From assembly GCA_019636655.1 (NCBI GenBank), contig JAHBXB010000008.1:1-64000 (forward strand): a stretch of DNA of 64,000 nucleotides. The letters run 5' to 3'. The notes under the pieces were generated by a model. The model ran no database searches. It saw nothing but the letters and a program-made list of their open reading frames with translations, and was not told where the DNA came from. The stretch is from Phycisphaeraceae bacterium (GTDB taxonomy: Bacteria > Planctomycetota > Phycisphaerae > Phycisphaerales > UBA1924). Positions 1-64,000 of the stretch are shown here, in pieces; positions within the stretch are counted from its first letter, which is position 1, and every line of letters starts with the position of its first letter. Position numbers and translations under genes: made by a program.

Positions 1-480
1 ACGTCGATCGACTACGTGCACGCGTTCCACGTGGTGGACATCAACCGCGACGGGAAGCTGGACATCGTGTTCGCCGAGATGGCGCAGTCGACCCGCAAGC
101 GGGTGGGGATCTACGCGGGCGACGGGACGGGCGGCTCGTGGACGCTGCAGGTGATCGCGACGACCGGCTCGCACAACATCCGCCTGGGCGACCTGGGCCG
201 CGACGGCGACCTGGACATCCTGGGCGTGAACTGGCAGGGGCCCCCGGTCGAGATCTGGATCAACCGCCTGGACCCCGTGGTCTGCCACGGCGACTGGGAC
301 CAGAGCGGGAGTGTTGATACCTCTGATGTGGCGATCTATGTCGTTGCCTGGCTTGATTCCATCTCGGCCGGATCAGACGAGGCAGACATGGATGGCGATG
401 GCGACGTGACGCCGTCAGATCTAGCCATCTTCATCGGAATCTGGCACGATGATCTGGCGGGGCAATGCGGCTCTTCGTGA
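1..480 (+). CDS. FG-GAP/VCBS-repeat protein with C-terminal dockerin-like domain (5' truncated by window)
   Basis: The frame is open from base 1, so the N-terminus lies outside the window. Residues 1-95 carry FG-GAP/VCBS-type calcium loops (DINRDGKLD, DLGRDGDLD), typical of secreted beta-propellers. The last 60 residues hold two EF-hand-like repeats (DWDQSGSVDTSD and DMDGDGDVTPSD) between two cysteines, the dockerin-like tail common on planctomycete exported proteins. The role is probably an extracellular or surface-bound propeller; no enzymatic motif is visible. The gene ends 20 bp before the stop of the convergent efflux lipoprotein gene. Codon use changes sharply inside the gene: all 103 codons up to base 309 end in G or C, whereas 22 of the following 56 end in A or T. 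Confidence 0.85.
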   Translation, partial: TSIDYVHAFHVVDINRDGKLDIVFAEMAQSTRKRVGIYAGDGTGGSWTLQVIATTGSHNIRLGDLGRDGDLDILGVNWQGPPVEIWINRLDPVVCHGDWDQSGSVDTSDVAIYVVAWLDSISAGSDEADMDGDGDVTPSDLAIFIGIWHDDLAGQCGSS

Positions 481-499
481 TGCCAGGTCGTGGTTTATG

Positions 500-1987
500 C
501 TACTGCTGGTCGCCGGGTGCGGCCTTCGACGGTTCGTCCTTGGGCCGCTGATCGGGCGGCAGCGGGAGCGGTTCGGTCGTGCCCCATTCCTCGGTCGTCA
601 GCCTCCACCCTCCGCCCAGCGACTTGTAGAGGTTGACGACGGCAATAAGCTGATCCAGCCGAGTACGGGCGAGATCGAGCTGCTCGGGGAACAGTTGCTG
701 CTGAGCCTCCAGCACCTCGTAGTAGGAGGACTTTCCGGCGACGTACCGCTGCGTCGACACCTTGACGGCTTCCTGATACGCCCGGACCGATCGTTCTCGC
801 TCTCTGCGCACATCCACGAGCTTCTCGCGGCTGATCAGGGACGTAGACACCTCCTGCAGCGCATTGAGCACCGTCAACTCGTACTCGAGCGCTGACTGCT
901 GCCAGGCCCCGCGGGCCTGCTGCAGTTGTCCCTCGAGAAGGCCGGCGGTGAAGATCGGTCCCGTGGCGGAGGCTGCGACCGACCACGCATTGGTGGCGCC
1001 ACCGGTGATGGCGCCAAGCTCGGGGCTTACCTTTCCGAGGAAAGCCGTTAGCCCGATCTGTGGGAAGTAGTTTCCGATTGCGACGCCGATCCGCGCGTTG
1101 GCCGCTCGCAGGCTCTGCTCCGCCGCTCGCACGTCTGGTCGACGCGCCAGCAGATCTGCCGGAAGGCCCGCCGGGACCTCGGGCGGGACCAGGGAATCGC
1201 TCAGCGCTATTGGGCGTTCGATAGCCCCGGGTGGACGGCCCAGGAGCACGCTCAGCTGGTTCTCGCGAAATGCAATCGTGCGTTGGAGACTAGGGATTGT
1301 TGCCGCGGCGCTCGCCAAGGCGGCTTCGGCTCGCGAGGTTTCAAGCTTCGAGGCGGTCCCGCCGCGAAGCCGGGCCTCAAATATGCGAAGGCTCTCGCCA
1401 AACGACTCAGTGGTGGCCTGGCCAATCTGGACTTCCAGGTCCAGTTCAAGCAACTCGAAATAGGTCCGGGCTACTTCACTGACCAGCGACAGGAGCACCG
1501 CACGCCGGGCCTCTTCCGTTGCGAGCAACTCCGCGAGGTCGGCTTCGTTGAGCCGCCGGATCCTGCCCCACACGTCGAGTTCCCAGGCGGCATTAAGCAC
1601 GCCGGCAAACGGCGAGCTGCTGGAGCCATTGGTAACCGACGGCGAACCGAGGAACTCGTTCCGGCCGCTGCTGACCGCGGCGCCGTAACCAATCGAGGGG
1701 TAAAGCTCCGATCGCGACTGAGCCGCGATCGCCCTGGCCTGTTCGATTCGAGCGATGGCGATTCGAAGGTCGTAGTTATTGCTGATCGCGGTGCCGATGA
1801 GATCCTGGAGCGTCGGATCCTGATACACCTCCCACCACGGAAGGTCCGCGATTGACGCGGCGTCGCCCTGAGCCGAGTCGCCCCGGTAGCCAGGCGGTGT
1901 GGTGATCTCAGGCCGTTCATAGTCCGGCCCAACCAGGCAGCCCTGGAGCACAAGCACCGCGAGGATAAGGAAAGCAGCCCGAGCCAT
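500..1987 (-). CDS. RND efflux outer-membrane lipoprotein (NodT/OprM family)
   Basis: A TolC/OprM-type channel that carries substrates from an RND pump through the outer membrane. The ATG at 1987 is chosen because it gives a lipoprotein signal with lipobox LQGC (Cys17) followed by GPDYERP, the classic N-terminus of NodT-family proteins. The longer upstream frame overlaps the pump gene and looks non-coding. At 495 residues the length is normal. Two OEP repeats are visible, around residues 60-250 (LPWWEVYQDPTLQDLI onward) and 270-460 (LLARRPDVRAAEQ onward). The start codon shares one base with the pump stop (TGATG), implying translational coupling. It is the last gene of a three-gene operon reading from 6394. 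Confidence 0.93.
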   Translation of the reverse strand: MARAAFLILAVLVLQGCLVGPDYERPEITTPPGYRGDSAQGDAASIADLPWWEVYQDPTLQDLIGTAISNNYDLRIAIARIEQARAIAAQSRSELYPSIGYGAAVSSGRNEFLGSPSVTNGSSSSPFAGVLNAAWELDVWGRIRRLNEADLAELLATEEARRAVLLSLVSEVARTYFELLELDLEVQIGQATTESFGESLRIFEARLRGGTASKLETSRAEAALASAAATIPSLQRTIAFRENQLSVLLGRPPGAIERPIALSDSLVPPEVPAGLPADLLARRPDVRAAEQSLRAANARIGVAIGNYFPQIGLTAFLGKVSPELGAITGGATNAWSVAASATGPIFTAGLLEGQLQQARGAWQQSALEYELTVLNALQEVSTSLISREKLVDVRRERERSVRAYQEAVKVSTQRYVAGKSSYYEVLEAQQQLFPEQLDLARTRLDQLIAVVNLYKSLGGGWRLTTEEWGTTEPLPLPPDQRPKDEPSKAAPGDQQ

Positions 1988-4900
1988 CAGTGCCCTCCTT
2001 CGGAGGCGGGCACGCCGGTGTCGCCCGCGGTGGCGGCAGGGCCGGGCTTGGCACCGCGGAGACGCTCGATGACATAGAACAGAGCCGGAATGATCAGGAT
2101 GGCGAGCATCGTCGCGGCGAGCATGCCGCCGATGACAACGGTCCCCATGACCCGCCTTGAAATGCCTCCGGCCCCGGATGCGATAGCCAGCGGGACGCAC
2201 CCGAGAATGAACGCGAATGAGGTCATCAGGATCGGACGCAGGCGAAGGCGGGCTCCTTCAAGTGCTGCCTCGAGCGGCGGTTTGCCCGTCTCAAGCTGCA
2301 GCTTTGCAAACTCGACGATGAGGATCGCGTTCTTTGCGGCAAGGCCGATCAGCATGACCAGGCCGATCTGGGCGTAAATGTTGTTCTCCATAACCCGAAG
2401 CCACAGCGCCAGGAAGGCGCCCGCAACCGCGATGGGGGTGGACAGCAGCACGCTGAACGGAAGCGACCACGACTCGTACAGGCCTGCAAGGATCAGGAAC
2501 ACGAACAGGAGCGAAAGTCCAAAGATCGCCGATGCGGGCACACCCTCCTGCGCCTGCTTTTCCTGGTACGACATCCCCATGTACCCGAGCGCCATGTTCG
2601 GTGGCATGTGCTCCGCGAAGACCTCCTGGAGGGCCTTCATGGCCTGGGCGCTGCTGGTTCCCGGAGCGGCCGTCGCGTTGAACTGGACCGAGCGGTGCAG
2701 GTTGTACCGCATGGTGAACTCCGGCCCCTCGGTCCGTTTCACATCGGTCACGGCCGAGAGCGGCACGCCCTCCCCGACCGAGTTCCGCACGTAGAACTGG
2801 CCCATCATCCGGGCATCGGTGCGGAACGCCCCCTCCGCCTGGACGTACACCTGCCACTGGCGGCCGAACCGATTGAAGAAGTTGACGAACGATCCGCCCA
2901 TGAAGGCCTGCATCGTCGTGTACACATCCGCGAGTTCGACGCCTTGCTTGAGCACCTTGTCGCGGTCGACCTCCGCATAGACCTGCGGAACTTTCAGCAG
3001 CGCGGTCGTCGCTACGTTGGCCAGTTCCGGTCGCGTCGAGGCCTTTTCTATGAACTTCGCCGCGGCAGACGCAAGGAAATCGACATCGCGGCCGGCCAGG
3101 TCCTCAAGGACAAAGGACACGCCGCCCGCCGTTCCGATCCCGGGGATCGCGGGCGGCGAGAACGCGAATCCGATACACTCCTTCTGGCCTCCGATGGCAC
3201 GGCTGATCTTTGCCTTGATCACCTCGTATTGAAGGTCAGGTGATTTGCGCTCGGACCACGGTTCGAGTGTGATGAAGAAAAACCCCGAGTACGTGTTGAA
3301 TACATTAGAGAGCAGCGAGAAGCCAGCGATGCTGATGACGTGCTTGACGCCCGGGATTGCGGCGATGGCCTTTTCGGCGTCGCCAACAACCTCGTCTGTC
3401 CGTTGCAGGCTTGCGGCGTTGGGGAGTTGCAGCGCGGCGTAGACATAACCCTGATCCTCTTCCGGCAGGAAGCTCGAAGGCGTGCGTGCCGCGAAGAAGC
3501 TCGCCGAGTACACCGCCAGGCCCAGGAATAGGATCGTGATGATGAACTTCCGCGCGAACACGCGGCAAATGGTGACATATCCATTCGTGCTCGTCGTGAA
3601 GACGCGGTTGAACCCGCGGAAGAACGCACCAAGCGGCCCACGGCTCTCCTTCTTCGGTCGAAGCAGCATCGACGCCAGGGCCGGGCTTAGCGAGAGCGCG
3701 TTGAAGGCGGAGATGATGACCGAGATCGCGATGGTCACCGCGAACTGCTGGTACAGACTCCCGGTGATCCCCGGGATAAACACTGTCGGGAGAAACACCG
3801 CCGCGAGAATGATGGCGATCGCGATGACCGGCCCGGAGACCTCTTCCATTGCCTTTAGCGAAGCCTCACGCGGTGTGAGCCCGTGTTCGATGTGATGCTC
3901 GACAGCCTCAACGACGACAATCGCATCGTCTACGACCAGGCCGATGGCGAGCACCATCCCGAACAAAGACAATGTGTTGATCGAGAACCCGAGAATCGGG
4001 AAGACCGCAAAAGTACCGATGAGCGAGACCGGCACCGCGAGCAGGGGGATCAGGGTGGCACGCCAACCCTGTAGGAAGATGAATACCACGAGGATGACCA
4101 GCACCAGCGCCTCGATCAACGTGTGCTCGATCTCCTTCATCCCCTCGGTCACCGCAAGCGTCGTATCGAGGCTCACTTCGTAAGCGATATCGGGCGGGAA
4201 GCGATCGGCCAGCTGGGCCATCAGCTCCCTCGCCTGCTTGGCGGCTTCGACGGCATTCGAACCGGGGAGCTGATAGAGAGCAATCGCTGCCGCCGGCTTT
4301 CCATCGAATCGCGACGTCTGGTTGTACGTCTGTGTTCCCAACTCGATGCGCGCCACATCCGCCAATCGCACCAGCGAACCGTCGGCATTGGCACGAACCA
4401 CAATCTGGCCGAACTCCTCCTCCGATTGAAGCCGCCCCTGGGCCCTCACGGAGTACGTGAACTCCTGCCCCGTCGGGACCGGCTCGCCGCCGATCTGGCC
4501 CGCGGGATTCACGGTGTTCTGCTGCTTGATCGCGCGGACGATTTCGGGAATTGTGATGTCGAGTTTGGCGAGCTGATCGGGAAGCACCCAGACCCGCATC
4601 GCGTACTGCGCGGCACCGAAGACCTGCACCTGGGAGATCCCCGGGACGCGGGTCATGGCATCGTTGATATTGATGTACGAGTAGTTGGCCAGGAACTGCG
4701 AGTCGTACGTTCCGTTCGGCGAATACAGACTGAAGAGCATCAGCGGCGAAGTGGTCGATTTGATGACCGTAACGCCCTGGTTGATCACGTCGGCCGGCAA
4801 CTGGCTGTTGGCCTGCTGCACGCGCATCTGGGACAGGATCTGGTCGGTGTCGGCGTTCGTGCCGAGGCGAAAGTCGACGTACATCCTCAGCATGCCGCTG

Positions 4901-5151
4901 TTCATGTTGAGCGAGTACATGTAGGTCATGTTGTCCACGCCGCTCATCTGTTGCTCGATGGGCGTGGCGACCGACTGCTCAACCGTGAGGGCATCAGCCC
5001 CCGGGTAAGTCGTGTTGATGTAGATCTCGGGCGGAACGATGTTGGGGAACTGTGCGACAGGGAGCCTCGCCATCGAAACGAGACCGACGATCACCATGAT
5101 GATCGAGATCACGATCGCAACGATCGGGCGGTTGATGAAGAACTTGGCCAT
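1987..5151 (-). CDS. RND multidrug efflux pump, HAE1 family (AcrB/MexB-like)
   Basis: A proton-driven inner-membrane pump for drugs or hydrophobic compounds. Its 1054 residues match AcrB-family length. The N-terminus (MAKFFINRPIVAIVIS) is the family signature. Near residue 405 the TM4 motif GLVVDDAIVVVE keeps both proton-relay aspartates, and near residue 940 GLAAKNAILIVEFA keeps the TM10 lysine. Both large periplasmic porter/docking halves are present. The gene lies between the adaptor gene (67 bp upstream) and the outer-membrane lipoprotein gene (1-bp overlap), so all three parts are co-transcribed. No regulator gene adjoins the operon inside the window. The substrate cannot be inferred. 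Confidence 0.96.
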   Translation of the reverse strand: MAKFFINRPIVAIVISIIMVIVGLVSMARLPVAQFPNIVPPEIYINTTYPGADALTVEQSVATPIEQQMSGVDNMTYMYSLNMNSGMLRMYVDFRLGTNADTDQILSQMRVQQANSQLPADVINQGVTVIKSTTSPLMLFSLYSPNGTYDSQFLANYSYININDAMTRVPGISQVQVFGAAQYAMRVWVLPDQLAKLDITIPEIVRAIKQQNTVNPAGQIGGEPVPTGQEFTYSVRAQGRLQSEEEFGQIVVRANADGSLVRLADVARIELGTQTYNQTSRFDGKPAAAIALYQLPGSNAVEAAKQARELMAQLADRFPPDIAYEVSLDTTLAVTEGMKEIEHTLIEALVLVILVVFIFLQGWRATLIPLLAVPVSLIGTFAVFPILGFSINTLSLFGMVLAIGLVVDDAIVVVEAVEHHIEHGLTPREASLKAMEEVSGPVIAIAIILAAVFLPTVFIPGITGSLYQQFAVTIAISVIISAFNALSLSPALASMLLRPKKESRGPLGAFFRGFNRVFTTSTNGYVTICRVFARKFIITILFLGLAVYSASFFAARTPSSFLPEEDQGYVYAALQLPNAASLQRTDEVVGDAEKAIAAIPGVKHVISIAGFSLLSNVFNTYSGFFFITLEPWSERKSPDLQYEVIKAKISRAIGGQKECIGFAFSPPAIPGIGTAGGVSFVLEDLAGRDVDFLASAAAKFIEKASTRPELANVATTALLKVPQVYAEVDRDKVLKQGVELADVYTTMQAFMGGSFVNFFNRFGRQWQVYVQAEGAFRTDARMMGQFYVRNSVGEGVPLSAVTDVKRTEGPEFTMRYNLHRSVQFNATAAPGTSSAQAMKALQEVFAEHMPPNMALGYMGMSYQEKQAQEGVPASAIFGLSLLFVFLILAGLYESWSLPFSVLLSTPIAVAGAFLALWLRVMENNIYAQIGLVMLIGLAAKNAILIVEFAKLQLETGKPPLEAALEGARLRLRPILMTSFAFILGCVPLAIASGAGGISRRVMGTVVIGGMLAATMLAILIIPALFYVIERLRGAKPGPAATAGDTGVPASEGGH

Positions 5152-5218
5152 GCTCGTCCAGGGTAAGGGAATGGCGGGCCGCGAGCGCCGCCGGAAAGTT
5201 CACGCCCGCGCCGCTCGG

Positions 5219-6394
5219 CTAGCCATTTGCCGCTGTGTTCAGTGGCTTGGAAGGTTCGTACGGCTGCGTCTTGACGATCGTCCCGTCTCGCACCCTCTGA
5301 AGACCCTCAACGACCACCGTTTCGCCGGGCTTCAGTCCGGATTCGATGACCCAGTCGGAGCCGGTGCGGTCCCCCACCTTGACAGGCCGGATGCTGACCT
5401 TGTCGCCCTCGCCGACGACCGTGACGAAGTAGGCCCCTTGGGTTTCATTGACGGCCCGCTGCGGCACGACGATCGCGTCCTTTTTCATATTGATCACCGC
5501 GCGAATCCGGCCAAACTGACCAGGGCGGAGCAGCGACGTCGGGTTCGGGAACTCAGCCGCGATCGTCAGCGACCCGGTGCGGACGTTCACCTGGCGGTCG
5601 ATGTAGAGGAACTTCCCCTTTTGGGGGTAGACCTGGCCGGTCGACAGGATCAACTCGAACTCCAGGCTCGATGCCGCGGCGTCGTCGCGGGTCGATACGT
5701 CCGGGTGTCGTCCCTTCCACTCCAAGTAGGCCTGTTCGCTGACGCTGAAATACGCCTTGATCGGCTCGAGGGTCGAGACCACTGTGAGGGGGCCGGTCGA
5801 GGGGCCCACGAGGTCGCCGATCTGCGCGGTCGCCGTGCCGGCAACGCCGGAAATCAGCGAAGTGACCTTCGTAAAGCCGAGGTTGTACGCGGCCTGATCG
5901 ACCGCTGCTTGACCCGCCGCGACCTGAGCCTCCGCCGCGAGCTTCGCTTGAATGGCGTCGTCGAGTTCCTGCTGGCTGATCGCATTCTCGGCCGCGAGCG
6001 GTGTGTACCGGTTGACGTCAATCGTCGCCTTGCCAAGCTCGGCCTTTGCTCGCGCGAGGTTGCCCTTGGCCTGATCAAGCGCGGCGATGAACGGTCGATC
6101 GTCGATCTCGAACAGCACCTGGTCCTTCGCAACCAGATCGCCCTCAAGGTACGTCTGCTTCACAAGATACCCGGTGACCTGGGCTCGGATCGTCGCGTTC
6201 ACGATTCCATCGAGGGTCGCGATCCACTCACCGTAGATGGGCACATCCCGCGGCTCGGTCTTGATGACAGACACTTGAGGTACGGGTGGCGGCGGTGGCT
6301 CTGGTTTGCTGAAGAACCGCTCGCACGCGGCCAGACCGCAAAGGACCGTCGTCGTCGTCACGGCCCAAAGGAGTCGGGGAGTTGGCTTGTTCAC
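5219..6394 (-). CDS. RND efflux periplasmic adaptor (AcrA/MexA-like lipoprotein)
   Basis: The membrane-fusion protein that links the pump to the outer-membrane channel. A lipoprotein signal ends in LAAC (Cys24), and a proline-rich linker follows. Then come the first beta-strand/lipoyl half (around residues 50-95), an alpha-helical hairpin with an alanine-rich coiled coil (around 100-165), the second lipoyl half with ISGVAGTA, and the beta-barrel and membrane-proximal domains ending with GLQRVRDG. GTG at 6394 is preferred over TTG at 6397: a GGAG sits 8 bases before the GTG but only 5 before the TTG. It is the first gene of the efflux operon. The upstream 800 bp contain no intact gene. Confidence 0.93.
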   Translation of the reverse strand: MNKPTPRLLWAVTTTTVLCGLAACERFFSKPEPPPPPVPQVSVIKTEPRDVPIYGEWIATLDGIVNATIRAQVTGYLVKQTYLEGDLVAKDQVLFEIDDRPFIAALDQAKGNLARAKAELGKATIDVNRYTPLAAENAISQQELDDAIQAKLAAEAQVAAGQAAVDQAAYNLGFTKVTSLISGVAGTATAQIGDLVGPSTGPLTVVSTLEPIKAYFSVSEQAYLEWKGRHPDVSTRDDAAASSLEFELILSTGQVYPQKGKFLYIDRQVNVRTGSLTIAAEFPNPTSLLRPGQFGRIRAVINMKKDAIVVPQRAVNETQGAYFVTVVGEGDKVSIRPVKVGDRTGSDWVIESGLKPGETVVVEGLQRVRDGTIVKTQPYEPSKPLNTAANG

Positions 6395-6397
6395 CAA

Positions 6398-7218
6398 TGG
6401 TGCTCCTGCAGCTGCTCCCGTCTGCGCGAGAGTAGTAGAGAGTCTACCACGCCCGGTGGCACGCGTCGTACCATGCGGGGAAAGCCCGGAACAGGGTGCC
6501 CTCGTTGCCGCGCACCTCGAATCGAGCCTCTTTGCACGTTGAGCCGCAGGCGTGCTCGTTCTCGTGTGGGGAGATGCCGTCGTCGAGCACCTGAACGACT
6601 CGGTCAGTGCGCTCCTAGAGAATCAGGACGTCCGTCAACTGGAGTCTTGTGTTGAACTCGCGCAGCCGTGACGCGACAGGCCGCTTCGCAGAGCCTCATC
6701 GCTATGCACGCAGAGTGTGCAAGGATCGATCGAGTAAGTTGGCTCTCGCGAACTCAAGAAGATCCTCTACCACGTACTGCATGATAAAGTTGGGCAGTCG
6801 ATTGGGGTCGGGGAATCCAGCCGACATCAAAGACCAGCGCGATCCCATTATTGGAGAGGCGTGCCATCAACTCGGGCTCTCGGGCATCCGGTGCGGTGCC
6901 GAAGGCGAAGCCGTGCCTGGCGCAAGATTGTCACAGCCGCCGACCTTCTCGACTCCTCTTGCTCGGCGAGGTAGCCCAGGCTTGCCGGCGCTCTCGCCTG
7001 GAATTGCGGTGAAACGACAGATGTCCACTCGTTCCCCGATGTTCGCGCGAGATGCCTGCCGGTGGGACGTAGGCGCCCTGCGATACCCCCGTCCCGCTGG
7101 ATGAGGCTAAGGCACGCTTGCCCGAGGATGGGCCGGTGTGTGTTCTATTGGTGTCGGCGGTCTCACTGACCGCCAGTATGCGACGCGATGAAGGCCATCC
7201 CAGGGCTGACGCAGGGCT
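6398..7218. other. Gene-poor interval with decayed coding fragments
   Basis: This 821-bp stretch between the efflux operon and cydB contains no convincing intact gene. The longest plus-strand frame (6649-7104) has basic, low-complexity composition and no recognisable motif. Two short stretches read like eroded protein: a minus-strand fragment at 6702-6930 needing one frameshift, and a plus-strand 39-residue tail at 6552-6671 (GDAVVEHLNDSVSALLENQD) that lacks a plausible upstream part because a stop precedes it. No tRNA, repeat or insertion-sequence end was found. Confidence 0.55.
6702..6930 (-). pseudogene. Frameshifted gene remnant, function unknown
   Basis: Read on the minus strand from 6930, one frame gives a protein-like segment that includes REPELMARLSNNGIALVFDV and GWIP. 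It then falls out of frame within a C-rich stretch (plus-strand TTGGGGTCGGGG, about 6802-6813). The next frame continues protein-like through FPDPNRLPNFIMQYVVEDLL and EFARANLLDRSLHTLRA to a stop at 6702-6704. A stop at 6931-6933 closes the first frame, so the N-terminus is also gone or shifted. No family was recognised. A sequencing error in the homopolymer could mimic the frameshift. Confidence 0.45.
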
Positions 7219-8238
7219 TTAGTAACTGTGGTCCTCCAGGCGGGTCTTGCCGCGGAAGATCCACAGGACGATGACTGTGTACGAGAGCACAAAGGGGATC
7301 CCGATCGCCGCACAAACCGCCATGATCCCCAGGGTCTTCTGGGATGACGCCGAGTTGTAGATATTGAGGTGCAGGCTCGGATCGATGGACGAGGTCACCA
7401 GGTTCGGGAACAGGGCCGCCCCGAAAAGCAGCACCAGCGTGGCGATGGTCGCCGCCGATGACACGAACGCGTACCGCGGCCGCGCCTTGAACATCGCCCG
7501 TGGAATATTGGCGATGGCCAGGACGCCCAGCACGACAAAGACCCAGAGCCACGGGTGCGCCCGGAAGTTCGTCGTTGCGCTGGGGACGTTGGTCAGCGTC
7601 CAGATGGTCGTAACGATGTAGGTTACGAGAAAGAGCCCGAAGCACCGCCAGACCCATCGGTGGACCCGTTCCTGCAGTTCACCCTCGGTGCGCAGGTAGA
7701 GGTAGATCGAGCCGTGCATCGCGAACACGCTCAGCGTCAGCAGCCCCGTCAGGACGGGGTAGACACCGAGCAGGTCGCGAAGCGAGCCGACGAACTCCCG
7801 ACTCGAGTCGATCGGGATCCCCTGCATCGCGATACCCACCGACACGCCGAATAGAAACGCGACCAGGGTGCTCGCGCCAAAGAACGAGAAGTCCCAGTAC
7901 GCCCGCCAGAACCGGCTCTTCTGTTTGCTCCGGAACTCGATCGCGACTCCGCGGCCGATCAGGGCCAGCAGGAGAAGCATGAACGGGATGTACATCGCGG
8001 AGAACGAGACCGCGTAGGCGATCGGGAAGGCCGCGAAGAGAGCGCCCCCGAACGTCACCAGCCAGACCTCGTTGCCGTCCCACAGCGGCCCGATCGAGTT
8101 GAGAATGATCCGGCGCTCGTGGTCGTTCCGCCCGACCGCCAGGTGCAGCATCGCCACGCCGAGGTCGAACCCATCGAGAATCGCGTACCCCGTCAGCAGC
8201 ACGCCGAGCAGTATGAACCAGAGCAGGTGAAGGTCCAC
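7219..8238 (-). CDS. cydB: Cytochrome bd ubiquinol oxidase subunit II
   Basis: The membrane subunit of the quinol:oxygen oxidoreductase that works with CydA at low oxygen or as a cyanide-tolerant terminal oxidase. Its 339 residues contain about eight hydrophobic segments, and the N-terminus carries the conserved YAILDGFDLGVAMLHL motif. The start is GTG with GGAG about 8 bases upstream. It follows cydA by 30 bp in a two-gene operon. No cydX-like small ORF or cydDC maturation genes lie alongside. A region of about 820 bp without intact genes lies downstream. Confidence 0.95.
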   Translation of the reverse strand: MDLHLLWFILLGVLLTGYAILDGFDLGVAMLHLAVGRNDHERRIILNSIGPLWDGNEVWLVTFGGALFAAFPIAYAVSFSAMYIPFMLLLLALIGRGVAIEFRSKQKSRFWRAYWDFSFFGASTLVAFLFGVSVGIAMQGIPIDSSREFVGSLRDLLGVYPVLTGLLTLSVFAMHGSIYLYLRTEGELQERVHRWVWRCFGLFLVTYIVTTIWTLTNVPSATTNFRAHPWLWVFVVLGVLAIANIPRAMFKARPRYAFVSSAATIATLVLLFGAALFPNLVTSSIDPSLHLNIYNSASSQKTLGIMAVCAAIGIPFVLSYTVIVLWIFRGKTRLEDHSY

Positions 8239-8268
8239 GCGGGAGACTCCTTCCGTGGGCGGCGATTG

Positions 8269-9684
8269 TCAGCCTTTGTTCTCGTCCGATGCGGACCTCG
8301 AGAGCGGATCCTTTCGATCGGCCGCCGCCTCCACCAGCGATCTCGCTTCGTCAACGCCCGGCGCGGCGATCGGCGATGGCCCTGCCTGAATCTTGTGGTT
8401 GAGAAGGAACACGAACAGCGAGCCAAGCATGAAGTACACCAGCCCGAACGCGATGAGCGATGCGAGCACCTCGGGCGCTTTGACCGACGGCGAGTTCGCA
8501 TCGGCGGTCCGCAGGAGCCCATACACCACCCACGGCTGGCGGCCCACCTCGGCGGTCACCCAGCCCGCCTGGTTCGCCACGTACGCCCCCGCGACCGCGA
8601 CGACATACGTGCGCAGCAACCAACGCTGGTTGAACAGCGTTCCTCGCCACCAGAAGTAGCATGCCCCGAAGTTGAGCGCCAGGAAGAACATCCCTAGTGC
8701 CACCATCAGGTGGAACGCATAGAACGGAATCGCGACCGGCGGCCTGTCCTCCGGCTTGAACTGATCAAGGCCCGTGACCGGTGCGTCGAAACTCCCGTGC
8801 GCCAGGAAACTCAGGCCCCCGGGAATCGCTACCGAGTAGCGAACTGTCTCCGCCTCCGAGTCGATGATCCCAAACAGGTGCAGCCCGGCTGGCCCGGTCT
8901 TGAAGATCCCTTCCATAGCGGCGAGCTTCGCCGGCTGGTGCTTGACGACGACTCTGGCGCTGATGTCCCCGGTGATCAGCGCGAGCACCGATCCGATCAC
9001 GGCTACGACCAGCCCGATCCTGAACGACCGTCGGGCAACCTCGGTATGCCGGTTCTTCAGCAGGTACCACGCCGAGACCGACAGCACGAACGACGAACCC
9101 ATCACCAGCGCCCCCACCAGCACGTGCGCCAGCCGCTCCATGCTCGATGGGTTGAAGACCACGTCGTAGAAGCTCGCCAGTTGAGCGCGTGTCTCGCCGT
9201 TGTGGTCGACAAGAACAAACCCGGCCGGGGTCTGCTGCCACGAGTTCGCGATCACGATCCAAGTCGCGGAGAACACGCTCCCGATGCACACCAGCACCGA
9301 TGCGATGAAGTGCGTGCGCGCGGAGACCCGGTTCCACCCGAACACCAGCACCCCGAGAAACCCCGATTCGAGAAAGAAGGCGAAGATCCCCTCGGCGGCC
9401 AGCGCGGATCCGAAGATATCGCCTACGAACCGCGCGTACACCGACCAGTTCGTGCCAAACTGGAACTCCATCGGGATCCCCGTTGCAACCCCCATCCCGA
9501 AGTTGAGGGCAAACAGCCCCGTCCAGAACTTCGCGGCCGAGTCGTACGCGGGGTCACGCGTCCGCAGCCTCTTCCAGAAGATCACGACCATGACCACGCT
9601 CAGCCCGATGGTGAGCGGGGGGAAGAGGTAGTGGAACATGATCGTCGTAGCGAAGAGCGCCCGGGAAAGGAGGTCAACATCCAT
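8269..9684 (-). CDS. cydA: Cytochrome bd ubiquinol oxidase subunit I
   Basis: The haem-bearing subunit that oxidises quinol and reduces oxygen to water. ATG at 9684 is preferred over the longer frame: CGGAG lies just upstream and the product then starts MDVDLLSRALFATT as in the family. The haem b595-ligand histidine is in FHYLFPP (His18). A second haem histidine lies in ERLAHVLVGALVMGSS, and the GRQPW motif is intact near residue 390. At 471 residues it is about 50 shorter than E. coli CydA, consistent with a short Q-loop of the cyanide-insensitive (CIO) subtype. The C-terminus is charged and extends past the last helix. It is transcribed before cydB. Confidence 0.95.
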   Translation of the reverse strand: MDVDLLSRALFATTIMFHYLFPPLTIGLSVVMVVIFWKRLRTRDPAYDSAAKFWTGLFALNFGMGVATGIPMEFQFGTNWSVYARFVGDIFGSALAAEGIFAFFLESGFLGVLVFGWNRVSARTHFIASVLVCIGSVFSATWIVIANSWQQTPAGFVLVDHNGETRAQLASFYDVVFNPSSMERLAHVLVGALVMGSSFVLSVSAWYLLKNRHTEVARRSFRIGLVVAVIGSVLALITGDISARVVVKHQPAKLAAMEGIFKTGPAGLHLFGIIDSEAETVRYSVAIPGGLSFLAHGSFDAPVTGLDQFKPEDRPPVAIPFYAFHLMVALGMFFLALNFGACYFWWRGTLFNQRWLLRTYVVAVAGAYVANQAGWVTAEVGRQPWVVYGLLRTADANSPSVKAPEVLASLIAFGLVYFMLGSLFVFLLNHKIQAGPSPIAAPGVDEARSLVEAAADRKDPLSRSASDENKG

Positions 9685-9940
9685 GGCGCACTCCGAGGGG
9701 CAGAAGAGCCCGAACGCGAGTATACCCGACACCGAAGCCCCGCCGAAACCAGGTAACTGTCGCAACGTCCGACAAGCACGTTGGTCGTAACGGCTGGGCC
9801 GACCCCGACAGCAACGCCGTCAGCTCCGCCGACGTTCTTCCGCCCGAGGTCTTGCACCGCCAAGGAAGGGGGGACGGCGGTCGATAGATCCCCCGGATTG
9901 GTCATGCCCCACACATCCAAGATCAGAGGGAAGTTCCGAT

Positions 9941-10972
9941 ATGTACACGGACCAGGTCCGGCTCGCGGTCGCGACGCTGATGCGTCGCTGGCAGATCGCT
10001 CCCGACGAACTCCGGTTTTCCGGGGGCGCGGTAGTGGTCTTCGGGCGACACACAGATACCGAGGAACTCACCGTCAACGTCCGACGGCTCAGCCGTCGGA
10101 TGCCCGTCGGGCACTCCGAGGCCGAACCCGGTCTCACCATCCGATTCGAGCCGGGAACACGCACCGAGGTCTGGCTGCGTGTGCAGGCCATTCTCGACAC
10201 CATGGGCGTCGAACTTCCCGGTCGGGTCGGCGCGGGGATGGCGTGGCTCAATGATGGGGCCGACATCGAGCGAGCCGCCCGCCGCGCCGCCCGGGCCATG
10301 CGACTCTCCCTTGCACGCGGCCAAGGCCTGGTGTGCACATGGGAAATGGTCGCCATCCGGCGTCTCGCATGGCGCATCGGGCGCCACCGCCACCTCGGCC
10401 CCCGCCAGCGGCTCATGCTGCTCCTCCGGTCCAGTCAGCGGCTCCTCGGTCCCACGCAGATCGAGCATCTTGTCGCCCACTCCCAGCAGGTCGGTGATCT
10501 TGCCGCTCGCCTTGCTTCGGAGCTCGGTTGCCCCCCCAACGTGGCCGAGCGGGCCCGCACCGCTGGGGCGATGCACGACCTGGGAAAGGCCGTCATCCCG
10601 GAGGAACTCCTCGCCAAGCCGGGCGCACTAACACCATCGGAGCGTGCGATCATGGACCGCCACGCCGATGAGGGTGCCCGCCTCGGACGAGGCATCGGCC
10701 TCGAAGATGCGATCGTTCGGAGCATCGCGCACCACCATACCCGCTACGACGCGCGAGCTTTCCTCGCGAAAGGCGCCGTCTCGAATCTCGCCCGCCTGCT
10801 CAACGTTGCCGATGCGGTCGTGACCATGCGGTCCCGCCGGCCGTACCGGCCCGCTCTGGCAGAAGCCGAGACGATCCGCGAACTCCAGACCAACCGCGCC
10901 ACGCAGTTCGATCCCATCATGGTGGACGCGACGCTCCGCGTGCTGCGAACACGCCTCGCGGCCGCCGCCTAG
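9941..10972 (+). CDS. HD-GYP-like phosphohydrolase domain protein lacking a GYP motif
   Basis: The N-terminal 160 residues match no domain I recognise. Residues 165-343 form an HD-domain hydrolase of the HD-GYP group: an early histidine (EHLVAHSQQ), HDLGKAVIPEELLAKPG, IMDRHADEGARLG, IAHHH, and the late RPYRPALAEAE...QFDP block. HD-GYP proteins degrade cyclic di-GMP. Here, however, the segment that should read HHExxDGxGYP is HHTRYDARAFLAKG, so the GYP signature is absent while the metal-binding HD core remains. Substrate and activity are therefore uncertain. An AGAGGGAAG Shine-Dalgarno precedes the ATG. The stop overlaps the stop of the convergent gene within a CTAG tetranucleotide. Confidence 0.8.
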   Translation: MYTDQVRLAVATLMRRWQIAPDELRFSGGAVVVFGRHTDTEELTVNVRRLSRRMPVGHSEAEPGLTIRFEPGTRTEVWLRVQAILDTMGVELPGRVGAGMAWLNDGADIERAARRAARAMRLSLARGQGLVCTWEMVAIRRLAWRIGRHRHLGPRQRLMLLLRSSQRLLGPTQIEHLVAHSQQVGDLAARLASELGCPPNVAERARTAGAMHDLGKAVIPEELLAKPGALTPSERAIMDRHADEGARLGRGIGLEDAIVRSIAHHHTRYDARAFLAKGAVSNLARLLNVADAVVTMRSRRPYRPALAEAETIRELQTNRATQFDPIMVDATLRVLRTRLAAAA

Positions 10973-11784
10973 CCGGGCGTCTTGCTGGGCTCGCTGTCCG
11001 AAGCGCCCGCGGGCAGGCACTCGAACTCGATGTGGAAGTGGAATGGCTCGACGAAGTCCCCCGGGTTGCTTCTCAGCCACGGATCGTCCGGGTGCTTGAA
11101 GAGCGCGTACGGCACAACCGCCACCATCGTGATGGAACCATCGGCCTCGGTTGTCAGGGTGATCGACCCGGCATCCATCGGCCCCTTGGCAACGCTCGAT
11201 GTCGCGTGCTCGGGTGCAAGAACCCCGGGCCGGCCATTTCGAGCCGTGATCCGACCGGACAGAGACTCGCCGGGGTCCGCTGTGTTGTAGAGGTCGAGCA
11301 GGCTGTTCTTCGCCGACAGCCCGGCGGAGTCGTTGCAGCCGAGAACCGACACCGGATCATCGAACTTCGCGTGCATAAAGCCGGACTTGAGCCGCGGCGA
11401 GGCCGGCTGATTGAACCGCACACCCCTGAGGGTGATCGTCACGCTGGTCCCCGGTGCGATCTCCGGGAACATCGGGGAACGCCCATCGACCTTGTAGAAC
11501 CCGACACGCACGATCCCTCCTCGCGGATCCGCAAGGCCTGCGTCGAGCCTGGTTCCTCCCACGGCGGCGTAGCAAAGCAGATTGTCCGCAAGGATGGTCT
11601 TTCGTCCGGGATCGGCGTACTCCCGGCTCCCTTCTCGCAGGACCTCCTGGCCATCCCGGCAGACCCATGACACGGTTACCTTGGGCACGCTGGAGTCGTC
11701 AATCAGGAACAGCCCGGGCTGCCCGGCCCCTAGGGCCGCGGCAAACACGAGGAGAACTCCAAGAACGACGACCATTCGGCTCAT
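10969..11784 (-). CDS. Secreted protein of unknown function
   Basis: A 271-residue product starting at ATG 11784 with a clear signal peptide (MSRMVVVLGVLLVFAAALGA). The mature part is beta-rich with no domain I recognise. It has scattered cysteines (WVCRDG, NLLCYAA, VLGCND, FECLPAG) that could form disulphides, and motifs such as ITLRGVRFNQPAS and VEPFHFHIEFECLP that look like immunoglobulin- or transthyretin-like strands. The longer frame upstream of 11784 looks non-coding. It converges on the HD-GYP-like gene with a 4-bp stop overlap. Function is unknown. Confidence 0.65.
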   Translation of the reverse strand: MSRMVVVLGVLLVFAAALGAGQPGLFLIDDSSVPKVTVSWVCRDGQEVLREGSREYADPGRKTILADNLLCYAAVGGTRLDAGLADPRGGIVRVGFYKVDGRSPMFPEIAPGTSVTITLRGVRFNQPASPRLKSGFMHAKFDDPVSVLGCNDSAGLSAKNSLLDLYNTADPGESLSGRITARNGRPGVLAPEHATSSVAKGPMDAGSITLTTEADGSITMVAVVPYALFKHPDDPWLRSNPGDFVEPFHFHIEFECLPAGASDSEPSKTPG

Positions 11785-11935
11785 GTCAGTGGGGGAGTTG
11801 GGGGCTGCTATCCCCAGTCTACGCCATGGGATGCCAATGGCCTTCCTTTTCGGCTCCAGTTGGTGAACTCGCATTGATCAGGTACCATCTCTCCGGAGGG
11901 GAAGTGTTCGCAGCCGTTCCCTGAAGAGGTATGTC

Positions 11936-14314
11936 ATGACGACGTTGGTTTCTTCGGTCGGGGCTTGGATCAAGCCTCTGGGTGCAGCGGGTTGCCTTGC
12001 CGCTCTTGCCGCGACTCCGCTCCACGCCGACCCAGACTGGATGAAACTCAAGGACCGGCGGCCTCCTGTCCAGGCCGCGGGCTCGAAAGGGGACGCCAAG
12101 GGCGTTGACCCGTTCTCGAACACGATCATCGGGTTCCCGGCCCAGGGGATGGTCTTGCAGTCCTGGCTCCCGCTGAATCAGTTCTCGGGCATCCAGGTCA
12201 CGGCTGCCGACTGCTGGGGGTATGTGTCCGCCTCCGGCCGCGAGTATGCCATTCTGGGCCTGCGGCGCGGCACAGCGTTCATCGAGGTCACTGACCCGGT
12301 CAACCCGGTGGTTGTCGGCTACATCGCCGGGGCGGACTCGCTCTGGCACGACAGCACCGTCATCGGCGACTACGCCTACCTCGTCAGCGACCAATCCGGC
12401 AACGGCGTTCAGGTCGTCGATCTGCGTCAGATCGATAACGGCACGGTCACGCTCGCGGCGACCCGTTCTCCGAGCGGCCTGAGCACGGTCCACACCATCG
12501 TTTCGAATCCGGCCTCCGGGTTTCTCTACCTGTGCGGCACCAACATCAACAACGGCGGTCTGACGGCGATGAGGACCACCTCGCCGGGCAGCGCCACCAA
12601 CCCGACGATCGCGGGCGCATGGACGACACGGTACGTACACGAGGCCCAGGTGGTGACCTACACCACCGGCCCCTATGCGGGCCGCGAGATCGCCTTCTGC
12701 TTCACCGGCGGCCCGTACAACGGGAACAACCAGACGGGCCTCGACATCGTCGATGTCACCAACAAGTCCAACATGTTCACCGTCGGCAGCCTCGCCTATC
12801 CAGGCGTTCGCTTCTGCCACCAGGGATGGCTCAGCGACGACAAGCGATACCTCTACATCAACGACGAACTCGACGAGCAGCTCGGCTCGGTCCCGGTGAT
12901 GACCACCCGAGTGATCGACGTCTCCAACCTCTCCGCACCCACCGTCGCGGCGACCTTTTCGAACGGAAAGCCCTCGGTTGACCACAACCTGTACGTCAAG
13001 GGCAACATGATCTTCGAGGGGAACTACCGGAGTGGCCTCCGCGTCTTTGACGCCACAAACCCCCTCGCTCCCGTCGAGGTTGCCTACTTCGACACGTTCC
13101 CCGAGAACGACTACGCGAACTACAACGGCGTCTGGGGCAACTACCCGTTCTTTCCGAGCGGCACCATCGCCATCTCCGATATCGAGCGCGGCTTGTTCCT
13201 TCTGCGTATGGACCCGGACACGGTCACCATGACCTACCCGAACGGCCAGCCGGATACCGTCCAGCCGACCGTCCCCGCAGAGGTCATCGTTCAGATCAAC
13301 ACGACCGGTGCCCAGATCGATGATTCTTCGGTTGCGCTCATGGCCAGCATCGACGGGGGCCCCTACACCCCCCGTGGCATGATCCCCATTGGCGGCGCCA
13401 GGTACCGCGGCACGCTCCCACCCGCCACGTGCGGCGCTTCGATCCGCTACTACATCCGCGCCAAGACGACGAGCGGAACCGGCTTCCTCAGCCCGCCGGC
13501 GGCCCCCCAGGACAACTTCTTCGCCCGCGCAGCGAGCACCACCACCACGCTCTTCTCTGACGACATGGAGACCGATCAGGGGTGGACCGTCGGCGATTTC
13601 ACCTCGGGCGGGTCGATCGACACCGCCACCGCCGGCATCTGGAACCGCATGCGCCCGCAGGCCACCTCGGCCCAGCCAGGCGACGACCACACCCAGACGG
13701 GGGCGCACCGCGCGTGGGTCACCGACGGCAACGCCGGCCCCAACGACTCCGCTAACGACGTCTCGGGCGGCAAGACCACCCTCATGTCGCCACTCCTGAA
13801 TCTCACTGGCCGCCCGAATGCTCGCGTCGGCTACTGGCGATGGTATTCGAACGCCTTCGGCTCCCTGGGCACCGGAGGCACGCAGCGATTCACCGTCTCG
13901 GTGACAAACAACAACGGCGCCTCGTGGACCAATGCCGAGGTCGTCGGCCCGTCGGGTGGCCAGACGGTCGGTGGGTGGTTCTACAGCGAGTTCCGAGTCG
14001 GCGACTTCTTCCCGCTTTCTGCCAACGTCCGGGTCCGTTTTGTCGCGGAGAACCAACTCGCCGGCGCGCTCGTCGAGGCGTGTGTCGATGACGTCGTCGT
14101 CATGGCGTTCGGCTGCGCCCCGGTCTGCCGGGCCGACCGGGATGGCAACGGACTCGTGGAGCCGGCGGACATCGCCCGGTTTGTCAGCGAGTGGTTGTCC
14201 GACGTTCAGAACAACACCTTTGTCGCTGACTTCAACGGTCTCGACGGCGTCACACCGAGCGATATTGCCGAGTTTGTCGGGGTGTGGTTCGGCGCTCTCA
14301 GCGGCGGCTGCTGA
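11936..14314 (+). CDS. Choice-of-anchor B family protein with C-terminal dockerin-like domain
   Basis: A large exported protein of 792 residues. A signal peptide (about residues 1-32, ending TPLHAD) precedes a region of LVIVD-like propeller repeats (for example FIEVTDPVNPVVVGYI, LDIVDVTNKSNMFTVG and LRVFDATNPLAPVEVAYFDT) that defines choice-of-anchor B proteins. Residues 430-540 look like an Ig-like spacer, and about 545-735 resemble a jelly-roll/MAM-like sheet (DDMETDQGWTVGDF). The last 60 residues hold two dockerin-like calcium loops (DRDGNGLVEPADIA and DFNGLDGVTPSDIAEF) between cysteines. The ATG is preceded by AGAGGT. Role is likely cell-surface or extracellular; no catalytic motif was seen. 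Confidence 0.88.
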   Translation: MTTLVSSVGAWIKPLGAAGCLAALAATPLHADPDWMKLKDRRPPVQAAGSKGDAKGVDPFSNTIIGFPAQGMVLQSWLPLNQFSGIQVTAADCWGYVSASGREYAILGLRRGTAFIEVTDPVNPVVVGYIAGADSLWHDSTVIGDYAYLVSDQSGNGVQVVDLRQIDNGTVTLAATRSPSGLSTVHTIVSNPASGFLYLCGTNINNGGLTAMRTTSPGSATNPTIAGAWTTRYVHEAQVVTYTTGPYAGREIAFCFTGGPYNGNNQTGLDIVDVTNKSNMFTVGSLAYPGVRFCHQGWLSDDKRYLYINDELDEQLGSVPVMTTRVIDVSNLSAPTVAATFSNGKPSVDHNLYVKGNMIFEGNYRSGLRVFDATNPLAPVEVAYFDTFPENDYANYNGVWGNYPFFPSGTIAISDIERGLFLLRMDPDTVTMTYPNGQPDTVQPTVPAEVIVQINTTGAQIDDSSVALMASIDGGPYTPRGMIPIGGARYRGTLPPATCGASIRYYIRAKTTSGTGFLSPPAAPQDNFFARAASTTTTLFSDDMETDQGWTVGDFTSGGSIDTATAGIWNRMRPQATSAQPGDDHTQTGAHRAWVTDGNAGPNDSANDVSGGKTTLMSPLLNLTGRPNARVGYWRWYSNAFGSLGTGGTQRFTVSVTNNNGASWTNAEVVGPSGGQTVGGWFYSEFRVGDFFPLSANVRVRFVAENQLAGALVEACVDDVVVMAFGCAPVCRADRDGNGLVEPADIARFVSEWLSDVQNNTFVADFNGLDGVTPSDIAEFVGVWFGALSGGC

Positions 14315-14394
14315 GCCGGGGCTGTGGTGGCTGCCCGCGTGCCGCCGCCCGGCGCCGGACGACTATCATCCGTCCCCGGGCTGAGCCCGGTCTG

Positions 14395-14466
14395 GCCGCC
14401 TTAGCTCAGTGGTAGAGCAGCGCTTTTGTAAAGCGCAGGTCGCGGGTTCAAATCCGGCAGGCGGCT
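14395..14466 (+). tRNA. tRNA-Thr (anticodon TGT)
   Basis: A full cloverleaf: acceptor GCCGCCT pairs with AGGCGGC; the D-arm is GCTC-AGTGGTA-GAGC; the anticodon stem GCGCT/AGCGC encloses loop TTTGTAA with anticodon TGT. The T-arm has loop TTCAAAT but one G-G mismatch in the stem centre (GCGGG against CCGGC). CCA is not encoded. A small GC hairpin (14376-14390) lies just upstream. Confidence 0.93.
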
Positions 14467-14567
14467 TTGCGATGCCAAACAGGGGGTGTGCATCCACCTT
14501 CTATTTGTGGCGTGGTATTCTGCGCAGGGATTCGCCAGAGCAGCCCCATCCTTCCGATGGAGGAACC

Positions 14568-15470
14568 ATGCGCACCGCACTCCGCCGGCCAGCGTTCACC
14601 CTCATCGAACTCCTGGTCGTCATCGCGATCATCGCCACGCTGGTGGCGATACTCCTCCCTGCCCTCGCCACGGCGCGCGCTTCGGCGCGCACCACCGCGT
14701 GCGCCGTCAACCTCCGGTCGATCGGCCAGGGCGCGGTCATGTACGCCGACGATCACCAGGAACGCATCATCCCCTCCTACACGATGACCGGCGTCGCCGG
14801 TGGGGCCGCCGTCCCGCTCGAGGGCTGGGGCCCGATTCTCGATCGCGATGGCTATATCCCCGGCTCGCGAGAGAACCGGGGCACTGCCTTCGTCTGCCCG
14901 GAGATGCTCGATATCGAGGGCATGCGCCTCGGCCAGACCGGCGACGACCCCAACAACGCCCGCGGCTGGATGGACTGGCCCAATCTCCGGCTCGGAGGCC
15001 AGAACGTCCCGACCACGATCGAAGACCGCGGCTTCGACCGAATCCTTCGTATCGCCTACTGGATCAACGCCGACAACCCGATCGGCGCCGCAACGGTCGT
15101 GACCCCTGACCTCTACTACACCGGTTCCGTCGGATACGGCCCCTCAACCAACGGCCTCACGATCGACTACACGCGGATGTCCGTGTTCCAGCGCCCCGCT
15201 CAGCTCATCGCGTTCGCCGACGGCGTCTACGCGGGCCGCCAGCGCGACAACCAGTTCGGACAGACCAACTGCCGGATCGGGTACCGACACAAGGCCAAAA
15301 ACGCACCGGCCACTAACACGGCCTTTGCCGATGGGCACGTCGCGATGATCGCGGGCAACTCGTTCCCACGAGCTCTTGGAGGCAGCAACCTCCCGAAGCA
15401 AGTGGAACGAGAGAACACCGGTCCCGGCCCGACCGTCTATGCCAACCCCGAGCGGACGCTCGCACCCTGA
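14568..15470 (+). CDS. Prepilin-type N-terminal methylation domain protein with H-X9-DG-like C-terminus
   Basis: A 300-residue type IV pilin-like or pseudopilin protein, the kind planctomycetes encode in many copies. The prepilin peptidase site falls after Ala9 (RRPA/FTLIE, with Glu at +5), followed by a 20-residue hydrophobic helix ([19 protein letters not shown]). The globular part begins with a [10 protein letters not shown]-like stretch and ends with a His...Asp-Gly element (RHKAKN...FADGHVAMI). The ATG at 14568 has GGAGG 5 bases upstream; the longer frame would run through tRNA-Thr. Location is probably inner membrane or periplasm. The exact role is unknown. Confidence 0.88.
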
Positions 15471-15540
15471 TGCCGGTTGACCTGCTGAGCCAGTTCACCG
15501 CTTCGATTACCACAGAACCCGCAACGAGGGAACTCCTCCG

Positions 15541-16863
15541 TTGACTCATCGTCTGGCACGATCCTTGTGGAGCGTTCTGCTCCCCGCCCTGGTCATTCTC
15601 GGCGTCTTTGTGTATGGCGTGGCCAGTTCGATCCCGCGGATCGGCCAGGCGCGAACGGCCGACTTCGGGCACTTCTACTGGGCCGCCCGGGCCATGCTGG
15701 ACGGCTCCGACCCCTACACCTCTTGGCACAACGGCTATATCTACCCGCCCCTGCTCGCTTTTCTGTACACCCCGCTTGCTCGCTTTGACTTCGATACCGC
15801 CGCGGCGCTGTCCCTTGTCCTTAACACCCTGATTGTCTTCGCCACCCTCGTCCTGTCGACCCGCAGCGCGGTCGACCGATTCGACATTCGCCGCGCCTGG
15901 CCCGCCGTGCTCACGGTCGCGGCCATCGCCTCCGTCATCATCGCCGACAAGATCAAGGGCGAGCTTCAGATGTGGCAGACCAACGCCATCCTGCTGCTCA
16001 TGTACGCCCTCGCTCTGACGTGGCTCGACCGCCGGCCGGTTCTCGCAGGCCTTGCCCTCGGCGTTGCGTTCAACATCAAGTACCTCCCAATCGTGCTCCT
16101 CGGGTGGCTCCTCGTGCGACGCCGTTGGCGCGCCGCGGCGGGCTTTGCCGGCGGGATCGTCCTCTTCGCGTTGCTCCCGGCCCTGCTCAACGGCTGGAGC
16201 GAGAACCTCCGCCACCTCCGCGTGGCCGGAGCAGGGATCCTCAACCTCGTGGGCATCCGGGTCGAGAACGCGCCGATCGCCAATGTCGAGCCTCTCGCCG
16301 TCTCATTCAGCGTTTCGATCACAAGCGCAATCGCCCGCCTCGTCGGTCACGAGCGAGAGCACGCCCTCGGCCTCGCTCTTGCTGCAGTCGCCGCCCTGGC
16401 CGTCGGCGTGGCCGTGATCGCGATGTACCGATATCGCGGCGTTCCGCTCCTGTGCTGGCCAGCTGCTCGCGAACAGCACGATCAACCCTGGAGGATGATG
16501 GTCGCGGTCGAGTGGGCGTCGCTCATCGGGCTGACCCTCGCGTTCAGTCCGCAGACCAACACCCGCCACCTCTACATGCTTCTCCTCCCCTGCGCCCTCG
16601 CGGCAGGCTTTGTGATGAAGTCCAGTCTCGCGGCCCCGGTCCGCTGGACCGCGATTGCCGGAATGGTCGGCTTGTTTGCAGCCCTGACACTCCCCCCCGG
16701 CGGACCCACCTTCGATCCCTATGTCCGCGCATGGCGAGAAATGGGGGGGCCTTCGCTGGGGATCCTCGCCATGGTGCTGACGCTGGTGTGGTCTTCGCTC
16801 GCGGTAGCAGGCCGGAGCCTGCCAGGCACGCCAGCCGCACCGGCCGATCCCCTCCGACCCTGA
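15541..16863 (+). CDS. Glycosyltransferase family 87-like (DUF2029) integral membrane protein
   Basis: A 440-residue protein with about 10-12 hydrophobic helices, resembling GT87 polyprenol-phosphate-dependent mannosyltransferase-like proteins. An early periplasmic-loop motif (ADFGHFYWAARAMLDGSDPY followed by YIYPPLLAFLYTPLA) contains the Asp and YPPL elements typical of the family. LALGVAFNIKYLPIVLLGWLL is the conserved NIK...P stretch. The start is TTG, with a GAGG about 14 bases upstream. It stands alone between the prepilin gene and the convergent HEAT-like gene, with 2 bp between stops. The sugar donor and acceptor are unknown. Confidence 0.82.
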   Translation: MTHRLARSLWSVLLPALVILGVFVYGVASSIPRIGQARTADFGHFYWAARAMLDGSDPYTSWHNGYIYPPLLAFLYTPLARFDFDTAAALSLVLNTLIVFATLVLSTRSAVDRFDIRRAWPAVLTVAAIASVIIADKIKGELQMWQTNAILLLMYALALTWLDRRPVLAGLALGVAFNIKYLPIVLLGWLLVRRRWRAAAGFAGGIVLFALLPALLNGWSENLRHLRVAGAGILNLVGIRVENAPIANVEPLAVSFSVSITSAIARLVGHEREHALGLALAAVAALAVGVAVIAMYRYRGVPLLCWPAAREQHDQPWRMMVAVEWASLIGLTLAFSPQTNTRHLYMLLLPCALAAGFVMKSSLAAPVRWTAIAGMVGLFAALTLPPGGPTFDPYVRAWREMGGPSLGILAMVLTLVWSSLAVAGRSLPGTPAAPADPLRP

Positions 16864-16865
16864 AC

Positions 16866-18809
16866 CTACGGCTTCTGCTGCTTCGCTTCGAGCGTGGCCA
16901 ATCGGTCTGCCTCGCCCGGTGACAGCTGGTCGGCAAACCGCGACCTGATCGCCTGAGCCACCGCGGCCGCCTGCCCCGGAGTCGTCGCTCGCTCCAGCCC
17001 GTCAAGCCAGGCTGACGCCGGCGCATCGAGGAGCCCCGCCTCGTCCAGGCGATTAAGCGCAATGAGCGTCTCACAACGAAGCGACTTCGACCCCGCATCA
17101 GCGCTCGCCAACCTCGTGTGCGCATTGAGCGCATCGAGCGCCGCGGCAGGCTGCCGCATGTCCAGCCGCGTGCGAGCCAGCAGCAGCATCGCCTCGGCCA
17201 TCGCGGCCGAGTCCTGAATTCCATCGGGCGCCGCCCGAGTTGCCAGTGTTTCCAGCCGCGCCAGGATGGCCTCTCGGAGCGCCGCATCCTGCTCGCGGCG
17301 GGCGATCTCCAGGGCCGGGCCCGGTCCCATCGCCGCCGCAACCGCCGCGAGGCCATCGCGACGAACATCCGGGGAGGGCGCCGGCAGCGTCGCGATCATG
17401 TCGTATTCCCGGCGGGTTGGCCCCGCGGCCGCGACCGCCCCCGCCGCGGCCCGGAACAGCGATGCATCAGACTTCGCAGCACCGATCAGCGATTCCAGTG
17501 TCTCCGGGCGCGACGCCATCGCGTCAGCAGCGGCTTGCCTTACGGTCTGCGACGCGGACCGCAGCAGCCCCGCAACCAGCTCCCGATCGGGCGATTTCCC
17601 GAGCACCACGAGCAGCCGCAGCCCGGTAGGCGGGATCGATTCCGGGTCCATCTTCCTCAGCACCGCCAGCACCGCTTCCGTGTCCTCCTCCCCGCCGAGC
17701 AGGCCCCGGTCGTACAGGATGGACACGAGGTCGATCGCCGGTTTGCGCGCCGATCCGGGTCGGGCGAGCCACCGCAACGCCGCCGGCCGCAGCACCGCAG
17801 CCGGGAACCGCCTGGCCGCCACCAGCAGCCCCGCCGCGGGGGACTCCTCCCGCTCGATGATCAGCGCGTTGGTGATCGCTTCCTGCGCTCCCGGCGGCTG
17901 CAGCGCGTCGACCAGTTCCGCCGCCGACCTCCGCAGGTCAGGCAGCGGGTCACGAAGCAGGTCGATCGCCGTCGCACCGACGTTCGGGATCCTCGCGTTC
18001 GCCAGCTCCGTGTTCGTGAGCACCACTCCAACCCGCCGGATCCGCGCAAACTCGTCCCGCAGCAGGGCGACCAGAAACGCGGACCGCGCCTCGCCCGTCG
18101 TCGGCAACTCCGCGAATCGCGTGCGGGTCATTTCGACGAGGCGGACCAGCGCCGTCTCGCGGTCCCTCGCCACGCGGTCGGCCCCCTCCGCCAGCCCCTC
18201 CGCCAGCACCCGCTGCCACTCAAACTCCGTGAGAAACTCGATCTTCGCAAACCACTCCTGCCACCGGCGTGCATCAAGCCCGAACTCCGCACGCCCGGTC
18301 AGCCTGGCCAGAGCCACGAACGCCGCATCCCGGGTCGCGGGCGAGGCGCCGGGGCTGTTCCCCGCCGCCAGCGAGATCAGGGTTCGCAGCGAGTCCCGCG
18401 TTCTCACCGACGCCAACGCGGCGACGGCGCCAAGACGCTGCTCGGCGCTCCCGAACTCTGCGAGTCGCGACAGGAAGCCACCCGTCCACGTCGGGGCCGA
18501 GGGCAGCGAAGCGATCTCCCGCAGGAGAAACGCCTGGACCTCGGACGGCTCCGGAGTGTCAAGGATGGCCTGGACCGCTTTCTGCGAAGAAATATCCGGC
18601 GACGCCAGAAGCCGGCGTGCCACAGCCGATCGGACCCCTGGTTCGGTCGACGAGCTCTTGAGCAGCGCCAGTTCATCCGCCAGCCGCGCCTGGGCGCTGC
18701 CCGCCGGCGGCTGGGTCTGCCCATGCAGCATGCCCCCCGACCCGAGGGTGACCGAAAGGGCAGCAAAAAGAATCATCGACCGGCGCGGCATCATGGTTCG
18801 GTGCGCCAT
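16866..18809 (-). CDS. Exported HEAT-like repeat protein
   Basis: The 647 residues start with a signal-like stretch (about residues 10-31, MILFAALSVTLGSGGMLHGQ) and continue as an alanine- and leucine-rich array of helical hairpins resembling HEAT repeats (for example GAVAALASVRTRDSLRTLIS and QAAADAMASRPETLESLIGA). The final part (ATRAAPDGIQDSAAMAEAML onward) looks like TPR-type helices. No catalytic residues are visible, so it is probably a periplasmic scaffold. Starts at 18809 or 18794 are possible, neither with a strong Shine-Dalgarno. It is divergent from the TPR gene at 18972 across about 160 bp. Confidence 0.7.
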   Translation of the reverse strand: MAHRTMMPRRSMILFAALSVTLGSGGMLHGQTQPPAGSAQARLADELALLKSSSTEPGVRSAVARRLLASPDISSQKAVQAILDTPEPSEVQAFLLREIASLPSAPTWTGGFLSRLAEFGSAEQRLGAVAALASVRTRDSLRTLISLAAGNSPGASPATRDAAFVALARLTGRAEFGLDARRWQEWFAKIEFLTEFEWQRVLAEGLAEGADRVARDRETALVRLVEMTRTRFAELPTTGEARSAFLVALLRDEFARIRRVGVVLTNTELANARIPNVGATAIDLLRDPLPDLRRSAAELVDALQPPGAQEAITNALIIEREESPAAGLLVAARRFPAAVLRPAALRWLARPGSARKPAIDLVSILYDRGLLGGEEDTEAVLAVLRKMDPESIPPTGLRLLVVLGKSPDRELVAGLLRSASQTVRQAAADAMASRPETLESLIGAAKSDASLFRAAAGAVAAAGPTRREYDMIATLPAPSPDVRRDGLAAVAAAMGPGPALEIARREQDAALREAILARLETLATRAAPDGIQDSAAMAEAMLLLARTRLDMRQPAAALDALNAHTRLASADAGSKSLRCETLIALNRLDEAGLLDAPASAWLDGLERATTPGQAAAVAQAIRSRFADQLSPGEADRLATLEAKQQKP

Positions 18810-18971
18810 TTATCGGCTTGCGCGGGGCCGGAGATACAGCGGGGCGCCCCGGTGACAACGTCTGATTTCACGCGCTCGCACGCGCCAGGACGATGGTAGT
18901 ACGAATCTCCCTTGGAAGCCGCTTCCGGGCACGACTACCGTTGGCAACCCGTGTGTGGGCGGAGCCGAAGC

Positions 18972-20366
18972 GTGGACGACTGGTCGAAGGCCGAACGACA
19001 TATCGATCGAGCCCATGAGCTCTACGAAGCCGGCCGCTGGGACGAGGCCGAGTCCGAGCTTCGGGAAGCGCTCTCCCTCAATCCATACCGGGCCGAGTGG
19101 CACTTCAATCTTGGCCTCACGCTCGAGGCCACCGGCCGCCACGCCGCCGCTGCCGAAGCCTTCCAGGAGGCCGATCGCCTCGAGCCCGGCGACGGTCAGA
19201 CTCGGCTCATGATCGGCCTCAACCTCCTCGACGCGGGAGAGCCGCGACAGGCCATCGAGTGGCTCGAAAAGTCCGCCGCGGCCGACCCGGCTGACCCGGC
19301 CCCGTTCGTTCATCGCATCTCCGCCTACGCCGCCTTGGGAGAACACGACCAGGCCGAGGTCATGTTCTACCTCGCTCAGCAGATCGATCCGAAGAACGCA
19401 GAGGCCTATGCGAACCTCTCCGAGTCGCTTCAGTCCCGTGGCATGACGGACAAGGCTATCTGGTGTCTCCGCGAGGCCGCCCACCTAAACCCGGGTCTCG
19501 CCGGCATCCACGCCCGTCTTGCCGAGGCCTACGCCTCCACGGGCCGCCTCGAACGGGCCCGTCAGCTCTACCTGCTCGAACTCCGGCAGGACCCGGGCGA
19601 CATCGAGATCCTGATGGACTTCGGCGGCCTGCTCATGAACATGAACCGCTTCGGCGAAGCGGGCGAGAAGTTCCGGCGGGTGCTCGAGCTCGAACCCGAG
19701 AACGCAGAGGCCCACATGCTGCTGGGCGAACTTGCGGTCCGGACCGGAAACCACGCCGAGGCACGCGTCCAGTGGGACGTCGCGATGCGGCTCGACCCGG
19801 CCTTTCCGGGCGTGCGTCGCCGACTCGCCGGCCTGATGCTCTCCCACGGCTCCAGAACCGAGATCGCGCACGCCAGGGACCTGCTGCAGAACGAGCTCGA
19901 GGACCACTCCCACGAGCCCCTGCGTCGCACCGTTGAGGACATGGATGAGCTGGGGCGTCTCCTGCTCGACGCCGACATGCCCGTTGAAGCACGGGCTGTC
20001 TTTCGCGATCAGGCCCGCCGCCGCCCCGGGCACGTTCCAACGCTCCACCATCTGGCGGTCTCCTGTCTCAGGATGGGCGACCGCGCCACCGGAGCCCAGG
20101 TCTGCCGCGACGTCCTCAAGATCGACCCGCGGTACGTCCCCGCCATGCACAACCTGGCTGTGGCCTGCGTTCACGAGCGGCAGTGGGTCCGTGCCCGCTA
20201 TTGGGTGCGGCAGGCGCTCCGCCTCGACCCCGAGGACGTCCTCCTCCGGCGATTGAGGCTCAAGCTGCGAATGCACGCCATCGCCGAGGCCGCGCTCTGG
20301 GTCGCCGATCGCGCCGTCGATCTGGCGTGCTGGCTCACCAGGCGCCGTCCGCGGGTGCGGGCTTGA
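18972..20366 (+). CDS. Tetratricopeptide repeat protein
   Basis: A 464-residue protein made almost wholly of TPR units (for example AHELYEAGRWDEAESELREA, AEWHFNLGLTLEATGRHAAA and MHNLAVACVHERQWVRARYW), about 10-11 repeats. There is no signal peptide. A short hydrophobic stretch near the C-terminus (AALWVADRAVDLACWL) might contact the membrane. GTG at 18972 is preferred because GGAG lies 7 bases upstream; a TTG 60 bases earlier would extend it with unlikely sequence. The stop overlaps the start of the MFS gene as TTGA, so the two are co-translated. The binding partner is unknown. Confidence 0.82.
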   Translation: MDDWSKAERHIDRAHELYEAGRWDEAESELREALSLNPYRAEWHFNLGLTLEATGRHAAAAEAFQEADRLEPGDGQTRLMIGLNLLDAGEPRQAIEWLEKSAAADPADPAPFVHRISAYAALGEHDQAEVMFYLAQQIDPKNAEAYANLSESLQSRGMTDKAIWCLREAAHLNPGLAGIHARLAEAYASTGRLERARQLYLLELRQDPGDIEILMDFGGLLMNMNRFGEAGEKFRRVLELEPENAEAHMLLGELAVRTGNHAEARVQWDVAMRLDPAFPGVRRRLAGLMLSHGSRTEIAHARDLLQNELEDHSHEPLRRTVEDMDELGRLLLDADMPVEARAVFRDQARRRPGHVPTLHHLAVSCLRMGDRATGAQVCRDVLKIDPRYVPAMHNLAVACVHERQWVRARYWVRQALRLDPEDVLLRRLRLKLRMHAIAEAALWVADRAVDLACWLTRRRPRVRA

Positions 20367-21724
20367 CGAGCGGCGGCCCGTCGGCTGCGCGCGCTGCGAA
20401 GGTCTCGCTCGCCCTCCTGCTCCTGATCAACCTCTTCAACTACATCGACCGCTATATCCTCGCCGCCGTCCTGCCGCTGATCGGGGAAGAGGTGCTCCCC
20501 AAGGGCGACCCCAACTCCGACGCCAAACTCGGCCTCCTCACGACCGCATTCCTCGTCTCCTACATGGTGACAGCACCGGTCTTCGGCTGGCTCGGGGACC
20601 GCGTGCCCCGCTGGGGGCTGGTCGGTGTCGGAGTCATCCTCTGGTCACTCGCCAGCGGCGCCTCGGGCCTGGTCGTGGAGATCGATCGATCGCTCGCCGC
20701 GGCGGGGTACGGGGTGCTCTCCGCGTACACCGCCCTCCTGATCACCCGGATGTTCATCGGAATCGGCGAGGGTGCCTACGGGCCCGTGGCGCCCGCGCTC
20801 ATCAGCGACCTGTTCCCGGTCGAGCGCCGAGGCATGGTCATGGCGTGGTTCTACATGGCCATCCCCGTTGGCAGCGCCGTCGGCTTTGCCCTCGGCGGGT
20901 ACATCGGGAGTCACTTCGGCTGGCGATGGGCCTTCTACGCCGTCGTTCCGCCGGGAGTCCTCCTCGGGATCTGGTGCTTCCTGCGCCCGGAGCCCCCCCG
21001 CGGCGCCGCCGACCCGGTCGGCCAGGTCAAGCGCCGCATGTCAATCGCCGATGTGCTTGTCCTCGCCCGCACCCCTTCCTATGTCCTCAACGTCGCGGGG
21101 ATGACGCTGATGACCTTTGCCCTCGGCGGCGTTGCGGCGTGGATGCCCTACTACGTCGTGACCTTCCGCAAGGCCGCTTCGCTCCCCGATGCGACCATGA
21201 CCTTCGGCGCGATCACCGTGGTGGCAGGACTCATCGCCACGCTCTCGGGCGGGTGGATCGCGGACCGCTTGCAGACCCGGATCCCCGGCGCATACCTGCT
21301 CGTATCCGGCTTCGCGATGCTCCTGGGGTTTCCGCTCTTTCTTGCGGTGCTGGTCACCCCGTTCCCATGGTGCTGGGGCGTGATCTTCGCAGCCCTGCTG
21401 TGCCTCTTCTTCAACACCGGCCCGAGCAACACCGCCATCGCGAACGTCGTCCACCCGGGGCTCCGCGCCACGGCGTTCGCCATCTGCATCTTCGTCATCC
21501 ATGCCCTCGGTGACGCCATCAGCCCGCCCCTGATCGGCTTTGTCAGCGATCGGACCGGCAACAACATGAACGCCGGCTTTGCCCTCGTTTCGGTCGCTGT
21601 GCTCGGTTCGGCCGTGTGCTGGCTCTGGGGGTCCCGGCACCTCGCCCGGGATCGTGCCCGCCTGGACTCGCCCATCCCTCTCACCCCACCGGGCGGCGGG
21701 TTCCAAGGCCCGGCCGTTCCCTAG
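20363..21724 (+). CDS. MFS transporter, Spinster-like
   Basis: A 453-residue, twelve-helix major facilitator. TM1 carries LLLINLFNYIDRYILAAVLP, the Spinster/sphingolipid-transporter-like signature with the conserved NYxDR. The TM2-3 loop motif A (GWLGDRVPRWG) and its repeat in the second half (GGWIADRL) are both present. TTG at 20363 is chosen because it overlaps the TPR stop (TTGA), and upstream sequence in this frame looks non-coding. Substrate cannot be read from sequence; annotated relatives include organic-anion and lipid exporters. A 97-bp gap separates it from rpsL. Confidence 0.87.
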   Translation: MTSGGPSAARAAKVSLALLLLINLFNYIDRYILAAVLPLIGEEVLPKGDPNSDAKLGLLTTAFLVSYMVTAPVFGWLGDRVPRWGLVGVGVILWSLASGASGLVVEIDRSLAAAGYGVLSAYTALLITRMFIGIGEGAYGPVAPALISDLFPVERRGMVMAWFYMAIPVGSAVGFALGGYIGSHFGWRWAFYAVVPPGVLLGIWCFLRPEPPRGAADPVGQVKRRMSIADVLVLARTPSYVLNVAGMTLMTFALGGVAAWMPYYVVTFRKAASLPDATMTFGAITVVAGLIATLSGGWIADRLQTRIPGAYLLVSGFAMLLGFPLFLAVLVTPFPWCWGVIFAALLCLFFNTGPSNTAIANVVHPGLRATAFAICIFVIHALGDAISPPLIGFVSDRTGNNMNAGFALVSVAVLGSAVCWLWGSRHLARDRARLDSPIPLTPPGGGFQGPAVP

Positions 21725-21755
21725 ATTCACCACCACCCCCAACCATTTCCCCTCC

Positions 21756-21783
21756 TTGCCCTCTGCCAACACCCCGCTAACAT
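21756..21783 (+). promoter_or_regulatory. Possible sigma70-type promoter for rpsL
   Basis: TTGCCC (21756-21761), a 16-bp spacer, then TAACAT (21778-21783), ending 38 bases before the rpsL ATG. The spacing is acceptable and the match moderate. This is the only promoter-like pair seen in the 97-bp gap before the ribosomal operon. Confidence 0.35.
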
Positions 21784-21821
21784 TCCCTCCCCCAACTTGG
21801 CCCTGTTAGAGAAGAGCCCCA

Positions 21822-22193
21822 ATGCCGACGATCAACCAACTGATCCGCAATCCACGCCGCCTTCCCGCGATCAAGTCGAAGGTGCGCGATCTCGCCGCCT
21901 GCCCGCAGAAGCGAGGCGTCTGCCTGACGGTCAAGACCGTCACCCCCAAGAAGCCCAACTCGGCTCTTCGAAAGGTCGCCCGCGTCCGGCTCTCCAACGG
22001 CAAGGAGATCACCGCGTACATCGGCGGTGAAGGCCACAACCTCCAGGAGCACTCCATCGTCCTGGTTCGTGGCGGCCGCGTCCGCGACCTCCCCGGTGTG
22101 CGCTACCACGTCGTCCGCGGCGCCCTCGACTGCCTCGGTGTTGAGAAGCGCAAGCAGGGCCGCTCCAAGTACGGCGCCAAGAAGGGCAAGTAA
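21822..22193 (+). CDS. rpsL: 30S ribosomal protein S12
   Basis: The 123-residue universal S12 of the decoding centre. The core motif [20 protein letters not shown] holds the lysine where streptomycin-resistance changes usually arise, and it is wild type here. [20 protein letters not shown] and [15 protein letters not shown] follow as in all bacteria. It is the first gene of a two-gene operon with rpsG. The spacer between them is 130 bp, with the 11-bp string GGCAAGTAATC at the rpsL stop (22185-22195) repeated at 22239-22249. fusA and tuf do not follow. Confidence 0.98.
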
Positions 22194-22323
22194 TCCAGTT
22201 CACGTTTCCCGCCCGGCGTGCGCCGCGGTGGATTGGAAGGCAAGTAATCGTCCCGCCTGGCCGGCGAAGACGGTGAACAAAGCCGCCGGCAATCGCCGCG
22301 GCAGATGAGCCAAAGGAGTCCCC

Positions 22324-22818
22324 ATGGCAGGCCGCATCACCAAGTCCGATGCTCAACTCCGCCCCGATCCTCGCTTCGGCGACATGGTCGTTGCCAAGTT
22401 TGTCAACTGCATCATGAACGACGGCAAGAAGGCAACCGCCCAGCGCGTTGTCTACGACGCCATGAGCATGATCGACGATCGCCTGAAGAAGGAAAACAAC
22501 CCCGATGCGCCGAAGAACTCCCTGGAGCTCTTCATCCGCGCCATCGAGAACGTCAAGCCCTTCGTCGAGGTACGCTCCAAGCGAGTCGGCGGGGCCAACT
22601 ACCAGGTGCCCATCCAGGTCACCAAGCGTCGCCAGCAGTCCCTTGCGTTCCGCTGGATCATCGATGCCGCCCGCGGCGAGAAGGGCCGCCCCATGGCCGC
22701 CAAGCTCTGCGACGAGCTGTACTCTGCAGCCCGCGGCGAAGGCAAGGCCATGAACACCCGCGACCAGACCCACCGCATGGCCGAGGCCAACCGCGCCTTC
22801 GCTCACTTCGCCCACTGA
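22324..22818 (+). CDS. rpsG: 30S ribosomal protein S7
   Basis: A 164-residue S7, the assembly protein for the 16S 3' major domain and a contact of the E-site tRNA. Conserved blocks are present: DPRFGDMVVAKFVNCIMNDG, the RAIENVKPFVEVRSKRVGGA hairpin, YQVPIQVTKRRQQSLAFRWI, and the C-terminal MAEANRAFAHF. AAAGGAG precedes the ATG with proper spacing. A strong rho-independent terminator follows 26 bp after the stop, so the operon ends here instead of continuing into fusA-tuf as in many bacteria. Confidence 0.98.
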   Translation: MAGRITKSDAQLRPDPRFGDMVVAKFVNCIMNDGKKATAQRVVYDAMSMIDDRLKKENNPDAPKNSLELFIRAIENVKPFVEVRSKRVGGANYQVPIQVTKRRQQSLAFRWIIDAARGEKGRPMAAKLCDELYSAARGEGKAMNTRDQTHRMAEANRAFAHFAH

Positions 22819-22843
22819 TCGCGGACCGTCCACCGATCCCCTG

Positions 22844-22871
22844 CGCCCCGCGGCACACGCGGGGCGTTTTT
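22844..22871 (+). terminator. Rho-independent terminator after rpsG
   Basis: GCCCCGC (22845-22851) pairs with GCGGGGC (22859-22865) around loop GGCACAC; an outer C-G pair extends the stem. Five T residues follow (22867-22871). It lies between the rpsG stop and the convergent argC stop. Confidence 0.88.
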
Positions 22872-22896
22872 CATTGTCTGCACCACAGCCCCACCG

Positions 22897-24003
22897 CTAC
22901 ATCAACCCGGTGGTTTCCTCCAGCCCGAGCATCAGGTTGGCATTCTGTACCGCCTGCCCGCTCGCGCCCTTGACCAGGTTGTCCTCGGCCGCCACCACCA
23001 CCACCCGCCCGCTGGCCACACGCCCGTTGACGTGGACCATGTTGGTGCGGTGCACATCCTGCAGCGTCGGCGCTTCCTCGCGGACGACCACGAACGCCTC
23101 GTCCGCGTAGGCGCTGCGCAAGGCGGATTGAACAGCAGCGGTGTCCACGGACGTCGAAGCGGGTTCCGCACAGATCGTTTCAAGGATCCCCCGAGCGACC
23201 GGGAGCAGGTGAGGCATGAATAGGGGCTCGCGCCCAGGCACGGTCGTCCCACCCCAGACGGCCAGCGACTGGGCAATTTCCGGCTGGTGCCGGTGCGCCC
23301 CGATTCCGTACGCCGAGTAGTTCTCGGTCACCTCCGGGTAGTGCAGATTCGCACGCGGCGCACGGCCGGCCCCGGTCACGCCGCTCGCCGCGTTGATCAC
23401 GATGGAATCCGGCTTGATGAGCCCCGCCTGCAGCAGCGGGATCAACGCGATCGCCGCGGCGGTCGGGTAACACCCCGGATTCGCCACCAGCATCGCCCTT
23501 CGAACCGCGCCGCGGGCGAACTCGGTCAAGCCGTACACCGCGTGCTCCAGCCCCGCCGGGTCGGTATGACGATGGCCATAGGCCCGCTCGTAGACAGTCG
23601 AATCCTTGATCCGGTACGCCGCCGACAGATCGACCACCTTCACACCCCGGGCGAGCAGGGCCGGGGCGTGCTCCATGGCGGCCTCGTGCGGCAGGCAGAG
23701 AAACGCCAGCCTGCACGCCGCCGCGATCGCATCGTGGTCGATCGCATGGCATTCCGCCACGCCCGCCGCCACACGGGAGGTCAGCCTTGGGAACTCCGCG
23801 TCGATCCGGGGCGCCGGTGTACGAGCCGAGGCAAGGTACGACACCCGAATCGCAGGGTGTCGCGAGAGGATCTCGATCAACTCAAGCCCGGTGTACCCGG
23901 TCGGGCCGAGGATCGCGACCGGAATCGGAGCGGCCGTTGGCTGGGGGGATGACGTCGCGGCGGGGTTCGGCATGGGAGGATTGTTGAGGCCGCCGGCCGA
24001 CAT
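22897..24003 (-). CDS. argC: N-acetyl-gamma-glutamyl-phosphate reductase
   Basis: Catalyses NADPH-dependent reduction of N-acetylglutamyl phosphate in arginine synthesis. The 368 residues have the Rossmann motif ILGPTGYTGLELIEIL, the catalytic cysteine in VANPGCYPTAAA, the substrate histidine in AHRHQPEI, and VNGRVASGRVVVVAAEDNLV near the end. ATG at 24003 directly follows the stop of the phosphatase gene (TGAATG), so translation is coupled; an internal ATG at 23973 is an alternative. It is the third gene of an adenosyltransferase-phosphatase-argC run. No other arg gene adjoins. Confidence 0.95.
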   Translation of the reverse strand: MSAGGLNNPPMPNPAATSSPQPTAAPIPVAILGPTGYTGLELIEILSRHPAIRVSYLASARTPAPRIDAEFPRLTSRVAAGVAECHAIDHDAIAAACRLAFLCLPHEAAMEHAPALLARGVKVVDLSAAYRIKDSTVYERAYGHRHTDPAGLEHAVYGLTEFARGAVRRAMLVANPGCYPTAAAIALIPLLQAGLIKPDSIVINAASGVTGAGRAPRANLHYPEVTENYSAYGIGAHRHQPEIAQSLAVWGGTTVPGREPLFMPHLLPVARGILETICAEPASTSVDTAAVQSALRSAYADEAFVVVREEAPTLQDVHRTNMVHVNGRVASGRVVVVAAEDNLVKGASGQAVQNANLMLGLEETTGLM

Positions 24004-25566
24004 TCAACCCGCGCGGCCGCCCGGCACCCCGGCGGGATGGGCCGCGAGCCGGTCGCGGGAATCGGTCTTGCGGCGGGCATCCTCGGGCGTCGGAACGGCC
24101 CTGGAGACCTCAACGATGATCGTGTCGTCGCTCGGCGGCCCCTCGCGGTGGCCCTCGACAACGCCGAGGATCTCGTCGATCCACTGGCCGGTGCGAACTC
24201 CACGCTTGGAAGCCGCGGCGATGATGCCCTGCAGCCCAGCAACCCCCAGCGCCCGGCCGGCTTCGTTCCGTGCTTCAATGGCCCCATCCGTGTAGGCGAG
24301 CAGGGTGTCGCCGATCACGAACCGATGCTCGACCGGCGCCGGGTCGTAGTCGTCATCGGTCGCCGCTCCCAGCACGAACGCGGTCGACGACAGCTCTTCG
24401 ATCGTGCCGTCGACCGCACGCAGGAACGCCGGTGGGTGCCCGCCGCTGGCATACTCGAGCACGCCGCGCGACTGGTCGACGCGGATGCACAGGGCCGTGG
24501 CATAGACCGAATGGGTCGCCAGCGTGAGATGGACATAGCGGTTGAGGGCCCGCAGGACCTCGCCGGGCGGAGCATTCGGATCCTCCCCGAAGAGCCGCTC
24601 CAGTTCGCCGTAGAGCCGATTGACCGTCAGTGCCGCGGCGATGCCGTGGCCTGTCACATCCAGCAGGACAAGGTTGAACGCCGCTGGCTCAACCACGCCG
24701 CCCAAGACCCGGGCGGGCGAGAACCGGGCATAGAGGTAGTCACCGCCGATCTGCAGCATCGGCTCGTATTTGTAGTGCAGCCGGACGGGCCCGGTGGTGA
24801 TGGGCTTTGGAAACAACGACTCGTGGATCCGCCGTGCATCGGTCAACTCTCGCCGCATCTCCCAGTACTGGCCGCGGAGCATCCGCACCATGAACCGCTC
24901 GCGGAACCAGCTGTGCCGCCACCAGCAGATCCCCGCGCCCGGGACTCCGACCAGCGGCGCGGTGCCGATGACCAGCGCCGCGATGCCGAGGCTGTGACGG
25001 AAGTAAACCCCTGCCACGATGGCGTAGGCGATCAGCAGGGGTACCAGGGGTCGGTAGCACTCGCGGGGCGTCCACGGAAGAAAAAAGCACGCGAACACAT
25101 GCGAGACGAAGATCCCCTTCAGGCCGTCACGGACGAACACCCACGCGGCCCCGCGATCCCAGTGCTCGCCCGCCGTCGCCGATCGTGACGAGAGCGATCC
25201 GACCTTGAACTCCACGGTCAGAATGACGGTGATCAGGCTGAGAAAGCCGGCAAGAACGATGAGCCAGTAGGCGATCGAGAGCACCTCGCGGGCGTTGGCC
25301 CTGCCGCCGTACACCTGCAGGAACCCCGCAACATACAGCGCGCTCGTCACCAGGCTCAGCCCCATGACGATCAACTCGTGCGCCGTCGGTGCCAGCGGCC
25401 GGCCGAACCAGAGGTACAGGCTGGTCGCAAAGACCGTGATCACGCCCCACACCGCGACCACGCCCGTGTACCACAGGAACCGGCGCCGCAGCCACTTCGC
25501 CCGTTCGGCCTCGAACTGGCCGCCGAACTCGCTGGTGAACACCGACTTGGATTCGCCCCGGCTCAC
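24004..25566 (-). CDS. Membrane-anchored SpoIIE/RsbU-type PP2C phosphatase
   Basis: A 520-residue serine/threonine phosphatase. Residues 30-220 contain about six hydrophobic helices. After a soluble linker (MRRELTDARRIHESLFPKPI, the typical pre-catalytic helix of RsbU relatives), the PP2C/SpoIIE domain runs from about 255 to 480. It has metal-binding motifs GGDYLYARFSP, NLVLLDVTGHG and LLAYTDGAIEARNEAG. Such enzymes usually dephosphorylate anti-anti-sigma factors in partner-switch regulation; no such partner is encoded nearby. The GTG start overlaps the stop of the adenosyltransferase gene (GTGA), and its own stop abuts argC. Confidence 0.9.
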   Translation of the reverse strand: MSRGESKSVFTSEFGGQFEAERAKWLRRRFLWYTGVVAVWGVITVFATSLYLWFGRPLAPTAHELIVMGLSLVTSALYVAGFLQVYGGRANAREVLSIAYWLIVLAGFLSLITVILTVEFKVGSLSSRSATAGEHWDRGAAWVFVRDGLKGIFVSHVFACFFLPWTPRECYRPLVPLLIAYAIVAGVYFRHSLGIAALVIGTAPLVGVPGAGICWWRHSWFRERFMVRMLRGQYWEMRRELTDARRIHESLFPKPITTGPVRLHYKYEPMLQIGGDYLYARFSPARVLGGVVEPAAFNLVLLDVTGHGIAAALTVNRLYGELERLFGEDPNAPPGEVLRALNRYVHLTLATHSVYATALCIRVDQSRGVLEYASGGHPPAFLRAVDGTIEELSSTAFVLGAATDDDYDPAPVEHRFVIGDTLLAYTDGAIEARNEAGRALGVAGLQGIIAAASKRGVRTGQWIDEILGVVEGHREGPPSDDTIIVEVSRAVPTPEDARRKTDSRDRLAAHPAGVPGGRAG

Positions 25567-26189
25567 ACGTGCGGCCCGTCCTCTCCCTCGCGCCGGCGGG
25601 TTGCCCCCGGCTGCCAGAGCACGTCGGCCGCCCCATCCCCGTTCGCGACCCGGCCAAGGACGAACAGGAGATCGCTCAGCCGGTTGAGGTACTTCACCGT
25701 CTCCGGGTTGACCAACCCGGCTTCGGCCTGGGAAAGGTGAACAGCCAGCCGCTCGGCCCGGCGGACCACGGTCCGCGCGACGTGCAACGCCGCCGCAAGC
25801 GGCGTACCCCCGGGAAGAACGAAACTCGTAAGCGGCCCAAGCCGCTCATTGTGGAGGTCGATCAGCTGCTCAAGCCGCCGGGTCTGTGTGGGGATGATCC
25901 GCAGGTGCGACCCGGGCTGTTCATCGGGCCGCACCGGGGTGCACAGATCCGCTCCCAGGTCGAACATGTCGTGCTGGATCGTGGTCAGCATCCCGGGGAT
26001 GTCGGTCGCATGACCGGTCAGGCCGGTCGTGGCGCATAGGGCGATGGCGGCACCAATGGACGAGTTGGCCTCGTCCACCGTGCCGTAGGTCTCGATCCGG
26101 ATGTCTGTCTTGCTCCGGCGCGACCCATCTCCCAGCCCCGTCGTGCCGTCGTCGCCGGTCCGCGTGTAGATGCGGGTGAGCTTGACCAT
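25563..26189 (-). CDS. Cob(I)alamin adenosyltransferase, PduO type
   Basis: Transfers adenosyl from ATP to cob(I)alamin to make coenzyme B12. The 208 residues start at ATG 26189, which gives the canonical ATP-binding N-terminus MVKLTRIYTRTGDDGTTGLG. The catalytic arginine/glutamate helix VARTVVRRAERLAVH and the C-terminal LNRLSDLLFVLGR are intact. Upstream in-frame sequence is not protein-like. It is the first gene of a minus-strand operon with a 4-bp overlap into the phosphatase gene, divergent from recJ by 59 bp. No other B12 gene adjoins. Confidence 0.95.
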   Translation of the reverse strand: MVKLTRIYTRTGDDGTTGLGDGSRRSKTDIRIETYGTVDEANSSIGAAIALCATTGLTGHATDIPGMLTTIQHDMFDLGADLCTPVRPDEQPGSHLRIIPTQTRRLEQLIDLHNERLGPLTSFVLPGGTPLAAALHVARTVVRRAERLAVHLSQAEAGLVNPETVKYLNRLSDLLFVLGRVANGDGAADVLWQPGATRRREGEDGPHV

Positions 26190-26248
26190 GGGACGAGTGT
26201 ACCTCCGGCCGGGCATCGCGTACGCTCGGGGCGACAGGGAGGTCGCCG

Positions 26249-28024
26249 GTGCGAGGGATGCTTTCCAACTGGGTGTACCGGTCAACTCCGCCGCCGGCTT
26301 CGGCTCCGCTGGTGGAACGCGTGCTCGCGGCCCGGGGGCTCGATGGCGACGTCGAGGCCTTCCTGACCCCGCGACTGACCGACCTGCACGATCCATCGCT
26401 GATGCCCGACCTTGACCGCGCAGCCCGAAGAGTGCTCGACGCACTGGGCCGAGGCGAGCGAATCGCTATCTACGGCGACTACGACGTCGACGGGATCACC
26501 GCGACGGCGATCCTGTACCACATGATCCGGGCAATCTCGCCCGAAGCCGTCATCGAGACCTACGTCCCTCACCGTCTCGAAGAGGGGTACGGGCTGAATG
26601 CCGCGGCGATCGGCGAGCTCGCCGCACGGGGCGCACGCGTGATCGTGTCGGTGGACTGCGGGGTCACCGCCGTCGAACCGGCGGCGGCGGCACGGGCCCT
26701 CGGCGTGGACCTTATCGTGACCGACCACCATACCGCGCCTCAAAGCGATGGCGAGCTTCCAGATGCCTTCGCCATCGTGCACCCGAGGCGCCCGCGGATC
26801 AGCTCCCGCGAAGATCGGGGCGGGCCGGGGGACGACGTCTATCCCTTCGGCGACCTGTGCGGGGCCGGCGTGGCGTACAAACTCGCATGGCGGCTGGCGA
26901 CGATGTCGTGCGGCTCTCCCAGGGTCTCGAAGCCGCTGCAGACGCTGCTGGTCGAACTGCTCGCATTCGCGTCGCTCGGGGTTATCGCCGATGTGGTCCC
27001 GCTCGTCGGCGAGAACCGCGTCATCGCCCGGTTTGGCCTCCGCCGGATCCGGTCATCGCCCTTCATCGGATTGAGGGCACTGGTTGAAGCTTCGGGCCTG
27101 ACCTCCAACGCCGTTGACTCCGTCGATGTGGGCTTCAAGCTGGGCCCGCGTCTAAACGCGGCGGGCCGGATGGGTCACGCGCGCGAGGCCGTCGAGTTAT
27201 TCACCACAGCCGACGAACATCGCGCCCGGCAGATCGCCGAACAACTCACCATGCAGAACGACGCCCGTCGCGGCGTCGAGCGGGCCATCCTCGAGCAGGC
27301 CTGCGAACTGGCCGAGTCGGCCGGGATGACGTCCACCTCGCGCCGGGCCATTGTCCTCGCCGACGAACGGTGGCACGCGGGCGTCGTGGGAATCGTCTGC
27401 TCACGCCTTGTTGAGCGGTACTGCCGGCCGGCGATCCTGCTGCACCGCGACGAGACCGGCATGTGCCACGGCTCCGGTCGTTCCGTCCCCTCCTTCAACC
27501 TGCACGCCGCGTTGCAGGCATGCTCGATCCATCTCGAGCGGTTTGGCGGGCACGACATGGCGGCCGGTCTCGGCGTGGCCGGCTCAAACCTGGCCGCGTT
27601 CCAGGAGGCATTCATCGACCACGCCAACTCCCTGATCACCGAACAGGACCTCGTCCCCCGCCTTTCGGTGGACTGCGAGGCATCCCTGCCGGACCTCTCA
27701 CTCGACGCGGTGACGAGGCTGAGCGACCTCGCGCCCTTCGGCCGAGGCAACCCGTCGGTCCGGGTGGTCCTGCGTGGCCTCACGCTGACCCAGGCGCCTC
27801 AGCCGATGGGAGTGGGGGGGAAGCACGTGAGCCTGCTGGTGCGTGCGTCGGGTGGCCGCGCCGGTGACCGTCAACTCCGCCTTGTCGCGTTCAACTGGGG
27901 CGATCGTCGCGACGGCCTTCGCGCCGGGTCCGGCGTCGACGTAGTGGTCGAGCCCAAGATCAACACATGGAACGGAAGGCAATCGGTCGAAGGCGAGCTG
28001 CGCGACCTGGCCCTGAGCACTTGA
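26249..28024 (+). CDS. recJ: Single-stranded-DNA-specific exonuclease RecJ
   Basis: A 5'-3' exonuclease used in recombination and mismatch repair. The 591 residues contain the DHH-phosphoesterase motifs in order: IYGDYDVDGITATA, VSVDCGVTAVE, VTDHHTAPQ, and near residue 295 LGPRLNAAGRMGHA. The DHHA1 motif follows (HGSGRSVPSF and GGHDMAAGLGV), then a C-terminal OB-like domain. GTG at 26249 has AGGGAGG about 6 bases upstream; an ATG three codons later is possible. It is divergent from the adenosyltransferase gene and convergent with the DUF2071 gene. Confidence 0.96.
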   Translation: MRGMLSNWVYRSTPPPASAPLVERVLAARGLDGDVEAFLTPRLTDLHDPSLMPDLDRAARRVLDALGRGERIAIYGDYDVDGITATAILYHMIRAISPEAVIETYVPHRLEEGYGLNAAAIGELAARGARVIVSVDCGVTAVEPAAAARALGVDLIVTDHHTAPQSDGELPDAFAIVHPRRPRISSREDRGGPGDDVYPFGDLCGAGVAYKLAWRLATMSCGSPRVSKPLQTLLVELLAFASLGVIADVVPLVGENRVIARFGLRRIRSSPFIGLRALVEASGLTSNAVDSVDVGFKLGPRLNAAGRMGHAREAVELFTTADEHRARQIAEQLTMQNDARRGVERAILEQACELAESAGMTSTSRRAIVLADERWHAGVVGIVCSRLVERYCRPAILLHRDETGMCHGSGRSVPSFNLHAALQACSIHLERFGGHDMAAGLGVAGSNLAAFQEAFIDHANSLITEQDLVPRLSVDCEASLPDLSLDAVTRLSDLAPFGRGNPSVRVVLRGLTLTQAPQPMGVGGKHVSLLVRASGGRAGDRQLRLVAFNWGDRRDGLRAGSGVDVVVEPKINTWNGRQSVEGELRDLALST

Positions 28025-28035
28025 TGCAGCATGCC

Positions 28036-28821
28036 TTACCGCACCCGTTGCGGCGACCATGCGACCACGTCGAGCCGCTTCGCAAAGTGCAGCACCGGGG
28101 CGGGGCTCGGCAGCCTGCCGAGGTCGATCCCGAGAGGAGCCGTCATCGTGTTCATCTCAACGTGGGCCTCTGCCAGTTGCAGCGGCCATGGCGCGTGATG
28201 AATCTCCGCCCGGTACACACGCGATCGCCGGTCAGCCGCATACAGCCGATACCGGTCGGTGAAGAACGACTCGACCGATCCCGCCGCGGCCGAGAACGGC
28301 TCCGACACCGGCCGGTACCGGGCACGGAGGCCGGCCGGGTGCTCGCGGCGATGGGTCCGGACTGTCTCGTACTCGATCCAACCGTCCGCACGGCCCGAGC
28401 CGACCGCCCGGCAGCACATCCTGGCGTTCATATACCTCAAGTGGAACCGCCAGCGGGCCATGGCAACGGCGACCGGGTTGGCCGCGTCAAGGCTGAAGAA
28501 GTACACCCCCGGGCTTGGCCGCGAGGGCCCGTCCAGGCGAACGTACGTCCGGACGTTGATCTCGGGGAACGCCCCGAGCCACGGCAGCGCCGGAGCAAAC
28601 CGGGGACGCACGCCGGACATGCGAAACGGCACCACGGCAAGCCAGGCTCGGCCCTGGGCGTCCGTGTCGATCACCAATCCCTCGGGTACATGCGGCCTGA
28701 GGGCGTCAGGAGATACCGGCCAGTGCATGAAGAGCAGGTCGTGCCACGTCATGGCCATCGCCCATGGGCCGCTGGGAGGCGGGTAAGGGCGACCGGTATG
28801 TGAGCTACGGTCCACGGGCAT
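28036..28821 (-). CDS. DUF2071 (YqjF-like) family protein
   Basis: A 261-residue acetoacetate-decarboxylase-fold protein. Family hallmarks are MTWHDLLFMHWPVSPDALRP near the N-terminus, WLAVVPFRMSGVRPR, FPEINVRTYVRLDG, GVYFFSLDAANPVAV and the later RYRPVSEP. Biochemical function of the family is unsettled. ATG at 28821 is favoured because the upstream extension to TTG 28881 looks non-coding. It is divergent from the S41 protease gene by about 160 bp and convergent with recJ. Confidence 0.85.
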   Translation of the reverse strand: MPVDRSSHTGRPYPPPSGPWAMAMTWHDLLFMHWPVSPDALRPHVPEGLVIDTDAQGRAWLAVVPFRMSGVRPRFAPALPWLGAFPEINVRTYVRLDGPSRPSPGVYFFSLDAANPVAVAMARWRFHLRYMNARMCCRAVGSGRADGWIEYETVRTHRREHPAGLRARYRPVSEPFSAAAGSVESFFTDRYRLYAADRRSRVYRAEIHHAPWPLQLAEAHVEMNTMTAPLGIDLGRLPSPAPVLHFAKRLDVVAWSPQRVR

Positions 28822-28983
28822 TGCGTGCACGGCCACATCTCGCCCCGCCGCCGAACCAGACTCTGGACCAGACGGTACCAAGTTCGCCCGGCGGGCGAAG
28901 AGCTCGGTGCCGGGGGTGCAAACGCGACGCTACCATGCGTTCGGGGAGGCCGGAACGGGGCTCGGGGTGGCTGGAGAGGCTCG

Positions 28984-30729
28984 ATGCGCACGAGGCAGAT
29001 GATCCTGATGCTCACGCTCGTCTTCCTGCTGGGGGTCTTTGTGAGCGGAATGACGCAGCCTTCGGGACGAAATGGCTACACGTTCCTGGATCCGCTCATC
29101 GAGGTCTACCAGATCGTTCAGGACAACTATGTCGACAAGCCCGACAACCTGAAACTGCAGACCGCCGCGATCAACGGGATGCTCGAGGCCCTCGATGATC
29201 CCTACACGCAGTACATCCCCCCGGCCGATCGGGCCGCCTTCCAGAAGGAGATGACCCAGCAGTTCGTGGGCATCGGCGCCGAGGTCAACACGCAGGGGGG
29301 GTACCTGACAATCGTGTCGCCCCTCGAAGACTCCCCGGCTTACAACGCCGGGATCAAAGCCGGGGACCGCGTCCTCGAGATCGAGGGCGTCTCGACGTTC
29401 AATGTCCCCATCGATGAGTGCATCGCGAAACTCACGGGCAACCCCGGCGAGCCGGTGCATCTCCTCGTAGAGCGGGGTGGACCGGGCGGCCTGCAGATTC
29501 CGTTCACCATCGTCCGGGACAAGATCGTCGTCAAGGCGGTCAAGGGGTTGCACCGCACCGACGGCGGCACCAAGTGGGACTTTGTCATCGATCCCGAACG
29601 TCACATCGGCTATGTGCGGCTCACCCAGTTCACCCCGACCGCCGCACGCGAGTTCGCCAACGCCCTGACCGAACTCAACGCCGACAAGGCGGGGACCGAC
29701 GGGGGCCTCAAGGGGCTGATCATCGACCTCCGCGGCGACCCGGGCGGCGTGCTCGACGCCGCGCTCGCGATCGCCGACCTGTTCATCAAGGACGGCGTCA
29801 TTGCATCGGTCAAGGGACGTGGGAACAACGAGGATGTCTACCGGGCCAAGGCCGACGGCACGCTGCCGGACTTTCCTATCGCGATCCTGGTGAACGGGCA
29901 GAGCGCCTCGGCGAGCGAGATTGTCGCCGGCGCGCTCTCCGATCACGATCGCGCGGTTGTCGTCGGGACGCGAACGTTCGGCAAGGGACTGGTACAGGCG
30001 GTGCAGAGCCTGCGGAAGGCCGAAGGAGGGCAAATCAAGTACACCGCACAGCGGTACTACCTCCCTTCGGGCCGACTCATCCAGCGCACCGACCAGTCCG
30101 ACACATGGGGCGTGGACCCGACACCGGGCTTCTACATTCCGATGACCGAAGATGAGCAACTCGCCCGGCTCCTCGCCCGGCGCGACCGGGACATCCTGGT
30201 CGGCCCCCAGGCGACGCCCCCCGAAGGCGAGCCCCCGGCCGAGAGCGCAGGGGCCAAACCGGCCGAGCCGGCCCAATGGACCGATCCGAACTGGATCGAG
30301 ACTGAACTGAAGGACAAGCAACTCGCGGGTGCGCTCAAGGCCATGCAGGCACGCATCGATAGCGGGCAGTGGACCCCACTCAACTCCACCACCCAGCAAT
30401 CCGAGAAGATCAACCTCGCCGAGAAGCACCAGCTCGAGGTCGGGCGCGAGCGGATTCTCCGCGAACTGGCCCGCGTCGAGCGCCGGCTGCAGACGCTCGA
30501 TGCCGTCGAGGTCGGCGATGCAACGACGCAAACCCCGTTGACCGATCTCTGGCCCAACGAGATCGATCTGGTTGGCGGACACATGGACGTGTTCGACAAG
30601 TCGGGCAACCTCATCCGGTCCTTGGATATCACCGGTCCCAACCTGGAGCGGTGGCTCATCGACGCCGACGTCAAGCCCATCGTCCCCGAGCCCGCGCCGG
30701 CGCCGACGGGGTCCGAGCCGAAGTCGTAA
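28984..30729 (+). CDS. S41 family C-terminal processing peptidase (CtpA-like)
   Basis: A periplasmic serine protease that trims proteins at the C-terminus. The 581 residues have an N-terminal membrane anchor or signal (MILMLTLVFLLGVFVSGM), the YVDKPDN...LDDPYTQYIPP entry region, a PDZ domain (about 80-165, GIGAEVNTQGGYLTIVSPLE), and a catalytic core with Ser in NGQSASASEIVAGAL and Lys in RTFGKGLVQAV. About 180 residues follow the usual end of the core (after TPGFYIPMTEDEQ), ending in a coiled-coil-like stretch and a proline-rich tail; this extension is not recognised. ATG at 28984 has GGAGAGG upstream. Confidence 0.93.
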   Translation: MRTRQMILMLTLVFLLGVFVSGMTQPSGRNGYTFLDPLIEVYQIVQDNYVDKPDNLKLQTAAINGMLEALDDPYTQYIPPADRAAFQKEMTQQFVGIGAEVNTQGGYLTIVSPLEDSPAYNAGIKAGDRVLEIEGVSTFNVPIDECIAKLTGNPGEPVHLLVERGGPGGLQIPFTIVRDKIVVKAVKGLHRTDGGTKWDFVIDPERHIGYVRLTQFTPTAAREFANALTELNADKAGTDGGLKGLIIDLRGDPGGVLDAALAIADLFIKDGVIASVKGRGNNEDVYRAKADGTLPDFPIAILVNGQSASASEIVAGALSDHDRAVVVGTRTFGKGLVQAVQSLRKAEGGQIKYTAQRYYLPSGRLIQRTDQSDTWGVDPTPGFYIPMTEDEQLARLLARRDRDILVGPQATPPEGEPPAESAGAKPAEPAQWTDPNWIETELKDKQLAGALKAMQARIDSGQWTPLNSTTQQSEKINLAEKHQLEVGRERILRELARVERRLQTLDAVEVGDATTQTPLTDLWPNEIDLVGGHMDVFDKSGNLIRSLDITGPNLERWLIDADVKPIVPEPAPAPTGSEPKS

Positions 30730-30886
30730 CAAGTAACCACCCTGAAACCGGGAGCCGCAATGCCCGCCGCTCTCGTGGAACAAACCCTGACCGATGTTGG
30801 TTGCTCTTCGCAACGCACCACCGGTTCGGATAGACTCGTAGCACTCGACCGCATTCCGCGGCGGGGTTGCGTTGAGGAGTACCGCG

Positions 30887-31429
30887 ATGAAGACGATGAT
30901 TGTGATGGCAGCTGCGGTGGCGGGGGCGCTGGTCATCAATGGATGCTCGACGGCGCCGAGCAGTCCTGAGAAGAAGCAGGAGCTCAGCAGCAACGCACAG
31001 ACGGCCCTCTCCAAGGCGAAGCTCGCCGACCCGTCTCTCCAGGCGTTCCTTGACAAGGCCGAGGGCTATGCGATCTTCCCGACCGTCGGCAAGGGCGGCG
31101 CGATCGTCGGCGGTGCCTACGGCCGCGGCGAGGTGTACCACAAGGGGGCCATGATCGGCTACTGCGATCTCTCCCAGGCCACAGTCGGGCTGCAGCTCGG
31201 CGGGCAGTCCTACACCGAGCTGATTGTGTTCCAGACCCCCGCCGCACTCGAAACGTTCAAGCGCGGCGACTTCGCCTTTGCCGCCCAGGCAACGGCCGTG
31301 GCCCTCAAGAGCGGTGCGGGTGCGAACGCCAAGTACACCAACGGCGTCGCCGTGTTCACCTTCGCCGAAGCCGGGCTGATGGCCGAGGCTTCGATCGGCG
31401 GTCAGTCGTTCACGTTCCAGCCCCTGTAG
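30887..31429 (+). CDS. Ysc84/lipid-binding-like lipoprotein
   Basis: A 180-residue lipoprotein with lipobox INGC (Cys20), followed by a Ser/Pro linker. The domain (LADPSLQAFLDKAEGYAIFP, GKGGAIVGGAYGRGEVYHKG, GLQLGGQSYTELIVFQTPAA, ALKSGAGANAKYTNGVAVFT) matches the SYLF/Ysc84 lipid-binding family found in bacteria as small periplasmic proteins. ATG at 30887 is favoured because GAGGAGT lies about 6 bases upstream. A strong terminator follows at 31455. The gene stands alone, and its role may be phosphoinositide- or lipid-related by family only. Confidence 0.85.
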   Translation: MKTMIVMAAAVAGALVINGCSTAPSSPEKKQELSSNAQTALSKAKLADPSLQAFLDKAEGYAIFPTVGKGGAIVGGAYGRGEVYHKGAMIGYCDLSQATVGLQLGGQSYTELIVFQTPAALETFKRGDFAFAAQATAVALKSGAGANAKYTNGVAVFTFAEAGLMAEASIGGQSFTFQPL

Positions 31430-31454
31430 CGTTCCGAGCCGGGATACAGAACAG

Positions 31455-31482
31455 ACGCGGGGCACCACGCCCCGCGTTTTTT
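31455..31482 (+). terminator. Rho-independent terminator after the Ysc84-like gene
   Basis: ACGCGGGGC (31455-31463) pairs perfectly with GCCCCGCGT (31469-31477) around ACCAC. A run of six T (31477-31482) follows on the plus strand only. Confidence 0.92.
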
Positions 31483-31497
31483 CTTGCGCCGTCCAAG

Positions 31498-32829
31498 CTA
31501 CGACGCCAGGCGATCCAGCCGGACCTCGCCGCCCACGATCGTCGCCACCGCCCGCCCCCGCACGCGCCGGCCCAGGAACGGCGTATTCGCGGATTTGCCG
31601 GCCAGGTCAGCCGCGGAGATCGTCCAGTCCAGGTCAGGATTGATGAGGGTCAGATCCCCCGGCCCGCCCACCGCCACGCGGCCAAGCCCCAGCCGACCAA
31701 GGCCGCACAGCGCGGCGGGTTCAACCGTCATCATCGCGATCAGCCTCGCCCACCCGACGACCCCCGGCGTCACCAGCGCCTCGATGTATAGGGCCAGCGC
31801 CGTCTCGAGACCGATGATCCCGAACGGCGCGGACTCGAAATCCAGCTGCTTGGATTCGGCGGTGTGCGGCGCGTGGTCCGTGGCCAGCACGGTGATGGTC
31901 CCGTCCGCGATCCCCTCGAGCATCGCGGCGATATCCAGCCGTTCCCGAAGCGGCGGGTTCATCTTGGCCCCGGTCCAGTATCCCCCGCCGGTCAAAGCCC
32001 CCGCCCCGGCCTCGACCTGCTCGTGGGTGAGCAGCAGGTGGTGCGGAGACGCCTCGGCCGTGACCGGTTGACCCTCGATCCGCGCCCTTCGGATGATCTC
32101 GACCGATCCCCCCGACGACAGGTGCTGCACGTGGTAGCGGCACCCCACCGAACGGTTGAGGCGGATATCCCGCTCGATGATGATCTCCTCGGCGATCCGG
32201 GGCCACCCGACCAGTCCAAGCCGCGTCGCGATCGTGCCGGCATGCATCGAGGCGCCGCGCGTCAGCGTCGGCTCCTGGCAATGCTGCATCAACGCCAACC
32301 CGGTCGGCTTGATATAGGCCAGAGCCCTGTGCATCAGCCCCGCGGAGGCGACCACGTCGCCGTCATCGGAGAAACCAACAGCGCCGGCCCGCGCCATCAG
32401 CCCGATCTGGGCCAACTCCTCGCCCTTGCGGGCCTTGGACACCGCCCCCACCGGGAACACGCGGCAGACCCCGGTCCGTTCGGCCTGCTTGAAGATGAAC
32501 TCGACGACCGCATCATCGTCGATCGCGGGGTCGGTGTTGGGCATGCAGCACACCGTGGTAAACCCCCCGGCCACGGCCGCCGCGGTGCCGGTGGCGATGG
32601 TCTCCGCTTCCTCCTTGCCGGGTTCGCGGAGGTGCACGTGCGGGTCGATCAGCCCCGGGGCGACGATGCAGCCCTTCGCACTAATTACCCGGTCGGCGGG
32701 CGACCGAGCCAGAGCGTCCCCGCCGGAAACAGCCGCAATCCGGCCGTCCCGGATCGCGACATCCGCGAGCCGGTCCGTGTTGGAGGCTGGGTCGATGAGG
32801 CGGCCGCCGGTGATCAGGATCGAGGGCAT
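31498..32829 (-). CDS. pyrC: Dihydroorotase (class I, PyrC/multifunctional type)
   Basis: Zinc enzyme that cyclises carbamoyl aspartate to dihydroorotate in pyrimidine synthesis. At 443 residues it is the long class I form. Motifs are GLIDPHVHLREPGKEEAET (metal histidines), CCMPNTDPAIDD, the later HVQHLSSGGSVEIIR, and TVLATDHAPHTAESK with the catalytic Asp. ATG at 32829 starts MPSILITGGRLIDPAS, the usual beginning; the longer frame into the intergenic space is rejected. It could be a related amidohydrolase (allantoinase), but the HxHLREPG context fits dihydroorotase best. Confidence 0.92.
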   Translation of the reverse strand: MPSILITGGRLIDPASNTDRLADVAIRDGRIAAVSGGDALARSPADRVISAKGCIVAPGLIDPHVHLREPGKEEAETIATGTAAAVAGGFTTVCCMPNTDPAIDDDAVVEFIFKQAERTGVCRVFPVGAVSKARKGEELAQIGLMARAGAVGFSDDGDVVASAGLMHRALAYIKPTGLALMQHCQEPTLTRGASMHAGTIATRLGLVGWPRIAEEIIIERDIRLNRSVGCRYHVQHLSSGGSVEIIRRARIEGQPVTAEASPHHLLLTHEQVEAGAGALTGGGYWTGAKMNPPLRERLDIAAMLEGIADGTITVLATDHAPHTAESKQLDFESAPFGIIGLETALALYIEALVTPGVVGWARLIAMMTVEPAALCGLGRLGLGRVAVGGPGDLTLINPDLDWTISAADLAGKSANTPFLGRRVRGRAVATIVGGEVRLDRLAS

Positions 32830-32892
32830 GGTGGTGCAGGATACCGGGCGCAGGCCCGTGGCGAGAAATCCCGGAGGCCAGGTGTGTCGGGC

Positions 32893-32921
32893 TTTACGCT
32901 GTTGCGGCGACGGCCTACGCT
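32893..32921 (+). promoter_or_regulatory. Putative promoter of tRNA-Pro
   Basis: TTTACG (32893-32898), a 17-bp spacer, then TACGCT (32916-32921), ending 14 bases before the tRNA 5' end. Spacing is ideal and hexamers are moderate matches. Confidence 0.5.
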
Positions 32922-32935
32922 CACCATTCACCAGA

Positions 32936-33010
32936 CGGGGTGTAGCGCAGCTTGGTTAGCGCGTTTGACTGGGGGTCAAAAGGTCGGCGGTTCGAATCCG
33001 CCCACCCCGA
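32936..33010 (+). tRNA. tRNA-Pro (anticodon GGG)
   Basis: Acceptor CGGGGTG pairs with CACCCCG; D-arm GCGC-loop-GCGC; anticodon stem TTTGA/TCAAA around CTGGGGG with anticodon GGG; T-arm GGCGG-TTCGAAT-CCGCC, all fully paired. CCA is not encoded. A long GC hairpin follows. Confidence 0.97.
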
Positions 33011-33022
33011 TTCAGTTAGCGA

Positions 33023-33050
33023 GATGGCCCCGGCAAGTGCCGGGGCCATC
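33023..33050 (+). terminator. Perfect long hairpin after tRNA-Pro
   Basis: GATGGCCCCGGCA and TGCCGGGGCCATC form an uninterrupted 13-bp stem with a 2-nt turn. Only a weak T-run follows (GTGTTT), so it may be an imperfect terminator or a processing signal. Confidence 0.6.
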
Positions 33051-33125
33051 CGTGTTTACGGTCGAGTTTAATCGCGTCCTGTCACCCGGTCTGTTTCGGG
33101 CCGCGTTTGAACTTGCCATAGAGCG

Positions 33126-33536
33126 TTACTTGTTGCGATCGGCACCTGGAAACCACTCCGTGTGGATTTCGCCGTCGCGGCCGAAATACTGGACGCGCTT
33201 CCCGGTGATCTGAACAAAGTAGCCGACGCACCCGGCGGCGAGCGCCTGGCGTGTGAACTCCAAATACTTGATCTCCTCCCGCTGCGATTGTCGAACCGCG
33301 GCCTCGACCTTCGCCGCCGAGAAGACAATCGCGATCGGTCCATCCTCGTGCGCCATCGAGACGACGCACGACTGGCCCTCCGGCGTGTAGTAGGTGATCT
33401 CCTTGCGGGAATAGTCCGCGTGGTATCGCTCGATACCGGCCGCAACGAGGCGCTCAACGACTTGGCCAAAGTGAATCTTCCCTGACGCGGACAACGCGGC
33501 GCATTCCTTTGCCACTCTTGTCTGTTCACTGTTCAT
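33126..33536 (-). CDS. DUF1398 family protein
   Basis: A 136-residue soluble protein. The family features are the N-terminal helix with GKIHFGQVVERLVAAGIERY, the following HADYSRKEITYYTPEGQS, and the C-terminal CVGYFVQITGKRVQYFGRDG. The family has no assigned biochemical role. ATG at 33536 has AAGGAG 8 bases upstream. It lies 32 bp after the marR stop and is probably co-transcribed with it from the promoter at 34051. Base composition here is lower in GC than in the flanking housekeeping genes. Confidence 0.8.
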   Translation of the reverse strand: MNSEQTRVAKECAALSASGKIHFGQVVERLVAAGIERYHADYSRKEITYYTPEGQSCVVSMAHEDGPIAIVFSAAKVEAAVRQSQREEIKYLEFTRQALAAGCVGYFVQITGKRVQYFGRDGEIHTEWFPGADRNK

Positions 33537-33568
33537 CTCATGCTCCTTGTGATGATAATGGGTCGTCT

Positions 33569-34024
33569 TTACTCGATCGGAACACCCGAGAATTCGCCCT
33601 CTAGGCTGATTCGCTTGAGGATCGCGAGCAATTCCGTTCTTTCCTTTGCTTCCAAGTGGCTAAAGAACTCGCGGTCGTTCAGATCCGCAAGTCTTGCCAG
33701 GACGGGCACGAGCTTTCGCCCCGACGCCGTCAGACTCACAATCTGGTACCTCCGATCAGATCGTTCGGAGCGGCAACGAACCAGGTCCTTGGCAATGAGT
33801 CGATCGAGTAGTTTCGATACCGCGCCCCGCGTCAGTCCGATCGAATCGGCCACGTGGCTGGGATTGAGACCGTCAGAATCGAACAGCGCACGCATCACGA
33901 CCCACTCGGCCACGGTCACGCCGCGCGCCTCAACCTTCAGGCGGAATGCGTGCGACACGTGGTTCGAGACCAGCCGCAGCCAGTACCCCAGATGGCTCTC
34001 CAGCTTACTGACATGTACGGTCAC
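33569..34024 (-). CDS. MarR-family transcriptional regulator
   Basis: A 151-residue winged-helix repressor. The N-terminal dimerisation helices are followed by the wHTH: VAEWVVMRALFDSDGLNPSH, VADSIGLTRGAVSKLLDRLI (recognition helix), and the wing RSERSDRRYQIVSLTASGRK. The start is GTG with TGGAG 6 bases upstream. Just upstream lie a good promoter and an 18-bp palindrome overlapping its -10, so it is very likely self-repressing, and the downstream DUF1398 gene shares that control. The effector ligand is unknown. Confidence 0.93.
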   Translation of the reverse strand: MTVHVSKLESHLGYWLRLVSNHVSHAFRLKVEARGVTVAEWVVMRALFDSDGLNPSHVADSIGLTRGAVSKLLDRLIAKDLVRCRSERSDRRYQIVSLTASGRKLVPVLARLADLNDREFFSHLEAKERTELLAILKRISLEGEFSGVPIE

Positions 34025-34036
34025 CGATGCTCCAGA

Positions 34037-34054
34037 TAGTTGCCTAGGAAACTA
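34037..34054. promoter_or_regulatory. Putative MarR operator (18-bp palindrome)
   Basis: TAGTT-G-CCTAGG-A-AACTA, symmetric at every position except the two that flank the CCTAGG core. It begins 13 bases upstream of the marR start and overlaps the -10 element (34051-34056), the usual position for autorepression by a MarR dimer. Confidence 0.75.
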
Positions 34055-34079
34055 TATCTCGCCTCCCATCCGTCGTCAA
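34051..34079 (-). promoter_or_regulatory. marR promoter
   Basis: Read on the minus strand: TTGACG (-35, 34074-34079), a 17-bp spacer, then TATAGT (-10, 34051-34056), followed about 25 bases later by the Shine-Dalgarno and GTG of marR. This is the best sigma70-like promoter seen in the window. Confidence 0.8.
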
Positions 34080-34310
34080 GGAGACCAAGGGCTGACGTCC
34101 GGCAGAGGCGGCCGCAGGAGATCAGGGCTTGGATTTCACGGTTTCGTGGGCCAGCAAAACCCGGGTTCCAGGCTCCCAAGCCCGAACTCCTTGCATAAAG
34201 AGTTCAACTGGCGTACTGTCACCCCGATTGGGTACGGCGGTTGTCATTCTCGCCGTACTTTACGTTCGCCCTCTGGGAGCTGCGGGGTAAGGGGGCGTTG
34301 GTTCAGTTGC

Positions 34311-34766
34311 CTACTCGCCATCCGAGATGTCTGCTTCCACCAGCTTCGCCAGCTGCTCCAGCGACTCCTGCCACCCCAAGTAGCACATCTCCGCCGGGAT
34401 GACCGCGGGCACGCCTTCTTGCACGATATTCAACTCTGTGCCGCACGCCACCCTGCGCAGCGTCACCGTCACGGTCATCTCACCAGGCAAGTTCGGATCG
34501 TCGAACCGATCCGAGTACTGGATCCGCTCGTTCGACACGATTTCGGTGTACGTCCCGCCGAACGAGTGGCTCTTCCCGGTTCCGAAGTTCGTAAACGACA
34601 TGCGGTACGTGCCGCCGACACGCGCATCGTCGTGATGCATCGTCGCCGTGAACCCGTAAGGCGGCAGCCACTTGCACTTGGCGCCCGCGTCCAGAAATGC
34701 CTTGAACACCCGCTCGGCCGGCGCGCGCAGCACGCGGTGCAGTCGGATCGTGTGTGTTGTCGTCAT
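34311..34766 (-). CDS. SRPBCC (AHSA1-like) family protein
   Basis: A 151-residue START-like fold protein. It opens with TIRLHRVLRAPAERVFKAFL and contains CKWLPPYGFTATMHHDDARV, GGTYRMSF, FGGTYTEIVSNERIQYSDRF and MTVTVTLRRVACGTEL, ending in GWQESLEQLAKLVE. These match AHSA1-type ligand-binding proteins commonly paired with glyoxalase-fold genes. It lies 39 bp downstream of the VOC gene and is probably co-transcribed with it. No ligand can be inferred. Confidence 0.87.
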   Translation of the reverse strand: MTTTHTIRLHRVLRAPAERVFKAFLDAGAKCKWLPPYGFTATMHHDDARVGGTYRMSFTNFGTGKSHSFGGTYTEIVSNERIQYSDRFDDPNLPGEMTVTVTLRRVACGTELNIVQEGVPAVIPAEMCYLGWQESLEQLAKLVEADISDGE

Positions 34767-34805
34767 CGCCCGCCTTTCGCCGCTTGCCGCACGACCTCGC
34801 GGCGT

Positions 34806-35273
34806 CTACTTGAGTCCATCGCTCTCGATCTTGACCATCCCCATCATCGCCCGCATGGCCTTCGCGGCCTTCGCCTCGTCGGCGTCCGTGATCAGGTCGA
34901 TCAGCAGCTTGGGATCAATCTGCCACGACACGCCGAAGTGGTCGGTGATCCAGCCGCAGGCGACAGGTGTGCCGCCCGCAGCGACGAACTTGTCCCAGTA
35001 TTCATCGACCTGCTGCTGCGTGTCGCAGAGCACGGCGATGGAGATGCCCTGGCTGAACGTGAACTGCGGCCCCCCGTTGAGGGCCGTGAACGCGCGGCCG
35101 TCGAGCGTGAACTCAACGGTCATCACGCTGCCGGTCTTGAACGGCGACTGCGGCCCGAGGTCGGGGTATCGCGTGATGCGGAGGATCTTCGAGTTGGGGA
35201 AGATCGAGGTGTAGAACCGCGCCGCGTCTTCGGCCTGATCATTGAACGTCAGAAAGGTGCTGATTTGAGGCAT
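34806..35273 (-). CDS. VOC (glyoxalase-fold, PhnB-like) family protein
   Basis: A 155-residue protein of the PhnB/3-demethylubiquinone methyltransferase-like branch. Motifs are STFLTFNDQAEDAARFYTSI, SVMTVEFTLDGRAFTALNGG, FTFSQGISIAVLCDTQQQVD, GGTPVACGWITDHFGVSWQI and the C-terminal KAMRAMMGMVKIE. ATG at 35273 is used because the frame above it overlaps the next gene's end region without protein-like sequence. It sits between a small membrane protein gene and the SRPBCC gene. Function is unknown beyond fold. Confidence 0.88.
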   Translation of the reverse strand: MPQISTFLTFNDQAEDAARFYTSIFPNSKILRITRYPDLGPQSPFKTGSVMTVEFTLDGRAFTALNGGPQFTFSQGISIAVLCDTQQQVDEYWDKFVAAGGTPVACGWITDHFGVSWQIDPKLLIDLITDADEAKAAKAMRAMMGMVKIESDGLK

Positions 35274-35326
35274 CCACGATCGTACCCGGAGGCGCGGTCG
35301 CCAGCCTGATCGGACGACGAGCAAAA

Positions 35327-35701
35327 TCAGCCCGCACGCCTGCCCCGCGCCAGAAGCCCGCATGCAAGGAAGAGCACGCCCGGCAACGCAAAGATCACAA
35401 AGTACGGCCCGCCGGGCGGCCTTCCGGTCAGCCCGAAGCTCAGCGCGTAGAACGCGGCCAGAGACAGGACCGTGAGCACGCCGCCCCAGAGTTCACGCCA
35501 CCAGCCCAGGATCATCCCAAGCGAAACGCCGACGGGAAACAGCGCGATCATCCCCAACTCCCGAAGCGTCGGAACCCCCGGCTCCCCGCCGCCAAATGCG
35601 AACGCGGCAAGCATCCCGATGCTGGCGAGACTGCCGATCCGAGCCAACCACCGAAGCACATGGACGATGGGGCGGCCGGACGTTCGTGGCGTTGTGTGCA
35701 T
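35327..35701 (-). CDS. Small integral membrane protein, unknown
   Basis: A 124-residue protein with four predicted helices (LARIGSLASIGMLAAFAF, LGMIALFPVGVSLGMILGW, GGVLTVLSLAAFYALSF, YFVIFALPGVLFLACGLL). No family was recognised with confidence. ATG at 35701 has AAGGAGG 9 bases upstream, a strong reason for this start. A promoter-like pair with an overlapping palindrome lies just upstream. It leads a three-gene run with the VOC and SRPBCC genes. Confidence 0.75.
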   Translation of the reverse strand: MHTTPRTSGRPIVHVLRWLARIGSLASIGMLAAFAFGGGEPGVPTLRELGMIALFPVGVSLGMILGWWRELWGGVLTVLSLAAFYALSFGLTGRPPGGPYFVIFALPGVLFLACGLLARGRRAG

Positions 35702-35731
35702 GACAAGGGCCTCCTTGAAGGCTCTCACTTG

Positions 35732-35767
35732 TTAGCAAACGCTAGTGCACAATTTCACCGGCATCAA
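35732..35767 (-). promoter_or_regulatory. Putative promoter with overlapping operator-like palindrome
   Basis: On the minus strand: TTGATG (35762-35767), 17 bp, TAGCGT (35739-35744). The -10 lies inside the near-palindrome TTAGC-AAAC-GCTAG (35732-35745), suggesting a regulator site. It would drive the membrane protein-VOC-SRPBCC run. Confidence 0.4.
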
Positions 35768-35826
35768 GGCACCACACAGCCAGCGCGCAGGCGTGGCCAG
35801 GCCCGAGAGCGCGTCAGAGCCCTCGC

Positions 35827-36171
35827 TCAGTCCTTCACACCCTCGACCCGTCCCGCATCCGTGTACTTCGTTAGCGCCGCCGTCAGGTCGACGCCCATGA
35901 TGTTGGCCAGCGTCGCCAGCCACGCGAGCACATCCGCGAACTCTTCCTCCAGGTTCTCACGCTGCTCCCGGGTGATCGGCTTGGTCTTTCCCGCCCGATT
36001 GTCGTGCAGCGCGGTCGCTAGCTCTCCCACCTCTTCCATGAACAGCAGGAACGTCCCCGAGGCGCCCCGCGCCGAGTCGGTCGCGAAGTACCGCTCCCGG
36101 ATCAGGGACTGGAACGCGGCGACAGTCAGGGATGAATCGGGGGCCGGGCGGGAGGATGAATCGTTGGGCAT
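35827..36171 (-). CDS. MazG-like nucleotide pyrophosphohydrolase
   Basis: A 114-residue all-alpha NTP pyrophosphatase of the short MazG type. The metal-binding pattern EEVGE (around residue 46) and later EEEFADVLAW forms the EExxE...ExxD motif. It probably cleaves aberrant NTPs or dNTPs. ATG at 36171 is chosen; the longer frame crosses the divergent lipoprotein start. It is separated by 49 bp from the divergent COG3014-like gene. Confidence 0.88.
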   Translation of the reverse strand: MPNDSSSRPAPDSSLTVAAFQSLIRERYFATDSARGASGTFLLFMEEVGELATALHDNRAGKTKPITREQRENLEEEFADVLAWLATLANIMGVDLTAALTKYTDAGRVEGVKD

Positions 36172-36220
36172 CGTGCACGATACGCTTCCCCGCACGCCCC
36201 GGAGTTCGTCCCACGTCCCG

Positions 36221-37645
36221 ATGAGCCCCCACGACGCACCCAGCCATCCCGCCGTCCCCGTCGCAACCCGCACGCCGTGGCGGCTGCTTCCCGTTGTCGC
36301 GCTGTCACTGCTCCTGCTCACCGGCTGCGCGTTTCAGGAACAACGCACCTCGCTCCGGGCATTGGGGGCCAACGGCCAATGGGGGCAGGCGCTGCGGATG
36401 CTCGAGGAGCCCAAGGTCGAGAAACTCTACGAGCCCAACAACGAACTGCTGCTTTGGCTCGACCGCGGCTCGGCGGCGCTGGCGGTGGGCGACCCTCGCC
36501 TGGCCATCAACCAGTGGGAGAAGGCCGAGGCGTTCATGGAGGCGCACACCGAGCCCAATGCCGGCGACTTCATCGGGCAGTGGGTCATCAACGACACCGT
36601 CACGGAGTACATCGGGGACCCCTACGAGGCAATCTACGTCAACGTCTTCAAACTGGCCGCCCAACTGGAACTCGGCGTGATCAACGGCGGCGCAAGCGTC
36701 GAAGCCCGCCGGGCCGCGTCGAAGGCCAACCGCCTTCGCGACAGGTACCTTGTGTTCCGCAAGGCGGTCGTCTCCGAGGGCGGGGCCTCCGCCGTGAGCG
36801 AACGAGAGTCGTCGGGTGCACCCGTCGGCGAGTTTGTGGAATCGACCCTCGGCGCCTACCTGACCGCCGTCACCTTCATGGCCGACGGCGATCCCGCGAA
36901 CCAGGAAGTGGCCGCCCGGCGCCTGCAGGAGTCGATCACGGTCCAGGGGCCAGTGTACGGGCCGGTAAACGCGGCAGACTTTGACGGCCTCGGCTACCGG
37001 CGCCCGACGCCGCGCGACATGCTCGTGGTGGCCTTCTCCGGACAGGGGCCCACCAAGCGGGCCGAGAGTTTCGGACCAATCCCGATTTACACATGGCCGG
37101 TCTACTTCGAAATCCCCGTCGTTGTCCCCGGGTCGAGCGAGGTGGCGTCCGCCAGGGTGGTCATCGAACCCTCCGACCAGGCTGAAGGGGAGCCCGGGCC
37201 GCAGGCCCGCTCGGCGCCGCTGGCCCTCGTCGAGGACATGGGCCTCGTCGCCGTCGAGAACGACCGGCGACAGCAGCCGATCATCTACGCCCGAGCCTTC
37301 ATCCGCTCCACGGCCAAGGCCGCGGCGGCGTTCGCGGCGTCCCAGGCAGTCACCCAGAACGGCCAGAAGGGGGGCTGGACGACCGCAGCGGCGATCCTCG
37401 GCGGTCTGGCGTTCGTGACGGTGACCGAGCGGGCGGACCTGAGATGCTGGGAACTGCTCCCCGGCAAGGCCCACGTCGGCCTGCTTGCGATGCACGAAGG
37501 CGTGCAGCGGGTGCGGATCGAATACCTTGCCGCGAGCGGTGGACTGCTCTATGCCTCGCCGTGGCGGATCATCGGGCCGGGGTCGTACGCGCCCGGCGAG
37601 AACGGGGCGGGGTTGCATACCGTCATTGAGCAGTACTGGCGGTAG
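36221..37645 (+). CDS. COG3014-like lipoprotein
   Basis: A 474-residue lipoprotein with lipobox LTGC after a 20-residue hydrophobic segment. The N-terminal half has TPR-like helices (QWGQALRMLEEPKVEKLYEP, WLDRGSAALAVGDPRLAINQ), followed by YIGDPYEAIYVNVFKLAAQL. The C-terminal half is beta-rich and includes RADLRCWELLPGKAHVGLLA. This arrangement matches COG3014 proteins, which in gammaproteobacteria are encoded beside the PBP-activator LpoB, as here (49 bp upstream of the lpoB-like gene). Function is unknown; an envelope or peptidoglycan role is inferred from context. The start is ATG 36221, with a GGAG 16 bases upstream. Confidence 0.8.
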   Translation: MSPHDAPSHPAVPVATRTPWRLLPVVALSLLLLTGCAFQEQRTSLRALGANGQWGQALRMLEEPKVEKLYEPNNELLLWLDRGSAALAVGDPRLAINQWEKAEAFMEAHTEPNAGDFIGQWVINDTVTEYIGDPYEAIYVNVFKLAAQLELGVINGGASVEARRAASKANRLRDRYLVFRKAVVSEGGASAVSERESSGAPVGEFVESTLGAYLTAVTFMADGDPANQEVAARRLQESITVQGPVYGPVNAADFDGLGYRRPTPRDMLVVAFSGQGPTKRAESFGPIPIYTWPVYFEIPVVVPGSSEVASARVVIEPSDQAEGEPGPQARSAPLALVEDMGLVAVENDRRQQPIIYARAFIRSTAKAAAAFAASQAVTQNGQKGGWTTAAAILGGLAFVTVTERADLRCWELLPGKAHVGLLAMHEGVQRVRIEYLAASGGLLYASPWRIIGPGSYAPGENGAGLHTVIEQYWR

Positions 37646-37694
37646 GACCGAAGCGGTACAGGTACAGGCCCCCAGGGGCGTCCAGGAGACGGCG

Positions 37695-38303
37695 ATGACA
37701 AGGTGCGTGATCGTGGCAGGACTGGCCGTGACCCTCTCGCTCGCCTGGCTCGGCGGGTGCTCGAAGAACATGACGGTGACGAGGACCGACCCGGAGAACG
37801 TCGTCGACCTCGACTACCGGTTCAACGCCGACGACGCCCGCGAGGTGTACAAGGCGACCGTGGACGACGCACTCTTCCGCAAGTGGATCGACAACTGGAT
37901 GGGCTCACACGGCGGCGCCAAGCCGATCGTCGTGATCGGCCCGATCAAGAACGACACGCAGGACTACATCGTCACCGCCAACTTCACCGAAGAGTGGCAG
38001 CGAGAACTGCTGAACTCCGAGCGCGTACGGTTCGTCGCCTCGAAGGAGGACCGCCCCGACATCCGCGAGGAGCGGCAACAGGGTCAGGATTGGAACACCC
38101 CCGAGACCCGCAAGCAGATGCGGGCCGAGACCGGCGCCGACCTCATCCTGCTCGGCCGCGTCACCGACGACAAGCAGAAGTCGCTGGACGGCAAGCAGAT
38201 CGTCGCGCAGTACCGGGTCGGTCTGCAACTGTGGAACATCGAGTCCAACGAACTGCTGTGGAGCGGCTCGAAGGAGATCAAGAAGCTCGCCCGCATCAAC
38301 TGA
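37695..38303 (+). CDS. LpoB-like penicillin-binding-protein activator lipoprotein
   Basis: A 202-residue lipoprotein with lipobox LGGC (Cys22). The LpoB/PF13036-type domain shows KPIVVIGPIKNDTQDYIVTA, then SERVRFVASKEDRPDIREER, TGADLILLGRVTDDKQKSLD and VGLQLWNIESNELLWSGSKE. In enterobacteria LpoB stimulates the peptidoglycan synthase PBP1b from the outer membrane. The PBP partner in planctomycetes is often missing, so the role here is open. An AGGAGACGGCG Shine-Dalgarno precedes the ATG at 37695. It is co-oriented with the COG3014-like gene. Confidence 0.88.
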   Translation: MTRCVIVAGLAVTLSLAWLGGCSKNMTVTRTDPENVVDLDYRFNADDAREVYKATVDDALFRKWIDNWMGSHGGAKPIVVIGPIKNDTQDYIVTANFTEEWQRELLNSERVRFVASKEDRPDIREERQQGQDWNTPETRKQMRAETGADLILLGRVTDDKQKSLDGKQIVAQYRVGLQLWNIESNELLWSGSKEIKKLARIN

Positions 38304-38357
38304 GCCGCCCGCCGCGGGTTTCCGTGCAGTCGCCCGAGACAAGGACCGGTTCCTGCG

Positions 38358-39632
38358 ATGCCACTGAGTTCCGCTGAAGAGTCCCTCTGCCGGCTGATCG
38401 CGTCGCGGCACGCGGCGATGGTGGAAGATCTCCGCCTGCTGGTGGCGATTCCCACCGGCCAGAACCACGCGCCGGGCCTCGACCAGACCCGGTCGGTGCT
38501 GACGTCCAGGCTGGCCGCGCTCGGGGCCGACGCAGAGTCCATCCCGGGCGACCCGCGCCCAGAGTGGCTGTATGGCGCCGGCACGTCGTCGCCCGCCCCC
38601 CCGACGGCGGTGTGCCGCCGTCACGCCGGGATCGCCGGTCGGGAGGTGCTGCTCGCCGGACACCTGGACACGGTGCACGACCCGGCCTCATCGTTCCGCG
38701 AACTCACGATCTCGGCCGATGGGAAGACGGCGACCGGGCCCGGTGTGGTCGACATGAAGGGCGGGCTGGTCATTGCGGTCCATGCACTCGAAGCCCTCGA
38801 ATCGGCCGGACTGCGGCTCCCCTGGACCTTTTTGCTGAACTCCGATGAGGAAACGGGGTCCTACCACAGTGAGCGGGCGATCCGCGCCGAGTCGGCGCGC
38901 GTCGCGAGTGGGGGGGCTGGAGGCGCGGCAGGCGTTGGACTCGCGCTGGAGCCGGCGACCGCCGACGGAGGCCTCGTCGTCGAGCGATCGGGGGCCGGCC
39001 AGTTCATGCTCGAGGTCCACGGCAAGTCCGCCCACGTCGGCCGCGACTTCGCATCCGGCATCTCCGCCGTGATGGCCCTGGCCCGCTGCATCGTGGACAT
39101 CGATCACATCTCCAATCCCGCGGCCGGGCGGATCGCGAGCGTCGGCCCGCTCCGCGGCTCCTCGGCGACCAATGTCGTGCCGGACCTCGCGTGCGCGTGG
39201 GGCAACGTCCGGTTCACGGATCAGACCGCCGCCGACGATCTGTCCAGCAGCCTCACGGAGATCGCCGAGCAACACTCCGGCTCCGCGGGCGCCCTCCCAC
39301 GCATCACGGTCAAGACCTCGTTCATCCGCGCCGCCAAGCCCGCCGGCGAGGCGGTCATGCGGCTGGCCGAGGCCTATCGCGCCATCAACCTGGACCTCCC
39401 GGGCGGCCCGATCGAGGTGCCCTTTGCCAGAACCGCCGGCGTCTGCGACGGGAACGTCATGCAGTCAGCCGGGCTCGCCTGCATCGATACCGTCGGCGTC
39501 CGCGGCGGCGGCCTTCACACCCCGGAGGAGTGGATCGAGATCGATTCGCTGACCACGCGCTGCCAGGCCCTCGCGTTGCTGATGCTCAGGCTCCAGCCCG
39601 AGCCGGTGGACGCCGGACGATTCGGCCGATAG
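38358..39632 (+). CDS. M20-family metallopeptidase (CPG2-like)
   Basis: A 424-residue zinc aminoacylase or carboxypeptidase. Metal ligands appear in order: LLAGHLDTVHDP (His), GPGVVDMKGG (Asp), LLNSDEETGSYHSERAI (catalytic and bridging Glu), and the C-terminal GVRGGGLHTPEEW (His). The dimerisation lid domain (about 190-310, MLEVHGKSAHVGRDFASGIS) is present. Substrate is unknown; relatives include glutamate carboxypeptidase and acetylornithine deacetylase. A class III aminotransferase gene follows by 68 bp, hinting at amino-acid metabolism. Confidence 0.9.
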   Translation: MPLSSAEESLCRLIASRHAAMVEDLRLLVAIPTGQNHAPGLDQTRSVLTSRLAALGADAESIPGDPRPEWLYGAGTSSPAPPTAVCRRHAGIAGREVLLAGHLDTVHDPASSFRELTISADGKTATGPGVVDMKGGLVIAVHALEALESAGLRLPWTFLLNSDEETGSYHSERAIRAESARVASGGAGGAAGVGLALEPATADGGLVVERSGAGQFMLEVHGKSAHVGRDFASGISAVMALARCIVDIDHISNPAAGRIASVGPLRGSSATNVVPDLACAWGNVRFTDQTAADDLSSSLTEIAEQHSGSAGALPRITVKTSFIRAAKPAGEAVMRLAEAYRAINLDLPGGPIEVPFARTAGVCDGNVMQSAGLACIDTVGVRGGGLHTPEEWIEIDSLTTRCQALALLMLRLQPEPVDAGRFGR

Positions 39633-39700
39633 ACAGGAACTACCCCCTCGGGACGCGAACAATCCGCTAGGCCTCACCCAGCGCACCAGGACCACATTGC

Positions 39701-41182
39701 ATGACACCAGCCACCACCAAGCCCGCACCCGCCGCACCGCCGCACCCCGCCGCCACGATCGGTGATCAGATCCGATCGAGCCCCGCGGTGACGAAGGCTA
39801 TCGACCAGATCGCTTCCGACATCCGGTCCCGCTCCGCGGCGATCACCGACGTCCGGCCGGCCAATCCGGCGCTGGCCCAGACATACGAGGCGCTGCTCAA
39901 GGAGGTCACCGAACTCCGCGGCCGGCCCCTGTACTACCCCTACCTCGGCTCCGGCGCCGGCAACGGCGCGCTCGTGGAACTGATGGACGGATCGGTCAAG
40001 TGGGACATGATCTCGGGCATCGGAGTCCACTTCTTCGGCCACGGCGACGACGGCCTCACTCGCGCAGCGCTCGAGGGCGCCCTGAGCGACACTGTGCAGA
40101 ACGGCAACCTGCAGAGCGACTGGTCGCAGTACCGGTTCATGCAGTCCCTCGTGAGGCTGGCCAAACGCAGCAGCCGCCTCCGCTACGGGTTCGCCACGAC
40201 CTCCGGCTGCATGGCCAACGAGAACGCCATCAAGGTCTGCTACCAGAAGAACCAGCCGGCCAGCCGCGTGATCGCCTTCCGCGACTGCTTCATGGGCCGG
40301 TCGGTCACGATGACGCAGATCGGTGATACCGCGGCGTACCGGGTCGGTATCCCACTCTCGACACAGGTGGACTACATGCCCTTCTGGGACGCCGCCGCCG
40401 CGCGCCGGATGGGCGAGGCCGAGTTCACGAAGATGTGCGTCTCGCACCTCGAGCAGTACATCGAGCGCTATCCCCGGCAGCACGCCGCGTTCATCTTCGA
40501 ACTGGTGCAGGGCGAGGGCGGATTCAACGCCGCCCCGCGCGAGTTCTTCGTCGCGCTGATGGAAGTCTGCCGCAAGCACGGCATCGCCGTCTGGGACGAC
40601 GAGATCCAGACCTTCGGCCGGACCGAGTCGATGTTCGCGTACGACCGGCTCGGCCTGGGCGAGCTGGTGGACGTCCTGACCGTCGGCAAGATGACGCAGG
40701 CCTGCGCGACGCTCTGGACGCAGGAGTACAACCCCGGTCCCGGGCTGATCTCCGGAACGTTCACCAGCTCGGCCGTCGCGTTCAGCGTCGGCGCCCACGT
40801 CCTCGAGCGGCTCGAAGGGGGCGGGTACTACGGCGCCGAAGGATCCAACGCGAAGCACTTCGCGGCGTTTGCTTCCCAGGTCCGCTCGCTGGCCTCAAGA
40901 CGGCCGGAGTGGTTCCCGCCCGCTGTGGCGCCGTACCAGATCACTGACATCGTCGGCGGTAACGGCGGCATGATGCGGTTCACGCCCTTCGGCGGCGCTA
41001 AGGAGCGCGTCATCAAGGCGTGCACGCACCTGTACAACGAGGGCGTGATCGCGTTCTACTGCGGTCACGGCCCATACCACATCCGGCTGCTCCCTCCGCT
41101 GGGTGTGATGAAGGAGGCCGACTGGCCCCGCGTCTTTGCCCGGATCGAGAAGGGCCTCGCCGTCGCCGCGTCCCACGTCTGA
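39701..41182 (+). CDS. Class III PLP-dependent aminotransferase
   Basis: A 493-residue fold type I enzyme. Motifs are the phosphate-binding ATTSGCMANENAIKVC, EDVVGEG-like ELVQGEGGFNAAP, cofactor Asp in AVWDDEIQTFGRTESMF, and the PLP lysine in VLTVGKMTQACATLW. The N-terminal extension of about 70 residues is longer than in acetylornithine aminotransferases. C-terminal TPFGGAKERVIKACTHLYNE and HIRLLPPLGVM are typical. Substrate could be an omega-amino acid (acetylornithine, ornithine, lysine or GABA); the neighbour M20 peptidase supports amino-acid turnover but does not settle it. Confidence 0.9.
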   Translation: MTPATTKPAPAAPPHPAATIGDQIRSSPAVTKAIDQIASDIRSRSAAITDVRPANPALAQTYEALLKEVTELRGRPLYYPYLGSGAGNGALVELMDGSVKWDMISGIGVHFFGHGDDGLTRAALEGALSDTVQNGNLQSDWSQYRFMQSLVRLAKRSSRLRYGFATTSGCMANENAIKVCYQKNQPASRVIAFRDCFMGRSVTMTQIGDTAAYRVGIPLSTQVDYMPFWDAAAARRMGEAEFTKMCVSHLEQYIERYPRQHAAFIFELVQGEGGFNAAPREFFVALMEVCRKHGIAVWDDEIQTFGRTESMFAYDRLGLGELVDVLTVGKMTQACATLWTQEYNPGPGLISGTFTSSAVAFSVGAHVLERLEGGGYYGAEGSNAKHFAAFASQVRSLASRRPEWFPPAVAPYQITDIVGGNGGMMRFTPFGGAKERVIKACTHLYNEGVIAFYCGHGPYHIRLLPPLGVMKEADWPRVFARIEKGLAVAASHV

Positions 41183-41200
41183 TCGCGACCAAGCCTGCCC

Positions 41201-41968
41201 TCAGTCCCCTTCCTCGTCCTCGTCGGGGCCCGCCTGGCGGACCCGGCCCGCGCCTTGTTCATTCCGCGCGCGAGCCGCCTCCCGGCATGCCTCGGCCAGG
41301 GTCTGGTGCAGCTTCTCGTGATCCGGCAGCGCCCCGAGGCGGTCGTACAGCGCCTGGACGCGCGATTCCGCGGGAGCCGTCCGTCCCACCTCGGCGATCG
41401 CGAAGTCCCCGAGCGACTCGTTCGCGGCAAGGAACCAGGTTCGATCAGGGAGGGTGTCTCGCCCTGCGGCGGCCGTCTTGCCGCGTGAAGCCTTCGAGAC
41501 CTTCGCCGCCGGTGACTGCGGCGGGCGGACCCGCGTTCGCACCGTCACCGGGCCAACCGTGACGATCGGCCAGAGCCCGTCGCGCGTCGTCGGCTCCCGA
41601 ACGGTGATGATCACCGGCACCTGCCTCCGGTCGGCCTCTTCGCGGAGCATCCGCCCGTCAACCCCGACCCGCGGTGGGCTGACCAGATAGCACCCGGGCT
41701 TGAGCTGCTGCGACGAAGGGAGCGCCCCGTCAACGACATAGACCTCCGCGGCGTCAAACGCCAGATCACGCTTCTGGCGCCGGGCCTCCTGCAAGGGAAG
41801 CAGGATCCGCGCCATCCGCTCGTAATCCGCCGCCGCTAGCGCCTTCGCCAGCGCCTCGGCGCACTCCTGCTCCGCATCAAAGTAGCGGCCGGCGACCAGA
41901 TGACGGCTCGCCCGATCCATGAGTTGATCGAGCTTCGTCGACTCCTTGTCTCGACCTGATGGCGGCAC
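41201..41968 (-). CDS. Conserved-looking hypothetical protein
   Basis: A 255-residue soluble protein. The N-terminal 70 residues are TPR-like helices (SRHLVAGRYFDAEQECAEAL). The middle (QQLKPGCYLVSPPRVGVDGR through PVIITVREPTTRDGLWPIVT) is beta-rich. The C-terminus is helical and highly acidic (GPDEDEEGD). No family was recognised. The start is GTG at 41968. It lies 51 bp downstream of the next minus-strand hypothetical gene and may be co-transcribed. The stop lies 18 bp from that of the convergent aminotransferase gene. Confidence 0.6.
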   Translation of the reverse strand: MPPSGRDKESTKLDQLMDRASRHLVAGRYFDAEQECAEALAKALAAADYERMARILLPLQEARRQKRDLAFDAAEVYVVDGALPSSQQLKPGCYLVSPPRVGVDGRMLREEADRRQVPVIITVREPTTRDGLWPIVTVGPVTVRTRVRPPQSPAAKVSKASRGKTAAAGRDTLPDRTWFLAANESLGDFAIAEVGRTAPAESRVQALYDRLGALPDHEKLHQTLAEACREAARARNEQGAGRVRQAGPDEDEEGD

Positions 41969-42019
41969 GAGTCCCCTTCTCTCCGCGAAGACCGCGGCTG
42001 ACGATCCGACGCGCCGAGG

Positions 42020-42637
42020 CTAGCCCGGCCGTATCACCCGGGCCATCCCGGTCAGCACCTCGCCCCACACGCCCGCCTGACCGTCCAGCTCGTACTCCAG
42101 CACATCCGCGAGCCCGCTCCAGTCCTTCGCCTCGATCGACCGCTTCACCTCCGCCAGTTGCACCGCAAGCCCCGCTGCCGCATCGGATACCGACGACCCG
42201 TCCGCCGTCGGTCCGGCCTTGAGCGTGGCAAGGTCCAGCCCGAGCAGAGCCGCCCCCTGGTCCACCACCGTCCGAACCTGGTCCCACACCGCCAGCGCGC
42301 TGGCCAGATGCCTCAGCCCCGCCTCAACCTCGCCCGCCTGCACCGCCCGCGCCGCCGCCTGCTGTTCCGCCCTCGCGCTGGCCAGCACCTCGGCCGCATC
42401 GGCCAGGGTGACCGCCACAAGGCTCCGCGGCTCGGCCGTCACAAACCGCACCTCGGCGTCCGGCCGCTCGTCCTCCGTCGGATGGTCCAGCAGGTCGGTG
42501 GCCATCGCCTCGCCATCGAGCATCGCCTCGACCACGACACGGCTGCGAGACTGCGCCGCCAGGCAGGCCGCGCCGACAGCCGCCGCGAGAGTCGGCCGCT
42601 CGATTGCAATCTCTTGGTTATCGACGTACACCCGCAT
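42020..42637 (-). CDS. Hypothetical protein
   Basis: A 205-residue protein starting MRVYVDNQEIAIERPTLAAA; the opening recalls a small beta-grasp/ubiquitin-like strand pair, then a long helical region (AEVLASARAEQQAAARAVQA, VWDQVRTVVDQGAALLGLDL). No family was recognised. It probably forms a pair with the 255-residue gene downstream. ATG at 42637 is used because the frame above it overlaps the divergent cinA start. About 160 bp separate it from cinA. Confidence 0.65.
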   Translation of the reverse strand: MRVYVDNQEIAIERPTLAAAVGAACLAAQSRSRVVVEAMLDGEAMATDLLDHPTEDERPDAEVRFVTAEPRSLVAVTLADAAEVLASARAEQQAAARAVQAGEVEAGLRHLASALAVWDQVRTVVDQGAALLGLDLATLKAGPTADGSSVSDAAAGLAVQLAEVKRSIEAKDWSGLADVLEYELDGQAGVWGEVLTGMARVIRPG

Positions 42638-42796
42638 GGCAGCCTCCGAAAGCCCCGTCACTGTATCGGATCTCGGCGCCCCCGGAGTTCCAGTCCCGTG
42701 AAGCCGGCCAGAGCGGCGACGGCGACGTCGGATCACTGGCTCCGTAGACTCAGCCCTCGCCCACACGGCCGGATTCGACCCCGGCGGGCCCACCGG

Positions 42797-44170
42797 ATGA
42801 GCCACCCGAACCGCCAAACCCTTGCCGCGGTCATCACCACAGGCGATGAACTCGCGCTCGGCCAGGCCCTGAACACCAACTCCATGTGGATTGCCGACCG
42901 CCTCTGGGCCGCTGGTGTCGAGGTCATCGAGCACATCACGCTCGGCGACGATCGCGTGGGCTTGGCCGCCACCATCCTGCGGCTGGCCGAACATGTCGGA
43001 ACGGTGGTCGTCACCGGCGGCCTCGGGCCGACCCCGGATGACGTGACCCGCGACGCGCTCGCCGATGCTCTCCGGGAAGACCTGGTCACCGATTTACGGG
43101 CCCTCGAGCAACTGGAAGCCCGCTTCCGCGCCCGCCGCCGGGAGCTGCCCGAGATCCAGAGGCGTCAGGCCACCCGGCCCCGGTCCGCCCAGTGCCTCGA
43201 CAACGAGCACGGGACCGCCCCCGCGCTCTACGCCAGGCTCCCCGGGCTCGCCCCGGATTCCGGGGCCGACATCTTCTGCGTTCCCGGACCGCCCGGCGAA
43301 ATGAAGCCGATCGTCGAGCGCGACGTCATCCCGAGAATCCGCCTCCCCGCGGGCTGGAACGTCCGGGCGAGATTCCTCCACGCAGTCGGCATCGGCGAGG
43401 GCGACGCCGCGGCCCGGCTCGGCGACCTCCTCGCACGCGGAACGAACCCGCTCGTGGGGATAACCGTCTCTGGCTCGGTTCTCACGATCCGCTGCCGATA
43501 CGCCGGCACGGACGAGCCCGCGGCGGCACAGGCGGCGCTCGACACGATCGAGTCCCGCATCAGGGCCACGCTCGCGCCGCACGTCTTTGGATCGGGCGAG
43601 TCCACCCTGGAGTCGGCGGTAGTCCACGCCCTCGCCGCCCGAAGAGAGTGCCTCGTCGTCGCCGAGTCGTGCACGGGGGGCATGCTCGGCAGCCTGATCA
43701 CGCGAGTCCCGGGATCATCCTCGGTCTTCGTCGGAGGCTGGATCACGTACTCGAACGAGTTGAAGATCGCTCATCTCGGAGTCCCCGCCGAACTCGTAGC
43801 TACCCATGGCGCCGTCAGCAGCCAGGTGGCCCGGGCAATGGCCCAGGGTGGTCTCCGCAGCCTTCACGCGGCAGGCCTCCCCACAGGCGCCCGAGTCGGC
43901 CACTGCCTCGCGATCACCGGTGTGGCCGGCCCCAATGGGGGAACGGACGCGAAGCCGGTTGGCACCGTGTTCATCGCTCACGCGTGCGGCGCCGCGGGCG
44001 AATCCGCAGAAACCAACGTTCGAAAGTTCCGCTTCAGCGGTGCTCGCGAAGACATCCGGCTCCGATCCGCCCAGACCGCTTTGGCCATGCTCCTCACGCA
44101 CCAACCCGGGAACCCTGCCGCCTCCCCGCGGCTGCTCTGGGAGGTGACCGACCGCCCCAATCGGGCCTGA
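42797..44170 (+). CDS. cinA: CinA-family nicotinamide-nucleotide amidohydrolase
   Basis: A two-domain protein of 457 residues. The N-terminal MoaB/MogA-like domain (AAVITTGDELALGQALNTNS and VVVTGGLGPTPDDVTRDALA) is fused to the C-terminal PncC-like domain (VAESCTGGMLGSLITRVPGS, FVGGWITYSNELKIAHLGVP, AITGVAGPNGGTDAKPVGTV). The latter hydrolyses nicotinamide mononucleotide for NAD salvage. ATG at 42797 gives the usual start. The insert QATRPRSAQCLDNEHGTAPA in the linker is typical. It is divergent from the two hypothetical genes and precedes tRNA-Gly. Confidence 0.93.
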   Translation: MSHPNRQTLAAVITTGDELALGQALNTNSMWIADRLWAAGVEVIEHITLGDDRVGLAATILRLAEHVGTVVVTGGLGPTPDDVTRDALADALREDLVTDLRALEQLEARFRARRRELPEIQRRQATRPRSAQCLDNEHGTAPALYARLPGLAPDSGADIFCVPGPPGEMKPIVERDVIPRIRLPAGWNVRARFLHAVGIGEGDAAARLGDLLARGTNPLVGITVSGSVLTIRCRYAGTDEPAAAQAALDTIESRIRATLAPHVFGSGESTLESAVVHALAARRECLVVAESCTGGMLGSLITRVPGSSSVFVGGWITYSNELKIAHLGVPAELVATHGAVSSQVARAMAQGGLRSLHAAGLPTGARVGHCLAITGVAGPNGGTDAKPVGTVFIAHACGAAGESAETNVRKFRFSGAREDIRLRSAQTALAMLLTHQPGNPAASPRLLWEVTDRPNRA

Positions 44171-44234
44171 GGCACGGCTCGGTTCTCGACAGGAACCCCG
44201 CCGCTCGGCATGGCCCCGTCACCTCGCCCCGCCC

Positions 44235-44264
44235 TTGCTCCCCGCCTCCGTCCCAACGTATACT
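44235..44264 (+). promoter_or_regulatory. Putative promoter of tRNA-Gly
   Basis: TTGCTC (44235-44240), an 18-bp spacer, then TATACT (44259-44264). The -10 ends 12 bases before the tRNA 5' end, as expected for stable RNA. Confidence 0.6.
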
Positions 44265-44276
44265 GACCCTCAAACC

Positions 44277-44348
44277 GCGGGCGTAGTTCAGCGGTAGAAC
44301 GTCAGCTTCCCAAGCTGAATGTCGGGAGTTCGATCCTCCTCGCCCGCT
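44277..44348 (+). tRNA. tRNA-Gly (anticodon CCC)
   Basis: Acceptor GCGGGCG/CGCCCGC; D-arm GTTC-loop-GAAC; anticodon stem TCAGC/GCTGA around TTCCCAA with anticodon CCC; T-arm GGGAG-TTCGATC-CTCCT with one G-T pair. CCA is not encoded. Promoter upstream and terminator downstream make it a single-gene unit. Confidence 0.97.
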
Positions 44349-44380
44349 TTGCGGAAAACTCTGCAGAATCACGTAAAAAG

Positions 44381-44402
44381 CCCGGCAATTGTCGGGTTTT
44401 TT
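44381..44402 (+). terminator. Rho-independent terminator after tRNA-Gly
   Basis: CCCGGCAATTGTCGGG forms a hairpin (44381-44396) followed by TTTTTT and preceded by AAAAA, so it could act in both directions. Confidence 0.88.
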
Positions 44403-44833
44403 CGTTTCCGGGCCGATCACGTTCGATCGTCGCTTCGCCGTGCGGCGCCGCACGATTCCGCCCTGTTCCGTGCTCCAACTGCTGGCAGAATAGCTGGGGA
44501 TCGACCGGGGCAGCGTCCGTGTCCCCGTCGCCACGCCGGATCGTCCATCGGGGGCGATGCCGGGAAGGGGGCCTATCGCCGCCGCCGTGTATCGTTGAGC
44601 CGGGCCGTCGATCTGATGGAATACTCCTTGAACCAATCAGGTACATTGCAGCTTCTGCCCGTTGGTTGGCCGCCCTACGGCCTGACCAGTAGATCAACAA
44701 GATTCGCGAGGTGCCAGGCGAGGCGGCTGGGCTGGAGAAGTCGCTCCGGACGCTCATCGAACAAGAACATCGACACGATGCTTGCCGTGCTGCCCGGTGA
44801 TGAACGCCACGCGGCCGCCCCATACACCAACCC
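44403..44833. other. Gene-poor interval, possible eroded coding sequence
   Basis: No intact gene was seen. In one plus-strand frame, about 44600-44800 reads protein-like (DGILLEPIRYIAASARWLAA, then an in-frame TAG at 44690-44692, then INKIREVPGEAAGLEKSLRT and LIEQEHRHDA to a stop at 44798). This may be a broken gene of unknown kind, but the stretch is short and another frame is also open. No repeat or RNA was recognised. Confidence 0.3.
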
Positions 44834-45949
44834 TCAGAACAACCGCCCCTGCCCCCGTTCCGCTCGCGGAAGCGGCCGCCGGAACCCGTCGCTCCTGAGC
44901 GACCACGTGGGCTTGTCCAGGCCGAACCGCTTCTTGAACACACGGAATGCCTGCCCGATCTGGTCGGCCCGCGCGCCGACGCCTTTCTGCCGCTCGAAGA
45001 ACCTCGCCGAATACAGCTCGCCGCCCCGTGCCTGCCGCATGAGGCTCTCGACCTTGGCCGCCCGATCCGGAAACTCCCGGGCGAGCCAGTCCAAGAACAA
45101 TGCCTTGATCTGGTACGGGAGTTTCAGCAGCACGTACCCGGCTCCCGACGCCCCCTCGCCCGCCGCGGCCTCAAGTATCGCTGGGACTTCATGGTCGTTC
45201 AGTCCCGGGATGATCGGCGCGGTCATCACCGCCACCGGCACGCCTGCTCCTGTCAACTCTCGGATTGCCGCGAGCCGCTCCCTCGGGCTGCTCGCCCGCG
45301 GTTCCATTTTCGACGCGAGCCGGTTATCCAATGTCGTGATCGACACCGCGACCGAAACCGCCCGCGCCGCGGCCATCGGCGCAAGAAGGTCCAGGTCCCG
45401 CGTCACAAGCCGGTTCTTCGTCACGATCGAGAACGGCTGCATGCACTCGCGCATCACCTCCACGCACCCCCGAGTAATCCGCAGCCTCGCCTCGACCGGC
45501 TGGTACGGATCCGTCACTCCGGACATCGAGATCGGTTCTCCGTTCCACGCTGGCCTCGCCAGTTCATCGCGCAGGATCTCCGCAGCCTCCATCTTCGCGA
45601 AGATTTTGGTCTCGAAGTCAAGCCCGCTCGAGAGCCCGAGGTACTCATGTCCCGGTCTCGCATAACAGTAGATACATCCGTGCTCGCAGCCGCGGTACGG
45701 GTTGATCGTCCACCGCATCGGCAGATCCGGGCTGTCAACAGAGTTGATCAGCGACTTTGTCCGGTCGCGAAAAACCCGTGTGCGCACCTGCACCCCACCG
45801 GGCTGCTCCATCGCGATCTCGTCGAGGTGCTCCCCGAGCACGTGAAGCCGGATCGTCTCGAACCGATTCCCCGGATTCAGCCCGGCCCCGCGGCCACTCA
45901 CCCGCCCAGCCAGCAGCCCATCCCTGAACTCCGAACCACTCGTCTCCAT
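44834..45949 (-). CDS. PA0069-family radical SAM protein
   Basis: A 371-residue radical SAM enzyme of the PA0069/Rv2578c group, distantly related to spore photoproduct lyase. The cluster-binding motif CEHGCIYCYARP lies in NPYRGCEHGCIYCYARPGHE (about residue 95). GVTDPYQPVEARLRITRGCV, IVTKNRLVTRDLDLL, SITTLDNRLASKMEPRASSP and APIIPGLNDHEVP follow. The substrate of the group is unknown. ATG at 45949 or TTG at 45955 are both possible; no clear Shine-Dalgarno was seen. It stands alone on the minus strand. Confidence 0.92.
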   Translation of the reverse strand: METSGSEFRDGLLAGRVSGRGAGLNPGNRFETIRLHVLGEHLDEIAMEQPGGVQVRTRVFRDRTKSLINSVDSPDLPMRWTINPYRGCEHGCIYCYARPGHEYLGLSSGLDFETKIFAKMEAAEILRDELARPAWNGEPISMSGVTDPYQPVEARLRITRGCVEVMRECMQPFSIVTKNRLVTRDLDLLAPMAAARAVSVAVSITTLDNRLASKMEPRASSPRERLAAIRELTGAGVPVAVMTAPIIPGLNDHEVPAILEAAAGEGASGAGYVLLKLPYQIKALFLDWLAREFPDRAAKVESLMRQARGGELYSARFFERQKGVGARADQIGQAFRVFKKRFGLDKPTWSLRSDGFRRPLPRAERGQGRLF

Positions 45950-46102
45950 ACCCAAACATATAACGAACTATGGGCTATGTCAAGTGGCTTCCGCGGTTCT
46001 GGATCACGTCGTTCCAGCCCACACTTGTGACACACTCGTGACCGCTGTACACCAAGGCACTCGGTACGTTCCATCAGGGGATTGAGGGCAAGGAGCGACC
46101 CG

Positions 46103-47341
46103 ATGAGCCGATGGGTGATGGTTCTTCTGTGGTGTGCGGTGAGCGTGGCGTTTGCGGATGGGGGCCGCAGGAGCCTTGACGTCGTCGTCGATCGTTTGGT
46201 GTCCGGCGACACAGCAGTTGCTACTGCGGCCGCCACCGACCTCCGCGATGCCGGGGATGAGGGACTTCAGGCAATCCTCAGGCAGTACGACCATGCAGCG
46301 GACAACCGCCTTGTTCCATGGATCGATTTTGTCGCCGGCCAGCACGATGCCGTGTGGTCACGTCTCTATTGGTACACCGACCTCAACAGCGCCAAGTCCG
46401 CGGCGAGGGCGCAACGCAAGCCGATTCTCTATCTGCGACTTCTGGGCCGGTTGACCGATGAGTACTCCTGCGCCAACAGCCGTTTCTTCCGCACCGTCCT
46501 GTATGCAAACAGGAACGTGTCGGCACTGTTGCGCGATCGGTTTATTCTAATCTGGGAGAGCGAGCGCCCGGCACCGATGCTGACTGTCGACTTTGGAGAC
46601 GGCAGGGTTCTGAAGCGAACCGTCACGGGCAACAGCGCTCACTTCATCCTTGACTCCGATGGCAACGTGATCGATGCACTTCCGGGATTGTTCGATCCAG
46701 CCGCGTTTGCGCGGATCCTGAAGGACGCCGCCGACGCGGCTACATCAGGCCCGCTGCCGTCTCGCACCTACGCCCAGAAGCAGCGGGATCATCTCTCGCA
46801 CGCGTGGCAGGTAAAGACCGGGACAACCATGCCGCCCGCCGCGCCAGCGGGCCTCCGTCTTCCCGATGCCGTCGCGGCCGGCCGCGTGGCGATGACCAAG
46901 ATGGAAGTGGAGGCCCCACTGCTGGGGGCGCTGTCACCCGGCTTCAGGGCCTTGTTGACGCAGCCGGACCTCCCAGCCAACATAGCGATGCTCGACCATG
47001 TGGCAAGCCTGCACATGTCCGATGCGGCGCTCGACGACCGGAGCATCGGGCTGATCAAGCGACAGAATCCCGCCGCGTCGGACGACGAGATGCGAGTGAT
47101 GGTCAAAAACCTGGAGTGGCTCATCGCCGCGGACAGCGTTCGGAACAACTACATGCTGCGTTACCAAGTTCTCGAGTGGATCGCCGCTTCACCGAGACCC
47201 ATTCAGGTCCAGGATCTCAGCCGCAGGGTATACGACGAACTCTTCTTGACTCCTCGGTCGGATCCATGGCTCGGCCTGAGCCCCGAGGGTGCATACTCGG
47301 CCCTCGCTCACGACGGCCGAAAGCAGATGCAGCGGCGCTGA
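46103..47341 (+). CDS. Exported protein with thioredoxin-fold-like region
   Basis: A 412-residue protein with a signal peptide (SRWVMVLLWCAVSVAFADGG). Residues about 75-215 resemble a thioredoxin/DUF255-type fold (AARAQRKPILYLRLLGRLTD, LLRDRFILIWESERPAP, AHFILDSDGNVIDALPG). The CxxC redox motif is absent; a lone cysteine (DEYSCANSRFF) sits near the expected place. The rest is helical without known domains. ATG at 46103 has AGGAG upstream. Third-base composition is less GC-biased than in flanking genes. Function is unknown. Confidence 0.65.
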   Translation: MSRWVMVLLWCAVSVAFADGGRRSLDVVVDRLVSGDTAVATAAATDLRDAGDEGLQAILRQYDHAADNRLVPWIDFVAGQHDAVWSRLYWYTDLNSAKSAARAQRKPILYLRLLGRLTDEYSCANSRFFRTVLYANRNVSALLRDRFILIWESERPAPMLTVDFGDGRVLKRTVTGNSAHFILDSDGNVIDALPGLFDPAAFARILKDAADAATSGPLPSRTYAQKQRDHLSHAWQVKTGTTMPPAAPAGLRLPDAVAAGRVAMTKMEVEAPLLGALSPGFRALLTQPDLPANIAMLDHVASLHMSDAALDDRSIGLIKRQNPAASDDEMRVMVKNLEWLIAADSVRNNYMLRYQVLEWIAASPRPIQVQDLSRRVYDELFLTPRSDPWLGLSPEGAYSALAHDGRKQMQRR

Positions 47342-47358
47342 CTCCAGGACTCAGCACC

Positions 47359-48858
47359 TCACCCCGCGAGCCGGTCCCCCGACTCGATCCCCAGCAGCTT
47401 CATCTTCTTGTACAACGTCGTCCGGTTGATCTCTAGCTGCTCCGCCGTCTTCTGGCGGTTCCAACTGTTGGCGGCCAGCGCCCTGAGGAGGATCCGTCGC
47501 TCCGGCTCCCGAAGCGCCTGTTCGAGCGGCATCGGCGTCCACTCGCCATCGCCCGCCTCGGTCTCGCCGGCCGATCCGGCGTGGGCAGCGGGGGGTGTCC
47601 ACGCAGAAACGCCCGGAGTCACGAGGTGCTCCGGCAGATCCTCGACACCGATCGTCTGCGATCGCGTTAGCACCGCGCCGCGTTCGACGATGTTCTGCAG
47701 CTCCCGCACGTTCCCGGGGAACGTGTACCGCCGGAGGGCCTCGACGGCCTCCGGTGTAAACCCGGTGATCTGCTTCCCCAGTTCCGCGGCCTGCATCCTA
47801 AGAAAATGCGCGGCGAGCAGCGGGATGTCCGCGAGGCGATCCCTGAGCGGCGGGAGTTCGATCTTGACGACGTTGATGCGGTAGTACAGGTCCTGCCGGA
47901 ACAGCCCCTGCTCCACGAGCCGCTCCAGGGGCTGGTTGCTCGCCAGCACGACGCGGACGTCCACCTCGATCGTTCGGTTCGAACCGACCGGCTCGAACCG
48001 CCGCTCCTGAAGAACGCGGAGCAGCTTGAGCTGCATCCCCGGCGACGCCGAATTGATCTCATCGAGAAAAATCGTCCCGCCGTCCGCCGCGAGGAACTTC
48101 CCGACCTTGTCGGCAAACGCCCCCGTGAACGCCCCCTTCATGTGGCCGAACAGCTCGCTCTCCAGCAGCGTCTCCGGGATCGAGCCGCACGAGATCTCGA
48201 CGTACGCCTTGTCCTTGCGAGGGCTCCGGTGGTGGATCGCGTGCGCGATCAGACTCTTGCCCGTGCCCGACTCCCCCGTCATCAGCACCGTCGTCTTGCT
48301 CGGCGCCACGGCTTCGACGAGGTCGAACGTCTTCACCATCCGGTGGTCGGCGCCCAGGATGTTGTCCAGACCGTACCGGTGTTCGAGCTGCCCGCGGAGC
48401 GACCGGTTCTCGGCCAGCAGCGCCTGCTGCCGCAACGCCCGCTCCAGCGCGATCCGAAGCTCCGCATCGATCACCGGCTTGGTCAGGTAGTCCACCGCGC
48501 CCCGCCGGACCGCCTCCACCGCGGACTCGATCGTCCCGTACCCTGTCAGCATCAGCACCGCCGTCGACGGGTGCAGCTTCCCGATCCGCGCCAGGAGCTC
48601 CAGCCCATCGATTCCCGGCATCGCCACGTCGCTCACGACGACGCCGAACGGTCGCGCCCTCTCCCCCCGGCCCGGCGCATCCTCGGGCGACCAGCCCTGC
48701 TCTGCCTGCGCGAGCAGCGACAACGCCTCCTCGCCGTTGAGCGCCGTCGCGGTCTCGTACCCCTCCGCCTGCAGAAACTCGGCGAGCGACTCCCCGGCCA
48801 CCGGGTCGTCGTCCACCACGAGAATCTTGGCCCGATCTGGTTCCGCTCGCCGCGTCAT
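47359..48858 (-). CDS. Sigma-54-dependent response regulator (NtrC family)
   Basis: A 499-residue transcription activator with three domains. The receiver (about 10-140) has the acidic pocket ILVVDDDPVAGESLAEFL and phospho-acceptor Asp in VVVSDVAMPGIDGLELL. The AAA+ domain (about 170-400) has Walker A GESGTGKS, the sigma-54 contact loop GAFTGAF, Walker B GTIFLDEINSAS, and the arginine-finger region. The Fis-type HTH is at the C-terminus (NRQKTAEQLEINRTTLYKKM). It is encoded after the kinase with a 4-bp overlap (ATGA). Targets are unknown. Confidence 0.95.
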   Translation of the reverse strand: MTRRAEPDRAKILVVDDDPVAGESLAEFLQAEGYETATALNGEEALSLLAQAEQGWSPEDAPGRGERARPFGVVVSDVAMPGIDGLELLARIGKLHPSTAVLMLTGYGTIESAVEAVRRGAVDYLTKPVIDAELRIALERALRQQALLAENRSLRGQLEHRYGLDNILGADHRMVKTFDLVEAVAPSKTTVLMTGESGTGKSLIAHAIHHRSPRKDKAYVEISCGSIPETLLESELFGHMKGAFTGAFADKVGKFLAADGGTIFLDEINSASPGMQLKLLRVLQERRFEPVGSNRTIEVDVRVVLASNQPLERLVEQGLFRQDLYYRINVVKIELPPLRDRLADIPLLAAHFLRMQAAELGKQITGFTPEAVEALRRYTFPGNVRELQNIVERGAVLTRSQTIGVEDLPEHLVTPGVSAWTPPAAHAGSAGETEAGDGEWTPMPLEQALREPERRILLRALAANSWNRQKTAEQLEINRTTLYKKMKLLGIESGDRLAG

Positions 48859-49745
48859 TGCCGCTTCATGTCCCGCGTCACCGGCAGCCTGATCGAAACC
48901 ATCGCCCCCGGCTCGCCGTCGCGCCCGCGCAGCGAGATCATCCCGTCGTTCTGCTCCAGGATCTCCTTGGCCATCGCGAGTCCGACGCCCAGGCCGCCGG
49001 GCTTGGTCGAGAACCCGAACTCAAACGCGAGGTGCTCGCTCCCCTTGGGCAAGGGTGGGGGACCGATCCCGTCGTCGATCACGTCGATCTCGATCCACTG
49101 GTTCCGTCCGCTCTGAACATCCCGCAGGCGTCCCTCGACACGAACCATCCCCCCGCGCCGGCCCGCCTGGTGGATCGACTCAATCGCGTTCCGGATCGTC
49201 GCCGAGAGCGCCGCATAGGTCGTCCCCGCGCTCAGACCCGCGAGTCTCGGTTCAACCGACGCCTCGATCGTCACCCCGTGCTCGGCTCCCACGGGCCGCA
49301 GCACCTCCACCGCGTGCTCGATCGCCTCCGCGAGCGACCACGCTTCGACCATTCCCCGGCGCGATCCGACCACGCGGCTGCCGTCCAGGCCGGTCATCGA
49401 TGTCTTCACCAGGTCCGCCATCTGCTCCATTGCCTTGTACACCACGTCGAGACGCTTGAGCGCCTCGCTGCTCGGCGCCGCCAGCGGTACCGGGGAGGGC
49501 ACCTCGTTCGAGGACTGCCCCTCCTCAGTCAGCGACCGGCGGGCCAGCCACAGGCAACGCATGGAGCCGTCGAGGAGGTTGGCCAGTTCATGGGTCAGCG
49601 TCGTCATGCGCGTCGCCGCGAACACGGCGTCCGCCGCGTCCGGCCGACCACCGCTGGGCTCGGTTTGCCGCACCAGCACCGGCTTCCCGGAGATCGCTGG
49701 CCGCTTCTTCCTAGGCCGGTTTGGCTTTTCGTCGTCGTGGCTCAC
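48855..49745 (-). CDS. Cytoplasmic sensor histidine kinase (NtrB-like)
   Basis: A 296-residue kinase with no transmembrane helix or recognisable sensor domain. The basic N-terminus (about 45 residues) precedes the H-box MTTLTHELANLLDGSM with phospho-His52. The ATP-binding domain has the N-box LSATIRNAIESIHQAG, G1 DVIDDGIGPPP, and G2 GLGVGLAMAKEILEQNDG. The start is GTG. It shares ATGA with the downstream NtrC-type regulator and so is its partner. The signal must come through protein contacts, or the sensor lies elsewhere. Confidence 0.93.
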   Translation of the reverse strand: MSHDDEKPNRPRKKRPAISGKPVLVRQTEPSGGRPDAADAVFAATRMTTLTHELANLLDGSMRCLWLARRSLTEEGQSSNEVPSPVPLAAPSSEALKRLDVVYKAMEQMADLVKTSMTGLDGSRVVGSRRGMVEAWSLAEAIEHAVEVLRPVGAEHGVTIEASVEPRLAGLSAGTTYAALSATIRNAIESIHQAGRRGGMVRVEGRLRDVQSGRNQWIEIDVIDDGIGPPPLPKGSEHLAFEFGFSTKPGGLGVGLAMAKEILEQNDGMISLRGRDGEPGAMVSIRLPVTRDMKRQ

Positions 49746-49886
49746 CCCCGTGGGATCGACCGTGTTGCCCCGCGACTACAGCCCGGTGTTGAGAAAACGC
49801 CACGCGCGGCCACCTTCCGGGCCGGCCTCAACGGCTGTGGCGGCTGCACTACACCGAAATCCGGGGTGGAGTGGGGGCCCGCCCGC

Positions 49887-52800
49887 TCAGCCCATTCCCA
49901 CCGCCTCCGCGTCTCGATCGCTGAGCGGGGCTTCCGGGAGGCCATTGCGACCCGGCCGGACCCGGACCGTGCCGTCGCGCCGCCACGACCGCTCGCACCG
50001 GGGCTCCGCCCGCAGGTCCAGCACCTTGATCTCGGTCGCCGAGCCATCCGTGCCCACGCGGCTGACCCCGAGCAGGTCCGCCAGATCCGCGCGGTCGAAC
50101 CGCGCGATCACGCCCTTGGGATCGGGCAGCGTGACACCGACGTCCAGGGGGTTTTCCACCCCCAACTGGCCCTTGGCTCGTTCCACAGCGCCCTGCGCAG
50201 CCCCCCGCGCCGCCATGACCTCGCTCCACCCGGCGTCAACCGTCACCGGCAGCGTGTCCCCGAATGGAACGAGGTGGACGCACCGCTCCGTGTCGGATTC
50301 CGGGGTCTTCCACAAGGCTCGCCACGCCTCGTCCGCCGTGTGGGCCAGCACGGGCGCCAGCAGGCGGCACAGCCCATCGGTGAGCGCCCACAGCGCGGCC
50401 TGCGTTCGGCGGCGACGCGCCGAATCCGGCTTGTCGCAGTACAGCCGGTCCTTCACCGCCGCCAGGTAGGTCGCCGAGAGCGTGCTGTTGCAGAAGTCGT
50501 ACAACGCCCCGTGGACTGCCTTGAAGTCGTACCGCCCGTACGCCTCGGCAACGATCTTCGTCAGCGAGTTGAGCTCGCCCAGCACCCACGCGTCAAGGCT
50601 GGTCGGAGGGAACTCCTCGGCGGCGATCGCGACCCCCTCCGCCGCCGGGGTAAAGTCGTACAGGTTGCTCAGCATGAAGCGCAGCGTGTTCCGCACCTTG
50701 CGGTACGACTCGCCCGCGATCGAGAAGAACGACGCATCGACCTTGATGTCGTTCTCGAACGACAGCGAGGCGACCCACCACCGGCACACATCCGCCCCGC
50801 TCTGCTTCAGCACATCCTCGACCTCGAGGGTGTTGCCGATGCTCTTGGACATCTTCTTGCCGTCCTTGTCGACCATGAAGCCGTGGGTGAGCAGCGTCTT
50901 GAACGGGGCATGCCCCGTCACGCCCAGCGCCGGCAGCAGCGACAACTGGAACCAGCCGCGGTGCTGGTCCGACCCCTCCAGGTACAGGTCGATCGGATAC
51001 CCGAGGTTCCGCTCACGCATCACCGCGTTCCACGACGACCCCGACTCGAACCAGACATCCAGGATGTCCTTCCCCTTCTTCCACGACGCGAACGATGGCG
51101 AGACGCCCAGGTGGTGCGCCTCTGGATCGCTCTTGGGGTCATACCCCGCCAGCAACTGCTCGGGCGTCAGCGTGAACCACGCATCCGACCCCTGCTCTCT
51201 CACAACCTTCGCCACCGCCCTTACCGACGCGGCGGTCATGAACGTGCCCCCCTCAGGCGTCTCGAACGCGGGGATCGGCAGCCCCCACGCCCGCTGGCGG
51301 GAGATGCACCAGTCCGGTCGGGACTCCAGCATGCCCCGCATCCGGTTGCGGCCCCAGTCCGGCACGAACCGGACCTCTCCATTCTCGCTCGTGGCGTTGA
51401 GCGCCATCGTTCGGAGGTTCCGCCCCTCGCCGTGGCGCTGCCGCTCCTGCGACCCCGCGTGCCGGCCGTCGACGGAAACGAACCACTGCTCCGTGCACCG
51501 GAAGATCGTTGGCGTCTTTCCTCGCCAGTCGTGCGGGTACGAGTGGACGAACGTGTGGCCGTAGAACAGGTGCCCCGAATCGCGCAGCCAGTCCGCCACC
51601 TTCCGGTTCGCGTCCCACACGCTCACCCCGCGGAGCCACTCTGGCGCCGATTGGTCATAGGTGCCGTCCCCTTTCACCGGGCAGTAGATCGGCAGGTGCT
51701 CGCGCAGCCCGGTGTGGAAGTCGTCCTCGCCGTGGCCCGGCGCGGTGTGCACCAGCCCGGTGCCGTCCTCCAGGGTGACGTATTCTGCGCCGACGATCGA
51801 CCAGAGCTTCTTCTCGTCGCACACCCGTCCGAGCCCGCACGCGGGCGGGTTCTCCACGAACGGGTGGCGGTACCGCAGCCCCACGAGCCGCTCTCCCAGG
51901 GCCGTCGCGAGCACCACGACATCCTCCGCCTTGGCGAGCCCCGTCACCTTCTCGACCAGGTCCTGCGCCAGGACAGTGATGTTGCCGTCGACAAACACCA
52001 GCGCGTACGTGTTCTTCGGGTTCACCGCCACGCCGACGTTCGCCGGCAGCGTCCACGGCGTCGTGGTCCAGATCATGAACGACGGCCGCTGGTGCGGGTG
52101 CCGACCCCTGAGCCTGGCCCCCGCCCCGCCGGCGCCGCCCTCCGCCGGTTCCTCCGCATCGGGCTCTTCATCGTCCTCATCGTCGGAGTGCTTCGGCAGC
52201 CCGAACGCGTCATACACCGCCGCAGCGTCCAGCGCCTCGAAGTCCACGTATACCGAGAGATCCTCCCGGTCGTAGTACTCCAGTTCCGCATCGGCCAGCG
52301 CCGTCTCGTTCGCGATCGACCAGTGCACCGGCTTGAGGGCGCGGTAGACCAGCCCCTGGTCCAGCAGCCCCGCCAGCACCTCCAGCGTGGCCCCCTCGTA
52401 CGCCGGGCTCATGGTCAGGTAAGGGTGCTCGTAGTCCGCCACGGTCAGCAGCCGCTGCATCTGACCCGTCTGCAGCTTCACGTACTTCTCGGCGTACTTC
52501 CGGCACTCGCGCCGGATGATCATCCGCCGCTGCCACTCCTCCATGTCCCGCAGTTTGTCCAGCCCGCCCCCCTTCTTCCCCATCATCTCCTGCATCACCT
52601 TGTGCTCGATCGGCAGGCCGTGGCAGTCCCACCCCGGCACGTACGCGCAGTCCTGCCCGCCGTTCATCATCGTCCGTGAGCGGACCACCAGGTCCTTGAG
52701 GCACTTGTTCATCAGGTGCCCCATGTGGATCGACCCGTTCGCGTACGGCGGACCGTCGTGGAACGAGAACTTGGTCGCTGCGGTCCGTGCCTTTCGCAAC

Positions 52801-53003
52801 GCGGCGTACAGCCCCGCCCCTCCCGCCAGCCCGGCCCACCGCTTCAGCGAGGCGGGCTCATTCTGAACCAGGTTCGCCTTCATGGGAAACGAGGTCTGCG
52901 GAAGGTTCAGCGTCCCCCGGAAGCCGGAGTCGGACGGTTTGCCGCCGCCCTCGGCCTGAGTCGAGGCGGCCGGGGCGTTTCCTGAGGGTGCAGACGAGGG
53001 CAT
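49887..53003 (-). CDS. ileS: Isoleucyl-tRNA synthetase
   Basis: Charges tRNA-Ile. The 1038 residues carry the class I HIGH motif as GSIHMGH (residues 90-96), the editing-domain TTTPWTLPAN (about 313-322), KMSKS in GKKMSKSIGNT, and the anticodon-binding domain. Two oddities: a 46-residue acidic/Gly-rich insert at about 262-307 (SDDEDDEEPDAEEPAEGGAG) just before the editing motif, and a C-terminal zinc-ribbon remnant in which only the first of four usual cysteines remains (RCERSW...APLSDRD). ATG at 53003 is used; a GTG 24 bases earlier is possible. A GC hairpin (53019-53037) lies in the leader. Confidence 0.96.
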   Translation of the reverse strand: MPSSAPSGNAPAASTQAEGGGKPSDSGFRGTLNLPQTSFPMKANLVQNEPASLKRWAGLAGGAGLYAALRKARTAATKFSFHDGPPYANGSIHMGHLMNKCLKDLVVRSRTMMNGGQDCAYVPGWDCHGLPIEHKVMQEMMGKKGGGLDKLRDMEEWQRRMIIRRECRKYAEKYVKLQTGQMQRLLTVADYEHPYLTMSPAYEGATLEVLAGLLDQGLVYRALKPVHWSIANETALADAELEYYDREDLSVYVDFEALDAAAVYDAFGLPKHSDDEDDEEPDAEEPAEGGAGGAGARLRGRHPHQRPSFMIWTTTPWTLPANVGVAVNPKNTYALVFVDGNITVLAQDLVEKVTGLAKAEDVVVLATALGERLVGLRYRHPFVENPPACGLGRVCDEKKLWSIVGAEYVTLEDGTGLVHTAPGHGEDDFHTGLREHLPIYCPVKGDGTYDQSAPEWLRGVSVWDANRKVADWLRDSGHLFYGHTFVHSYPHDWRGKTPTIFRCTEQWFVSVDGRHAGSQERQRHGEGRNLRTMALNATSENGEVRFVPDWGRNRMRGMLESRPDWCISRQRAWGLPIPAFETPEGGTFMTAASVRAVAKVVREQGSDAWFTLTPEQLLAGYDPKSDPEAHHLGVSPSFASWKKGKDILDVWFESGSSWNAVMRERNLGYPIDLYLEGSDQHRGWFQLSLLPALGVTGHAPFKTLLTHGFMVDKDGKKMSKSIGNTLEVEDVLKQSGADVCRWWVASLSFENDIKVDASFFSIAGESYRKVRNTLRFMLSNLYDFTPAAEGVAIAAEEFPPTSLDAWVLGELNSLTKIVAEAYGRYDFKAVHGALYDFCNSTLSATYLAAVKDRLYCDKPDSARRRRTQAALWALTDGLCRLLAPVLAHTADEAWRALWKTPESDTERCVHLVPFGDTLPVTVDAGWSEVMAARGAAQGAVERAKGQLGVENPLDVGVTLPDPKGVIARFDRADLADLLGVSRVGTDGSATEIKVLDLRAEPRCERSWRRDGTVRVRPGRNGLPEAPLSDRDAEAVGMG

Positions 53004-53247
53004 GATGGTCTCCGGCGACCGACGCACCGGGCGTCGGGGTTGACAGGGTCACAATCGTAGAAGGATCACAAACGGCGCGCACGGCTTCGGGTCGCCCCGC
53101 CGATGGGCCGGTCGTATCGAGATTCTGGGGGAACCAGAGACGAGACGCCGTCCGCCCTTAGCGGGGCCCGCGAATTCGAATCGCGATGGTCGGCTTCATC
53201 GTCATGGATCGAGTATAGAAGCGGACCCGTCCGGCCGGAGCCGCGAA

Positions 53248-53793
53248 TCACCGGTGCTCAAAGATCGTCTGGGTCCGCAGCACAAACCCCCCCTGGGGCA
53301 CCAGGTGGTAGCACTGCGCGTGCACTTCCTTGCTGTACCGCTGCACATCCACCATCGACAGCCCCCGCCCACCGTCCGCGTCGGTCCACCGGTGGACCAG
53401 CGCATCGTTCTCCTCGGCCGTTTCTAGGAGTTCCCCGAACGTCGCGGAGTACAGGTTGTCCGCCAGGGTTTCCGTCTGGACGCTCGTCAGGTACCGCACA
53501 CCCTCCGCATCGAAGCGGTGCTCAAAGTCGCGCTCACCCGCACAGGGGAACGACGTCACCGCCCCGTCCGTCGGCAGGTTGTTCTCCTGGAACGTCACCA
53601 GTTCCGACGCGCAGAAGCCCTTGTGTGTCAGCCGCAGCAGGTGCGACCCCGGCATCAGCCAGATCTCCAGGTCGTACAACCCGTGCCGCACCGACCGCCG
53701 GGCCTTTAACGCAAACAACTCCGGATGCAGCGCCCTGCGGTACAGCAGCGTCTGGTACGTCTGGAGGCTGATCTGCCGAGTTGGTGCGTCCAT
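53248..53793 (-). CDS. DUF2617 family protein
   Basis: A 181-residue soluble protein. The motifs YRRALHPELFALKARRSVRH, LYDLEIWLMPGSHLLRLTHK, GAVTSFPCAGERDFEHRF, YLTSVQTETLADNLYSATFG and the C-terminal HLVPQGGFVLRTQTIFE fit DUF2617, a family seen mainly in planctomycetes and actinobacteria, without known function. ATG at 53793 has AAGGAG upstream. It is divergent from the HEAT gene at 54037. Confidence 0.8.
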   Translation of the reverse strand: MDAPTRQISLQTYQTLLYRRALHPELFALKARRSVRHGLYDLEIWLMPGSHLLRLTHKGFCASELVTFQENNLPTDGAVTSFPCAGERDFEHRFDAEGVRYLTSVQTETLADNLYSATFGELLETAEENDALVHRWTDADGGRGLSMVDVQRYSKEVHAQCYHLVPQGGFVLRTQTIFEHR

Positions 53794-54036
53794 CGGCTCT
53801 CCTTTACGTCGCAAGCGGTCGCTCCGGGTTCCCTTTTCGCCGAAACTCGGATCTTTGCAGGGAATCCGTGGCGTCTTCCGATCCACTCCCACGTCCCGGC
53901 CCGGCCGGATCGGACGCCATTCTTAGCGATCGCTTACTCCTACGCAAGGGGCTTCTACCAATTTGGCCCCCAAGATGATGATTATTCTGAACCATGAACC
54001 CCTAGGAATAGGGGGTAACGCCAGGAGCGGCCTAGC
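53794..54036. promoter_or_regulatory. Divergent intergenic region with AT-richer core
   Basis: The 243-bp gap between the DUF2617 gene and the HEAT gene is less GC-rich than its surroundings around 53930-54016. A hairpin CCCCTA-GGAA-TAGGGG (53999-54014) lies just before the Shine-Dalgarno of the HEAT gene. No confident -35/-10 pair was identified, but it is the likely promoter area for both genes. Confidence 0.35.
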
Positions 54037-56037
54037 GTGCTGTTCCGAAAGCCGACCCGCCGGGGCATCCTGAACGGCCTGACCCGCCCGGAACTGGCCG
54101 CCACGCTGGCCGCCACTCTCGAGGTTGCCTCGCCCGCCGAGGCTCCGGCCATGCTCGACCGGTTGGCATCTCTCCTGGTCCAGGACGCCCCCTCCCCAGA
54201 CGTCGCCCTCACCATCGGCCGCCACTGGCGCTCGCTCACCCCGGCCCAGGTTCACCGACTCGCCGCCGACCAGTCCACCGACTGGCATGCCATCGCCTCC
54301 CGCTTGATCCATGAGGCCCGGCCGGCCTCCCGCGCGAGCGTCGCCGCGATCGCACTCGCTCTCCCCCGATCCCGCACGGTCAAACTCCTCCCCGCACTGC
54401 TCCGCGATGCGGACACCAGCGTCGCCCACTCCGCGGCGGTCGCCCTGGAATCCATCGCCAGGTCGGCTGTGAGCCACCGCGAGCATCTCGATGCGGTCGC
54501 AGCCGCCGCCGCACAAGCCGCTGGGGCATACCCCGACCACCGCCATCAGGAAGCCCTCATCGCCTGGGCGGCCCTGTTGGCGATCCCCGGTCTCGACTCG
54601 GCAGATGGCCCCTTGGCCGCGCTCCTGACCGACGATGCCAACCCCGCGACCTCCGTCCTCCGCTCGCTCATCCGGCATCCGCGCAGCCCATTGAGCGCCG
54701 AGTGGTGCTGGCGGGCCGCCAAGCACCCATCGCTCGCCCCCGCCTGCCTGTCCGCCCTCACGGCCACCCATGCCCCCGGCAGCGAAGTGCTCGCGTCGAT
54801 CCACCTGATGCTCAATCCGAGCCGAGCCCGCTTCCTCGCCCGATCCATCCGGCGCCGCGGGGCGGGCCGGCCCGCTCCCGTTCTCCTGGGAGACGGCCTC
54901 AGCGAGTCGGCCCGCATCGGCGCCGTTCAGTGGGCCGCCATGCCTGCGGGAGACGCCCCCGCCTCGCCCACGCTCTCCAGTCTTCTCGGCGATCCCTCTC
55001 CGCGTGTCCGGCACGCGCTCGCCCGTGCAGCGGTCGGCTCCAGGAGCCTCGCCTCCATACGCCTCGACCTCTGCTTCGACCCCGATGAACGCGTGGCACG
55101 AACAGCGCTGATCGCGTCCCTTGGCGATATCCGCCCCGGCGGCGCTGCGTGGGGGCTCGGTCCGCAATGGTCGGCCAATGCCGTCGATTCGCTCCGGCGT
55201 TCGCCGCACGCCTCCATCCGCGCGGTGGCCGAGTCCGAGTCGCACCGGCGAGATTCGAGCATTGCCGATGAGCCGGTCTCCAGGCTCGCCGGGCGCCGGA
55301 TTGCCCGTCACGACCGCGCCGCAATCGCGGATTCGCTCCGATCAAGGATCGACGCCTCGGACCCGCCGCTCGCCATCGGCGCGATCTCGGCCGCCCGCGC
55401 CCTCGGCCTGGTCCCCGATCTTGAGCCGCACCTTCAGCGCCTCCTCGCCGATGCCGCTGTTGAAGCCGAGCGCATGGCGATCGCCGCCTCCGCCGCCTCG
55501 GCGCTCGCCGATGGCGTGCAGCCGCGTTCGATCGAGGCGCTGACCGTCGCCCTGGGAAGCACGGACAACCGCGTGCGCGCCAACGCGGTCGAGTCCCTCG
55601 CGGCCCGTGCCCGCCGCGACCCAGCCCAGGCGTCGACCACCCCCGCCGCCATCCTGGAACTCAAGGCCGACGCCTCCCACCGCGTCCGCGCCAACGCGAT
55701 CCGGGCCATGCTCGCCGCCGCCCGAGGCCCCCTCGGCGCTGTCTCGCCGAGCCGCTCCGACGATCGCGCGGAGTACGACGCGGTGGGCGAGCTCGCGGCG
55801 ATGCTCCTCGACGACCAACCGATGCACCGCGTCGCCGCGCTCTGGCTTGCTGGACGGTTGTCCGCGCCGCGATGGTGGTCCGGCCGAGGCGAACTGCACG
55901 CCCGTGTGCGGTCGCTCGTCGACGACCCCGACCCGCGCGTCCGCGCCCGCGCCGTCCGCTGTGCCCATGTTGCGAACAACGTCCTCAGGTCCGCGTGGGC
56001 CTTGTCGGCGACGCCCGCGATCGCCCAGGAGGTGTAG
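54037..56037 (+). CDS. HEAT-like repeat protein
   Basis: A 666-residue, alanine- and arginine-rich protein built of helical hairpins (for example LAATLAATLEVASPAEAPAM, DTSVAHSAAVALESIARSAV and DNRVRANAVESLAARARRD), resembling HEAT/PBS-lyase repeats. There is no signal peptide or membrane helix. GTG at 54037 has GGAG about 11 bases upstream. It is followed within 2 bp by a small membrane protein gene, so the two are probably expressed together. No enzymatic motif was seen; role is probably scaffold. Function is unknown. Confidence 0.75.
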   Translation: MLFRKPTRRGILNGLTRPELAATLAATLEVASPAEAPAMLDRLASLLVQDAPSPDVALTIGRHWRSLTPAQVHRLAADQSTDWHAIASRLIHEARPASRASVAAIALALPRSRTVKLLPALLRDADTSVAHSAAVALESIARSAVSHREHLDAVAAAAAQAAGAYPDHRHQEALIAWAALLAIPGLDSADGPLAALLTDDANPATSVLRSLIRHPRSPLSAEWCWRAAKHPSLAPACLSALTATHAPGSEVLASIHLMLNPSRARFLARSIRRRGAGRPAPVLLGDGLSESARIGAVQWAAMPAGDAPASPTLSSLLGDPSPRVRHALARAAVGSRSLASIRLDLCFDPDERVARTALIASLGDIRPGGAAWGLGPQWSANAVDSLRRSPHASIRAVAESESHRRDSSIADEPVSRLAGRRIARHDRAAIADSLRSRIDASDPPLAIGAISAARALGLVPDLEPHLQRLLADAAVEAERMAIAASAASALADGVQPRSIEALTVALGSTDNRVRANAVESLAARARRDPAQASTTPAAILELKADASHRVRANAIRAMLAAARGPLGAVSPSRSDDRAEYDAVGELAAMLLDDQPMHRVAALWLAGRLSAPRWWSGRGELHARVRSLVDDPDPRVRARAVRCAHVANNVLRSAWALSATPAIAQEV

Positions 56038-56039
56038 AC

Positions 56040-56498
56040 GTGCCGAACCGGCCGCAGGATCTCGTGATGCCACCCGCCCCGCTCGGCCCGGTCCGCGCCA
56101 CGGAACTGCTCACCTCACCGCGGCCGCCCGAAGCACCCGTCCCCGGTTCGCACACCACCGCCATCGTCACGCTCGTCGCTATCGCGGCCGTGGTCAGCGT
56201 GGCGCTGACATTCGGATGGAACCGCGCACGACGACGGCCGCCGCTGGACACCGCGTTCCGCAAGATGTGCCGGCACCTTCGACTCGGCCGTCGGGAACAG
56301 GACCACCTGTTCCGCCTCGCGGCCCTACCCGTCGAGGGCTGGCACGGGCCCGTTCCGCCCGCGGCCCTGCTCGTGAGCATCCACGCGTTCGATCGCGCCG
56401 CGCAGACCGCGGCCGACAGCGGCGAGGGACGAGTCGGCTCGTTCCCCGATCCCGTCGTGGTGGCGGGGATCCGCGAACGCATCGCGCAGGCCGGCTGA
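56040..56498 (+). CDS. Small single-pass membrane protein, unknown
   Basis: A 152-residue protein with one hydrophobic helix (about residues 39-59, AIVTLVAIAAVVSVALTFGW) followed by a basic stop-transfer stretch (NRARRRP). A cytoplasmic helical part (FRKMCRHLRLGRREQDHLFR) continues to the end. GTG at 56040 follows AGGAGG with good spacing, directly after the HEAT gene stop. The pair suggests that the membrane protein anchors or partners the HEAT protein. No family was recognised. Confidence 0.72.
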   Translation: MPNRPQDLVMPPAPLGPVRATELLTSPRPPEAPVPGSHTTAIVTLVAIAAVVSVALTFGWNRARRRPPLDTAFRKMCRHLRLGRREQDHLFRLAALPVEGWHGPVPPAALLVSIHAFDRAAQTAADSGEGRVGSFPDPVVVAGIRERIAQAG

Positions 56499-56503
56499 GC
56501 CCG

Positions 56504-57271
56504 CTACACAACCGGTGCCAGCAGGGGCTGCTCGTCCCGCAGCCGGCGTGCCAGGTCGATCGTGATGGCCAGGTCCTGCGAGATCGTCAGGTGGCTGCCG
56601 AAGACCCTCGCCGGAAGCACAATCCGCGAGTATCCCGGCGGCGCTGTGTTGCCGGCTCCGACCCAGGCATCCCGCAGCCTCGTGTAGCAGACCATCTCGT
56701 ACTCGGCACACTCAAGAGCCTCGTCCAGACGCCGCAGCAGCGGCGAATCGGCCCGCATCTGCCGAACCGCTGCATCGACCGGCAGCACCCCGGCGATGTT
56801 CGCTCCGCGGTGCGGCGAGGCGAGCGTGAACAGCCTGCGGATCCTCAGACGACGTCCCTCCCGCCGCAGCATTGCCGGCGCCGCCGCGAACCGGGCGACA
56901 AGGCCTCCCATCGAGACGCCCACGACGTCGACCTCCCGCGGCCCGCTCCCATCTTCGCCCGGGAAGCGGGAGACAACCCGATTCACCACCGACCGCGCAA
57001 TCGCCTCGATATCCGTGCGGAACGGATACCCGATCGCCAGCGATTCGCCCGGGTCCGCCCCCACCAGGGTCACCAGCCGCTGCGCAAGTCGCCTGACCGC
57101 AATGCTTGGAGCCCGCCACCCCGCCAGAACTACCAGCGGCCTGCGCAGCCCGACCGGGCTGCCGATCATCCGGCTCCATTCCATTCGGATCACATCACGG
57201 CTCAGCGAGTCCGTAGCGCCCGCTCCGGCTTGTTCCACGTGCCCCATGCTGCCGACGATTCCCGCGTTCAT
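56504..57271 (-). CDS. Alpha/beta hydrolase (lipase-like), paralogue A
   Basis: A 255-residue lipase-like hydrolase. The opening beta-strand PLVVLAGWRAPSIAVRRL is followed by the nucleophile elbow VDVVGVSMGGLVARFAAA (GxSxG), then LRIRRLFTLASPHRGANIAG and LLRRLDEALECAEYEMVCYT. No export signal was seen. The same motifs occur in order in the gene at 58745, which is clearly a paralogue. ATG at 57271 is chosen; an ATG 24 bases downstream is possible. It is convergent with the small membrane protein gene and divergent from the TraB-like gene by about 130 bp. Confidence 0.82.
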   Translation of the reverse strand: MNAGIVGSMGHVEQAGAGATDSLSRDVIRMEWSRMIGSPVGLRRPLVVLAGWRAPSIAVRRLAQRLVTLVGADPGESLAIGYPFRTDIEAIARSVVNRVVSRFPGEDGSGPREVDVVGVSMGGLVARFAAAPAMLRREGRRLRIRRLFTLASPHRGANIAGVLPVDAAVRQMRADSPLLRRLDEALECAEYEMVCYTRLRDAWVGAGNTAPPGYSRIVLPARVFGSHLTISQDLAITIDLARRLRDEQPLLAPVV

Positions 57272-57402
57272 GGCCGGATTCCCATGACTTGTTGGGAACC
57301 GCCCATCATTACTTTTGTCCCCGGATGCCCGTGCAACCCGTGGCACGCCCGTACATACGATGCAGTGCAGCGAGAACACGGCCCCCACATGGAGTCGAGC
57401 AT

Positions 57403-58779
57403 ATGACCGCTTCCCGATGGCTTGTCACCCTGGGTGCTGTGCTCGGCGCATGGACCCTGGCGATTGCGGAACCGCCCGCGAAGCCCGCCGCCGTCAGGCC
57501 GGCCGCGTCCGCGGCTCGGGATGAACCTCGGTACATCAGGGTGGTCGAGTCCGACAAGGGCAAGACCCTCCGACTTCAGATGGCCGTGCACGAGTACAAG
57601 CCCACCGACGCCGACGGCCCGCGGCTGACGGTTGCCGGCGCCGTCCACATCGCCGATCTCCCGTTCTACCAGGCCCTGCAGGCCGAACTGGATACCAAGG
57701 ACGTCGTGCTCTTCGAGGGCGTCAAGCCCCCGGGGGTCGGGCGGGCCGAGCACGATCTCGACGGCGCCACCGACAAGGCCCGTGCCGAGGCGACCCGCAA
57801 GCGGATCCGCCTGCTCGCCACCCTCGCCGTGGCGGCCAAGAAGAAGACCGGCGACTACCCCGCCTCACTCGACGACTTTGCCGCCGCGGGCGACAAGCGG
57901 ATCGGCTGGCTCGTCGAGTCCGCCCGTTTCGACGGTTGGGGTAACCCACTGGTCTATACCGTCGCCGCGGCGGCGCCTGCCGACAACGGGGATGAACCCG
58001 CCGATCCCGACGCGGACAAGGCCAAGCCCGCAAAGAAGCGCCCCTTCGACATCGTCTCGACCGGCGCCGACGGCAAGCCCGGGGGCGAAGGGGTCAACGC
58101 CGACCTCGCGTTCTCGGCGCAGAAGCCCCTTTCCCGCGACGAGGTGCCCGGCGGCGACGGCTTGCAGGACCAGCTCGCCAAGGCCATGGGCTTGGTCTTC
58201 CAGCTCAACGTGATGGACCACTCCAAGCCGAACTGGCGCAACAGCGACATGAGCATCGACCAGGTGCAGAAGCGGCTCGACGCCGCCGGCGCCGAGGGCT
58301 CGGCGCTCTTCCAGATGCTCGACGGCAGTTCGTTCACCGCCCAGATGGCCAGCCTGCTGCTCAAGTTTATCGGCTCCAGCCCCGAGATGTCGGCGATGTT
58401 CAAGATGGTGATGGTCGACCTGCTCGCCCACACCGGCGAGGTGCTCGGTGCGCTCCCGGGCGACACCGGCACGCTCATGGAGGTCATCATCAAGGACCGC
58501 AACGCGGTCGTGGTCGAGGATCTCCAGAAGATCATGGCCGAGGAGAAGGACGTCAAGACGGTCGGGATCATCTACGGAGCCGGCCACCTCCCGGACCTCG
58601 AGGGCCGGATCCGCAAGCTCGGGTTCGAGGACGACGGCGTGCGATGGGTCACCGCCATCGAGGTCGATGTCCGCGACACTGGGATGACCACCGGCCAGGT
58701 CCGGCAACTGCGGGAGTCGATGCGCCGGTCGATCGAGGCGCAGCTCAAAGCGGCGGCGAAGAAGTCGAAGAGGAAGTAG
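57403..58779 (+). CDS. TraB/Tiki-like exported protein with inserted GspG-type domain
   Basis: A 458-residue protein with a signal peptide (ending TLAIAEPP). Residues 75-110 (VAGAVHIADLPFYQALQAEL and VVLFEGV) and 365-410 (RNAVVVEDLQ and VGIIYGAGHLPDLEGRIRKL) are the two conserved blocks of TraB/PrgY/GumN (Tiki) metalloprotease-like proteins. Between them, residues about 149-238 read TGDYPASLDDF, DGWGNPLVYTV, PFDIVSTGADGKPGGEGVNA, the hallmark of the type II secretion major pseudopilin GspG C-terminal domain. The pilin helix and cleavage site are absent, so the domain seems to be a fusion. An Asp/Lys-rich linker splits the GspG part. GGAG lies 8 bases before ATG. The 3' end overlaps the convergent hydrolase gene by 35 bp. 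Confidence 0.78.
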   Translation: MTASRWLVTLGAVLGAWTLAIAEPPAKPAAVRPAASAARDEPRYIRVVESDKGKTLRLQMAVHEYKPTDADGPRLTVAGAVHIADLPFYQALQAELDTKDVVLFEGVKPPGVGRAEHDLDGATDKARAEATRKRIRLLATLAVAAKKKTGDYPASLDDFAAAGDKRIGWLVESARFDGWGNPLVYTVAAAAPADNGDEPADPDADKAKPAKKRPFDIVSTGADGKPGGEGVNADLAFSAQKPLSRDEVPGGDGLQDQLAKAMGLVFQLNVMDHSKPNWRNSDMSIDQVQKRLDAAGAEGSALFQMLDGSSFTAQMASLLLKFIGSSPEMSAMFKMVMVDLLAHTGEVLGALPGDTGTLMEVIIKDRNAVVVEDLQKIMAEEKDVKTVGIIYGAGHLPDLEGRIRKLGFEDDGVRWVTAIEVDVRDTGMTTGQVRQLRESMRRSIEAQLKAAAKKSKRK

Positions 58780-59613
58780 CCGCCTCCTCGGTCTCGGAAG
58801 CCCGACGCGACTCCGGCGGCAGCGGTGCCGGCGGCGACAGAGCGAACGGCTCCTCCCCGCGCAGCCTCCGCGCAATGTCGGCGAGGATGCGCGGGTCCTT
58901 GTACGCATCCATGTGCGACATCTGCATCGGCTGATTCGGCACCCACCAGACCCCCGCCCCCGCGGGCGCCGCGTTCGCCTCGCCCACCACCTCGTCCCCG
59001 AGCCGCACGTACGCGAACAACTCGTACTCCGCGTTCGGCAGCGCCTCATCCAGCAGTCGGTGGAACTCGGATCCCTCCTTTACATCGTCCGCAATCGGAT
59101 CGACCCTCGGGATCCGCGACACAAGGTCCGCCCCGCGGTGCGGCGACGCGATGGTGAACAGCCGCGCGATCCGCAGCCGCTTCCCCCCGTCGTCCCGCGG
59201 GATTGCCGAGTAGCGGGCCGCCAGCCCCCCCAGCGAGAACGCCACCACGTCAACCTCGATCGTCTGCCCCGGCGTGTCCGATGGGAACGACGTCTCCACC
59301 AGGTCGATGATCCGGTCACGGTACCCGTCGATGGTCCACGATCCCAGTTGCCCCGTCGAGACGATCGGCGTCCCCGGCGTAAGTTCCGCCTCGAGCCGCT
59401 TCCGGCAGTTGGCCGCCACCCACCCGGGGTCATAGATCCCGCCGATGACCACCACCGGCCGGGGCGGGCTCTTGGGCTGCTCCGCCATCTCGCGCAGCGA
59501 CCGGTTCGCGTCCGACACCGTCAGCGGGAACGACGGGTTTCGGGGCGTGTCGGCCTGGCATGCCCCGAGCGTCACCACGCCCCCGAGCATCAACGCTTGA
59601 ACCAGCCTGCCGA

Positions 59614-59617
<4 letters not shown>
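58745..59617 (-). CDS. Alpha/beta hydrolase lipoprotein, paralogue B
   Basis: A 290-residue lipoprotein hydrolase with lipobox LGAC (about residue 20). It has PVVVIGGIYDPGWVAANCRK, the nucleophile elbow VDVVAFSLGGLAARYSAIPR, LRIARLFTIASPHRGADLVS, and LLDEALPNAEYELFAYVRLG, matching paralogue A at 56504 in sequence and order. Residues such as GSWTIDGYRDRIIDLVETSF suggest a lid. The GTG start overlaps the ispG stop (GTGA), so it is the third gene of the WalJ-like, ispG, hydrolase operon. Its stop overlaps the TraB-like gene. It probably acts at the outer or inner membrane surface. Confidence 0.85.
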
Positions 59618-60918
<1,301 letters not shown>

Positions 60919-60959
60919 GCGGCCAGATGGTAGGCCGGGAGCCCCGCCGCTCATCCCCT

Positions 60960-61814
60960 TCAAACGCCGACGCGGACGCCGACCGGGTCGCCCACGCCCG
61001 CCGGAGCGGGCGCTCCAACTGCCACCCACCCGGTCGGCTCAAACTGGGAGGTCACGGTCAGCCCATACGCCGCGCCCTCGTGCAGCCCCCGTGCCAGCGC
61101 GGGATCGTTGCACTCCCGCGACAGGTGCAGCAGCACCACGTGCGAGGCCGGGCTCACCTGCGCCACCGCGTCCCTCGCCTCCTGGTTGCTCAGGTGCCCG
61201 CTGCCCCCCATGATCCGCCGCTGCAACTGCAACGGCCGGCCCGAGGACTCCTGCATCACCGGGCAGTAGTTCGACTCGATCGCGAGCACATCCACCCCGC
61301 GCAGGTGCTGCGCCAGCGCCGGCGTGAACCGGCCCAGGTCCGTCGCAAACCCGAGCGAGCCGCCGAGCCCCTCGAACTCAAACCGAAGCACGCTTGTTCC
61401 CGACTGGTCGTGCGACCCCATCGCGACCCGCACCAGCGTCCCATCGCGCAGTCTGCAACCCTCTTCGAACGATTCCGCCCTCACCCCGAACAGCCCGAAC
61501 ATCCCGCGCGCACCGGGCGATTCGCTGTGCCGCCGGTGCAGCCGCAGCGTCGCGTGCCGTGGCAGCAGCCCGACCCACGAGTGGTAGAAGTGGTCCGAGT
61601 CCAGGTGCGTCAGGATCACATCATCGATCTGGTGAAACCCGAGCCCCAGCCCCGCCAGCAGCCTGTTGGTCCGCCGCGGCGAGAGGCCCACGTCGATCAG
61701 GCACAGCCTCCTCACCCCGCCCCGCACGATCGACACCACCGAGCAGTTCCCGCCGGATCCGCTCGCGAGCACGCACAACCAGACGCCATCCGTGAGATCC
61801 ATCGGAACCAGCAT
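60960..61814 (-). CDS. Metallo-beta-lactamase-fold protein, WalJ/YycJ-like
   Basis: A 284-residue hydrolase of the YycJ-like group. It opens CVLASGSGGNCSVVSI and continues LIDVGLSPRRTNRLLA. The metal-binding signature reads LTHLDSDHFYHSW: where the family has HxHxDH, Asp replaces the second His. MGSHDQSGTS, GFATDLGRF, ESNYCPVMQ (normally ESNHD), GHLSNQEA and LLHLSRECNDP follow. Two metal-site residues thus differ. ATG at 61814 is used; ATG 61802 is possible. It is the first gene before ispG. Nucleic-acid processing is a family-based guess. Confidence 0.85.
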   Translation of the reverse strand: MLVPMDLTDGVWLCVLASGSGGNCSVVSIVRGGVRRLCLIDVGLSPRRTNRLLAGLGLGFHQIDDVILTHLDSDHFYHSWVGLLPRHATLRLHRRHSESPGARGMFGLFGVRAESFEEGCRLRDGTLVRVAMGSHDQSGTSVLRFEFEGLGGSLGFATDLGRFTPALAQHLRGVDVLAIESNYCPVMQESSGRPLQLQRRIMGGSGHLSNQEARDAVAQVSPASHVVLLHLSRECNDPALARGLHEGAAYGLTVTSQFEPTGWVAVGAPAPAGVGDPVGVRVGV

Positions 61815-61953
61815 ACCCCGCCCCTGCCGCCGATTCAGCCCCGGCGCGGGCCCCGCCCGGCCCACGCCTAAACTTATCCCCTATCGAAAATCGGGCGGGG
61901 AGCGATCCGACGGCCGCGTGGCCCGGCTCGCTCTGGTCCCCGGAGTGTTCGCC

Positions 61954-63456
61954 ATGGCCGATGCAACCGTTTCCGAGCGTCCCAACAAGGTCACCATCAA
62001 GGACGCCGGTCCCTGTCTCAAGAAGGTGCTGATCGAGATCCCCGCCGAGACGGTCGCCGACCAGCTCGGCTCCTCCCTCGACACCCTGATGGTCGAGGCC
62101 GAACTTCCCGGCTTCCGCAAGGGCCACGCCCCGCGCCGCCTCATCGAGAAGCGATTCGGCACCGTCGTCCGCAAGGAGGCCAAGGAGCAGCTCGTCGCCC
62201 AGGCCTACTCCAAGGCGATCGAGGAGCACAAGCTCCGCGTCATCGGCGACCCCGCCAGCGAGATGCTCGCCAAGATCGAAGTCGAGGACGGCAAGCCCCT
62301 GGCCTTCGAGGTTGAAGTCGAGGTCCCGCCCAGCTTCACCGTCCCCTCCACCGACGGCATCGAGGTCAAACGCCCCGTCACCGAGGTCGCCGATTCGATG
62401 ATCGACGAGCAGCTCGAGCGCATCGCCCTCCAGGAGGGCCGCCTCGAGTCCCAGGAGTCCGCCGCCGCCGGCGACTACCTCACCGGCCACGGCAAGGTCA
62501 TCGGCTCCGACGACAAGACCTACATCGATATCAACGACGCCGTCATCCAGATCCCCACCCCCGACAAGGAGGGCAAGGGGATGATCCTCGGCATCAAGGT
62601 CGACGATTTCGCCGCCCAGCTCGGCGTCCCCGCCGTCGGCGACAAGGTCACCATCAAGACCACCGGCCCCGAGGGACACGAGATCGAAGCGATCCGCGGC
62701 ATGGACCTCACCGTCGAGTTCTACGTCTCTCGCGCCGACCGCATCATCCCCGCCTCGATGGAGGACCTCACCGCCCGGTTCGGCTTCGCCGACACCGCCG
62801 GCTTCCGCGAGGCCATCCGCCAGCGCATCCAGGAGCGCATCGCCGTCGAGCAGGCCGCGGCCATGCGCGAGCAGGTCGCCCGCCACCTCGTCGAGTCCGT
62901 CGAGATGGAACTCCCCGAGCGCCTCACCCAGAACCAGACCGAGCGCAACCTCTCCCGCAAGCGCCTCGAACTGAGCTACCGCGGCGTCGACGCCCTCAAG
63001 ATCGAGGAGGACATCGCCGACCTCCGCGCCGCCTCCAACGAGTCCACCGTCCGCGAACTCAAGCTCTTCTTCATCCTTGACCGCATCGGCGAGGAGATGG
63101 ACATCAAGGTCACCGAGGGCGAGATCAACTCCCGCATCGTCCAGATGGCCGTCTCCTCCAACGAACGCCCCGAGAAACTCCGCGCCGAACTCATCCAGCG
63201 CAACCAGATCGGCGCCCTCTTCCAGCAGATCCGCGAGCACAAGACCCTCGACGCCATCCTCGCCAAGGCCAAGGTGACCGACGTCCCCGCCGAGGAGTAC
63301 AACAAGGACGCGATCGACCAGTCCAAGAAGCGCAGCGAGTCCCGCGCCGCGGCCAAGAAGTCCAAGCCCAAGGCCGAGAAGGCCGAGGAGAAGGACGACG
63401 ACGCCAAAGCCGAGAAGAAGCCCGCCAAGAAGCCCGCGAAGAAGTCCGACAAGTAG
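61954..63456 (+). CDS. tig: Trigger factor
   Basis: Ribosome-bound chaperone and peptidyl-prolyl isomerase. The 500 residues open with the ribosome-binding domain including the GFRKGHAPRRLIEKRFG signature. The FKBP-like PPIase region (about 165-265, SAAAGDYLTGHGKVIGSDDK) is followed by the SurA-like arm (FGFADTAGFREAIRQRIQER and RELKLFFILDRIGEEMDIKV). The C-terminus is a long Lys/Glu/Ala tail (SKPKAEKAEEKDDD), longer than usual. ATG at 61954 has CGGAG upstream. A strong terminator follows. clpP and clpX, often next to tig, are absent. Confidence 0.95.
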   Translation: MADATVSERPNKVTIKDAGPCLKKVLIEIPAETVADQLGSSLDTLMVEAELPGFRKGHAPRRLIEKRFGTVVRKEAKEQLVAQAYSKAIEEHKLRVIGDPASEMLAKIEVEDGKPLAFEVEVEVPPSFTVPSTDGIEVKRPVTEVADSMIDEQLERIALQEGRLESQESAAAGDYLTGHGKVIGSDDKTYIDINDAVIQIPTPDKEGKGMILGIKVDDFAAQLGVPAVGDKVTIKTTGPEGHEIEAIRGMDLTVEFYVSRADRIIPASMEDLTARFGFADTAGFREAIRQRIQERIAVEQAAAMREQVARHLVESVEMELPERLTQNQTERNLSRKRLELSYRGVDALKIEEDIADLRAASNESTVRELKLFFILDRIGEEMDIKVTEGEINSRIVQMAVSSNERPEKLRAELIQRNQIGALFQQIREHKTLDAILAKAKVTDVPAEEYNKDAIDQSKKRSESRAAAKKSKPKAEKAEEKDDDAKAEKKPAKKPAKKSDK

Positions 63457-63481
63457 CCGGCCGTTCCACGACGCAAGGACA

Positions 63482-63513
63482 ACGGGCGCGGCCCTCGGGT
63501 CGCGCCCGTTTTT
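63482..63513 (+). terminator. Rho-independent terminator after tig
   Basis: ACGGGCGCG (63482-63490) pairs perfectly with CGCGCCCGT (63501-63509); the loop contains CCC and GGG that can extend the stem. TTTT follows (63510-63513). Confidence 0.9.
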
Positions 63514-63533
63514 CATTCCACGCCGTCCCGTCG

Positions 63534-64000
63534 CTAATCCATCACATTCCGGTACGCGTTGATCGCCTCCCGCACCCGGTACGGGCCCGGCACATCCCCG
63601 ATGATGATCTCCACATCATCCTGCCCCGCGCTCGAGATCCCCACCCGTCCGATCCCGACGATCCGCTGCCACAGGCTCTGCGAGATCTGGATGTTTTTGA
63701 CATCCTCGTGCGGGATCTCGCTCGTGTGCCGGCTCAGCAGCCCGCGGATGTACGTCACCCGCTTGGTCGTCACGACCAGCGTCTCCGTGATCGCCACCAC
63801 CTTCCAGTACGCCAGCATCCCCAGCCCAATTACCGCCGCCGCTGCGCTTGCCGCGGCCCACCACGTCTGGCTCGGCGTCCGCAGCAGCAGCACGACCGCC
63901 CCGATCAGCCCCGCCGCGATCACCACCAGCACCAGCCCGTGCGAGACCGGCCTGGCCCGCAGGGCCACCGGGTGCAACCGAAGCACCCGCGTCTCCGGCC
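63534..64000 (-). CDS. PH-domain (bPH2/YdbT-like) membrane protein, 5' end outside window
   Basis: The frame stays open to the window edge, so the N-terminus is missing. At least 155 residues are visible. It starts LRLHPVALRARPVSHG, as in bacterial PH-domain proteins, then two helices (LVLVVIAAGLIGAVVLLL, AASAAAAVIGLGMLAYWK), and the PH-like sheet (LVVTTKRVTYIRGLLSRHTS, EIPHEDVKNIQISQSLWQRI, GIGRVGISSAGQDDVEIIIG). The role of these proteins is unclear. It is convergent with tig across the terminator. Confidence 0.8.
   Translation of the reverse strand, partial: PETRVLRLHPVALRARPVSHGLVLVVIAAGLIGAVVLLLRTPSQTWWAAASAAAAVIGLGMLAYWKVVAITETLVVTTKRVTYIRGLLSRHTSEIPHEDVKNIQISQSLWQRIVGIGRVGISSAGQDDVEIIIGDVPGPYRVREAINAYRNVMD

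What the first reader, a model, noticed from the sequence alone, without database searches (positions are those of the whole stretch)
1..480. Abrupt third-base shift inside the first gene, at the dockerin boundary
All 103 codons up to base 309 end in G or C. From base 310 to the stop, 22 of 56 codons end in A or T. The switch falls inside the first dockerin calcium loop (near DQSGSVD), so the propeller and the dockerin tail have different compositional histories. Domain grafting, gene conversion with another dockerin gene, or an assembly join could each explain it.
Basis: seen in the sequence. Interest (0 to 1): 0.6.

Follow-up and report, generated by a model that had tools for sequence, protein, structure and literature searches.

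The report
Mosaic propeller-dockerin gene at contig edge
The sudden change in codon style inside this cut-off gene is real and rare for its genome, and most likely marks where a recently copied stretch of one secreted-protein gene meets the older tail of another, right beside a break in the assembly caused by that copying.

Summary
In detail: 0 of 103 codons end in A/T up to base 309, then 22 of 56 do. It is not chance. The gene's change-point score (26.7) exceeds all 1872 equal-length segments tested. In 99 dockerin-tailed genes of the same genome the dockerin and the preceding stretch have the same mean GC3 (0.86 vs 0.87); this gene (1.00 vs 0.58) is the extreme outlier.

The window starts at base 1 of a contig, so the gene is cut. 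It is the last part of a secreted FG-GAP/VCBS propeller plus one of this genome's own "GC-type" dockerins. Two other contig ends (C5 right, C7 left) stop inside signal-peptide genes at the same family's N-terminus (...VPFDHLPID). The ~740-bp core between is absent from the assembly. The simplest reading: two genes share a near-identical core that the assembler could not resolve.

Best explanation: a mosaic of a GC3-saturated propeller core, recently copied between paralogues, and an older dockerin tail. The switch lies inside the first calcium loop, not at the module boundary, which disfavours clean domain grafting. An assembly hybrid at the contig end is not excluded; reads would decide. Ordinary kind, modest interest.

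The parts
1..270 (+). C-terminal end of a secreted FG-GAP/VCBS propeller domain; gene cut by the contig's left edge; GC3 100%
   Evidence: PF13517 residues 13-74; aligned to homologues that end here; window is G000:C8:1-64000
280..477 (+). type I / GC-type dockerin tail (CHGDWDQSGSVD...GQCGSS)
   Evidence: PF00404 residues 96-144; NF041540 dockerin_GC below its cut-off; nearest matches are this genome's own dockerins
301..310 (+). composition switch: GC3 100% before, about 60% after; inside the first calcium loop DQSG|SVD
   Evidence: change-point profile and posterior
291..308 (+). 18 bases identical to another dockerin gene of the genome (L009), just before the switch
   Evidence: k-mer comparison with fetched loci
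500..6397 (-). convergent neighbour, not part of the mosaic: RND efflux operon (outer-membrane factor, permease, adaptor), GC3 0.75-0.81
   Evidence: NCBIfam matches TIGR01845, NF000282, TIGR01730; GC3

Best explanation
The gene encodes a secreted FG-GAP/VCBS propeller that ends in one of this genome's own GC-type dockerins, and it is a compositional mosaic. A propeller core with saturated GC3, including bases 1 to about 301-310, was recently copied (gene conversion or a short duplication) between two paralogues, and meets the recipient's older, mixed-GC3 dockerin tail inside the first calcium loop. The same event explains the contig end: the ~740-bp core exists in two near-identical copies behind different signal peptides and was left out of the assembly. 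Shown: the switch, its rarity, its position, the two in-register N-terminal contig ends, and the absence of the core. Inferred: that the core is nearly the same in both genes, that it was copied in vivo, and that the copied tract reaches base ~305.
For: Switch far outside the genome's range; located in the most conserved dockerin motif, not at the module joint; dockerin tail native to this genome; contig ends C5R and C7L carry two different signal peptides followed by the same VPFDHLPID start of the propeller family, in register and running off the edge; core found nowhere else in the assembly; homologues fix the missing length at about 245-250 codons; the 6-kb flanks at C5R and C8L have matching G+C (0.632 and 0.631), weakly suggesting that they are neighbours.
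Against: The sister C-terminal end and the core are not in the bin, so the copied tract is not seen. In-register contig ends in this assembly begin at a mismatch, which hints that the exact repeat ends before base 1, so the switch at ~305 need not be the end of the same tract. The low GC3 of the C5R signal peptide is ordinary for this genome and adds nothing. Everything lies within 310 bases of a contig edge.
Confidence: 0.5

Rival explanations
1. Assembly hybrid: at the edge of a two-copy repeat the assembler wrote bases 1-309 from one copy (or a mixed consensus) and the rest from the other; the mosaic does not exist in the cell.
For: The switch is 310 bases from a contig end; several ends of this assembly lie in paired repeats or homopolymers; two N-terminal ends but only one C-terminal end of the family are present.
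Against: The reading frame and dockerin motif run through the join without a flaw. No 20-mer of bases 1-480 is shared with any of the ~100 dockerin genes fetched, so they could not have caused a misjoin; the unseen sister copy still could.
Confidence: 0.27
2. Clean domain grafting: a propeller gene that lacked a dockerin gained one at the module joint, from a gene of different composition.
For: Most propeller relatives end where the dockerin begins here, and others carry different C-terminal modules, so the joint is a natural point of exchange.
Against: The switch lies 10-13 codons inside the dockerin; posterior for codon 92 or earlier 0.006. The tail is lower in GC3 than almost all dockerins of the genome, so no typical resident donor would give it.
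Confidence: 0.13
3. No recombination: ordinary variation in codon use, or a constraint on the tail, such as overlapping 3' ends of the two convergent genes.
For: One of 101 dockerin genes has a GC3 run of 150 codons, a few dockerins have GC3 of 0.50-0.71, and the neighbouring operon is somewhat low in GC3 (0.75-0.81).
Against: No coding segment of 1872 shows such a step. The tail is low even against its neighbours (P about 0.001). No terminator-like site lies in 1-900.
Confidence: 0.1

Closest known systems
Gene conversion between paralogues in one genome (general knowledge)
   Same: Abrupt internal change of composition inside a conserved motif; apparently near-identical core in genes with unlike 5' ends
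   Different: The second copy is not in the assembly, so the tract itself cannot be shown
GC-type dockerin domain-anchored proteins (NCBIfam NF041540)
   Same: Two-loop dockerin with a near-terminal cysteine at the end of a secreted protein; about 100 relatives in the genome
   Different: Scores 24.8 bits against a cut-off of 29; ends QCGSS instead of the commonest GC
FG-GAP/VCBS propeller proteins (Pfam PF13517)
   Same: FG-GAP_3 match above cut-off; 42-49% identity to full-length propellers in other families of the class
   Different: Most of those relatives have no C-terminal module; only the last part of this protein is visible

Membership tests
Dockerin type I (PF00404) | Pfam match above the curated cut-off, two calcium-loop repeats | tested here: met
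   31.1 bits vs 22.9; residues 96-144
GC-type dockerin (NCBIfam NF041540) | Score above the curated cut-off | tested here: not met
   24.8 bits vs 29
GC-type dockerin (NCBIfam NF041540) | Cysteine at or near the C-terminus (my reading of the family's name, not a curated rule) | tested here: met
   Ends QCGSS; 94 of 100 dockerins of the genome have a Cys in the last four residues, 54 end in GC
Cellulosomal dockerin | Cohesin partner in the same genome | tested here: not met
   No PF00963 match in the genome
FG-GAP_3 propeller (PF13517) | Pfam match above the curated cut-off | tested here: met
   40.2 bits vs 26.9; residues 13-74
Gene-conversion mosaic | Sharp internal change of composition beyond the genome's range | tested here: met
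   LLR 26.7 vs 99th percentile 8.4
Gene-conversion mosaic | A paralogue near-identical over the tract and divergent outside it | tested here: inconclusive
   Two N-terminal contig ends of the family point to a second copy, but the core is not assembled
Assembly hybrid | Depth step or clipped reads at the join | not testable with these tools
   No reads are held

The most novel reading that the evidence does not exclude
In a genome with about 100 dockerin-tailed secreted proteins, the conserved first calcium loop of the dockerin acts as a recurrent crossover point, so that secreted domains are shuffled onto resident tails by gene conversion; this gene would be a very recent product.
Probability: 0.08. 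Interest if true: 0.5.

Novelty: new member of a known kind. Interest (0 to 1): 0.3.

Why it matters
If the mosaic is real, it catches conversion between two secreted propeller genes soon after the event and shows that a dockerin tail can be joined inside its most conserved motif. If it is an assembly effect, it shows how two-copy repeats make false mosaics at contig ends in genomes rich in a repeated tail domain. Either way it warns against reading a composition shift at a contig edge as horizontal transfer.

Tried and rejected
Contaminating contig: rejected; C8 carries two further dockerin genes of the genome's own type, at 14123 and 70712, and this tail's nearest relatives are in the same genome.
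A general feature of dockerin tails: rejected; mean difference 0.010 over 99 genes, 53 of 99 in that direction, Wilcoxon P 0.31.
A second copy of bases 1-900 elsewhere in the genome: none.
A donor in other genomes: no close relative in the one protein scan of the 84,980-species collection; none in the other 162 genomes of the host family at E<=1e-14; only distant ones in samples of 397 class and 392 phylum genomes.
The exact 21-mer at the join in the same collection: none.
Terminator in the tail: none.
Synteny through the neighbouring efflux operon: no convincing dockerin gene beside it in the 29 relatives checked (one weak hit on the wrong side of the frame, L178).
rRNA operons as the cause of the contig ends: none found by Rfam in the outer 6 kb.
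Low GC3 of the C5R signal peptide as support for mosaicism: rejected as ordinary.
Literature: no held paper for 'GC-type dockerin', nor for dockerin + Planctomycetes + FG-GAP.
First attempts that failed: a scan that ignored locus strand, a wrong-frame reading of the outer-membrane factor in part and; corrected.

Full report
WHAT WAS CLAIMED.

THE OBSERVATION. It is exact. Codons 1-103 all end in G or C; 22 of the next 56 end in A or T; the stop is at 478-480. The frame is open from base 1 because the window begins at base 1 of contig C8, a 73.7-kb contig of an 8-contig, 3.66-Mb assembly (98% complete). The protein matches FG-GAP_3 (residues 13-74) and a type I dockerin (96-144) in Pfam, and the GC-type dockerin of NCBIfam at a sub-threshold score.

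IS IT MORE THAN CHANCE? The genome has about 100 dockerin-tailed genes. I fetched them and compared GC3 in the ~100 codons before the dockerin core with GC3 inside it. Over 99 genes the means are 0.870 and 0.859, with no direction (53 of 99). This gene is first in the ranking (97/97 vs 31/53; Fisher P 3.5e-12; next most extreme gene 4e-4). A change-point scan allowing any position gives a log-likelihood ratio of 26.7; in 1872 segments of equal length the 99th percentile is 8.4. The maximum is 17.5, near the 5' end of an ORF whose mechanical start looks too early; the next gene scores 10.4. Each half is also unusual alone.

WHERE EXACTLY? The likelihood interval is bases 301-310; the posterior for codon 95 or later is 0.985 and for codon 92 or earlier 0.006. 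In the alignment with propeller relatives the shared module ends at W-x-N, codons ~86-91. The switch is therefore inside the dockerin, in the first calcium loop, and not at the joint between modules. The 18 bases 291-308 just before it are identical to another dockerin gene of the genome (L009), but that gene's tail is only 44% identical in protein, so it is not the donor.

NATIVE OR FOREIGN? The tail is native: among 163 genomes of the host family, all but one of the non-self matches at E<=1e-11 are in this genome. The propeller family is rare in the host family: no other genome has it at E<=1e-14, and two of the 60 relatives first searched have weaker matches. The nearest relatives (42-49% identity) are in other families of the class, most of them without a dockerin. 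Relatives that do carry a C-terminal module (L144, L062, L063) have high GC3 across the joint.

THE CONTIG ENDS. Full-length relatives begin the mature protein, after a signal peptide, with a motif of the type VPFxxVxID, and the visible part of our gene starts about 245-250 residues later (counted on L144 and L145). Contig ends C5R and C7L both stop inside a gene that starts with a signal peptide and reads ...QSVPFDHLPID and ...QPVPFDHLPID, running off the edge. The two ends are in register: 20 identical bases, then divergence inward. A search with the full-length relative finds no core anywhere else in the assembly, only the C8 end and one weak paralogue. The simplest reading is that two genes with unlike signal peptides share a near-identical core of ~735-750 bp which the assembler could not place, and that C8 begins where one of them leaves it. 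Other ends of this assembly behave likewise: C1L/C4R, C3R/C5L and C3L/C8R are paired repeats; C1R and C2L overlap at a poly-C tract; C4L (sigma factor running into a poly-G tract) and C7R (probably its anti-sigma factor) look adjacent. The second C-terminal end is not in the bin.

MECHANISM. I think it most likely (0.5) that the core was recently copied between the two paralogues, and that the boundary of the copied block, or of an overlapping one, falls in the dockerin loop, leaving the recipient's mixed-GC3 tail. The main rival (0.27) is a hybrid made by the assembler at the same repeat. The tools hold no reads, so the two cannot be separated here. In-register ends in this assembly begin at a mismatch, which hints that the exactly repeated part ends before base 1; this weakens the claim that one conversion tract ends at 310. 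Clean grafting at the module joint (0.13) and plain codon variation (0.1) fit worse.

FUNCTION. From family knowledge and inference only: an exported propeller that binds an extracellular ligand or surface, held by a C-terminal dockerin-like module with a near-terminal cysteine. No cohesin was found in the genome, so a cellulosome-type assembly is unlikely.

VERDICT. Observation confirmed; interpretation partly supported; an ordinary kind of event (paralogue mosaic or contig-edge artefact) with a clear experimental test.

Noticed in passing
whole genome G000; in the window 286-477 and 14123-14314: About 100 secreted proteins end in a GC-type dockerin (94 of 100 with a Cys in the last four residues), yet the genome has no detectable cohesin; the partner or anchoring route is unclear.
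   Followed up: partly
contig ends C5R (L073), C7L (L076), C3R/C5L (L069, L072), C3L/C8R (L068, L078), C1L/C4R (L064, L071): Many contig ends lie in register inside paired gene copies, so several recent two-copy duplications may sit in the gaps of this genome.
   Followed up: partly
C1R/C2L (L065, L066), C4L (L070): Contigs break at poly-C/poly-G tracts of about 23-56 bases; C4L runs from a sigma-factor gene into a poly-proline frame, and C7R opens with what looks like its anti-sigma factor.
   Followed up: no
L062 (G028:C38): A relative of the propeller in the host family ends in repeats of the type TANDFQCFLNKFAAQDPYANCDGS, a different C-terminal module on the same propeller.
   Followed up: no
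window 59614-61029 (-): Second-largest third-base step in the window, near the 5' end of an ORF; probably a start called too far upstream.
   Followed up: no
window 500-6397 (-): RND efflux operon with lower GC3 (0.75-0.81); its outer-membrane factor is 51-56% identical to those of only two other genera of the family and 42% or less to the rest.
   Followed up: partly
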